In this document: piece after piece, positions 1-34,301 of the stretch
Layout: every line of letters starts with the position of its first letter
Numbering within the stretch: the first letter of the stretch is position 1
Source of the DNA: Actinomycetes bacterium
GTDB taxonomy: Bacteria; Actinomycetota; Acidimicrobiia; Acidimicrobiales; Palsa-688
Direction of reading: 5' to 3'
Assembly: GCA_021811865.1 (NCBI GenBank)
Contig: JAKAQB010000039.1
Location: 1-34,301 of the forward strand
Length of the DNA stretch: 34,301 bases
Made by a program: the position numbers and the translations under genes
The notes under the pieces: model-generated
Databases searched by the model: none
What the model was told of the DNA's origin: nothing
The model's input: only the letters and a program-made list of their open reading frames with translations

Positions 1-180
1 CCGATCTTCGGCAACGGCATCAGAGGTCAGGTCGTGGCCGGAAGCCTCGCCGCCGCCGCGACGTCCCTCTTCGCGGTCTTCTTCTTGTCGCGCTACTTCA
101 AGACGAGGACTCTCTACCCCTTCGCCGCCTACTCGGTCCTCTTCGGCGCCGTCTCGGCGGTCCGCTTCGGGATCTTCTGA
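1..180 (+). CDS. uppP: Undecaprenyl-diphosphatase, C-terminal part (gene enters from the left edge)
   Basis: Frame 1 is open from the first base to TGA at 178-180 and codes for the last 59 residues of a protein that begins outside the window. The tail is two hydrophobic stretches: an Ala-rich segment running into TSLFAVFFLSRYFKTRTLYPF, then a final helix ending VRFGIF. The order small-residue helix, F-hydrophobic-K/R-Y-hydrophobic, L-x-PFA-x-Y and a last helix is what I recall for the C-terminus of UppP/BacA, the membrane enzyme that dephosphorylates undecaprenyl diphosphate to recycle the cell-wall lipid carrier. The active-site regions of the family lie upstream and cannot be seen, so the call rests on the tail alone. 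Confidence 0.7.
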   Translation, partial: PIFGNGIRGQVVAGSLAAAATSLFAVFFLSRYFKTRTLYPFAAYSVLFGAVSAVRFGIF

Positions 181-289
181 CCCAGATCGACCTAGACCTG
201 ATCGGCCATCCGGCACGGCGGGTCTCCCGTCGGCCCCGAGGAAACCCCCGCGTCCTCACCCGGCCGGAGTGCCGCATAGTTTCGCGGTC

Positions 290-572
290 GTGCCGCCGCA
301 AACGCCGAGCGAGCTCATCTAGTCGATCGCCGTCGACGTTTACGGCACCGACGAGCAGCTCACGGCGTTCCTCTCGGCCTTCTCCGAGGAGGTGCGTGTG
401 CCGTTCCCGGCCACGGTGTTGGACCTTCCGGTCGAGGTCCTGGTCTTCGACGCCGAGGGACGAGCGCCGTGGGTTCGTCGCCCGCCGCGGTCGCGAGGAC
501 AAGCGCGCCGGCGCGGTGTCGCTCATCGACGTGCACTTCGAGCCCGGAACGGTCGCGGCCTGGCTGCCATGA
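290..572 (+). pseudogene. CcbP-like small protein, broken by a stop codon and a frameshift
   Basis: Reading from GTG 290 gives a short N-terminus ending in SELI, then an in-frame TAG at 320-322, then the conserved-looking run VDVYGTDEQLTAFLSAF and VPFPATV-x6-VEVLVFD. Between about 455 and 474 the reading must move to the third frame to continue as ERRGFVARRG, SLIDVHFEPGTVAAW and TGA 570-572. The joined product is about 93 residues. The pattern V/D-A/V-Y-G-x-(D/E)EQ followed by PFPA and VEV resembles the CcbP calcium-binding family (Anabaena CcbP); this assignment is tentative. Its stop overlaps the ATG of the next gene (ATGA), so the two were once translationally coupled. A GAG-to-TAG change would explain the stop. 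Confidence 0.45.
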
Positions 573-2829
573 CTGAGAACCCAGGCGCGGTGGCCGCCGA
601 GGTCCAGCGTCTGCGGGCGGAGCTGGCGGCGGCGCGAGCGGAGATCGCTCGGCTGCAGGAGGGCAATCAACGCCTGCGGGCAGCCCCGGTCGAGCCGGCT
701 GCGCCCGAGCGGGGCTGGATGGGGGCGCATCGCTCCGAGCGTGCCCCGAGGCTGTTCCCCGCTGACGAGGTGGGCGTGGTGGATGCCACCTCCGCCCGCG
801 AGGACAAGTCCGCCTCTTCCTGGCGCTGTTCGCCGGCCGGGCCGACGTCTACGCCGAGCGCTGGGAGAACCCGTCCACCAGGCGGTCCGGGTGGTCGCCG
901 GTGACCCTCGACGGGCGCCGCCCCCAGGGCCTTCGCCGCTACGCCCCGTTGGACGACGCAGTGCTCGGCGCGCACCTCTCGGGGCGCGTCACGGCGGGCG
1001 TGTACCCGCTGATCGACGGCGACCGCTGCTGGTTCCTCGCCTGCGACTTCGACAAGGGCACCTGGGGCCCTCGACGCGTTGGCGTTCCTCGAGGTCCGCG
1101 ACGACGTCGGCGTGCCGGCCTGCCTCGAGCGGTCACGCTCGGGCAACGGCGCGCACGTCTGGGTGTTCTTCGACGAGCCGGTCGAGGCTGCCGTCGCACG
1201 CCGGCTCGGCACCGGGCTGTTGCGTGAGACGATGGCGGTCCGCGCCGAGGTGGACCTCACGAGCTACGACCGGCTCTTCCCCTCCCAGGACTTCGTGCCG
1301 CAGAAGGGGTTCGGGAACCTGATCGCCCTCCCGCTCCAGGGCACCTCCCGCAAGCAAGCCAACACGGTCTTCCTCGACCCGGCGTCGATGACGGCCTGGC
1401 CCGACCAGTGGGCTTTCCTCTCGGCGGTCCGGCCCCGCCGGTGGTCACCGCCACCCTCGAGGCGATGCTGGCGGTCGACCGGATCGGCCTGCCCCCGGCG
1501 CTCGTCGCCTCGCTCAAGCACCTCGCCTCGTTGCACAACCCCGAGCTCCACCAGCGCGAGCAGCTCCGGCTCTCGACGTGGAACACCCCGAGGATGGTCC
1601 GCTGCTACGACGAGGACCTCGACCGCCTCTACCTCCCCCGGGGCTTGCTCGACGACGCCGCAAGGGTCGTCGAAGCAGCCGGCAGCCGCCTCGAGGTCGA
1701 CGACCGGCGCCCGACGGCCCCGGTCCTGGAGCTCAGCTTCACCGGCGAGCTCAGCGCCGCCCAGACCGACGCCGTCGCGACGCTCGCCAACCACGACCTC
1801 GGCCTCCTCGTGGCGCCGGCGGGTGCGGGCAAGACCGTCATGGCCTGCGCGCTCATCGCCCGCCTCGCCACGCCGACCCTCGTCCTGGTGCACACCAAGC
1901 CCCTCGCCGAGCAGTGGCGCCGACGGCTCGGCGACCTGCTCGGCCTGAAGCGGCGCGAGATCGGCCAGCTCGGTGCCGGACGGACCCGCCGCAGCGGGAT
2001 CGTCGACCTCGTCACCCTCCAGACCCTGGCCCGCCACGACGACGCTGCCGAGGTCTTCTGTGGCTACGGGCTCGTCGTTGTCGACGAATGCCACCACCTG
2101 CCGGCGGTGACCTTCGAGCGCTGCGTCCGCGTCGCCACCAACCGCCGCTTCATTGGCCTCACCGCCACCCCCCGCCGACATGATGCCCTCGAAGGCATCC
2201 TCCATATGCAACTCGGGCCGATCCGGCACACGATGAGCGACGACGCCACGATGGCGCTCACCCGCCGGGACCTCGTCGTCCACGACACCCTCACCGACCC
2301 CGACGCGCCCGAGGACGCCGGAGTCCAGACCATTCTCGGCCTGGTGGCCGCCGACACCGAGCGCACCCACCAGATCTGCGAAGACGTCGCCGACGCCCAC
2401 CGTCGGGGACGCAACGTCCTCGTCTTCACCGACCGCACCGAGCACCTCGAAGCCCTCCGGGCCGAGCTCAGCGGCCGCCACGGCCTCGACCCGGCCGTGC
2501 TCAAGGGGGGCACCGGGAAGAAACGGCACGCGGCGGTCCTCGACGAGCTGTGCACGAGCGACGTCCCGATCCTCCTCCTCGCCACCGGCGCCTACCTCGG
2601 CGAAGGCTTCGACCTCCCCACCCTCGACACCTTGTTCCTGGCCTTCCCGATCTCGGGGCGCAGCCGGGTCGTCCAGTACGTCGGGCGCGTCACCCGCCCC
2701 CTGCCGGACAAGACCAGCGTCGAGGTCCACGACTACCACGACACCCTCCACCCGCTGCTGCGTCGCATGCACCAGCGCCGCCTCGCCGCCTTGAAGAGCA
2801 TCGGGTTCGTCCCGACCGCGCCGGCGTGA
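569..2829 (+). pseudogene. TOTE-type primase (AEP)-SF2 helicase fusion, frameshifted in its N-terminal half
   Basis: The frame joined from ATG 569 would give about 753 residues. It starts with a short coiled coil (repeated LRAE/LAAARAEIARL). An archaeo-eukaryotic-primase-like domain follows, with DVYAERWEN, the acidic motif ACDFDKGTW, the GNGAHVWVFF motif and SYDRLFPSQD..GFGNLIALPLQ; this resembles the primase of TOTE conflict systems. Then comes LPPALVASLKHLASLHNPE and a full SF2 helicase: Walker A APAGAGKT, DECHH, TATPR, VFTDR and QYVGRVTR. The reading frame shifts near 808 (one base lost after GACAAG), near 1064-1067 (one extra G) and near 1424-1432 (one base lost, or a larger deletion). 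From GTG 1408 to TGA 2829 an intact 473-codon ORF keeps the complete helicase core. Either the gene is decaying and could still make a helicase fragment, or the sequence has local base-calling errors. Confidence 0.75.
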
Positions 2830-2969
2830 CCCCGCCTCGTCGGGCACCCCGGGTGCACGCTCCAGCGAGAACCCGACCGCCGCTGCCCACCGGGCGTCTG
2901 GTCCGCCGGCATGCGCCCCAGCCAGCGGCCACGTCAACGAACGGCACCGGCTCCTCGCAACCGGTGGAC

Positions 2970-2975
2970 TATAAT
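2970..2975 (+). promoter_or_regulatory. -10 element TATAAT of the toxin-antitoxin pair
   Basis: A perfect TATAAT lies 8 nt before ATG 2984 in otherwise GC-rich DNA. With transcription normally starting 6-8 nt after the -10 box, the mRNA would begin at or next to the ATG, so the antitoxin is probably translated from a leaderless transcript. No good -35 is seen. Confidence 0.65.
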
Positions 2976-2983
2976 TCTAGTCG

Positions 2984-3124
2984 ATGACAACGCTGCCGCT
3001 GTCCGAGGTCAAGGCCAGGCTGTCCGAGATCGCCGAAGAGGTGGCGGCCACCCACGAGCGGGTCCGGATCACCAAGAACGGGCGCGCGTACGTGGTGCTC
3101 GTTGCCGGGCGCCAGCGCCCGTAG
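2984..3124 (+). CDS. Phd/YefM-type antitoxin, C-terminally short
   Basis: A 46-residue protein with the Phd/YefM fold signature: LSEVKARLSEIAEEVA, then HERVRITKNGRAYVVLV. This N-terminal half normally dimerises and binds operator DNA. Family members usually go on for another 30-40 residues past the A-x-V-L-V strand (often S-x-D-D-L-E-S-L-E-E-T), and that part neutralises the toxin. Here the frame ends with AGRQRP and TAG 3122-3124. The next gene, a RelE-like toxin, starts 6 nt later. ATG 2984 is chosen because the TATAAT box sits 8 nt upstream. The protein may be a truncated, non-neutralising antitoxin or a naturally minimal one. Confidence 0.7.
   Translation: MTTLPLSEVKARLSEIAEEVAATHERVRITKNGRAYVVLVAGRQRP
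3106..3121 (+). repeat. Perfect hairpin at the antitoxin-toxin junction
   Basis: CGGGCGC-CA-GCGCCCG is a 7-bp perfect stem with a two-base loop (four in practice). It ends one base before the antitoxin TAG and 9 nt before the toxin GTG. There is no T-tract, so a role in limiting toxin translation or in coupling is more likely than termination; this is inference. Confidence 0.45.
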
Positions 3125-3130
3125 TCGCCG

Positions 3131-3397
3131 GTGAGCTTCCGGGTCGTCGTGGCCCGAAGCGCGGCGCGGCGCCTGGCCGAGCACCTGCCCGAGGCGGACG
3201 CCGCGGCGTGCATCGAGCTCGTCTTCGGCCCGCTCGCCGAGGACCCTCGCCGAGTCGGAGCGCCGCTGCGCCAGCCCTTCGAAGGGCAATGGCGGGCCCG
3301 TCGAGGCGAGTACCGGGTCCGCTACCGCATCGACGACGAGACCCGCACCGTCTACGTCCTCGACATCGGCCATCGCCGTGACGCCTACCGCAGCTGA
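3131..3397 (+). CDS. RelE/ParE-superfamily toxin
   Basis: An 88-residue protein with the RelE plan: MSFRVVVARSAARRLAEHLPE (first strand and helix), PLAEDPRRVGAPLRQPFEGQWRARRGEYRVRYRIDDE (central G-x-W-R-x-R-x-G-x-Y-R-V-x-Y core), and VYVLDIGHRRDAYRS (last strand with the basic tail that ends H-R-x-x-Y). Members of this superfamily usually cleave mRNA in the ribosomal A site; the ParE branch instead poisons gyrase. The core and the C-terminal HRRDAYR favour RelE. The start is GTG 3131, right after the antitoxin stop, so expression is probably coupled to it. The toxin looks intact although its partner is short. Confidence 0.8.
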   Translation: MSFRVVVARSAARRLAEHLPEADAAACIELVFGPLAEDPRRVGAPLRQPFEGQWRARRGEYRVRYRIDDETRTVYVLDIGHRRDAYRS

Positions 3398-3484
3398 GAG
3401 CAGCAACGGGTCGAGCTTGGGGTGAAGCCGGTTGCGGCCAGGGGCGCGGATCAGGCAGCCGGTGCGGCTCCCAGCCCGCCTGCG

Positions 3485-3490
3485 TATGCT
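3485..3490 (+). promoter_or_regulatory. -10 element TATGCT of the MgtE-N/Nramp operon
   Basis: TATGCT lies 6 nt before GTG 3497, where the PRC-barrel domain begins. This supports GTG 3497, not GTG 3422, as the start and suggests a leaderless mRNA. Confidence 0.55.
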
Positions 3491-3496
3491 CGCCCC

Positions 3497-4774
3497 GTGC
3501 AGTTGTCGGTGTTGCTCGGCGCGCCGTTGTTGTCGCCCAACGGAGAGGCCGTCGGCAAGCTCGACGATCTCGTCGTCCGCCTTCGCGGCGGCGACTATCC
3601 GCTCGCCACGGGTCTCGTCGCCGTCGTGGGCCATCGCCGGGTGTTCGTCCCCTACGAGCGGGTTGCCCAACTGGGGGACCACCGGGTCCCCCTCACCGCC
3701 GCGAACATCGACCTCCGGAGCTTCGAGAGGCGGGAGGGCGAGGTCCTGCTCCGCCACGACGTGCTCGGCCACCGCCTCATCGACGTGCCCGAGACGGAGC
3801 TGGTCAAGGCCTCCGACGTGATCCTCGAGGTCCGATCCGAGGGGTGCGTGGTCGTCGGCGTGGACACGCGCCGGCCGGCGCGGTGGTTGGGGCTGCGCCC
3901 CGCGGTCGGCGGGACGGTCGAGGACTGGAAGAACTTCGAGCCGCTCATCGGCCACCAGCCCAGCGCCACCGCCCGCGGCGTGTTCGGCAGGCTGCGCCGG
4001 CTCAAGCCGGCGCAGATCGCCGACCTGATCGAGGACGCCTCCCGCCAGGAGGGCAACGAGCTGATCGAGGCTGTCCACGGTGACCCCGAGCTCGAGGCGG
4101 ACGTCTTCGAGGAGCTCGATCCGGACACGGCCAACCGCTTCTTCGGCGAGAAGTCGGACGGCGAGGTCGCAGACGTCCTCACGCACATGCGCCCCGACGA
4201 CGCCGCCGACGCCATCACGAACCTTCCCCAGGGGCGGCGGCAGGTGGTGCTCAACCGGCTGCCCGCCGGTACCCGCACGAAGCTCATGATGCTGCTCGGC
4301 TACAACTCGTCCAGCGCCGGCGGCCTCATGAACCTCGAGTTCGTCACCTGCCCGATCGACGCCCAAATCAGCGATGCTCTCCGCCGGCTCCGGGCCGCCC
4401 AGAATGCCGAGCCGCAGGCCCTCACCGCCGTCCACGTCCTGGACCCCGCCGGCCGGCTCGTCGGCGTCGCCTCCCTCACTGCCCTTCTCGTCGCCGACCC
4501 CGACAGCCCCGTCGGCGACGTCATGGACGACGACCCCGTCCGGGTCGACGCGCAGACCGACGTCGTCGATATCGCGCTGCTCATGGCGGACTACAACCTG
4601 CTGACCGTGCCCGTCGTCGACCGCGGCGACGAGGTTCTCGGCATCGTGACCGTCGACGACGTGCTCGAGGCGATCATCCCCGAGGACTGGCGGCGCCGAG
4701 AACCCCAACCGCGCCCTACCCCTTCCGCCGAGGAGTCCCAACCGGGGCCGGCGGCCACGGCGCCGCCGGGCTGA
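3497..4774 (+). CDS. Soluble PRC-barrel / MgtE N-domain / CBS protein, likely regulator of the adjacent transporter
   Basis: A 425-residue protein from GTG 3497; an in-frame GTG at 3422 adds 25 low-complexity residues. Residues 1-75 form a PRC-barrel-like module (GAPLLSPNGEAVGKLDDLVV) and a second related module may lie at 80-140. Residues 165-265 are an MgtE intracellular N domain (LKPAQIADLIEDA, FEELDPDTANRFF, VLTHMRPDDAADAI), followed by SSAGGLMN as in MgtE. Residues 280-395 form a CBS pair (VGDVMDDDPVRVDA, YNLLTVPVVDRGDEVLGIVTVDDVLEAI). No membrane segment follows, so the MgtE pore is missing. In MgtE these cytosolic domains sense Mg2+ and gate the channel. The Nramp-like gene starts 4 nt after this stop, so the inferred role is a Mg2+ sensor acting in trans on that transporter. 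The acidic, Pro-rich tail has no known role. Confidence 0.85.
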   Translation: MQLSVLLGAPLLSPNGEAVGKLDDLVVRLRGGDYPLATGLVAVVGHRRVFVPYERVAQLGDHRVPLTAANIDLRSFERREGEVLLRHDVLGHRLIDVPETELVKASDVILEVRSEGCVVVGVDTRRPARWLGLRPAVGGTVEDWKNFEPLIGHQPSATARGVFGRLRRLKPAQIADLIEDASRQEGNELIEAVHGDPELEADVFEELDPDTANRFFGEKSDGEVADVLTHMRPDDAADAITNLPQGRRQVVLNRLPAGTRTKLMMLLGYNSSSAGGLMNLEFVTCPIDAQISDALRRLRAAQNAEPQALTAVHVLDPAGRLVGVASLTALLVADPDSPVGDVMDDDPVRVDAQTDVVDIALLMADYNLLTVPVVDRGDEVLGIVTVDDVLEAIIPEDWRRREPQPRPTPSAEESQPGPAATAPPG

Positions 4775-4778
4775 TCCG

Positions 4779-6491
4779 ATGACCGACCGACCCACCCACC
4801 GGGACGAGCGGCCGTCGGTGGGTGGGTCGGACCCGCCCAACCGGGCGGCCGGGCGCCAACCGACACCGCCGACGCGCCCGGCGCCCGCGTCCGCCGTGCT
4901 CGACGCTGCACACGAGGGCGACATCGAAGGGGCCTTCGGCCGTATACCCGTCGGCGACGTCGACGCCCGCACTACGTGGCGCCAACGGCTCGTGACCCTG
5001 GCCGCCATAGTCGGGCCAGGCATCATCGTCATGGTCGGCGACAATGACGCTGGCGGCGTCTCTACCTACGCCCAGGCCGGCCAGAACTACCACACGAGCC
5101 TTCTCTGGACGCTCCTGCTACTCATCCCGGTGCTCGTGGTCAACCAGGAGATGGTCGTGCGCCTCGGCGCGGTGACCGGCGTGGGCCACGCCCGGCTGAT
5201 CAACGAGCGCTTCGGCAGGGGATGGGGGGCGTTCAGCGTCGGCGACCTGTTCGTCCTCAACTTCCTCACGATCGTCACCGAGTTCATCGGCATCGCTCTC
5301 GGCGCCGACTACTTCGGGGTCTCCCGGGACATCGCTGTGCCTGTCGCCGCCGTCGCCCTCGTTGCCATCACCGCGTCCGGCAGCTTCGCCCGGTGGGAGC
5401 GGGCGATGTTCGTGTTCATCGCCGTGAGCGTGCTGCAGGCGCCGATGCTCTTCCTGTCCCGCCCGCACTGGCGCACCATCGCCAGGGACTTCGTCGTCCC
5501 GGGTATCAGCGGCGGCTTCCACTCCACCGCCGTCCTCCTCATCATCGCCATCGTCGGGACGACGGTGGCGCCGTGGCAGTTGTTCTTCCAGCAGTCGAAC
5601 GTCATCGACAAGCGCATCACACCCCGGTTCATGAACTACGAGCGCGCCGACACCGTCATCGGGGCGGTCGTCGTCGTCCTCGGAGCGGCGGCACTCATGG
5701 TGACAGCCAACTACGGGGCCTCGGGAACCTCCGCCTTCGGGCACTTCACCTCAGCGCTCGGCGTAGCCAGGCTCCTCGGCCACCGGGGCAGCGGCCTGGG
5801 CACGATCTTCGCCATCGTCCTCATGGACGCGAGCATCATCGGGGCGTCGGCGGTGACGTTGTCGACGAGCTACGCGTTCGGCGATGTCTTCGGGATCCAC
5901 CACTCCCTGCACCGGACATTCCGCGAAGCACGGTCCTTCTACCTGTCGTACGCGGCGATGGTGCTCCTCGCCGCCGGGATCGTGCTGATCCCGGGTGCGC
6001 CCCTCGGGCTGATCACGACCAGCGTTCAGGCGCTGGCCGGCCTGCTGCTGCCGTCGGCGGCGGTGTTCCTGCTCCTGCTCTGCAACGACCGTGAGGTGCT
6101 CGGGCCGTGGGTCAACCCGACCTGGCTCAACGCGCTGGCCGCCCTCATCATCGGTGTCCTCCTCGTCCTGTCGGGGACGCTCATGGCGACGACTCTCTTC
6201 CCCCATGTCAACGTGGCGCTGATCTCCGAGATCCTGGCGGGAAGCCTGGCCGTGGGTGGCGCCGCGGCCTTTGTCGTGGTCCGCGCCGCCTCGCACCCGG
6301 CGGAGCGCCAGGTGGCGCCGACAACCACCCCCGAACAGAAGCTGTCCTGGCGCATGCCGCCCCTGGCCCTGCTCCGGCCCGTTCGCTGGTCCCCGGGGAC
6401 CCGCCTGGGCATGCTGTCCCTGCGGGCCTACCTGGTCCTCTCCGCCGTGCTGCTCGTGGTGAAGGCCATCCAGCTCGGCAGCGGTCACTGA
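4779..6491 (+). CDS. Nramp-superfamily divalent metal transporter, non-classical (NRMT-like)
   Basis: A 570-residue membrane protein with about 11-12 hydrophobic segments after a Pro-rich N-tail of some 70 residues. It has the Nramp layout, but the metal-site motifs differ from those of MntH/DMT1. TM1 reads GDNDAGG (residues 87-93) where classical Nramps have DPGN, and TM6 reads TTVAPWQ (261-267) where they have the A-x-x-MPH motif, so the conserved Met and His become Ala and Trp. In the family that Met favours Mn/Fe over Mg/Ca, and Nramp-related Mg transporters (NRMTs) lack it, so Mg2+ (perhaps Mn2+) is the likely substrate. The gene follows the MgtE-N/CBS gene by 4 nt. Its TGA overlaps the 3' end of the convergent ogt gene by 7 nt. 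Confidence 0.85.
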
Positions 6492-7018
6492 GTCACGGAG
6501 TTACACCCGACAGAACGGCGGGACCCGAGGAGAGCCAGCGCCCGCTGGGCGCGCTCGTGGTCGAGGAGCCATCTCTTGCGCTCCAACCCGCCGGCGTAAC
6601 CGGTGAGTCGGCCACCGGCACCGATGACGCGGTGGCAGGGAACGACGATCGCTATCGGGTTCCGGCCGTTCGCGAGGCCCACGGCACGGGCGGCGCCGGG
6701 CCGACCGATCGCAGCCGCCAGCTCGCCGTAGGTCGTCGTCGAGCCGTAGGCGATGTCGCACAGTGCCGCCCACACCTGGCGCTGGAAGGGCGTGCCCGCC
6801 GGCGCGAGCGGGAGGCCGAAGTCGGTCAACGTCCCGTCGAAGTAGGCGTCGAGTTGGGCCTGTACCTCGCCCAGGAAGCGGTCCTCCCGACCGAGGACGG
6901 CGTCGGGTACCCGGTGGTGCTCGCCGTCGAGGTACAGGCCGCAGAGCGCTTCGCCGTCGGCGACGGCGGTGAGCGGCCCGATCGGGCTGTCGAAGGTCGT
7001 GTGGCTGCGGTCGGTCAT
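6485..7018 (-). CDS. ogt: Methylated-DNA-protein-cysteine methyltransferase
   Basis: A 177-residue suicide enzyme that moves the methyl group of O6-methylguanine in DNA to its own cysteine. The active site [10 protein letters not shown] is clear, with Cys128 as acceptor. Also present are FQRQVWAAL, the Y-G-x-T-T-T-Y-G-E-L helix start, the Arg finger in [13 protein letters not shown], and [13 protein letters not shown]. The ATG at 7018 overlaps the TGA of adaA-alkA as ATGA, so the two genes are translationally coupled; the same pair adjoins in Mycobacterium tuberculosis (alkA-ogt). The tail [13 protein letters not shown] extends past the domain. The 3' end overlaps the convergent transporter gene. 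Confidence 0.95.
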
Positions 7019-8529
7019 GCGGCGGCTCCTGGAGGGTCGGGAAGGACGTTGATGCGGTGGGGCCCGAGGGCCCAGAGGTGTTGGGTGGCGTAGGCACGCC
7101 ACGGTCGCCAGGCCTCGGACCTGGAGAGCAGCGCGGCCGGGCCGCCGGTGACGCCAAGGATCCGGGCGGCGGCTCGCAGGCCGGCGTCGCCGATCGGGAA
7201 GGCGTCCGGATCGCCGAGGGACCGCATGGCGATGGTCTCGAGCGTCCAAGGCCCCACGCCGCGGAGGGCGGCGAGCCTGGCGCGGGTCGCGTCCCGGTCG
7301 GCTCCCGGCCCGACGTCGATCGAGCCGCCGGCGAGCGCAGTGGCCAGGGCCACGAGCGTCGCGCCGCGTTCCAGGGGAAGCCCCAGCCGCGCTGGGTCGG
7401 CGGCGGCGAGTGCCCCAGGGGAGGGGAAAAGGTGGGTGAGGCCACCGCCGGGGTCGCTGACCGGCTCGCCGAGGGCCGGGTCCGACACCAGCCGGCCGGC
7501 CAGGCCCTGAGCTGCCCTGGTGGTGACCTGCTGGCCGAGCACCGCCCGGATGGCGAGCTCGGCGCCGTCGACGGTTCGGGGCACCCGCCTGCCCGGCGCG
7601 GCACTCACCAGCGGGGCGAGGCGCTCGTCGGCTGTGAGCGCTTCGTCGATGGCGACCGGATCGGCGTCGAGGTCGAGCAACCGGCGGCAGCGCTGCACCG
7701 CGGCGGTCAGGTCACGCACGTCCGTGAGGGTGAGGACGGCGCTGATGTGATCGGCGGCGGGTCGTAGCGCCACGACACCCGGACCGCCCGGCAGGCGCAT
7801 GGTGCGGCGATAGGCCCCCTCCCGCCACTCCTCCACCCCGGGCACGGCCGTGGCGGCCAGGTGGCCGAACAGGTTGTCCGGCCACAGCGGTCGCCTGTAG
7901 GGCAGCCGCAGCCCGAGGGAGAGCGGCGTGCTGGCGACGCCCCCCGGGCGGGTGGCCGGTCGGCACGTCCCTGCCTGGTTTCGCAGCTCCAGTGGCGCGA
8001 CGGCGAAGACCTCCTGGACCGTGTCGTTGAACTGGCGGACGCTGCCGAACCCGGCGGCAAAGGCGACCCGCGCCATCGGCCAGTCCGTCGTCTCGATCAG
8101 GATCCTGGCGGTCTGCGCCCGGCTGGCGCGGGCCAGGGCGAGGGGTCCAGCGCCGAGCTCCTCACCGAGGGCGCGCTCGAGTTGGCGGCGGCTGTAGCCC
8201 AACCGCGATGCCAGTCCACCGACGCCTTCCCGGTCGACGACGCCGTCGGCGATGAGCTTCATCGCCCGGGCGACGAGGTCGGCGCGGCGGTCCCACTCGG
8301 GTGAGCCGGGCGTGGCGTCCGGCAGGCAGCGCTTGCACGCCCGGAAGCCCGCCCCCTGCGCTGCCGCCGCCGTGGGGAGGAACCGGCAGTTCGCCGGCTT
8401 GGGGGTCGCCGCCGGGCAACTGGGCCGGCAGTAGATCCCGGTGGTCGCCACGGCGACCACGAAGACGCCGTCGAAGCGGCTGTCCTTGGCGGCAACGGCC
8501 CGTAGGCAGACGTCCGAAGGTGGGAGCAC
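7015..8529 (-). CDS. Ada N-terminal / AraC / AlkA fusion: alkylation-damage regulator and 3-methyladenine glycosylase
   Basis: A 504-residue fusion from GTG 8529. Residues 15-70 are the Ada Zn domain: TGIYCRPSC and ACKRC put Cys at 34, 38, 65 and 68, with the same spacing as E. coli Ada 38/42/69/72. This domain takes a methyl group from phosphotriesters and becomes an activator. An AraC-type helix-turn-helix follows ([39 protein letters not shown]). The C-terminal half is AlkA glycosylase ([26 protein letters not shown], helix-hairpin-helix [15 protein letters not shown] and the catalytic Asp in FPIGDAGL). An ATG at 8640 is in frame but lies inside the SOS box and adds a non-homologous leader; GTG 8529 has a -10-like CAGGCT 6 nt upstream. 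The protein is expected to autoregulate this operon with ogt. Confidence 0.93.
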
Positions 8530-8535
8530 GGCGCC

Positions 8536-8541
8536 AGCCTG
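8536..8541 (-). promoter_or_regulatory. Possible -10 (CAGGCT) for adaA-alkA-ogt
   Basis: On the minus strand CAGGCT, one mismatch from TANNNT, lies 6 nt before GTG 8529. This matches the spacing of the other leaderless starts in the window, and supports the GTG start only weakly. Confidence 0.35.
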
Positions 8542-8630
8542 CCCCCCGAGCGGATCTCCTGCTGGCGGTTTTACGACGTCAAGGCACAGAGGGGAAAGGG
8601 GACCCGTGCGGTCGAAAAGTTTTCGCGCGA

Positions 8631-8646
8631 CCGAACACATGTTCGA
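8631..8646. promoter_or_regulatory. LexA (SOS) box between adaA-alkA-ogt and the UvrD-like gene
   Basis: CCGAACACATGTTCGA matches the actinobacterial/Gram-positive SOS consensus TCGAAC-N4-GTTCGA at every defined position but the first. It ends one base before the TAGGGT -10 of the helicase gene, so bound LexA would block that promoter directly. It is about 100 bp upstream of the adaA-alkA start, so control of that gene by the same site is possible but less certain. Confidence 0.85.
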
Positions 8647-8647
8647 G

Positions 8648-8653
8648 TAGGGT
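8648..8653 (+). promoter_or_regulatory. -10 element TAGGGT of the UvrD-like gene
   Basis: TAGGGT lies 8 nt before ATG 8662, implying a leaderless transcript. The SOS box fills the spacer region just upstream. Confidence 0.6.
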
Positions 8654-8661
8654 GGGCGGAC

Positions 8662-10791
8662 ATGCGCACCTGGGCCACTGGCCTCAACGCCGAGCAGCTC
8701 CGGGCTGTGACATTCGACGGTGGGCCGCTACTCGTCGTGGCCGGCGCCGGCACTGGCAAGACGAGGATGCTGGTGAGCCGACTGGCACGCCTCTTGGAGG
8801 AGGGCGTTGCCCCCGAGAGGATCCTGCTCGTCACCTTCAGCCGGCGGGCTGCGGCAGAGCTGGTGCGCCGCGCCGGTCAGCTCGCCGGCCCGGCCGAGGC
8901 CCGGCGGGTGCAGGCGGGCACCTTCCACTCGGTCGCCCACCAGGTGCTCCGGCGGCACGGGGCTGCCCTCGGGCTGGCGGAGGGTTTCAGCGTGCTTGAC
9001 CAGGGCGACGCCCGCGACCTGATGGCGCTGGCGCGGGCCCCGGTGGCGCGGGAAGCCAGGCGTCGTTTCCCGCGAGTGGAGACGGTGGCCGCCGTGTACT
9101 CGCGGGTCGTGAGCACCCAGGCCCCGCTCGAGCAGACGGTGGGGAGGACTTTCCCCTGGTGCGGCGACGACATCGATGGCCTGCGCGCCGTCTTCAGGGC
9201 GTACACCGAGCGCAAGCGGGACCAGCGGCTGCTCGACTTCGAGGACCTCCTGCTCTGCTGGCGGGCCGCCGCCCGCGACCCACTCCTCGGTCCCGTTCTC
9301 GCCGGCGGCTACGACCACGTGCTCGTCGACGAGTACCAGGACACCAGCGTGGTGCAGGGCGACATCCTCCGGGCGCTGCGCTCCGCAGACGGTCGCATCA
9401 CCGCCGTCGGTGACGACGCCCAGGCGATCTACTCGTTCCGGGCCGCCACCGTACGCAACATGCTCGACTTCCCGGTGCACTTCCCCGGAGCGAGCGTCCT
9501 CGCCCTCGAGCAGAACTACCGATCCACGGCACCGATCCTCGAGCTCGCCAACGCCGTGATCGCCGGCGCGTCGGAGGGTCATCACAAGCGCCTCTGGACC
9601 GACACTGCCGGCGGCACCCGGCCTGTCCTCGCCACCTGCCCCGACCAGCAGGCGCAGGCAGAAGCCGTCGTCGCCACCGTCCTCGAGCACTACGAGGCCG
9701 GTGTCGCTCTCCGCGAGCAGGCCGTGCTGTTCCGCAGTGCCCATCACAGCGACCTGCTCGAAGTGGAGCTGCGGCGCCGGCGGATCCCGTTCCACAAGTT
9801 CGGCGGGCTGCGGTTCCTCGAGGCCGCCCACGTCCGCGATCTGCTCGCCCTGCTGCGGCTTCCCGACAACCCCTGGGACGAGCTCGCCTGGACCCGGGTG
9901 GTCCTGCTGGCCGAGGGGGTCGGCCCGGCCGGCGCCCGGCGGATGGTCGACGCCCTCGGCGTGCGCCGCGGCGGACCGGACCCGCTCGCCTCCTTCTGCG
10001 TCGACCCGTCGTGCGGGGATGCCGCCCCGGCCCGGGCCCGAGACGAGCTGGCCCGTCTGGCTGTGGCGCTCGGCTCCTGCCGGGACCCCGCCGTCTCTGT
10101 GGGTGCCCAGGTCGAGCTGCTGCGCCGAGCGCTCGAGCCGGTCCTGCGGCGGCGCTACGACCGGCCCGACCCCCGCCTCGCAGATCTCGATGCCCTAGCC
10201 AGGCTCGCCGGCGTCGCCGCGACGCGGGCTGGGTTCGTCGCCGACCTGACCCTCGACCCGCCGGCGTCGACCGGTGACCTCGCCGGAGCGCCGGAGCTCG
10301 ACGACGACTGGCTCACGCTGTCGACGGTGCACTCGGCCAAGGGCGGCGAATGGGCGGCGGTCCATCTGATCCACGCCGCCGACGGTGCGTTCCCCTCCGA
10401 CCTGGCAACCCGGGACGTCGAGGGGGTCGACGAGGAACGGCGCCTGTTCTACGTGGCCCTCACCCGGGCTCGCCGGTACCTGCATGTCTACGCCCCGCTG
10501 CGCTACCACCACGGCGACCCCGCCGGGTGGGGCGACCGCCACAGCTACGCGCAACGGACCCGGTTCTTGCCGCCGGCGTTGGACGGGTTGGTGGAGCACC
10601 GTGCTGTGAGGGGTTCGCTCGCTGACGGCGCCGGCGCCGGCGCTCTGGTGCCCGCCGGCGCCTCCGCCTCCGCGCCCGTCGCCGCCTCCGCGCCCGTCGC
10701 CGCCTCCGCGCCCGTCGCCGCCTCCGCGCCCGTCGCCGCCTCCGCGCCCGTCGCCGCCGCTCTGGACGGGGCGCTGCGCGACCTCTGGTAG
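8662..10791 (+). CDS. UvrD/Rep/PcrA-family SF1 DNA helicase with a repetitive tail
   Basis: A 709-residue ATP-dependent 3'-5' DNA helicase of the UvrD family. Motifs run in order: Q motif LNAEQLRAV (8-16), Walker A AGAGTGKT (27-34), Ia-like TFSRRAAAEL, GTFHSVAHQVLRRHG, Walker B VDEYQDT (222-228), VGDDAQAIYSFRAA, LEQNYRST, motif V STVHSAKGGEWAAVHL and motif VI EERRLFYVALTRAR. After the core come about 75 residues without a known domain, including five ASAPVA repeats, and a short end ALDGALRDLW. No HRDC or nuclease domain is visible, so it is neither UvrD2 nor AdnA/B. The SOS box at its promoter indicates DNA-damage induction. The leaderless -10 box fixes the start at ATG 8662. It is divergent from the alkylation-repair operon. 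Confidence 0.92.
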   Translation: MRTWATGLNAEQLRAVTFDGGPLLVVAGAGTGKTRMLVSRLARLLEEGVAPERILLVTFSRRAAAELVRRAGQLAGPAEARRVQAGTFHSVAHQVLRRHGAALGLAEGFSVLDQGDARDLMALARAPVAREARRRFPRVETVAAVYSRVVSTQAPLEQTVGRTFPWCGDDIDGLRAVFRAYTERKRDQRLLDFEDLLLCWRAAARDPLLGPVLAGGYDHVLVDEYQDTSVVQGDILRALRSADGRITAVGDDAQAIYSFRAATVRNMLDFPVHFPGASVLALEQNYRSTAPILELANAVIAGASEGHHKRLWTDTAGGTRPVLATCPDQQAQAEAVVATVLEHYEAGVALREQAVLFRSAHHSDLLEVELRRRRIPFHKFGGLRFLEAAHVRDLLALLRLPDNPWDELAWTRVVLLAEGVGPAGARRMVDALGVRRGGPDPLASFCVDPSCGDAAPARARDELARLAVALGSCRDPAVSVGAQVELLRRALEPVLRRRYDRPDPRLADLDALARLAGVAATRAGFVADLTLDPPASTGDLAGAPELDDDWLTLSTVHSAKGGEWAAVHLIHAADGAFPSDLATRDVEGVDEERRLFYVALTRARRYLHVYAPLRYHHGDPAGWGDRHSYAQRTRFLPPALDGLVEHRAVRGSLADGAGAGALVPAGASASAPVAASAPVAASAPVAASAPVAASAPVAAALDGALRDLW
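10666..10755 (+). repeat. Five exact 18-bp tandem repeats inside the helicase gene
   Basis: The unit GCCTCCGCGCCCGTCGCC occurs five times head to tail with no mismatch and codes for ASAPVA each time. Exact identity at the DNA level points to recent slippage expansion, and the copy number may vary between strains. It encodes a flexible Ala/Pro linker before the last ten residues. Confidence 0.95.
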
Positions 10792-10894
10792 GGGGCGTCG
10801 CCTTCCTGTTCGGCGCAGGCTGTGGCGCAGGCGCTCGGCGCTTGCGGTGGCTGCCCAACGCTCCAGCTCGCGCTGAGCCTGCCAGACTGGCCGG

Positions 10895-11479
10895 ATGGGT
10901 CGGCTCTACGACACGATCGACCATCGGCTCGCCGCTTGGATGGAGGGCCAGCCCGTGTTCTTCGTCGGCACCGCCCCACTTGCCGCCGACGGTCACCTCA
11001 ACGTGTCGCCCAAGGGCAACCGGGGTGAGCTCGCTGTCGTGGAGCCCCGCCGGGTCGCCTACCTGGAGCAGACCGGCAGCGGCGTCGAGACCATCGCCCA
11101 CCTCCGTGACAACGGTCGGATCGTGCTCATGTTCTGCGCGTTCGATGGCCCACCGCGCGTCATTCGGGTCCACGGCCGGGGGTGCATCGTCACGCCGGAC
11201 GATGCCGGCTGGTCCGTGCTGGCCGCGGCCGTGCGTGACCGGGGTGGGGACCCCTACGGAGTAGGCGTTCGAAGCATCGTGGTCGTCGCCGCCGAGCGTG
11301 TCGCCGACTCGTGCGGGTACGGCGTGCCGCTCATGCGGTTCGAGGCGCATCGGACGACGATGGACGAGTGGGCACGGCGCAAGGGAGCCGGTGGCATCGC
11401 CCAGTACCAGCAAGAGCGCAATCGGAGGAGCATCGATGGCCTCCCGGGGGTCGGTGCCGCCGGCGTGCCGGCGAGCTAG
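10895..11479 (+). CDS. Pyridoxamine 5'-phosphate oxidase-like flavin-binding protein
   Basis: A 194-residue protein with the split-barrel PNPOx plan: VFFVGTAPLAADGHLNVSPKGN, RVAYLEQTGSGVETIAHLRDNGRIVLMFCAFDGPPRVIRVHGRG, then a helical region ending DEWARRKGAGGIAQYQQERNRRSIDGLPG. The pattern G-H-x-N-V-S-P-K-G and LM-F-C-A-F-x-G-P-P-R-I-x-R is typical of a widespread actinobacterial family annotated only as pyridoxamine 5'-phosphate oxidase family protein. Such proteins bind FMN or F420, and the substrate is unknown. The final dozen residues are low complexity and run into a tandem repeat at the stop codon. ATG 10895 has a weak -10-like CAGACT 6 nt upstream. Confidence 0.85.
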   Translation: MGRLYDTIDHRLAAWMEGQPVFFVGTAPLAADGHLNVSPKGNRGELAVVEPRRVAYLEQTGSGVETIAHLRDNGRIVLMFCAFDGPPRVIRVHGRGCIVTPDDAGWSVLAAAVRDRGGDPYGVGVRSIVVVAAERVADSCGYGVPLMRFEAHRTTMDEWARRKGAGGIAQYQQERNRRSIDGLPGVGAAGVPAS

Positions 11480-11514
11480 GCCGAGCTAGGCCTGAGCTAG
11501 GCCCGAGCTAGGCC
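11473..11514 (+). repeat. Four copies of GAGCTAGGCC at the stop of the PNPOx gene
   Basis: Copies begin at 11473, 11483, 11494 and 11505, separated by 0-1 nt. The TAG inside the first copy is the stop codon of the upstream gene; each further copy carries another TAG. Confidence 0.9.
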
Positions 11515-11524
11515 AGGAGGAGAT

Positions 11525-11560
11525 TGGCCGGCGTGGGGGGTGTGGCCGGCGTGGGGGGTG
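11525..11560 (+). repeat. 18-bp G-rich tandem repeat, two copies plus a partial third
   Basis: TGGCCGGCGTGGGGGGTG occurs at 11525-11542 and 11543-11560, followed by TGGCCGGCTGTG. Each full copy carries a run of six G. Confidence 0.9.
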
Positions 11561-11890
11561 TGGCCGGCTGTGCCTCGGTGCATTCGTGTACCTCGGTGCA
11601 TTGAGGCCGCAATAGCGCGTCGAAACTCCCGAGCTCTCGCCGGTGTTGGGCGGCTGGCAGGACAGCACCCTTCGGCGGGCTGTCAGCGACGCGAGGCGAC
11701 GCGGGGCAGGTGTCTTGAGCGCCCGCGGGAGGTGGGACAGCGAGACGTCTACAGGGACATGGACGGCCGACAGGCCGACCCCGGGAGTGGTAGCTTCCGG
11801 CACCGACGGGGCCTTCGTGTGCGGTGTCGCCGGCGCCTGTCACCACGGGTAGTGGCTGACGGCCAGTCTGCTTGGCCGGACCAGCAGAAC

Positions 11891-11931
11891 TTTGGAAGCG
11901 CGTTGTCGTACAGCACACATACGCTTCCAAA
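11891..11931. repeat. 10-bp perfect inverted repeat with 21-nt loop
   Basis: TTTGGAAGCG at 11891-11900 pairs with CGCTTCCAAA at 11922-11931. The arms are unusually A+T-containing for this region. No T-tract follows. It could be a regulatory site, a recombination or transposon-end remnant, or a structured transcript. Confidence 0.6.
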
Positions 11932-11956
11932 CTTCAGACGACCCCGTTACCGCCCG

Positions 11957-11971
11957 GCCACGCAGCGTGGC
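11957..11971. repeat. Dispersed palindrome GCCACGCAGCGTGGC, copy 1
   Basis: A 15-nt near-perfect palindrome (7-bp arms, one central base). The identical 15-mer is at 21414-21428, just upstream of the -10 box of the LAFTG-protein gene. Confidence 0.7.
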
Positions 11972-12075
11972 ATCGGGGGAGGAATGGGGCATCGGCACGA
12001 GGGCTCGAGCGGGTCCGGGCCCAGGGCGCGGGTCGAGTTCCTGGGATTGCGACGAATCCGTGACGAAGCCCTGAC

Positions 12076-12585
12076 TTATCCCTGCTCGACGACCACCTTC
12101 GCCACGTACCAGCCCCCCTGACGGTACGTCAGGCTGATCTCGTACAGATTGTTCGTGGGGGACGCCCCACCTTCCGGGCCGTACGAGCAGACGACGGGGG
12201 GGAACTCGGCCGAGCTGCAGCCGCGAGGGACCAGCGGCTGACCCTTGTAGGGGTTGACGAACAGCTCGCTGACCGCCGCCGGCGTGGCGACCTTCCCGGC
12301 GTCGGCGCGGTCGCCGACGACCCAGCTGTCGAGGAACGCCGAGGCGGCACCCTCCGCGCTCGGCTGACGCCCGGCCGGAAGGGTCGTGGTCGTCGTCGTC
12401 GTAGTCGTCGTCGAGGTGGTCGTCGTCGCTGGCACGGTGGTCGTGGTCGTGGTCGTGGCCGTGGCCGGGTCGGTGGGGCCCTTGCCGGGGGAAGGTCCCG
12501 GCGACGCGCTGCACCCAGTGAGCACGGCGGCGAGAGCGGCCGCGACCCCGGCGGATGTAACACCTGCCGCGACCCGGATGCGCAT
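12076..12585 (-). CDS. Thr-rich secreted lipoprotein of unknown function
   Basis: A 169-residue protein with a classic lipoprotein signal: MRIRV, a hydrophobic Ala/Val core, then the lipobox LTGC with Cys25. After acylation the protein would be held on the outer face of the cytoplasmic membrane. Residues 38-68 are almost all Thr with a few Pro, Val and Ala, a flexible and possibly O-glycosylated linker. The C-terminal globular part (about 75-169) has two Cys (GCSSAEFPPVVCSYG), which may form a disulfide, and ends in a strand-rich NNLYEISLTYRQGGWYVAKVVVEQG. That ending resembles the small NTF2/SnoaL-like or DUF4878-type folds of lipoproteins, but no family is assigned. It is divergent from the hslR-like gene. 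Confidence 0.85.
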   Translation of the reverse strand: MRIRVAAGVTSAGVAAALAAVLTGCSASPGPSPGKGPTDPATATTTTTTTVPATTTTSTTTTTTTTTTLPAGRQPSAEGAASAFLDSWVVGDRADAGKVATPAAVSELFVNPYKGQPLVPRGCSSAEFPPVVCSYGPEGGASPTNNLYEISLTYRQGGWYVAKVVVEQG

Positions 12586-12652
12586 CGCCTCATGGTGGCG
12601 CGTCGCGGTGGCCGATGGGGGGACGGAAGGCTCAGCTGCGAAGATGGGCCGG

Positions 12653-13045
12653 ATGACCGGGCCGGATACCCGCGGATCCGCGCAACAGGCCCGGCTCGAC
12701 CGCTGGCTCTGGGCCGTGCGTGTCTACAAGACCCGCGCTCTCGCCACCGAGGCGTGCCGGGCCGGGCACGTGCGGCTTCGGGGGATGTCGGCCAAGCCGG
12801 CGCAGATGGTGCGGCCCGGTGACGTCATCGAGGTTCGGGCGGAGGGATGGGACCGTCGGCTCGAGGTGGTTCGGGCGATAGACAAACGGGTTGGAGCGGC
12901 AGTCGTCGCAGAGTGCCTGGTCGACCACAGCCCGCCCCGTCCTCCCCGGGAGCTGGTGCCGCCTCCGCTGTTCGTGCGGGTCGACGCTCCGGGGCGGCCG
13001 ACCAAGCGTGACCGGCGGGCCCTGGACCGCTTCCGGGGCCGTTGA
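12653..13045 (+). CDS. S4-domain RNA-binding protein, HslR/Hsp15-like
   Basis: About 130 residues from ATG 12653 (an alternative ATG 12644 adds three). The S4 domain is near the N-terminus: ARLDRWLWAVRVYKTRALATEACRAGHVRLRGMSAKPAQMVRPGDVIEVR. This fits Hsp15/HslR, which binds the 50S subunit carrying nascent chain after abortive translation; actinobacterial relatives are usually annotated only as RNA-binding S4 domain proteins. The C-terminus is basic and ends PTKRDRRALDRFRGR, as in HslR (T-K-R-D-R-R-x-x-D-x-F). Upstream frame extension to 12386 is the antisense of the lipoprotein Thr tract and is not part of the gene. Confidence 0.88.
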   Translation: MTGPDTRGSAQQARLDRWLWAVRVYKTRALATEACRAGHVRLRGMSAKPAQMVRPGDVIEVRAEGWDRRLEVVRAIDKRVGAAVVAECLVDHSPPRPPRELVPPPLFVRVDAPGRPTKRDRRALDRFRGR

Positions 13046-13125
13046 TCCCACCAGTGCGTGTCTACGAGAATGTCCTCGACAGCTTCGACACCTGACACCG
13101 CTCTTGGTCGAGGGCGTCGGACCCT

Positions 13126-13233
13126 GAGCAGGCCGAGCGGGCCGAGCGGGCCGAGCAGGCCGAGCAGGCCGAGCGGGCCGAGCAGGCCGAGCGGGCCGAG
13201 CAGGCCGAGCAGGCCGAGCAGGCCGAGCGGGCT
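13126..13233 (+). repeat. Twelve tandem copies of a 9-bp unit GAGC(A/G)GGCC
   Basis: Twelve head-to-tail units with one variable position (A or G) fill the space between the convergent hslR-like and marR genes. The last unit (GAGCGGGCT) runs two bases into the marR stop codon. Read on the minus strand it would encode repeats of the type SAC/SAR, but it lies downstream of the marR stop (TAG). Confidence 0.95.
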
Positions 13234-13708
13234 ACGCCTCCGATCCCGGCGGGCAGCAACCGCCGGCGCAGTTGGCGGCGAGAATGTCGAGGAGGCGCTG
13301 GAGCACGACGACGTCCGGCCCGAACAAGCCGTCCACCAGGCGTGCCTCGTGTTCCTCTACGAGCGGCCGTGCCTGCTCGAGCAGGGACGCGCCGGCAGCA
13401 GTGACGCGCACCGCGTGGGCGCGCCGGTCCGCCGGTGCCTCCCACCGCTCGACGAGGCCCCCCTGTTCGAGGGCGTCGAGGATGGCGACGACCCGGCTCG
13501 GGGGGATGCCGAGCCGGGTGGTGAGGGCCCGCTGGGGGGAGCTGCCGGCGCGGGCTATGGCCGCGAGGACGCGGTACTGCCGTGGGTCGAGTCCCACCGG
13601 GGCCAGCTGGCGGCGCAGGCTGTCGGCGACGAGGCGTGCGGTGGCCGCCAACCGGGCACTCAGGTCCGCCGACCCTCGCGTCGGCGCGATGGTCTCACTG
13701 GTAGGCAC
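13232..13708 (-). CDS. MarR-family transcriptional regulator
   Basis: A 158-residue winged-helix protein. The first helix is LSARLAATARLVADSLRRQL, followed by LDPRQYRVLAAIARAGSSPQRALTTRLGIPPSRVVAILDALEQGGLVERWEAPADRRAHAVRVTAAG, the MarR helix-turn-helix and wing with the D-R-R-x-H/A-x-V-x-L/V-T-x-x-G signature, and a C-terminal dimerisation helix. The start is GTG 13708 with TAGGCT 6 nt upstream. A palindrome over the -35 position is the likely operator. It is divergent from the ABC exporter gene, so it probably represses itself and that exporter in the absence of a ligand. The C-terminus CAGGCCPPGSEA has three Cys and could be redox-sensitive, but this is speculation. Confidence 0.9.
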   Translation of the reverse strand: MPTSETIAPTRGSADLSARLAATARLVADSLRRQLAPVGLDPRQYRVLAAIARAGSSPQRALTTRLGIPPSRVVAILDALEQGGLVERWEAPADRRAHAVRVTAAGASLLEQARPLVEEHEARLVDGLFGPDVVVLQRLLDILAANCAGGCCPPGSEA

Positions 13709-13714
13709 CTCACG

Positions 13715-13743
13715 AGCCTACCGAGAACGTTCCGAACGGAACG
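13715..13743 (-). promoter_or_regulatory. marR promoter (TAGGCT, 13715-13720) and operator palindrome (13728-13743)
   Basis: CGTTCC-GAAC-GGAACG is a 16-bp inverted repeat located where the -35 of the marR promoter would be. Its position between MarR and the divergent exporter fits a MarR binding site controlling both. Confidence 0.55.
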
Positions 13744-13789
13744 GTTGCACCGCCCGGGCTGTACCCTTCGACGAGCCGGGGCAGCTGCC

Positions 13790-13905
13790 TGACCGACCGG
13801 CCGACTGACCGACCGGCTGGCCGACTGACCGACTGACCGGCCGACCAACCGACCGCAGGCACGGCGCAAGACGCAGAGCGCAGGACGCAGAGCGAAGGAC
13901 GCAGG
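13790..13905 (+). repeat. Degenerate GACC/GACT repeats and a 14-bp tandem repeat in the exporter leader
   Basis: 13790-13855 is built of TGACCGAC, TGGCCGAC and similar tetramer blocks. 13870-13897 holds two copies of GACGCAGAGCG(C/A)AG and a partial third to 13905. A purine-rich Shine-Dalgarno run (AGGAGGAGG) follows at 13903-13911. All of this lies in the 5' region of the ABC exporter gene. Confidence 0.75.
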
Positions 13906-13921
13906 AGGAGGTAGAAGGATC

Positions 13922-15820
13922 GTGGCGATGCACATGGGCGGGCCGGGAGGCGCCGGCCCCTGGGCGCTCATGCGGACCATGCGTCGCGACGAGGCGGTGA
14001 TCCACCAGAAGCTTCCTCCGGGCACGGTCAAGCGGATCCTGCGGTTCGCGTCGCCGTACCGCTGGAAGCTGGCGGTCTTCTTGGTCATGATCATCGTCGA
14101 CGCCTTGGTGAGCGCCGCCAACCCCTTGCTGTACCGGATGATCATCGACAGGGGCATCGGCCACCACGACACACGGCTCATCGCGATCGTCGCCGGCGTG
14201 GTGGCCGCCCTCGCCGTCGTCGGCGCCGGGCTCACCCTCGTCCAACGGTGGGTCTCGTCGATCATCGGAGAGGGCCTCATCTACGACATGCGCACCAAGG
14301 TCTTCGACCACATCGACCGCATGCCGATCGCCTTCTTCACCCGCACCCAGACCGGGGCGCTCATCTCACGGCTCAACAACGACGTGCTGGGAGCGCAGCA
14401 GGCGTTCACCAACACGTTCTCCTCGGTGATCGGGAACCTCGTGACTGTCGCCGTCACGCTCGTGGCCATGTTCGTGCTGTCGTGGCCGATCACGCTCATG
14501 TCGCTCGTGATCCTGCCGGTGTTCCTGTTCCCCGCCCGGGCGGTGGGCCGGCGCCTTGCCAAGATCACCCGGGACAGCTACGACCTCAACGCCGAGATGA
14601 ACACGACGATGTCGGAGCGCTTCAACGTCGCCGGAGCCCTCCTCGTCAAGCTCTACGGGCGGCCCGACGCAGAGGAGCGGGTCTTCGCCGATCGGGCCGG
14701 CAAGGTCCGGGACATCGGCGTGGTGCAGTCCCTCTACGTCGGGGTCTTCTTCGTCTCGCTCCTGCTGACCGCGAGCCTGGCGACGGCGCTCGTGTACGGC
14801 GTCGGTGGCTTGTTCGCCGCCAAGGGCATCCTGCTCGTGGGCACCGTCGTGGCCCTGACGGCCTACCTGAACCGGCTGTACGGTCCGCTCACGAGCCTGT
14901 CCAACGTGCAGGTCGACGTCATGACGGCGCTGGTCAGCTTCGACAGGGTGTTCGAGGTGCTCGACCTCCAACCGCTCATCGCCGAGAAGCCGGCTGCGGT
15001 GGAGCTGGCCCGTGGGCCGGCGAGCGTCGAGCTCGACCACGTCGACTTCAGCTACCCGACACCGGAGGAGGTGTCGCTCGCCTCCCTAGAGGTGGTCGCA
15101 GTGCTCGAGCAGGCGCCCCGCCAGCAGGTGCTGTTCGACGTGAGCTTCATCGCCGAACCGGGCCAGCTGGTCGCCTTGGTGGGGCCCTCCGGCGCCGGCA
15201 AGACCACGATCAGCCACCTGGTGCCCCGGCTCTACGACGTGCGGGCGGGGGCGGTGCGGGTCAACGGCGTCGACGTGCGGGACGTGACCCTCCGGTCGCT
15301 GCACGACATCGTCGGCGTCGTCACGCAGGACGCCCACCTCTTCCACGAGACGATCCGGTCCAACCTGGTGTACGCCAAGCCGGACGCGACGGACGAGGAG
15401 ATCACCGAGGTCCTGCGCCTGGCCCAGATCCTCCCGCTGGTCCAGTCGCTGCCCGATGGGGTCGACACGCTCGTCGGCGACCGCGGCTACCGGCTTTCGG
15501 GCGGGGAGAAGCAGCGGATAGCGATTGCCCGCCTGCTGCTCAAGGCGCCGGACGTGGTGGTGCTCGACGAGGCGACGGCGCACCTGGACTCCGAGTCGGA
15601 GGTCGCCGTGCAGGAGGCGCTGGGCCAGGTGCTGGTGGGTCGGACGTCGATCGTGATCGCCCACCGCCTGTCGACGGTGCGCAGCGCCGACCAGATCCTG
15701 GTGGTGGACGGCGGCCGTATCGTGGAGCGCGGGAACCACGAGGAGCTGCTCGCACGGGGTGGGCTGTACGCCGAGCTGTACCGGACACAGTTCGAGGGCC
15801 AGGAGGCCGCCCTCGGCTGA
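13922..15820 (+). CDS. ABC exporter, fused membrane and ATPase domains (MdlB/MsbA type)
   Basis: A 632-residue half-transporter that would work as a dimer. The membrane domain has six hydrophobic segments starting at about residue 45 (WKLAVFLVMIIVDALVSAANPLL), with the intracellular-loop motif MPIAFFTRTQTGALISRLNNDV. The ATPase domain has Walker A GPSGAGKTT (421-429), Q-loop TQDAHLF, signature LSGGEKQR (525-532), Walker B VVVLDEAT (545-552) and H-loop AHRLST. An insertion of about 22 residues sits between FSYPTPEE and VLFDVSF. The start is GTG 13922 or ATG 13928, after the AGGAGG run. The substrate is unknown; drugs or lipids are typical. Divergence from marR with a shared operator region suggests drug- or ligand-induced expression. 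Confidence 0.93.
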   Translation: MAMHMGGPGGAGPWALMRTMRRDEAVIHQKLPPGTVKRILRFASPYRWKLAVFLVMIIVDALVSAANPLLYRMIIDRGIGHHDTRLIAIVAGVVAALAVVGAGLTLVQRWVSSIIGEGLIYDMRTKVFDHIDRMPIAFFTRTQTGALISRLNNDVLGAQQAFTNTFSSVIGNLVTVAVTLVAMFVLSWPITLMSLVILPVFLFPARAVGRRLAKITRDSYDLNAEMNTTMSERFNVAGALLVKLYGRPDAEERVFADRAGKVRDIGVVQSLYVGVFFVSLLLTASLATALVYGVGGLFAAKGILLVGTVVALTAYLNRLYGPLTSLSNVQVDVMTALVSFDRVFEVLDLQPLIAEKPAAVELARGPASVELDHVDFSYPTPEEVSLASLEVVAVLEQAPRQQVLFDVSFIAEPGQLVALVGPSGAGKTTISHLVPRLYDVRAGAVRVNGVDVRDVTLRSLHDIVGVVTQDAHLFHETIRSNLVYAKPDATDEEITEVLRLAQILPLVQSLPDGVDTLVGDRGYRLSGGEKQRIAIARLLLKAPDVVVLDEATAHLDSESEVAVQEALGQVLVGRTSIVIAHRLSTVRSADQILVVDGGRIVERGNHEELLARGGLYAELYRTQFEGQEAALG

Positions 15821-15860
15821 GTCAGAGTCAGAGTCAGCCCAGTCGATCAGCCCAGTCGAT
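15821..15860 (+). repeat. Short tandem repeats after the exporter gene
   Basis: GTCAGA is repeated (GTCAGAGTCAGAGTCAG), followed by two copies of the 13-mer CAGCCCAGTCGAT at 15835-15860. The array ends on the stop codon of the convergent small gene. Confidence 0.85.
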
Positions 15861-16021
15861 CAGTCCATGCGCTCGGGCGGCCGGCGGCCCCACGACGCCA
15901 GCGCTGCGACGACGAGTGTGAAGCCGACGATGACGGCCGCGACGATCGCCACGCTCTCGGCGGAGTTGTTGTGGGTGGCCGCCGGCGGGTTGTAGAGGTT
16001 GACGTGGGCGAGGAGCGCCAT
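15860..16021 (-). CDS. Small single-span membrane protein (53 aa), unknown function
   Basis: From ATG 16021 the product is 53 residues: a short polar N-terminus (MALLAHVNLYNPPAATHNNSAES), one strongly hydrophobic span VAIVAAVIVGFTLVVAALASW, and a basic end GRRPPERMD, so N-outside/C-inside by the positive-inside rule. I do not recognise a family. Support for a real gene comes from a TAGCGT -10 hexamer 8 nt before the ATG, the clean membrane-span composition, and placement between two convergent or divergent neighbours without overlap. An in-frame ATG at 16075 would add 18 residues but lies upstream of that promoter. Confidence 0.55.
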   Translation of the reverse strand: MALLAHVNLYNPPAATHNNSAESVAIVAAVIVGFTLVVAALASWGRRPPERMD

Positions 16022-16029
16022 CGAGCTGC

Positions 16030-16035
16030 ACGCTA
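16030..16035 (-). promoter_or_regulatory. -10 element TAGCGT of the 53-aa membrane protein gene
   Basis: On the minus strand TAGCGT is followed by 8 nt and ATG 16021, the same geometry as other leaderless starts here. Confidence 0.5.
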
Positions 16036-16075
16036 GTGTCCCGCCGAAAGCGACGCCATCTGGCAGCCTGCGCAC

Positions 16076-16200
16076 ATGTCGCTGTTCATCCTCGAGTTGG
16101 ACGAGGGCCGCGGGCTGCGGGTCGCTGTCAAGGACCTGAACGACGTTCGCGGCACCTGACGACTGCGGGCAGCCCGGCGCCGGCTGCCTGGAGGGCGCGC
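16076..16200 (+). pseudogene. Remnant of an amidase-signature enzyme, N-terminal fragment
   Basis: ATG 16076 opens MSLFILELDEGRGLRVAVKDLNDVRGT and stops at TGA 16157-16159. In the next frame the sequence goes on as TTAGSPAP. Joined, it reads VAVKDLNDVxGTxTTAGSP, the N-terminal landmark of amidase-signature enzymes (GatA-like V-K-D-x-x-D-V-x-G-x-x-T-T-x-G-S), in which the Lys is the catalytic lysine. One base is missing at the break. No Ser-Ser-Gly-Gly core follows, so only the first exon-like scrap remains. The fragment end near 16200 is approximate. Confidence 0.5.
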
Positions 16201-16365
16201 AGACGATCTGGTTCGAGGTGAGCGGCCTGCCTCTTGTGGAGCGCCCGCCGCCGCGGCAGGATCATCGCTGGAGCCGTGGCTCCCACACCTCGGCGGCCCG
16301 ACCTGCGGCGCCGCCCTCCTCGCCGGTTCGCCGGCCCCCCCAACCGCCGGACGAGGAGGTACCTG

Positions 16366-16722
16366 GTGTCCCGCAGCATCGACCTGTTCATCGCGACCGA
16401 CCTGCCGCTGGAAGAGGTGGCAGCCCTGATCGCCACCCGCACGGGCTTGGAGGTGAAGGAGCGCAGCGCCGACGGCGACTTGCTGATAGCCGGCCGCGAC
16501 GCCACGGCCGCGCTGGCCGTGCACGGCTACGCCGACGAGGGTGACCTGCGGTTGTCGCGCTACCGCTATGCCCTCACGGCGACGACCGAGGCGACTCATC
16601 ACGTGGGCGACACACCCCAGGCGACGATGCTGCGCGCCATCGCCTCGGAGCTCGGTAGGGAGCTGTCCGTGCTCCTCGTCGTCGACCTGCAGTTCCGGCG
16701 TCAACACCTCGCGGCCGGGTAG
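16366..16722 (+). CDS. Hypothetical protein (118 aa)
   Basis: I do not recognise the family. The product from GTG 16366 starts VSRSIDLFIATDLPLEEVAALIATRTGLEV, then alternates strands and helices (DLLIAGRDATAALAVHGYADEGDLRLSRYRYALTATTE) and ends HLAAG. No signal peptide or membrane segment is seen, so it is probably a small cytosolic alpha/beta protein. The start is chosen because a perfect AGGAGG (16354-16359) sits 6 nt upstream, one of the few strong Shine-Dalgarno sites in the window. The in-frame extension back to 16234 is Arg/Pro-rich and not credible. It precedes the glutamate dehydrogenase gene by 42 nt and may be co-transcribed. Confidence 0.7.
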   Translation: MSRSIDLFIATDLPLEEVAALIATRTGLEVKERSADGDLLIAGRDATAALAVHGYADEGDLRLSRYRYALTATTEATHHVGDTPQATMLRAIASELGRELSVLLVVDLQFRRQHLAAG

Positions 16723-16764
16723 GTCGTCCCCCTCCGGCGGGGGAGCGCGCGAAGCTGGGAGCCC

Positions 16765-19700
16765 ATGACCGATCGACGCGGGCCCGGGCCGACCGACGTC
16801 AGCCAGGGGGCCTGGGTCGACCGCCTGGCGGAGGCCCTCGGTGGTGACGGTGCCGCCGCCCTGGACTTCCGGGCGAGGGTCCCGGCCGGCTACCAGCAGC
16901 AGGTCGCACCCGAGTTGGCGGCGGTCGACGCCCGTCACGTCGCCGACCTGGACGTCTCGCAGCGCTTCGCTGTCCGGGCGGCCGGCAGCGACGGCTTCCG
17001 CCTCCGCCGGTACGGCCGCGCACCTGTGGAGCTGTCCGCGTTCCTCCCCCTGCTGGAGAGCTTCGGGCTGGCGGTCGTCGAAGCGGTGCCGATGACGATC
17101 GCCGCCGGCGCCGGCGGTGCCGGCGCCCATATCGACGATTTCGGGTTGCGCCGGCTCTCACCCGGTCCGTTCGAGCCGGCCGACGGTGACCGGCTCGTCG
17201 AGGCGATCGAGGCGGTGGTCCAGGGACGTAGCGACACCGACTCCCTCAACCGCTTGGTGCTGGCCGCCGGCTTGGACTGGGTCCAGGTGCGCCTGGTGCG
17301 CGCCTACCGGCGCTACCGCCGGCAGGCCGGATCCCCCTACACCGACGAGCAGCTCGACGACCCGCTGGTGGCCTTCCCCGCCGTGGTGCGCGCCCTGGTG
17401 GCGCTGTTCGAGGCCCGCTTCGCGCCTCCGGGCCCCGGCGACGGCACCGACGCCCGGGCCGCCGTGCTCGCCGGGCTTGCCGACGTCCAGCACCTGGAGC
17501 AGGACCAGGTCCTGCGCGGCTACCTGGCTCTGGTCGACGCCACGCTGCGCACGAGCTACTTCCTGCGGGCGCCGGACGGGACGCCGCTGCCGACGGTGTC
17601 CCTGAAGCTCGACAGCCGGGCAGTCCCGGACCTGCCGCTGCCCCGGCCGGTGGTCGAGACCTGGGTGCACGGCCACGAGGTCGAGGGGGTCCACCTGCGC
17701 TTCGGGCTGGTCGCCCGCGGGGGGATCCGCTGGAGCGACCGGCCCGACGACTTCCGGACCGAGGTCCTCGGGCTGGCCGCCGCCCAGGTGAAGAAGAACG
17801 CCGTCATCGTCCCGACCGGGGCCAAGGGGGGCTTCGTCGTACGGACGCCGGTGCCCCCCACCGCCGCGGGCGTGCAGGCGGCGTACGAGGCGTTCATCTC
17901 GTCGCTGCTCGACATCACCGACAACTACTCGGGCGGCCGGGTCGTGAGGCCACCGGCTGTCGTCGCCCGGGACGGCGACGACCCCTACCTGGTCGTCGCC
18001 GCCGACAAGGGCACGGCCACGTTGTCGGATGCCGCCAATGCCCTGGCCGAGGCACGCGGCTTCTGGCTCGGTGACGCCTTCGCCTCCGGGGGCTCCCACG
18101 GCTACGACCACAAGGTGATGGGCATCACCGCCCGCGGCGTGTGGGTGGCGGTGCGCCGCCACTTCCACCAGCTCGGCGTCGACGTGCAGACCGAGACGGT
18201 CACGGTGGCCGGCATCGGCGACATGTCGGGCGACGTGTTCGGCAACGGGATGCTGCAGAGCCGGGCGATCGCACTGGTGGCGGCGTTCGACCACAGGCAC
18301 GTGTTCGTCGACCCCGACCCGGACCCCAAGGCGAGCTTCGCCGAGCGCCAGCGCCTCTTCGGCCTCGGGCGGTCGAGCTGGGCGGACTACGACCGCACGG
18401 TCATCTCCGAAGGTGGTGGCGTGTGGCCCCGGGACGCCAAGTCGGTGCCCCTCAGCCCGCAGGCGCAGCGCGTCCTCGGCGTGACCGCGCCGGAGCTGAG
18501 CCCGCCCCAACTGATCTCCGCCATCCTGCGCGCCCCGGTGGACCTGCTGTGGTTCGGCGGGATCGGGACCTATATCAAGGCGCCGGACGAGGCCGACGCC
18601 GACGTCGGCGACCACGCCAACGACGCGGTGCGGGTGACCTCCGACCAGGTGCGCGCCCGGGTGATCGCCGAGGGCGGCAACCTGGGCGTCACCCAGCGGG
18701 GACGGATCCGCTACTCCCGGCGGGGCGGGCGGATCAACACCGACTTCATCGACAACGCCGCCGGCGTGGCGACATCCGACCGCGAGGTCAACGTCAAGAT
18801 CCTGCTCGGCATGGCCATCGCCGACGACCGGTTTCCCGCCGCCGGGCGCGACGCCCAACTGGCGGCGGCCGAGGGCTTCGTGGCGGAGGAGGTCCTCCGC
18901 CAGGTCGACCACAGCGTTTCCGCGCTCAACAGGGCCGTGCCGGCCAGCGCCCGGGACCTCGACGCCTACGAGGCACTGCTCCTCGAGCTGCAGGCCACCG
19001 GGGTCCTCGACCCGGGCGTCGAGGACCTGCCGGCCGGCGAGGAGTGGGTCCGGCGGCGCCGGGCTGGCGCCGGGCTGATCCGCCCGGAGCTGGCCGTGGT
19101 GCTGGCCTTCGCCAAGTCTGCCCTCTTCGACGCCATCGAGGCGTCGGCGCTCCCCGACGACCCGGGCCTGGTCGCCGCCGCCGCGGCCTACTTCCCTGCC
19201 GCGGCGCGGGAGTGCTGCGCCGACCTCGTTCCCCGCCACCGCCTGTACCGCCAGCTGGTGGCGACGATCGTCGCAGGCGACCTGGTCGACGACATCGGGC
19301 CGGTGTGGGCGCACGAGACGGCCGCCGAGCTGGGCCGTCCCGTGGCGGAGGTGGCGGCTGCCTACTGGGCCGCCCGGGAGGTGCTCGGCGCCGGCGACGT
19401 GCTCCGCCAGGTCGAGCTGGCCGGCACGTCGCTCGGCGCCGACGCCGACGCCGCCCTCCACGGGGCCGTCGTCGACGCCGTCGGCCGCCTGGCGCGCCGC
19501 TACCTCGCCACCGCCGTCCCGGACGTCTCGGGCCTGCTCGGCCGGGACGGGCCTCTTGCCCAGCGGCTGATCGGAGCGTCGGTCGACGGCTGGGACCCGG
19601 ACGCACCACCCGCCGCCCTCGACGCCATCGTCGCCGATCTCCACAGCGCTGGGGCGCCGACGTTGCTCGCCGTGGACGTCGCCGCCCGCCTCACCGCCGT

Positions 19701-20100
19701 CGACGTCGCCGACGCCCAGGCCGTGGCCGCCGTCGTCGGGGTGGACCCATCAGACGTGCTCGAAGCGTTGGCTGCCCTCGACGCCGCCGGCGGCTACGGG
19801 CGCCTCGCCGGCGTGCTGCGTCGCGCCGACGTGCCGGGTCGGTGGGCGGCGTGGCAGCGGCGGGCGCTGCTCGACGACGTGGCGGCCTGGCGCGCGTCGG
19901 CGGTGGCGGACGCCCTCAGCTCCGGCGCCCCGCCGGCCGCAGCGGTGGCGGGATGGCTCGCCGAGCGGCGCTCAGGGCTCGACGGGCTGGGCCAGCTCCT
20001 CGAGCGCCTGGACTCCGCCGAGCGCGGCGACACCGGCGAGCGGCGTGGCGTCGACACCCTCGCCCTCGCCTCGATCGCCGTCCGCCGCCTTCCGCGCTGA
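16765..20100 (+). CDS. gdh: Large-type NAD-dependent glutamate dehydrogenase, short form
   Basis: A 1111-residue protein that would oxidise L-glutamate to 2-oxoglutarate and ammonium with NAD+. The catalytic core is plain: ARGGIRWSDRPDDFRTEVLGLAAAQVKKNAVIVPTGAKGGF (from about residue 317, with Lys 343/344 and Lys354), ATLSDAANALAEARGFWLGDAFASGGSHGYDHKVMGITARG, and GIGDMSGDVFGNGMLQS (483 on) in the nucleotide-binding part, then GIGTYIKAPDE and RARVIAEGGNLGVTQRGRI. A helical C-terminal region follows (RPELAVVLAFAKSAL). Bacterial members such as GdhB of Pseudomonas or the mycobacterial enzyme are about 1600 residues; this one lacks most of the N-terminal regulatory (ACT-like) part. The 3' end overlaps the convergent regulator gene by 129 nt. 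Confidence 0.92.
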   Translation: MTDRRGPGPTDVSQGAWVDRLAEALGGDGAAALDFRARVPAGYQQQVAPELAAVDARHVADLDVSQRFAVRAAGSDGFRLRRYGRAPVELSAFLPLLESFGLAVVEAVPMTIAAGAGGAGAHIDDFGLRRLSPGPFEPADGDRLVEAIEAVVQGRSDTDSLNRLVLAAGLDWVQVRLVRAYRRYRRQAGSPYTDEQLDDPLVAFPAVVRALVALFEARFAPPGPGDGTDARAAVLAGLADVQHLEQDQVLRGYLALVDATLRTSYFLRAPDGTPLPTVSLKLDSRAVPDLPLPRPVVETWVHGHEVEGVHLRFGLVARGGIRWSDRPDDFRTEVLGLAAAQVKKNAVIVPTGAKGGFVVRTPVPPTAAGVQAAYEAFISSLLDITDNYSGGRVVRPPAVVARDGDDPYLVVAADKGTATLSDAANALAEARGFWLGDAFASGGSHGYDHKVMGITARGVWVAVRRHFHQLGVDVQTETVTVAGIGDMSGDVFGNGMLQSRAIALVAAFDHRHVFVDPDPDPKASFAERQRLFGLGRSSWADYDRTVISEGGGVWPRDAKSVPLSPQAQRVLGVTAPELSPPQLISAILRAPVDLLWFGGIGTYIKAPDEADADVGDHANDAVRVTSDQVRARVIAEGGNLGVTQRGRIRYSRRGGRINTDFIDNAAGVATSDREVNVKILLGMAIADDRFPAAGRDAQLAAAEGFVAEEVLRQVDHSVSALNRAVPASARDLDAYEALLLELQATGVLDPGVEDLPAGEEWVRRRRAGAGLIRPELAVVLAFAKSALFDAIEASALPDDPGLVAAAAAYFPAAARECCADLVPRHRLYRQLVATIVAGDLVDDIGPVWAHETAAELGRPVAEVAAAYWAAREVLGAGDVLRQVELAGTSLGADADAALHGAVVDAVGRLARRYLATAVPDVSGLLGRDGPLAQRLIGASVDGWDPDAPPAALDAIVADLHSAGAPTLLAVDVAARLTAVDVADAQAVAAVVGVDPSDVLEALAALDAAGGYGRLAGVLRRADVPGRWAAWQRRALLDDVAAWRASAVADALSSGAPPAAAVAGWLAERRSGLDGLGQLLERLDSAERGDTGERRGVDTLALASIAVRRLPR

Positions 20101-21009
20101 GCCGGCCACCGGGCGCCCGCCGGCCATCCGGCGCGCCGGCGCCGGCGTCGGGAGCACCGACCCGTCGGGGTCGGCGACGAGCGAACGCGTCCCCCTCCAC
20201 GCTGCCTCGATGGCGTCGAGCCTGGGTGTCGCCGTGCCCCGCACCCGGGCGGACACCCCGACCACGAGGGCGTTGGCGAGGGCCACGCCGGCGGTCATCG
20301 AGTCGAAGGGACCGACCCCCTCGGCCGACATGAGCAGGGTGCTGGCGGCGAGCGCCGCCAGCGGCGACAGCGGGCTGTCGGTCATGGCGACGAGGTCGGC
20401 GCCGGCCTGGGCGGCCCAGCGCGTCAGCTCCAGGAGCCAGCGCTCGTAGCGGCGGATGTCGATGGTGACGAGGACGTCGCCCGGCTGCAGCCCGCCGAGG
20501 GTCCTGGCGGCAGCGACGCCCGAGCCCGCCACGAGGGTGACGCCGGCGCGCAGCTGCCCGAGCGGCACCGCCAGCGTGGCGCCGACAGGAGCGGTGGCGT
20601 CGCCCGCCAGCACCCACACGCCCCGGGTCGGGTCCGACAGCTGGCCGACCACCGCGGCGAACTGCACCGGAGGCACCGACCCGAGGGTCCGGCGGACGTT
20701 GTGCTCCTCGACGGCTGCGACCCTGCCGAGCAGGTCGATGGGCGGCGGCCTGCGGATGCGGTCGCGCGCCGGGCCGAGCAGCTCGGCAATCTCCCTTTGG
20801 ACCTGGGACTGCATGTCCACGAAGCCGGCGTAGCCCAGCTTGACGGCGAAGCGCACGACGGTCGGACCGCTCGTGGAAGCCTTGCGGGCGACGTGGGCGA
20901 CGGTCCCGAACGCGACTGCATCGGGCTCCTCGGCCATCACCTCTGCGACGCGACGCTCGGCCGCTGTCAGCAGGTGGGCGTGCTGGATGATCCGGTCGGC
21001 CACGGCCAT
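19972..21009 (-). CDS. RpiR/MurR-family transcriptional regulator (HTH + SIS)
   Basis: A 345-residue protein. Residues 1-80 form the RpiR-type helix-turn-helix: LTAAERRVAEVMAEEPDAVAFGTVAHVARKASTSGPTVVRFAVKLGYAGFVDMQSQVQREI, with the family pattern A-x-x-x-x-x-S-x-x-T-V-x-R-x-x-x-x-L-G-x-x-G-F. Residues 110-285 are an SIS sugar-phosphate-binding domain (VWVLAGDATAPVGATLAVPLGQL, GDVLVTIDIRRYERWLLELTRWAAQAGADLVAMTDSPLSPLAALA). The last 65 residues are Pro/Ala/Gly-rich and run 129 nt antisense into the gdh gene. TACACT 10 nt before ATG 21009 is a plausible -10. Regulators of this type usually sense a sugar phosphate or related metabolite; the target is unknown. Confidence 0.9.
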   Translation of the reverse strand: MAVADRIIQHAHLLTAAERRVAEVMAEEPDAVAFGTVAHVARKASTSGPTVVRFAVKLGYAGFVDMQSQVQREIAELLGPARDRIRRPPPIDLLGRVAAVEEHNVRRTLGSVPPVQFAAVVGQLSDPTRGVWVLAGDATAPVGATLAVPLGQLRAGVTLVAGSGVAAARTLGGLQPGDVLVTIDIRRYERWLLELTRWAAQAGADLVAMTDSPLSPLAALAASTLLMSAEGVGPFDSMTAGVALANALVVGVSARVRGTATPRLDAIEAAWRGTRSLVADPDGSVLPTPAPARRMAGGRPVAGSARKAADGDRGEGEGVDATPLAGVAALGGVQALEELAQPVEP

Positions 21010-21019
21010 GTGCCGACGG

Positions 21020-21025
21020 AGTGTA
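21020..21025 (-). promoter_or_regulatory. -10 element TACACT of the RpiR-type gene
   Basis: On the minus strand TACACT lies 10 nt before ATG 21009. Confidence 0.4.
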
Positions 21026-21078
21026 CGACGGGACCTCCTGCGCCGCGCCGGCGGCGCTCGGCCGCCTCGCGGCGGTGC

Positions 21079-21399
21079 TCAGGCGACCCGGCGGCGGGAC
21101 AGCCGGACGAGGACCAGGCCGATGCCGACGAGCACGGCGGCGACCCCGACGGTCATGGCCACGTCCGCCCCGGTGAACGCCAGGCCGGTGGCCGCGCCAA
21201 TCGAAGCGCTCGGCGGGGACGTGGTGGACCCCGAAGGCGTGGTCGACCCGCCCGTGCCGCCGGTGCCGGCGCAGTTGGGGTAGCAGTCCTTGTGGTGCTG
21301 GGCGACCGCCGGTGTAGCGGACGCGGTCGCGACGGACGTCGCCGCCACCACGCCGAAGAGGAGGCCCATGCTCAGCAGCAGCGTGGCGAATCGCTTCAT
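21079..21399 (-). CDS. Small sortase-anchored surface protein with LAFTG signal
   Basis: A 106-residue exported protein. Residues 1-28 are a signal peptide (MKRF, hydrophobic core, ATASA). The mature part is short: AQHHKDCYPNCAGTGG with two Cys, then a Gly/Ser/Thr/Pro linker. The end is a cell-wall sorting signal: LAFTG at residues 73-77, a hydrophobic span AMTVGVAAVLVGIGLVLVRL, and the basic tail SRRRVA. LAXTG is the motif preferred by class E sortases of high-GC actinobacteria, in place of LPXTG. After cleavage only about 45 residues would be attached to the wall. The sortase is not in this window. The start has TAGGCT 6 nt upstream with a palindrome just before it. Confidence 0.85.
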   Translation of the reverse strand: MKRFATLLLSMGLLFGVVAATSVATASATPAVAQHHKDCYPNCAGTGGTGGSTTPSGSTTSPPSASIGAATGLAFTGADVAMTVGVAAVLVGIGLVLVRLSRRRVA

Positions 21400-21405
21400 G
21401 GCCGC

Positions 21406-21428
21406 AGCCTAGAGCCACGCAGCGTGGC
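21406..21428 (-). promoter_or_regulatory. Promoter of the LAFTG gene: TAGGCT (21406-21411) plus palindrome GCCACGCAGCGTGGC (21414-21428)
   Basis: The -10 hexamer is 6 nt from ATG 21399. The 15-nt palindrome begins two bases upstream of the -10 and would cover the spacer, a typical operator place. The same 15-mer occurs at 11957-11971. Confidence 0.5.
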
Positions 21429-21495
21429 CGGCAAGCAAGTTCCGGTTCTTCTCCGGCACGGTGACCAGCGCAGACCGGCCCGCACTCTCAACTGC

Positions 21496-21512
21496 CACCA
21501 CTCTACGTGGTG
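21496..21512 (-). terminator. Hairpin after the DUF4012 gene
   Basis: CACCAC-TCTAC-GTGGTG is a 6-bp stem with a 5-nt loop, 7 nt past the DUF4012 stop codon. No T-run follows on the minus strand, so it is at best a weak terminator or an mRNA 3'-end structure. Confidence 0.35.
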
Positions 21513-21518
21513 ACACGA

Positions 21519-23300
21519 TCACCATGTGAAGCTGTGGGCGGTGGCGTCGGTGAACCGGGCAGCGGTGGCGCCCGGCGCCGAGGCGGTCCAGGTGGTCGGG
21601 GGGATCCGGGCCGACGGCTCGACGGCGAGGGTGCCGTGGCGGCCGAGCACGGCGAAGCGGATCACCACGGTCCTCGTGGCGTGGTCGGGGACCGTGACGG
21701 GGACGGCGACCATCCGGGCGGCGTAGTCGCGGCCTGCGGTCTCGACGCGGGAGGTCCCGGGCGTGGAGACGTCCCCGGCGACGGCGGGGAAGTCCAGCGC
21801 CACCGCCCCGTTGTAGACCCGGGGCGGGTAGCCCGCCTGGCCGCCGGCAGCGTACCCGGTGAGCCCGGAGGGCGTGTTGTTGGTGACGCTCACCTCGACG
21901 GTGACCTTGGACGCGTCACCTTGCGGCACCACGCTGAGGCGGGCGGCGATGTGCTGGTAGGGGTCGAGCTTGTTGGCCCCCTGGTTGAGCAGGGCGAGCA
22001 GGAGGTCGTTGCCGGCGACCACGCCGGCGGCGCCGGCGGCGGCCCAGTCGGCCTCGACGGCCGGGTTGGATGCCCACACCAGGACGTGGCGGCCGGCGGC
22101 GGCCTGCCCTAGGGCGCCGGCCACCTTCGACAGAGGTACCCCGGGTGTCTCCAGCCGGGCGAACGCCGCCGCCGCCAGCAGGCCCAGCCGCTCGTGGCGG
22201 GCGGCCTCGGATTGGATGTTGGCCTCACCGGCGTACTGCTGCTCGAGGAGGTAGCGGTCGGCGTTGCCTGCCGTGAGCGTCGTCCCCCCGGCGCTGACCG
22301 GCCCGATCACTCCCAGCAGGTCGGCCAGGGCCTGGATGTCGACCATCAGCACCCCGTCGACGTGTTGGTGGGTGTAGGCGGCCCACATGCGGGCGGCGAG
22401 GGCGGCGTTGGCGGGGAACTGCGGGGACAGGAACACCTCCCGGAAGTCGACGGCGGGGTCCTCGAAGCCCCAGAGGGCGGCGAGGTCCCCGCTCGGCGAG
22501 ACCCCGGGGAAGCGGCCGATGAGGGTGCCGGCGGGCTGCAGCGGCCCCACGCTCACGGCGCCGTTGGCCGTTCGCAACGTGCCGACCTCGAGGGCCATGC
22601 CAGACCCGGCGCGCATCTCGGCGTTGTTCGCAGCGATGAGCAGGAAGGTGTGGTGGCCGCCGAGCAGGGCGGCGGCGCCCCGGGCGGCGCCGTCGGCCCG
22701 GGCCAGGACCGCCTCCACCTTGGCCAGGTCCCGGGCGAAGGTGTGGCGCTGGCGGCGGAGCGCAGCGACCAGCCCGTGCGCCGGGCCGAGCGGTACGGCG
22801 TCGACACGGGCACGCAGCCCGTCGAGCACGCCCGCCAGCTGCTCGACCAGCGCCGCCCGCGCCGCCGGCGTGGTGTGGGGACGGGCGAGCATGACCCGCA
22901 CGGCGTCGAGGGCGCTCCTGGCGGAGCGGGCGACGACCGACGCCGCTGCGCTGAGCGCGTCGACCGAGCGCACCTGGGTGCCGACGAAGGGCACGAGGCG
23001 GAACGGGGCGACCAGGGGGCTGTTGACGTCGGCGTGGGCCGCCTGGAAGTCGGTGGCGGCGGCGGCCAGCAGCCCCGAGCCGCGGGCGGCGGTGAGGTCG
23101 GCGAGGGTCAGTCCCGCCTTGGCCCGGTCGGCGGCGGCGATGCCGGCGTGCAGGCGGTGGTCGGCCTGCACGAGGCTCACCGCCACGAAGGCGAGCCACG
23201 CCAGGAGGAGGCCGACCAGCACCGCCAGCGCGGCCCACCAGCGCCGCCGGCGTGGGTCGGAGGTGCGCCGGCGGCGCCCGTTGCCAACGAGTGGCTCCAT
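21519..23300 (-). CDS. DUF4012 membrane-anchored protein
   Basis: A 593-residue protein. A basic N-terminus (RRRRTSDPRRRRWW) precedes one membrane span, AALAVLVGLLLAWLAFVAVSLV (about 23-45), so the rest is outside the cell. The extracellular part has the DUF4012 landmarks: LLIAANNAEMRAGSGMALEVGTLRTANG, FPANAALAARMWAAYTHQHVDGVLMVDIQALADLLGVIGPV, and a late region with VTVEVSVTNNTPSG and YNGAVALDFPAVAGDVSTPGTSRVETAGRDYAARMVAVPVTV. The molecular function of this family is not known; members are common in actinobacteria, often near cell-envelope polysaccharide genes. TACGGT lies 10 nt before ATG 23300. It is downstream-adjacent to the LAFTG surface protein, suggesting a cell-envelope role. Confidence 0.88.
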   Translation of the reverse strand: MEPLVGNGRRRRTSDPRRRRWWAALAVLVGLLLAWLAFVAVSLVQADHRLHAGIAAADRAKAGLTLADLTAARGSGLLAAAATDFQAAHADVNSPLVAPFRLVPFVGTQVRSVDALSAAASVVARSARSALDAVRVMLARPHTTPAARAALVEQLAGVLDGLRARVDAVPLGPAHGLVAALRRQRHTFARDLAKVEAVLARADGAARGAAALLGGHHTFLLIAANNAEMRAGSGMALEVGTLRTANGAVSVGPLQPAGTLIGRFPGVSPSGDLAALWGFEDPAVDFREVFLSPQFPANAALAARMWAAYTHQHVDGVLMVDIQALADLLGVIGPVSAGGTTLTAGNADRYLLEQQYAGEANIQSEAARHERLGLLAAAAFARLETPGVPLSKVAGALGQAAAGRHVLVWASNPAVEADWAAAGAAGVVAGNDLLLALLNQGANKLDPYQHIAARLSVVPQGDASKVTVEVSVTNNTPSGLTGYAAGGQAGYPPRVYNGAVALDFPAVAGDVSTPGTSRVETAGRDYAARMVAVPVTVPDHATRTVVIRFAVLGRHGTLAVEPSARIPPTTWTASAPGATAARFTDATAHSFTW

Positions 23301-23310
23301 GTGGCGCCGG

Positions 23311-23316
23311 ACCGTA
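23311..23316 (-). promoter_or_regulatory. -10 element TACGGT of the DUF4012 gene
   Basis: On the minus strand TACGGT lies 10 nt before ATG 23300. Confidence 0.4.
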
Positions 23317-23377
23317 GCAGCGGGAGGCGCCGGCGACCGGCCACCGCCGGCGGGGCGCGGCGTGCTAGGAACGGCGC

Positions 23378-23848
23378 GTGCGCATCGCCGTGGCCTCCGA
23401 CCATGCCGGGTTCCTGCTCAAGCAGGCGGTCGCCGAGCACCTGAGGGCGGCGGGTCACGAGGTGCTCGACCTCGGGACCGACAGCGAGGCGCCCGTCGAC
23501 TACCCGTACTTCTGCGCCGGCTGCGCCCGGGCGGTCGTGAGGGGGGAGGCCGACGTCGGCGTGGTCATGGGCGGCAGCGGCCAGGGCGAGCAGCTGGCAG
23601 CCAACAAGGTGCGGGGGGCGCGGGCCGCCTTGTGCCACGACGAGTACACCGCCCGCTACGCCCGCAGGCACAACGACGCCAATGTCCTGTCGCTCGGCGC
23701 CCGGGTCACGGCCGCCGAGCTGGCCCTCGACATCCTCGACGTGTTCCTCTCGACCGGTTTCGACGGCGGCCGCCACCTCGTCCGGGTGGAGCAGATCGCT
23801 GCCATCGAGGCGGAGGAGGCTGCCCACCCGAGCAACGCCGGCGGCTGA
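23378..23848 (+). CDS. rpiB: RpiB/LacA/LacB-type sugar-phosphate isomerase (ribose-5-phosphate isomerase B)
   Basis: A 156-residue enzyme of the RpiB family that interconverts ribose 5-phosphate and ribulose 5-phosphate in the pentose phosphate pathway. Landmarks are RIAVASDHAGFLLKQ at the start, EVLDLGTDSEAPVDYP, GGSGQGEQLAANKVRGARAALCHDEYTARYARRHNDANVLSLGAR. The place of the E. coli catalytic Cys is taken by the G-x-G-E-Q pattern with Glu71, as in mycobacterial RpiB, which uses a Glu base. The start is GTG 23378, with a TAGGAA hexamer (one base off TANNNT) 6 nt upstream. It is divergent from the DUF4012 gene and convergent with murA (7-nt gap). Confidence 0.92.
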   Translation: MRIAVASDHAGFLLKQAVAEHLRAAGHEVLDLGTDSEAPVDYPYFCAGCARAVVRGEADVGVVMGGSGQGEQLAANKVRGARAALCHDEYTARYARRHNDANVLSLGARVTAAELALDILDVFLSTGFDGGRHLVRVEQIAAIEAEEAAHPSNAGG

Positions 23849-23855
23849 GAGGCGG

Positions 23856-25154
23856 TCAGCTCGTACGCAGGTCGAGCCCGAGGGAGCGCAGCTGGTCGGC
23901 GGGTCGGTGGTAGCCGCGCTCGAGGTGGTGCACCCCCTGGAGCACGGACCGACCCTCGGCGGCGGCGGCGGCGATCACGCTGGAGAAGCCGGCCCGGACG
24001 TCGGGTATGTCCACCTCGGCGCCCTGCAGCTTCGAGACCCCCCTCACGACGGCGGAGTGCAGGTAGGGGGAGTCGTGGAACCGGCAGGCCGGCCCGCCGA
24101 GGCAGGTCGCGAACAGCTCGATCTCGCCGCCCATCGCCTGCAGGGCCGGGACGTAGACGAAGCGGTCCTCGTACACCGTCTCGTGGAGCACCGACATGCC
24201 CTCGGCCTGGGTGAACAGCACCATGAGCGGGGTCTGCCAGTCGGTCATGAACCCGGGGTGGACGTCGGTCTGTACGGCGGCGGCCCGCAGGCCGCCCGGG
24301 GCCGAGGCCGTCATGCCCCGGTCGTCGATCTCCACCTCCGCCCCCATGCGCAGCAGGGTCGTGATGGCGGTCACCAGGCGGTCCTGCCCGCAGCCGCGGA
24401 CGGTGACCTGGCCGCCGGTCAGCAGCCCGGCGGCAAGGTAGCTGAACGCCTCGTTGCGGTCACCCTCCAGGCGGGTCGTGCTGCCCCGCAGGCGGGGGAC
24501 GCCCTCGATGACGATCCGCCGGTCGGGGGCCAGCTCGATCCGGGCACCCATCCGCTGCAGCAGGAGGGCCAGCTCGAGCACCTCCGGCTCCGTGGCGGCG
24601 TTGCGGATGACGGTCCTGCCCTCGGCCAGCGACGCCGACAGGAGCGCCGACTCGGTGGCGCCGACGCTCGGGTAGGGCAGCTGGACGATGGCGCCCCGGA
24701 GGCGGGAGCAGCGCGCCGCGATGCCGTCGTTGCTGACCTCCACCTCGGCGCCGAGGGTCCGCAGCATCTGGACGTGGAAGTCGATCGGCCTCGCCCCGAT
24801 CCGGTCGCCGCCGACACGGGGGACCCACGCCTCGCCGGTCAGGTGCAGCAGCGGGCCGAGCATCAGCACCGGGATCCGGTTGAGGCCGCTGAACGACAGC
24901 GGGACAGCCGAGCTCGGCTGCTCCGGTGGGGTCACGGTCAGCCGATCCCCCTCGCGCTCGACGCCGGCGCCCACTGCCCGCAGGATCGACGTCGTGATGT
25001 CGACGTCGCCGACCTCGGGCACGTTGGAGATCGTGCTCGGCTCCGAGGCGAGGATCGCTGCGACCATGTGCTTGGTCACGGCGTTCTTGGACCCCCGCAC
25101 GGCGACCTCACCGCGAAGAGGTCCATTTGGCTCGATCACCCACGCATCCGACAC
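23856..25154 (-). CDS. murA: UDP-N-acetylglucosamine 1-carboxyvinyltransferase, Asp-type (fosfomycin-insensitive form expected)
   Basis: A 432-residue enzyme for the first committed step of peptidoglycan synthesis, adding enolpyruvate from PEP to UDP-GlcNAc. Present are the substrate-binding KN pair in RGSKNAVTKHMVAA (Lys23-Asn24), RVGGDRIGARPIDFHVQMLRTLGAEV, EGDRNEAFSYLAAGLLTGG, and VHPGFMTDWQTPLM with the catalytic-site Asp. In the active-site loop the usual Cys115 (G-G-C-x-I-G-x-R) is Asp117. The same Cys-to-Asp exchange occurs in Mycobacterium and Chlamydia MurA, which stay active and escape fosfomycin alkylation. The start is GTG 25154, because TAGCCT sits 7 nt upstream and the protein then begins VSDAWVIEPNGPLRGEVAV; an ATG at 25172 lies upstream of that box. 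Confidence 0.93.
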   Translation of the reverse strand: MSDAWVIEPNGPLRGEVAVRGSKNAVTKHMVAAILASEPSTISNVPEVGDVDITTSILRAVGAGVEREGDRLTVTPPEQPSSAVPLSFSGLNRIPVLMLGPLLHLTGEAWVPRVGGDRIGARPIDFHVQMLRTLGAEVEVSNDGIAARCSRLRGAIVQLPYPSVGATESALLSASLAEGRTVIRNAATEPEVLELALLLQRMGARIELAPDRRIVIEGVPRLRGSTTRLEGDRNEAFSYLAAGLLTGGQVTVRGCGQDRLVTAITTLLRMGAEVEIDDRGMTASAPGGLRAAAVQTDVHPGFMTDWQTPLMVLFTQAEGMSVLHETVYEDRFVYVPALQAMGGEIELFATCLGGPACRFHDSPYLHSAVVRGVSKLQGAEVDIPDVRAGFSSVIAAAAAEGRSVLQGVHHLERGYHRPADQLRSLGLDLRTS

Positions 25155-25161
25155 GGCAGGG

Positions 25162-25167
25162 AGGCTA
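25162..25167 (-). promoter_or_regulatory. -10 element TAGCCT of murA
   Basis: On the minus strand TAGCCT lies 7 nt before GTG 25154 and overlaps the alternative ATG region, which argues for the GTG and a leaderless mRNA. Confidence 0.5.
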
Positions 25168-25204
25168 CCCACCCGGTGGGCGGCTCACGGCGCCGGGGGG
25201 GGCC

Positions 25205-25222
25205 GCACCGCCTCGGCGGTGC
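25205..25222. repeat. Hairpin in the murA-menC divergent region
   Basis: GCACCGCC-TC-GGCGGTGC is a perfect 8-bp inverted repeat about 40 bp upstream of the murA -10 box. It could be an operator or a structural palindrome. Confidence 0.45.
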
Positions 25223-25411
25223 CGGACCGGCTCGGCGGCGCAGCGGTGGCGTCCGGCCGGCGGGCGACACGTGGTAGACCCGCCCGGTGGCTTGCCGCGT
25301 GACGTTGGCGTCGAGGGCGACGACCCCGCCCTCGGTCCCGAGGTCGCCCTACGTGGTCCTCCGGCCGCCATACCCGAGCGGCGGCATCCCCGGCGCACGA
25401 CGCCGCCGGCG

Positions 25412-26563
25412 GTGACCGCATTGGAGGGCATCGAGGTCGTCCGGCTCCGCCTGCCCCTGGTCGAGCCGTGGGTGACACCGCTCGGCACGCTCCGCAACCG
25501 TGACGTGCTGCTCTGCCGTGCCGTGGTAGGCGGTGCCAGCGGCTGGGGTGAGTGTGCCGCCCAGCCGGAGCCGACCTACAGCGCCGAGTACGTGGACGGC
25601 GCCGCCGACGTGCTGGCCCGCCACCTCGTGCCCCGCCTGGTTGCCGCTGGCGCCGTGCGCGGCCGCGACGTGCCGGCGGCCGTGGCCGGCGTCAAGGGCC
25701 ACCCGATGGCCAAGGCGGCCCTCGAGGTGGCCGTCCTCGACGCCGAGCTCCGGCTGCTCGGGCGGGGCCTGGCTGCCCACCTGGCCTCCGCCACCGACCC
25801 GCCGGCGCCCGAGCCGGCAGGTCGGGTCGCCGCCGGCGTCGCCGTCGGCCTGCACCTCCGGGTCGACGACCTGCTGGCCGAGGTCTCCGGCCACGTCACC
25901 GCCGGCTACCGGCGGGTGAAGCTCAAGGTGCACCCCGGTGCCGACCTGGCACCCGTGGCGGCGGTGCGCGCTGCATGGCCGCCGGGGCGGCTGGCCCTCC
26001 AGGTCGACGCCAACGGCAGCTACGCCTCCGTCGCCGACCCGGTCACCGCCCTGCGGCCCCTCGACGCCCACGACCTGCTGGTCGTCGAGCAGCCCCTCGC
26101 CGACGACGACCTCGTGGGGCATGCCGCCCTCGCCCGAGGCCTGCGCACGCCGGTCTGCCTCGACGAGTCGATCACCTCCGACGGTGCTGCGGCCGCGGCC
26201 CTGGCCATCGGCGCCTGCCGGGTCGTCAACCTTAAGCCCGGTCGGGTAGGAGGCGTCCACGCCGCCTTGCGCATCCACGACCGGTGCCGGGCGGCCGGCG
26301 TCGGGCTGTGGGTGGGGGGCATGCTCGAGACGGGCGTCGGCCGGGCTGTCAACCTGGCGCTCGCCTCCCTCCCGGGCGTCACCCTGCCCGGCGACCTCTC
26401 TGCCGCCGACCGGTTCTGGGCCGAGGACATCGTCACCCGCCCGGCCGTGCTCGAACCCGACGGGACCATCGCTGTCCCCACCGCCCCCGGGATCGGCGTG
26501 GAGGTGCGCTCCGACCTCGGGGCCGTCACCGTCGGGAGGGACTGGTACCCTGCGGGCCCCTGA
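25412..26563 (+). CDS. menC: Enolase-superfamily enzyme, o-succinylbenzoate synthase / N-acylamino acid racemase type
   Basis: A 383-residue protein from GTG 25412 (TTG 25421 is an alternative). Catalytic landmarks of the muconate-lactonising subgroup are all there: the KxK pair VKLKVH (Lys170, Lys172), metal ligands Asp199 (QVDANGSY), Glu226 (VVEQPLADDD) and Asp251 (CLDESI), and the second base Lys275 in NLKPGRVGG; GGMLETGVGR follows. MenC dehydrates SHCHC to o-succinylbenzoate in menaquinone synthesis, and many actinobacterial homologues also racemise N-acylamino acids. No other men gene is present, so the physiological role is inferred. No -10 or strong Shine-Dalgarno fixes the start, and 25155-25411 shows no gene. 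Confidence 0.85.
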   Translation: MTALEGIEVVRLRLPLVEPWVTPLGTLRNRDVLLCRAVVGGASGWGECAAQPEPTYSAEYVDGAADVLARHLVPRLVAAGAVRGRDVPAAVAGVKGHPMAKAALEVAVLDAELRLLGRGLAAHLASATDPPAPEPAGRVAAGVAVGLHLRVDDLLAEVSGHVTAGYRRVKLKVHPGADLAPVAAVRAAWPPGRLALQVDANGSYASVADPVTALRPLDAHDLLVVEQPLADDDLVGHAALARGLRTPVCLDESITSDGAAAAALAIGACRVVNLKPGRVGGVHAALRIHDRCRAAGVGLWVGGMLETGVGRAVNLALASLPGVTLPGDLSAADRFWAEDIVTRPAVLEPDGTIAVPTAPGIGVEVRSDLGAVTVGRDWYPAGP

Positions 26564-26588
26564 CGCGGCGGCGGCGCCCGCGGGCGGC

Positions 26589-27791
26589 CTACGCCACCGA
26601 GACGGCGGCGGGGTCCCAGCTGCGCAGGTCGGCGAGGCGAGGATCGTTCGAGAAGATCTCCACCACCGGCACCGACAGGCCCAGGCGGCGCTGCACCCGC
26701 TCCACCTCCAGCTGCTCGTTCCACAGCACGAGCGTCGCGACCAGCCCTTCCCGCCCGGCGCGGGCGGTGCGGCCCGAACGGTGCAGGTACCCCTTGTGGT
26801 CCTCCGGCGGGTCGTAGTGCACCACGACGTCGATCCCGTCCACGTCGATGCCGCGGGCGGCGACGTCGGTGGCGACGAGCACTGGCAGGCTGCCGGCGGC
26901 GAACTGGCGCAGCGCCCGCTCCCGTACCGGCTGGCGGAGGTCGCCGTGGATGGCCCGCGCCTCGACACCCTCCTTCCGCAGCGCCTCGGTCACCCTGTCC
27001 GCCCCTCGCTTGGTCCGGGAGAACACGATCACCCGCCCGTGGTTGCGGCAGATGGCGGCCAGCACCCGCGCCTTGTCCATCTGGTGCACCAGCAAGAAGC
27101 GGTGCTCCATCGCCTTCACCGTCGGCCGGTCCGAGCCGACCTCGTGGCGGACCGGGTCGGTGAGCTCGTGGCGCACCAGGCGGTCGACGTCGCCGTCGAG
27201 GGTCGCCGAGAACAGCATCGTCTGGTGCCGGACCTCCAGGTGGCGGAGCAGCCACTCCACCTGGGGCAGGAAGCCCATGTCAGCCATCCGGTCCGCTTCG
27301 TCGATCACCACCGCCTCGATGGCGGCCAGGCTCACGTCCCGGCGCTGCACCAGGTCGATCAGGCGGCCGGGCGTCGCCACGACCACGTCCGTGCCAGCGC
27401 GCAGGGCGGCGATCTGGGTGTCCATCCCTGTGCCGCCGTAGCAGGCAGTCAGCCCGAGGCCGACGGCGCCAGCCAGTGGCTCGAGCACGCCGGCCACCTG
27501 CCGGGCCAGCTCACGGGTGGGGACGAGCACCAGACCCCGGGGCCGGCGCCGGCCGCTGGCCGCTGCCGGCCCGGCAGCGGCCAGCCGCTGCAGCACGGGC
27601 ACGCCGAAGGCCAGGGTCTTGCCCGACCCGGTCTTCGCCTTCCCGCAGACGTCGCGGCCGGCCAGGCCGTCGGCGACGGTGGCCGCCTGGATGGGGAACG
27701 GTGTGACGATGCCGCCGGCGTCGAGGGCGGCGACCAGCTCGGGGACGACCCCGAGCGAGGCGAAGGTGCGGGGGGTGGGGGTGTTGCTCAA
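26589..27791 (-). CDS. DEAD-box ATP-dependent RNA helicase
   Basis: A 400-residue SF2 RNA helicase made of the two RecA-like domains and almost no tail. Motifs in order are the Q motif (FASLGV..FPIQAATV), Walker A AKTGSGKT (about 52-59), PTRELA, GG, TPGR (140-143), DEAD (164-167), SAT (195-197), VFSRTKRGAD, HGDL, VLVATDVAARGIDVDGIDVVVHYDPP, and HRSGRTARAG. It would unwind short RNA duplexes, for example in ribosome assembly or mRNA decay; it is closest in layout to the RhlE type, but the exact subfamily is not certain. The start is TTG 27791 with a GGAG Shine-Dalgarno about 5 nt upstream. It is convergent with the menC-like gene and divergent from xseA. Confidence 0.93.
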   Translation of the reverse strand: MSNTPTPRTFASLGVVPELVAALDAGGIVTPFPIQAATVADGLAGRDVCGKAKTGSGKTLAFGVPVLQRLAAAGPAAASGRRRPRGLVLVPTRELARQVAGVLEPLAGAVGLGLTACYGGTGMDTQIAALRAGTDVVVATPGRLIDLVQRRDVSLAAIEAVVIDEADRMADMGFLPQVEWLLRHLEVRHQTMLFSATLDGDVDRLVRHELTDPVRHEVGSDRPTVKAMEHRFLLVHQMDKARVLAAICRNHGRVIVFSRTKRGADRVTEALRKEGVEARAIHGDLRQPVRERALRQFAAGSLPVLVATDVAARGIDVDGIDVVVHYDPPEDHKGYLHRSGRTARAGREGLVATLVLWNEQLEVERVQRRLGLSVPVVEIFSNDPRLADLRSWDPAAVSVA

Positions 27792-27844
27792 CCAAGCTCC
27801 AGTGCGGGAGGGGAACGGGCGCCTCCCCGGCCACCGGCCCGGCA

Positions 27845-27876
27845 GGGCGGGCGGGTCTGGGGGCGGGCGGGTCTGG
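27845..27876 (+). repeat. 16-bp tandem duplication in the DEAD-xseA divergent region
   Basis: GGGCGGGCGGGTCTGG occurs at 27845-27860 and 27861-27876, rich in G-runs. Confidence 0.9.
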
Positions 27877-27961
27877 GGGCGCCCGGTCGACCTGCCGGGA
27901 CGGCGTGTCGACCCCTCTCATCGTACCCCAACCAACCTCTTCCGGCGGCGACGGCACGCTC

Positions 27962-27967
27962 TAGCCT
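27962..27967 (+). promoter_or_regulatory. -10 element TAGCCT of xseA-xseB
   Basis: TAGCCT lies 8 nt before TTG 27976. It picks the rare TTG as start codon and suggests a leaderless message. Confidence 0.5.
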
Positions 27968-27975
27968 GGAGGGCC

Positions 27976-29301
27976 TTGACCCTGCCCCTGTTCGACGAGC
28001 CCGCCGGCGGCCGGACGGCGCGCCCGCTCACGCTCGTCAGGCTGGCCGCCGAGATAGCTCGCAAGGCGGCCGACATAGGCCTCGTCGCCGTCGAGGGCGA
28101 GGTGCACAGGCCGGCGACCAGCCGGGGGGGATGGCTATTTTTCACGCTGCGGGACAGGGCCGCTCAGGTCGCCGTCGCCGTCCCCCGGACCCACGTCCGG
28201 CGGGCACGGGCGGTGGCCGGCGAGCGGGTCCGCGTCGTCGGGGCCCTCGAGTGGAGCAACGAGCGCGGCCAGCTGCAGCTACGCGCCGAGGAGGTCCTGC
28301 CGGTGGGGGCCGGTGCGGTCGCCGCCCTGATCGCCGAGACGCGGCGGCGCCTCGAGGCCGATGGCCTCACGGGTCGTCCCCGCCGGCCGGTGCCCCTGCT
28401 GCCCGCGGCTATCGGCGTGGTGTGCGGGGCAGACGCCGCCGTCCGCCGCGACATCGAGTCCGTCGTCGCCGTGCGGTTCCCGGGCTATCCCGTGGTGTTC
28501 GAGGAGACGACCGTGTCGGGCCAGGGTTCGGCGTTCTCCATCGTCGCGGCCCTGCGGGCGGTGAGCGGCCGGCCGGGCGTCGAGGTCGTGATCCTCGCCC
28601 GGGGCGGCGGGGATGCCACCGCCCTGCTTCCCTGGAGCGACGAGGAGGTGTGCCGTGCGGTGGCCGCCTGCGCCGTCCCGGTCGTGTCCGCCATCGGCCA
28701 CGAGGCGGACCGGCCGCTGTGCGACGAGGTCGCTGATGCCCGCTTCGGCACGCCGTCGCTGGCCGCCCACGGTGTCGTCCCCGACCGCTCCGCCCTCGCC
28801 CTGCGCATCGACCGGGCGGAGGCGGCGGCGCGCGCCGCCCTCGCCGCCCGCTGGAAGGAGGCCGCCCGTGACCTCGCCGCCGTCGACGCCGGGCGGGCCG
28901 TCGACGCCGCCGTCACCGCGGCGGGATCCCGGCTCGACGGCGCCTCCCGGCGCCTCGCCGGGCACCATCCCCGCCGGCACATCGAGGAGTGCAGGCGGCG
29001 CCTCGACGCCCCTGACTGGCGGCGCTGCGCCGGCGAGATCCTCGGCCGGGCTGCCGGCCGCCTCGACGCCGACCGGCGGCACCTGCTCGCCCTCGACCCC
29101 GCCCGGGTGCTCGACCGGGGGTACGCCGTGGCGACCGGGCCTGACGGCGCCGTGATCCGCCGGGCCTCCCAGCTGCGGGTGGGGGAGCGGATCGGCGTGC
29201 GCCTCGCTGCCGGGTCGCTGACCGCCCGGGTCGAGCGGGTCACGGGGCCGGCGGTCGCTCTCGGATGGCCGGCGGTGGGTGACGGGGCTGACGGTGGCTG
29301 A
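27976..29301 (+). CDS. xseA: Exodeoxyribonuclease VII large subunit
   Basis: A 441-residue subunit of ExoVII, which degrades single-stranded DNA into short oligonucleotides in both directions. Residues 14-100 are the OB-fold: LTLVRLAAEIARKAADIGLVAVEGEVHRP, GGWLFFTLRDRAAQVAVAVP. The nuclease core has VVILARGGGDATALLPWSDEEVCRAVAACAVPVVSAIGHEADRPLCDEVADARFGTPSLAA, matching the family pattern R-G-G-G..DL..N/D-E..P-V-x-S-A-I-G-H-E-x-D. A helical region and the C-terminal strand segment (LDRGYAVATGPDGAVIRRASQLRVGERIGVRLAAGSLTARV) follow. The frame is open far upstream but the leader is not homologous; TTG 27976 fits the -10 box and the protein start MTLPLFDE. The gene overlaps xseB. Confidence 0.92.
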   Translation: MTLPLFDEPAGGRTARPLTLVRLAAEIARKAADIGLVAVEGEVHRPATSRGGWLFFTLRDRAAQVAVAVPRTHVRRARAVAGERVRVVGALEWSNERGQLQLRAEEVLPVGAGAVAALIAETRRRLEADGLTGRPRRPVPLLPAAIGVVCGADAAVRRDIESVVAVRFPGYPVVFEETTVSGQGSAFSIVAALRAVSGRPGVEVVILARGGGDATALLPWSDEEVCRAVAACAVPVVSAIGHEADRPLCDEVADARFGTPSLAAHGVVPDRSALALRIDRAEAAARAALAARWKEAARDLAAVDAGRAVDAAVTAAGSRLDGASRRLAGHHPRRHIEECRRRLDAPDWRRCAGEILGRAAGRLDADRRHLLALDPARVLDRGYAVATGPDGAVIRRASQLRVGERIGVRLAAGSLTARVERVTGPAVALGWPAVGDGADGG

Positions 29302-29506
29302 GGGGCGGCGGTTCGAGGACCTGCTCGCCGAGCTGGAGTCGGTCACCGACCGGCTGGCGTCTGGCGACGTCGGCATCGAGGAGGCCGCCGACCTCTACGA
29401 GCGGGCGGAGCGCCTGCAGCGCGAGGCGGCCGAGCGGCTCGAAGCGGTGCGGGCCCGTGTGGAGCGGCTGCGGCAGGCGCCGGAGGTGGGGGCCGACCCC
29501 GGGTAG
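29294..29506 (+). CDS. xseB: Exodeoxyribonuclease VII small subunit
   Basis: About 70 residues from GTG 29294. The family helical pair is seen: FEDLLAELESVTDRLASGDVGIEEAADLYERAERLQREAAERLEAVRARVERL, with the F-E-x-x-L-x-x-L-E-x-x-V-x-x-L-x-x-G-x-x-x-L/I-E-E-x-x-x-L-Y-E-x-G/A pattern. It forms the coiled helices that several copies wrap around one XseA. The start overlaps the xseA stop as GTGGCTGA (8 nt); an in-frame GTG at 29279 would add five residues. The same GTGGCTGA junction is used before rsmI at 33914, which supports this choice. Confidence 0.92.
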   Translation: MAEGRRFEDLLAELESVTDRLASGDVGIEEAADLYERAERLQREAAERLEAVRARVERLRQAPEVGADPG

Positions 29507-29547
29507 TGCGATAGGTGCCCAGAGCGGGAGTGGCCTTGCGGGTCGAG

Positions 29548-29566
29548 GCCGCCGGGATCAGGCGGC
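29548..29566. terminator. Hairpin between convergent xseB and the aminopeptidase gene
   Basis: GCCGCC-GGGATCA-GGCGGC is a 6-bp stem that spans the stop codon of the aminopeptidase gene and lies about 40 nt after xseB. There is no T-tract. A bidirectional 3'-end structure is possible. Confidence 0.3.
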
Positions 29567-32116
29567 GACAGGCAACGGGCCGAGGTCGCCGCCGAGCCGG
29601 TCGGCCATCGCCACGGTCAGGTCCATGCGCTCCTCGACGCGGGCGATCCAGTCCGGGCTCGTCGGCAGGGGGTGGGAGGCGAGCCAGCGGTGGGCACGCT
29701 GCACGGTCGGCCCGTCGGCGAGCAGGGCAGCGCCTTCGAGCGCCCGGCCGAGGAGCTGGGGGGTGAGCCGGCGGGCGCATTCGTCGGCGTTCGCCTCCCA
29801 CCACGGCCACCCGACGTCGTGGCCGTGCCAGCCGGCGAGGACGCCGTGTACGACGAAGGGGGTGTCCTGGCTGCGCACCTCCGGTGACAAGGCGAGCTGC
29901 AGGCAGCGGCCGGCGAGGTCGGCCTGGCGGAATCGGGGCAGCACCATGAGGAACCGCTCCCGGTCCTGGGGCGTTCCCGCATCCAGGTACGCCTCCCACA
30001 CCTGGTCGAACTCGTCGTGGCCGCCTCCGGCGGCGACCACGTGGAGCACCGCAGACAGCAGGTCCGCCTCGACGGGGCGACGGCCGCTGCGGTGGTCCGC
30101 CCAGCGCCGCGCCGCCTCGGCCCGGACTCCGGCGTCAGCGGCGACGACGCCGAGCAGCGTGACCAGCCGCGCCCGGGCCTGGCGGTGACCGAGCGGCTCG
30201 CCTGTGACCAGCTCCCAGCCGAGCCGCCGCCAGGCCGGGCCGGCCACGACCGCGACCGCGTCGGCCAGCCGGCGGCGCTGCGCGCTCGGGGTGATCCGAT
30301 CGAGCAGCAGGAGCGGTCCGCTGACGACCCCCCACACCTCCGGTTGGGTCTCCTCCCCGAGGTCGGCGGCCATGCCCACGAACCGCTCGACGCCGGCCCG
30401 CCCGGCCATCGCCGCCGCCCACGCGTCGTCGAGGAGCGCCAGCCGCTCCAGTGGGGTGCAACCGCGCAGCGCCTCACCTCTCGGCGCCAGGCCGTCCTCG
30501 GTGTCGACACGGCAGAAGCCCCAACCGCCCCCGTTTGCGACGACCCAGTCGACGGGCCCGTCGAAGCGCTCCGTGCGCTGGCCGTCGAGCAGTACCCGGC
30601 GGTGCTCGACCCGGCCGGCGACCGACGCCCGCACGAGGAGCGGGACTCGCCAGTGGCCCGGGCCGTCCCCGCGGTAGCAGAACTGCGTCGCCTCCAGGAC
30701 CACCTCGCCCGCCCGTGCACCCCGCCGTGCGGCCACCACCGGGTAGCCAGACTGCAGGATCCAGCCATCCATGGTCACCCGGACGGGCTGGCCGGACTCC
30801 GCCTCCAAGGCGTCCCACAGGTCGGTCGTCTCGGCGTTCCCGTAGGCGTGGCGCTCGAGGTAGCGGGCGATGCCCCGGCGGAACGTGTCCTCGCCGAGGT
30901 GCTGCTCCAGCATCCGCAGCACCGCACCGCCCTTGTCGTAGGTGAGCACGTCGAACATGCCCTCGGCGTCCTCAGGCCGCTCCACCCGGTACTCCACGGG
31001 CCGGGTCGACGCCAGGCCGTCCACGAGCAGGGCCTGCGCCCGGCCCGGTCCGGTGGCGGTCCACACGTCCCAGTCCGGGTTGAACGCCTCCGTCGCCTTG
31101 GTCTCCATGAAGGTGGCGAACGCCTCGTTGAGCCACAGCCCGTTCCACCACCGCATCGTCGCCAGGTCACCGAACCACATGTGCGACGTCTCGTGGGCGA
31201 TCGTCAGCGCGATCTCCCGCAGCTCCGGCTGGGATGCCCGTCCCGGGTCGGCGAGCAGCAGGCTCTCGCGGTAGGTCACGCAGCCCAGGTTCTCCATCGC
31301 TCCGGAGGCGAAGTTGGGGATGGCGACGTGGTCGAGCTTGGCGCCGGGATAGGGGATCCCGAAGTAGTCGGCCAGGTACCGCAGGGCGTGGGTGGCGGCC
31401 CGGACGGCGTATCCCGTGAAGGGCAGCTGCCCGGCGGGGGCGGCGACGCGCACGGCAACCCCGTCGACGTCGACGGCCTCGGTCAGATCGAGGGGCCCGA
31501 CCACCCACGCCACGACGTAGGTCGGGAGCGGGATCGTCTCGGCGAAGCGCACCCGCCGCCGGCCGCGACCGACTGCCTCGTCGGCTACGGCCGGCGCGCT
31601 CGACAGGCACGCAACCCCCTCGGGCACGGTGAGCGTCAGCACGAACACGGCTTTCATGTCCGGCTCGTCGAAGCACGGGAAGGCCCGACGGGCGTTGGTG
31701 GCCTCGAAGTCCGTGGCGAGGATCACGCCCTCTGCTCCGTCGGGGCCCGTGAACCGGCTGCGGTAGAAGCCACGCATCTCCTCGCCGAGAGGGCCGCCGA
31801 AGCGCACGTCGAGCACGGCGGGGCCGGGTGCCAGCGGTCCGGGGAGCTCCAATACGACCTGCTCCTCCTCCGGAACGGGGCGCAGCCGCCCGGCAACTGG
31901 AACGCCGGCGCCGCCGGCGCCGCCGGCGGCGACGGTCGCGGCGTGAACCTCCAGGCCGACGGCGTTGAGCACCACCCGGTCGGTCCGCTCCAGCACCTCG
32001 ACGTCGACTCGCACCCGCCCCTCGTAGGAGCCGCCTCGCTCGTCCAGCTCGATGTCGAGCCGGTAGCGGCGCGGTAGCACGGCGCGGGGCAGGCGGTAGG
32101 GCGGGCGCTCGGGCAT
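29558..32116 (-). CDS. pepN: M1-family zinc aminopeptidase (PepN-like)
   Basis: An 852-residue cytosolic exopeptidase that removes N-terminal residues from peptides. The exopeptidase motif GAMEN is at 272-276. The zinc site is HETSH at 308-312, with the third ligand Glu331 in WLNEAFA (HExxH-x18-E). The transition-state Tyr is probably the one in FDVLTYDKGGAVLRML. Before it are the N-terminal beta domain (RRYRLDIELDERGGSYEGRV) and FDEPDMKAVFVLTLTVP. The C-terminal half is the ERAP1/PepN-like helical domain (RLALLDDAWAAAMAGRAGVERFVGMAADL). Length and order match actinobacterial PepN. TAGGCT lies 9 nt before ATG 32116. It is convergent with xseB and divergent from the PfkB-kinase gene. Confidence 0.94.
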   Translation of the reverse strand: MPERPPYRLPRAVLPRRYRLDIELDERGGSYEGRVRVDVEVLERTDRVVLNAVGLEVHAATVAAGGAGGAGVPVAGRLRPVPEEEQVVLELPGPLAPGPAVLDVRFGGPLGEEMRGFYRSRFTGPDGAEGVILATDFEATNARRAFPCFDEPDMKAVFVLTLTVPEGVACLSSAPAVADEAVGRGRRRVRFAETIPLPTYVVAWVVGPLDLTEAVDVDGVAVRVAAPAGQLPFTGYAVRAATHALRYLADYFGIPYPGAKLDHVAIPNFASGAMENLGCVTYRESLLLADPGRASQPELREIALTIAHETSHMWFGDLATMRWWNGLWLNEAFATFMETKATEAFNPDWDVWTATGPGRAQALLVDGLASTRPVEYRVERPEDAEGMFDVLTYDKGGAVLRMLEQHLGEDTFRRGIARYLERHAYGNAETTDLWDALEAESGQPVRVTMDGWILQSGYPVVAARRGARAGEVVLEATQFCYRGDGPGHWRVPLLVRASVAGRVEHRRVLLDGQRTERFDGPVDWVVANGGGWGFCRVDTEDGLAPRGEALRGCTPLERLALLDDAWAAAMAGRAGVERFVGMAADLGEETQPEVWGVVSGPLLLLDRITPSAQRRRLADAVAVVAGPAWRRLGWELVTGEPLGHRQARARLVTLLGVVAADAGVRAEAARRWADHRSGRRPVEADLLSAVLHVVAAGGGHDEFDQVWEAYLDAGTPQDRERFLMVLPRFRQADLAGRCLQLALSPEVRSQDTPFVVHGVLAGWHGHDVGWPWWEANADECARRLTPQLLGRALEGAALLADGPTVQRAHRWLASHPLPTSPDWIARVEERMDLTVAMADRLGGDLGPLPVAA

Positions 32117-32125
32117 GGGCCCGGG

Positions 32126-32131
32126 AGCCTA
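32126..32131 (-). promoter_or_regulatory. -10 element TAGGCT of the aminopeptidase gene
   Basis: On the minus strand TAGGCT lies 9 nt before ATG 32116. Confidence 0.5.
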
Positions 32132-32226
32132 GGAGCCTGCTCCGGCGCGCGCGGCTGGGCACGTCCGGCAAGGCCGGGCAACCCGGCCCGCCTCCGCAGG
32201 TCGGGCAGCTTGGCCACTGGGAGCGC

Positions 32227-32287
32227 CTCGGTGCACTCGGCACACCTCGGTGCACAGACGGCAAGAAGCGGGCTCGTATGCACCGAG
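32227..32287. repeat. CTCGGTGCA repeats, the last two forming an inverted repeat
   Basis: CTCGGTGCA is at 32227-32235 and 32246-32254 (period 19), and its reverse complement TGCACCGAG is at 32279-32287, giving a 9-bp perfect stem with a 24-nt loop. The same nonamer pair, with period 18, is at 11574-11600. All copies are outside genes. Confidence 0.75.
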
Positions 32288-32317
32288 CTACCGCCAGTGC
32301 AGCTGGGAGCCCCGAGT

Positions 32318-32352
32318 GGGGGGACCGGGGGGGCCGGGGGGGGCCAGGGGGG
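32318..32352 (+). other. Potential G-quadruplex upstream of the PfkB-kinase promoter
   Basis: Four G-runs of 6, 7, 8 and 6 bases (32318-32323, 32327-32333, 32336-32343, 32347-32352) are separated by loops ACC, CC and CCA. This far exceeds the usual G3-N1-7 rule. It lies about 30 bp upstream of the -10 box of the kinase gene, on the coding strand. Confidence 0.75.
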
Positions 32353-32383
32353 CCCGGCGCTGGGGTAGCTGGCGGCCTGTTGG

Positions 32384-32389
32384 TAGCGT
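32384..32389 (+). promoter_or_regulatory. -10 element TAGCGT of the PfkB-kinase gene
   Basis: TAGCGT lies 7 nt before GTG 32397, supporting that start and a leaderless mRNA. Confidence 0.5.
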
Positions 32390-32396
32390 TGGGCAG

Positions 32397-33395
32397 GTGT
32401 GGCACCAAACCCGGGTGGACCTCGTCGCCATCGGGCACGCCCTCGTCGACGTGCTGGTACCCGTCGCCGACACGGTGGTCTCGGGTCTGGGCCTCACCAA
32501 GGGCACGATGACACTCGTCGGACCCGGGCGCTCCGACGAGATCCTCTCCTCGCTGCGGCCGGCGACAGCCGTGTCGGGTGGTTCGGCGGCCAACACGGCG
32601 GTCGGGGCGTCGTCGCTCGGCAGCCGGGTAGGCTTCGTGGGCAAGGTCCGCGACGACATGCTCGGCCGCCTGTTCGAAGACGACATCCGGGCCGCCGGGG
32701 TAGACTTCGAAGTGGCGCCGGCGGTTCGAGGGCCGGCGACGGGCCGGTCGGTCATCATGGTCACGCCCGACGGGGAGAAGACCATGTGCACCTGTCTCGG
32801 CATCGGGGACCTGCTTGCCCCTGGAGACGTCGACAAGGCCCTCATCGCCGAGGCGTCCGTCGTCTACCTGGAGGGTTACCTCTGCGGGCTCGAGCACACC
32901 GACCCGACGATCCAGGCCGCCCTCGACGCCGCCCGGGCGGGGGGCACGCTCGTCGCACTGTCACTGTCTGACCCCCTTTGGGTCCACCTGCACCGAGACG
33001 AGCTGGCCGGGCTGCTCCCGCACGTCGGGTTGCTGTTCGCCAACGCCGGGGAGGCGTGCGAGCTGGTCGGCACCGGGGACGTGCACGCCGCCGTCGACGC
33101 CCTTGCCCAACGGTGCCGGACCGTCGTCGTCACCCAGGGGTCGGGTGGCTGCGTTGTGGCCACCGACGGTCGCCGCCTGCAGGTGGAGGCCGTGCCGGTC
33201 GACTGCATCGTCGACACCACCGGCGCCGGCGACCTGTTCGCCGCCGGCTACCTGCACGCCTACGTGCGGGGTGCCGGGCCGGAGGAGGCGGCCCAGCTCG
33301 GCGCCGTCGCCGCGGCGGAGGTCATCGGGCACCTGGGCGCCCGACCGACCGGCCGCCTCGACGAGTTGGCGGCCGATGCCGGGTTGGCGTTCTAG
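32397..33395 (+). CDS. PfkB-family kinase, adenosine-kinase-like
   Basis: A 332-residue ribokinase-fold enzyme. The first PfkB signature is SGGSAANTAVGASSLGSRVGFVGKVRDDMLGRLFEDDIRAAGVDF (from residue 60). The second is VDTTGAGDLFAAGYLHAYVRG (about 272-292), with catalytic base Asp279 and the anion-hole GAGD. Between them GPATGRSVIMVTPDGEKTMCTCLG and VVYLEGYL..ALSLSD match bacterial adenosine kinases more than ribokinase or fructokinase, so phosphorylation of adenosine (or another nucleoside or sugar) is inferred. The start GTG 32397 is chosen from the TAGCGT box 7 nt upstream; the longer frame to 32250 crosses the G-rich block and is not credible. Confidence 0.88.
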   Translation: MWHQTRVDLVAIGHALVDVLVPVADTVVSGLGLTKGTMTLVGPGRSDEILSSLRPATAVSGGSAANTAVGASSLGSRVGFVGKVRDDMLGRLFEDDIRAAGVDFEVAPAVRGPATGRSVIMVTPDGEKTMCTCLGIGDLLAPGDVDKALIAEASVVYLEGYLCGLEHTDPTIQAALDAARAGGTLVALSLSDPLWVHLHRDELAGLLPHVGLLFANAGEACELVGTGDVHAAVDALAQRCRTVVVTQGSGGCVVATDGRRLQVEAVPVDCIVDTTGAGDLFAAGYLHAYVRGAGPEEAAQLGAVAAAEVIGHLGARPTGRLDELAADAGLAF

Positions 33396-33431
33396 CGCGA
33401 GGCGGTCGGCCCCGGTCGGGATGCGGCCGGT

Positions 33432-33515
33432 TCAGCGGCCCCGGTTGGGCTTGCGCCCGTGGTTGGCCTTCTTGGACTTCGCCCGCTTGCGGGCTTTGGC
33501 AGTGCGCTTCGACAT
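33432..33515 (-). CDS. bL37-like ribosomal protein, 27 aa
   Basis: ATG 33515 to TGA 33432 codes for 27 residues, 13 of them Lys or Arg, starting MSKRTAKARKRAKSKK and ending ANHGRKPNRGR. The ANHG-(K/R)-(R/K)-PN ending and the basic run match bL37, the small protein found in the mycobacterial 50S subunit, which has about 24 residues. The product should bind 23S rRNA. A TACCCT hexamer 7 nt before the ATG gives it its own leaderless promoter. It is too short for ordinary gene finding and is antisense to nothing else of note. It sits between the convergent kinase gene and the divergent DUF192 gene. Confidence 0.8.
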   Translation of the reverse strand: MSKRTAKARKRAKSKKANHGRKPNRGR

Positions 33516-33522
33516 CCCCGGC

Positions 33523-33528
33523 AGGGTA
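33523..33528 (-). promoter_or_regulatory. -10 element TACCCT of the bL37-like gene
   Basis: On the minus strand TACCCT lies 7 nt before ATG 33515. Confidence 0.55.
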
Positions 33529-33562
33529 GGCGACCCCGCCGCGCCCGTCGATCCGGCGCAGA

Positions 33563-33616
33563 TACCCTGCGGGCGTGAGCAGGTGGCGTCGGGGGGAAGC
33601 GGCGTGGCCTGGTTGA
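33563..33616 (+). promoter_or_regulatory. Promoter TACCCT (33563-33568) with a 13-codon leaderless reading frame before the DUF192 gene
   Basis: TACCCT is 6 nt before GTG 33575. That GTG opens a 13-residue frame (MSRWRRGEAAWPG) ending at TGA 33614-33616, in a different frame from the DUF192 protein and overlapping its proposed start. It may be a short upstream ORF that couples translation, or the true N-terminus separated by a frameshift. Confidence 0.4.
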
Positions 33617-33921
33617 CGCGGGGCGACGAGGTGCTGGCCAGCGTGGAGCGCCGGCGCCGGGGTTACCCGGATGGGACGGTCACCGCCATCGTGCGGAGCC
33701 GGCCGCTGCTGCTCCACGCACCCTTGCGGGGCACGGTCGACGTGGCCTGGTGCCTACCGGAGGACGACGACGGGGTAGAAGTCCGCCGGATGCGGACCCT
33801 CGGGCCCCGCCTCCCCGCCTGCCCCGGGTGGGGCCCACCTGTCGTGATCGTCGCCGCCGGCGGGGCGTTCGAGCGGTGGCGGCTGGAGGTGGGCGACCAC
33901 CTGAGCGTCCGTGGTGGCTGA
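33604..33921 (+). CDS. Divergent DUF192 protein
   Basis: About 105 residues from GTG 33604 (GTG 33583 is an alternative, seven residues longer). The start MAWLTRGDEVLASVERRRR and the end VIVAAGGAFERWRLEVGDHLSVRGG resemble DUF192 proteins (W-L-x-R-x-G-x-V-L-A-S-x-E ... E-x-x-A-G-x-F-x-R-W-G-L-x-x-G-D-x-L). Between them RGTVDVAWCLPEDDDGVEVRRMRTLGPRLPACPG matches the family core, but the usual M-x-F-x-I-D part is altered. The function of DUF192 is unknown. A GGGGGAAG purine run before GTG 33604 may be the ribosome binding site. The stop overlaps the rsmI start (GTGGCTGA), so the genes are coupled. Confidence 0.6.
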   Translation: MAWLTRGDEVLASVERRRRGYPDGTVTAIVRSRPLLLHAPLRGTVDVAWCLPEDDDGVEVRRMRTLGPRLPACPGWGPPVVIVAAGGAFERWRLEVGDHLSVRGG

Positions 33922-34301
33922 GAGCTCCCGGGAGGAGCCGCGGGACGAGCCGCGGGAGAAGCCCCTGGAGCAGTCCCAGCAGGAGCCCTCCGAGGACGGG
34001 CTGGACGGCCTGCCACGTGGCGCCGTGGTCCTCGTCGGCACCCCGATCGGCAACTTGGGTGATCTCTCGCCGCGAGCCGTCGCCGCCCTCCGGGCCGCTG
34101 ACCTCATCTGCTGCGAGGACACCCGCCGCACCCGGGTGCTGCTGTCGGCGGCCGGCATCCCCGCTCCGCCGCTGCTCGCTGTGGAGCGCCATCGCGAGGC
34201 GGCGGGGGCCGCCGAGGCCGTGGGCCGGGCACGTCGGGGCGAACGGGTCGCCGTCGTCACCGACGCCGGCATGCCCGGGGTGTCGGACCCCGGTGAGCGC
34301 A
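33914..34301 (+). CDS. rsmI: 16S rRNA (cytidine-1402 2'-O)-methyltransferase, N-terminal part (runs off the right edge)
   Basis: The first 129 residues are present. After an acidic, low-complexity leader of some 36 residues (MAESSREEPRDEPREKP...) comes the RsmI domain: GAVVLVGTPIGNLGDLSPRAVAALRAADLICCEDTRRTRVLLSAAGIPAP, then RGERVAVVTDAGMPGVSDPGER. These are the tetrapyrrole-methylase-fold motifs of RsmI (VGTPIGNLxDxSxRA, CEDTRxTxxLL, DAGxPxxSDPG). RsmI methylates C1402 in the decoding centre of 16S rRNA. GTG 33914 overlaps the stop of the DUF192 gene; the leader is longer than in most RsmI proteins, and GTG 34025 within the domain is too late. Confidence 0.93.
   Translation, partial: MAESSREEPRDEPREKPLEQSQQEPSEDGLDGLPRGAVVLVGTPIGNLGDLSPRAVAALRAADLICCEDTRRTRVLLSAAGIPAPPLLAVERHREAAGAAEAVGRARRGERVAVVTDAGMPGVSDPGER

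Follow-up and report, generated by a model that had tools for sequence, protein, structure and literature searches.

An NRMT-type Nramp transporter gene paired with a pore-less MgtE-type sensor gene: conservation of the pairing and its possible role in Mg2+ uptake

The sensor-transporter locus

The window, i.e., the whole analysed stretch of 34,301 nucleotides, contains two adjacent genes (Table 1). A sensor ORF with GTG start (425 aa) is followed, 4 nt after its stop, by a transporter ORF starting with ATG. Third-position G+C is 0.93 and 0.91, respectively, in a window of 73% G+C, such that both ORFs fit real genes. A preceding sequence-only reading had described a soluble PRC/MgtE_N/CBS protein followed after 4 nt by an Nramp-fold protein, with which ORFs and Pfam matches agree.

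That reading had also called the locus a leaderless operon. Here, the two closely spaced ORFs stand, while leaderless transcription is plausible only: the placement of a -10-like TATGCT hexamer would be compatible with a leaderless transcript of the sensor gene, but there is an alternative longer in-frame sensor start at 3422, and a sigma-70 promoter scan returned 0 sites. No M-box (RF00380) was found in the window: the Rfam search gave no match, and our own M-box model, run without filters across 2600-5200, reached at best 6.1 bits.

Table 1. Features of the locus (positions in the window).
Feature	Position	Strand	Basis
-10-like hexamer TATGCT	3485..3490	+	sequence reading; last base 6 nt upstream of GTG
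Pore-less MgtE-type sensor	3497..4774	+	two PRC-like beta units, MgtE_N superhelix, CBS pair, C-terminal PxxWRR segment
N-terminal region, two PRC-barrel-like units, residues 1-143	3497..3925	+	Pfam PRC 20.3 bits; model strands
MgtE_N domain, residues 169-270	4001..4306	+	Pfam 69.2 bits; acids D202, D234, D238
CBS pair, model residues about 274-393	4316..4675	+	Pfam, AlphaFold2 model, ligand mapping
NRMT/NrmT-type Nramp transporter, 570 aa	4779..6491	+	Pfam Nramp, EleNRMT match, alignment A1, AlphaFold2
TM1 ion-site motif DAGG (D90-G93), DxxG of NRMTs	5046..5057	+	sequence; signature in PMC8806188
TM6 ion-site motif TTVA (T261-A264), TxxA of NRMTs replacing the transition-metal Met	5559..5570	+	sequence; PMC8806188

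Domains and ion sites of the two proteins

Beside MgtE_N, Pfam identifies CBS domains in the sensor (67.2 bits in two stretches); the PRC match is slightly below its cut-off of 21.2, and a FliG_M match is sub-threshold. In the AlphaFold2 model (mean pLDDT 86.4), the stretches at about 10-66 and 82-143 each form a beta-rich unit, followed by the helical MgtE_N part and then the two CBS domains. The fold search covers well only residues 242-400 and thus hardly tests the PRC part, so the PRC fold claim is limited to the model strands and the weak Pfam match. The transmembrane pore domain of MgtE with its Mg1 Asp (D432) is absent from the protein, which stops shortly after the CBS pair.

The sensor matches the cytosolic half of TtMgtE (2yvx) with E 1.7e-25. 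Here, D202 corresponds to MgtE E59 (Mg7), D234 to D91 (Mg4), D238 to D95 (Mg6) and, within the CBS pair, D388 to D247 (Mg4). Ligand mapping finds the Mg4, Mg6 and Mg7 positions acidic in 74/74 sensors, and the window protein has the make-up of an MgtE-type cytosolic sensor (N domain and CBS) with predicted Mg4, Mg6 and Mg7 ligands. Together with the Pfam and model domains, these conserved acids bear out the claim that the partner is an MgtE sensor region without pore. For the 56 acidic TtMgtE positions, at least 99% acidity is kept at 4/8 ligand vs. 5/48 other positions.

Other sites have changed. Mg5 is altered from D226 to N in 72/74 sensors (N367 in the window), the Mg2/Mg3 ligands are lost, and R stands in place of the plug-helix acids E258 and D259 in 73 and 71 of 74 sensors, respectively (R, R in the window). 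With regard to the ATP site, F227 is changed to L in 73/74 sensors and R187 is lost in 74/74; the window sensor reads T, A, L at R187/D188/F227, the last being L368. Given the altered Mg5 and the missing Mg2/Mg3 and ATP sites, the gating geometry of MgtE is not simply transferable.

The transporter matches Pfam Nramp with 250.4 bits and has an AlphaFold2 model with pLDDT 83.3 and pTM 0.84. Its best solved relative is EleNRMT (7qia; E 4.8e-59, 203.6 bits), while the next distinct PDB sequence scores 62 bits. NRMTs are marked by DxxG in TM1 and TxxA/T in TM6, as opposed to the DxxN and AxxM type (PMC8806188). The GDNDAGG and TTVAPWQ motifs are present as quoted by the sequence-only reading and constitute this signature, which together with the EleNRMT match supports an NRMT-type Nramp relative. 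Among related loci, DNDAGG is found in 79/80 (the remaining one has DNDAGA) and TTVAPWQ in 80/80.

Further characteristics of the transporter are an N-terminal motif (VLDxAHxGDIxGAxG) and two additional helices at the C-terminus, past the EleNRMT-aligned part of alignment A1. We considered whether long NRMTs dock their sensor through this conserved motif and their C-terminal loop, and rejected the idea, since the motif occurs in the sensor-less loci L130 and L131 and both elements are absent from sensor-paired short NRMTs. Given this pattern, we treat them as clade markers and not as evidence of docking.

Pairing in relatives and forms of the partner

In 73/76 testable close relatives, a full sensor is located at most 708 nt upstream of the NRMT. 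The spacing is exactly -4 in 39/75 close loci (35/75 with the other start rule) and between -30 and +20 in 57/75 (51/75 using the start nearest the homology start), where the default rule for the NRMT start, which takes the first start codon found on reading from a point 30 nt upstream of the sensor stop, is biased to short spacings. Of 76 close loci, 7 have an M-box within 800 nt upstream of the sensor or the NRMT gene; members of the close clade led by one include L010, L024, L029 and L061. An M-box also precedes the NRMT at L131 and at seven short-form NRMT loci (positions matched by eye). At L062 and L073, the M-box sits between sensor and NRMT, such that the two genes may have separate leaders.

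We also counted the pairing in two genome sets. Among the matches listed, a sensor is present within 2 kb of 31/42 (set A) and 41/68 (set B) NRMT-like matches, and none is near the other 11/42 and 27/68. That is, the adjacency, which the sequence-only reading had named as a check, is conserved well beyond close relatives but not universal. The line for NRMT-like (290 bits) was set after viewing set A; set B matches were taken to E 1e-60 (transporters) and 1e-15 (sensors). Counted sensors are full-sensor-like rows (56 in set A, 62 in set B), leaving out canonical-MgtE-like and lone-CBS rows; judged by eye, none of the listed sensor-model rows that were left out alters the verdict for a listed NRMT. 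Two tandem transporters of G249 are counted against one sensor, and an additional 100-genome sample, which duplicates set A in all but G002, is not counted. Above 290 bits, L136, L137, L138 and L144 are without visible NRMT signature (TM1 of L136 is unreadable), and their sensor is missing or partial. For the weaker Nramp-related matches of set A, a sensor is within 2 kb of 0/28 among the matches listed. We call these "other Nramp relatives", since only 3/28 read DPGN/MPH; L192 is formally DxxG/TxxT, and the others carry different motifs.

A search for sensor-transporter fusions, using both window proteins joined as query, revealed no genuine case among the 20 proteins listed; its words stem from the first 500 residues, such that distant fusions might escape. 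Only P0244 shows both Pfam domains, and we rejected it because its frame is visibly broken between the domains and again inside the transporter. P0247 (MFS with sensor), P0246, P0249 and P0250 carry the sensor linked to unrelated domains, and each of them is represented by one member sequence.

NRMT partners come in three forms, i.e., as soluble sensor, single-TM sensor or MgtE-like protein. The MgtE-like partners of short-form NRMTs have lost the pore Asp432 in 13/13 cases. Three genomes with NRMTs 88-95% identical to EleNRMT encode a PRC/MgtE_N/CBS partner whose C-terminal part has a single hydrophobic helix, and these single-TM partners group among the MgtE-like proteins without pore Asp. 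The pore thus appears dispensable while the sensor is retained. Related sensors without NRMT adjoin a DUF1003 gene (PF06210) in 20/20 examined cases and form a separate branch (17/17 rows, support 100/100).

Proposed regulation and comparison with known systems

The sequence-only reading was not aware of any described system of this kind. This does not hold, since Shin et al. 2014 (PMC4072509) already reported the pair together with the same mechanistic proposal: NrmT genes lie beside a gene for the MgtE N-terminal cytoplasmic domain, which is a feature of most members and is also seen in the window, and cytoplasmic feedback was proposed for this neighbour, with chaperone activity as named alternative. 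According to the same work, NrmT transported Mg2+ and supported growth without the MgtE-like gene. The Acidobacterium capsulatum nrmT lies beside an MgtE-like gene and lacks an M-box; co-expression of the pair gave no added rescue, and its NrmT fully rescued Mn2+ transport but Mg2+ transport only given low millimolar Mg2+. In the literature found, this is the only published co-expression test; the 2014 paper left the partner's function open.

Based on gene order, family membership, conserved ligands, the conserved pairing and the M-boxes of relatives, we consider it probable that the window genes form a Mg2+ uptake unit, namely an NRMT-type carrier and a soluble MgtE-derived sensor that slows it. 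The carrier, of Slc11 type, would conduct Mg2+ in partly hydrated form and down its gradient; by analogy with EleNRMT, H+ coupling is probably absent. In a replete cytosol, Mg2+ would be bound between the MgtE_N and CBS parts of the sensor, leading to a rearrangement that slows the carrier; docking of the sensor on the carrier or the membrane may be the task of the N-terminal PRC units. Here, we infer Mg2+ as the main substrate, the sensor-carrier binding, the sign of regulation and the role of the PRC units. The results of PMC4072509, the missing window M-box, the altered Mg5 and ATP sites, sensor-less NRMTs and the lack of a real fusion speak against this explanation.

In an alternative reading, the pair would be co-expressed for Mg2+ homeostasis without the sensor touching the transporter, the sensor being a Mg2+ buffer, a chaperone or directed at another target. 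The named chaperone alternative and NrmT's support of growth without the partner (PMC4072509), the DUF1003 neighbours of related sensors and the possibly separate leaders of L062/L073 favour it; we nevertheless regard it as unlikely, given that the pairing recurs in both genome sets and with three forms of partner, and that stop and start overlap or lie close together in most of the close loci. The lack of an M-box, shared by the window and A. capsulatum, whose NrmT is of Mn2+ type despite its MgtE-like neighbour, and the Mn2+ transport of EleNRMT (PMC8806188) would suit a transporter mainly for Mn2+ (or Mn2+ and Fe2+) with a partner that responds to Mn2+ or some other ligand. Since L010 and other members of the close clade have M-boxes upstream and the ion-site motifs are identical in 79/80 loci, this seems rather improbable. 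That the CBS domains respond to an adenine nucleotide instead of Mg2+, making the carrier energy-gated, is hardly to be expected: MgtE binds ATP (PMC5529423) and, judging from their titles, many CBS structures among the fold-search matches have a nucleotide bound, but the respective MgtE residues F227 and R187 are gone.

Beyond the uptake unit, PRC/MgtE_N/CBS proteins could, as a tentative reading, be interchangeable Mg2+-sensing subunits, derived from MgtE-like channels or evolved in parallel with them, that serve NRMT and DUF1003 partners. In one set of NRMT loci, the sensor would be joined to a defunct MgtE-like pore; next to the closest relatives of EleNRMT, it would have been trimmed to one membrane helix; next to window-type NRMTs, it would be wholly soluble; and it would have found a new use next to DUF1003, an unrelated membrane protein that would in this case take part in Mg2+-related transport or permeability. 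NRMTs would accordingly consist of two components, and the structure and assays to date would have covered them without the regulatory half. Since EleNRMT reportedly lacks H+ coupling (PMC8806188), Mg2+ would fill the cell unless gated; a sensor subunit, if true, would explain the restraint of such a carrier. As the three genomes with its closest relatives carry the partner, the question is testable with the already purified and reconstituted protein (PMC8806188). The DUF1003 pairing also provides a functional lead for a family of unknown function according to Pfam.

With regard to known systems, EleNRMT, a Mg2+ transporter from Eggerthella lenta, shares the DxxG/TxxA ion site (TM1 GNDAGG vs. 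DNDAGG in the window) but was characterised alone; the terms CBS, operon, subunit, feedback and accessory are absent from the main text of PMC8806188. The sensors beside DUF1003 have the architecture of the window sensor and mostly keep Mg4/Mg6/Mg7 in 19 rows (including L161 and L162, later found NRMT-paired), but differ in branch and neighbour. MgtE (TtMgtE; PMC5882242, PMC5529423) has the Mg4/Mg6/Mg7 acids in common with the window sensor, which in contrast has no pore, altered plug-helix and ATP-site residues and an added PRC-like N-terminal part. Closest are the NrmT operons of PMC4072509, which likewise combine an Nramp-related transporter gene with a separate MgtE N-terminal-domain homologue. 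Different from these, the window has a long-form transporter with extra N-terminal motif and C-terminal helices, a partner with a PRC-like N-terminus (unmentioned in the sections of that paper covered here) and no M-box. The window pair thus falls within this published arrangement, for which the regulatory hypothesis has been in print since 2014; new here are the pairing counts in close relatives and two genome sets, the M-boxes of some close relatives, the membrane-tailed partners of EleNRMT's nearest relatives and the DUF1003 neighbours, as well as the conservation and loss of ligands.

Gene pair of the window and its transporter type

The window encodes a sensor with MgtE_N (69.2 bits), CBS (67.2 bits in two stretches) and a PRC-barrel match of 20.3 bits, slightly under the Pfam cut-off of 21.2, followed after 4 nt (sensor stop to transporter start) by an Nramp-type transporter (Pfam Nramp, 250.4 bits). 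Third-position G+C is 93% for the sensor and 91% for the transporter. DNA-alkylation repair genes lie downstream on the opposite strand, and neither these nor the upstream neighbours bear on metals.

Features of the window around the sensor-transporter pair
Feature	Position	Strand	Details
Antitoxin-like and RelE-like ORFs	2985-3397		Directly upstream of sensor; found by eye, family names assumed by us
Sensor ORF	3497-4774	+	GTG start, 425 aa
Transporter ORF	4779-6491	+	ATG start, 570 aa

The top solved relative of the transporter is the Eggerthella lenta NRMT (EleNRMT, PDB 7qia; 203.6 bits, E 4.8e-59), while the second distinct PDB sequence scores 62 bits. The available passages of PMC8806188 give the NRMT ion-site signature as DxxG-TxxA/T. 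Since the window transporter carries DAGG and TTVA, its motifs mark a known clade. The sequence-only reading described the TM1/TM6 site correctly and erred in taking it as unusual. The motifs [13 protein letters not shown] are identical in 79/80 related loci. The predicted transporter model (pLDDT 83.3, pTM 0.84) contains helices at 479-504 and 539-567, beyond the stretch aligned with EleNRMT.

Conservation of the pairing

We compared the window with its close loci, i.e., the best 80 of 574 confirmed relatives. A sensor match is found upstream on the same strand in 75 of them. In four of the five others (L008, L020, L042, L043) the transporter begins at the edge of the available stretch, and in L022 no sensor lies beside this transporter copy. 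The sensor of L056 is reduced to a 77-aa fragment, and the sensor-transporter gap of L071 measures 2,110 nt. A full sensor at most 708 nt upstream is present in 73/76 testable close loci. The spacing is exactly -4 in 39/75 and between -30 and +20 in 57/75 (35/75 and 51/75, respectively, by an alternative start rule).

Pairing among close relatives alone proves little. We therefore also counted sensors within 2 kb of NRMT-like matches (at least 290 bits) in 149 genomes from the phylum of L001's genome (set A) and 121 from that of L077's (set B). Among the matches listed, a sensor is adjacent to 31/42 NRMT-like matches in set A and 41/68 in set B, compared with 0/28 and 1/10 weaker matches, respectively. 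The 28 weaker set A matches comprise three with DPGN/MPH and one formally with DxxG/TxxT, the others showing further Nramp-like motifs. Thus the co-occurrence search proposed from sequence alone bears the adjacency out, and sensor-less cases are common (11 NRMT-like matches in set A, 27 in set B); a few of these (L136-L138) lack the NRMT signature. Additional Nramp-like groups without a nearby sensor (L185-L212) show motifs such as DDDPSG/TTIS, GPGT/TTVV and DTDAGS/AVIM. In one 843-aa protein on a 2.3-Mb contig (P0247), a full sensor and a major-facilitator transporter are joined, by read-through, misassembly or real fusion.

Partner forms and a second membrane neighbour

The upstream partners of 12 loci (L105-L116), whose transporters are 45-58% identical to EleNRMT, are 600-666 aa long with 4-5 hydrophobic segments, and consist of PRC, MgtE_N, CBS and an MgtE-like membrane part that Pfam does not recognise in the two scanned (L105, L106). 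In all 13 MgtE-like partners (these plus L134), most of which adjoin short-form NRMTs, the pore residue D432 is missing while the plug-helix residues E258 and D259 are retained; D432 is also missing in 3/3 related proteins (P0251-P0253). Since mutation of Mg1 abolishes MgtE conductance according to the available part of PMC5882242, the pores of partners without D432 are probably dead. The TM1 ion site of two L105-L116 transporters (L111:4415-5653, L113:4022-5263) reads GNGASG or GIGASG and thus lacks the binding-site Asp.

Three transporters even closer to EleNRMT (L127-L129; 95, 91 and 88% identical) have a partner ending in one hydrophobic helix. In a midpoint-rooted sensor tree of 76 rows, including every third window-clade sensor, these partners fall within a supported branch holding the 600-aa forms, a grouping which suggests that the MgtE-like pore may have been lost rather than gained. 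Hydropathy reveals no membrane tail in window-type sensors or in L117-L126. L107, L110, L112, L133 and L135 each carry a separate PRC-like ORF (192-208 aa) just downstream of the NRMT gene; the one scanned (L110) is Pfam PRC.

We initially took 20 stretches centred on sensors for which no NRMT neighbour was listed, two of which are actually NRMT-paired (L161, L162). In a third, L164 (Mycobacterium lepraemurium), the DUF1003-type sensor is broken across reading frames and seems to be a decayed gene. The remaining 17 (L145-L160, L163) all have DUF1003 as a neighbouring ORF, called by Pfam in four loci, which served to build the model that calls it in the rest. Three further set A sensors (L213-L215) have a same-strand DUF1003 match beside or overlapping the sensor ORF, giving 20/20 examined full sensors without NRMT neighbour. 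In the sensor tree, a branch with 100/100 support sets the 17 DUF1003-paired sensors apart from the others. In L146, DUF1003 is followed by a P-loop NTPase (Pfam ParA/NUBPL), presumably of the Mrp kind. We found no open-access paper mentioning MgtE together with either DUF1003 or PRC-barrel.

Metal, regulation and known systems

Rfam M-boxes were identified in 10/45 loci scanned, and a model built from those ten places an M-box in 15/76 close loci. Seven precede the sensor or transporter by less than 800 nt and point the same way (L010, L024, L029, L053, L061, L062, L073). Four are 1.7 to 4.5 kb upstream on the strand of the pair (L034, L004, L056, L009) and possibly lead a longer operon; the other four are elsewhere or on the opposite strand. 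A second locus set yields eight matches in 56 loci, with none in its 18 DUF1003 loci, and neither Rfam nor our model finds an M-box within the window. One M-box operon is followed by a c-di-GMP-II riboswitch (57.7 bits; L120:5109-5174), roughly 200 nt past its NRMT gene.

In the available passages of Shin et al. 2014 (PMC4072509), the M-box is argued to mark Mg2+-specific NrmT members; given the M-boxes of the close loci, Mg2+ is the likeliest substrate of the window's clade. Passages of a 2026 account of mycobacterial M-boxes (PMC12810186) list mgtE-type and 'manganese-type' ones preceding genes for predicted metal transporters; this NRMT/sensor pair may be among them.

On balance, we favour the view that the window pair is a Mg2+ carrier with feedback control by a separate sensor derived from MgtE; physical contact, the direction of regulation and Mg2+ transport by the window protein are what we infer within it. 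In the sole published co-expression test found, in the passages of Shin et al., the Acidobacterium capsulatum rescue is unaltered by partner co-expression. However, that transporter behaves as Mn2+-type: its rescue of a Mn2+ defect was complete, while that of a Mg2+ defect required low millimolar Mg2+.

The sequence-only reading knew of no such system, yet the same passages show pair and regulatory idea already in print, such that the window is a further example. For the years from 2015 on, a search combining NrmT, MgtE and magnesium gave the EleNRMT paper (PMC8806188) alone, the main text of which lacks the words CBS, operon, subunit, feedback and accessory. To the pair of Shin et al. we add the sensor ligand pattern, the dead-pore and single-helix partner forms, the partner gene in EleNRMT's closest relatives, the M-boxes of the clade to which the window belongs, and the sensor branch paired with DUF1003, none of which we found in the passages covered by a limited literature search.
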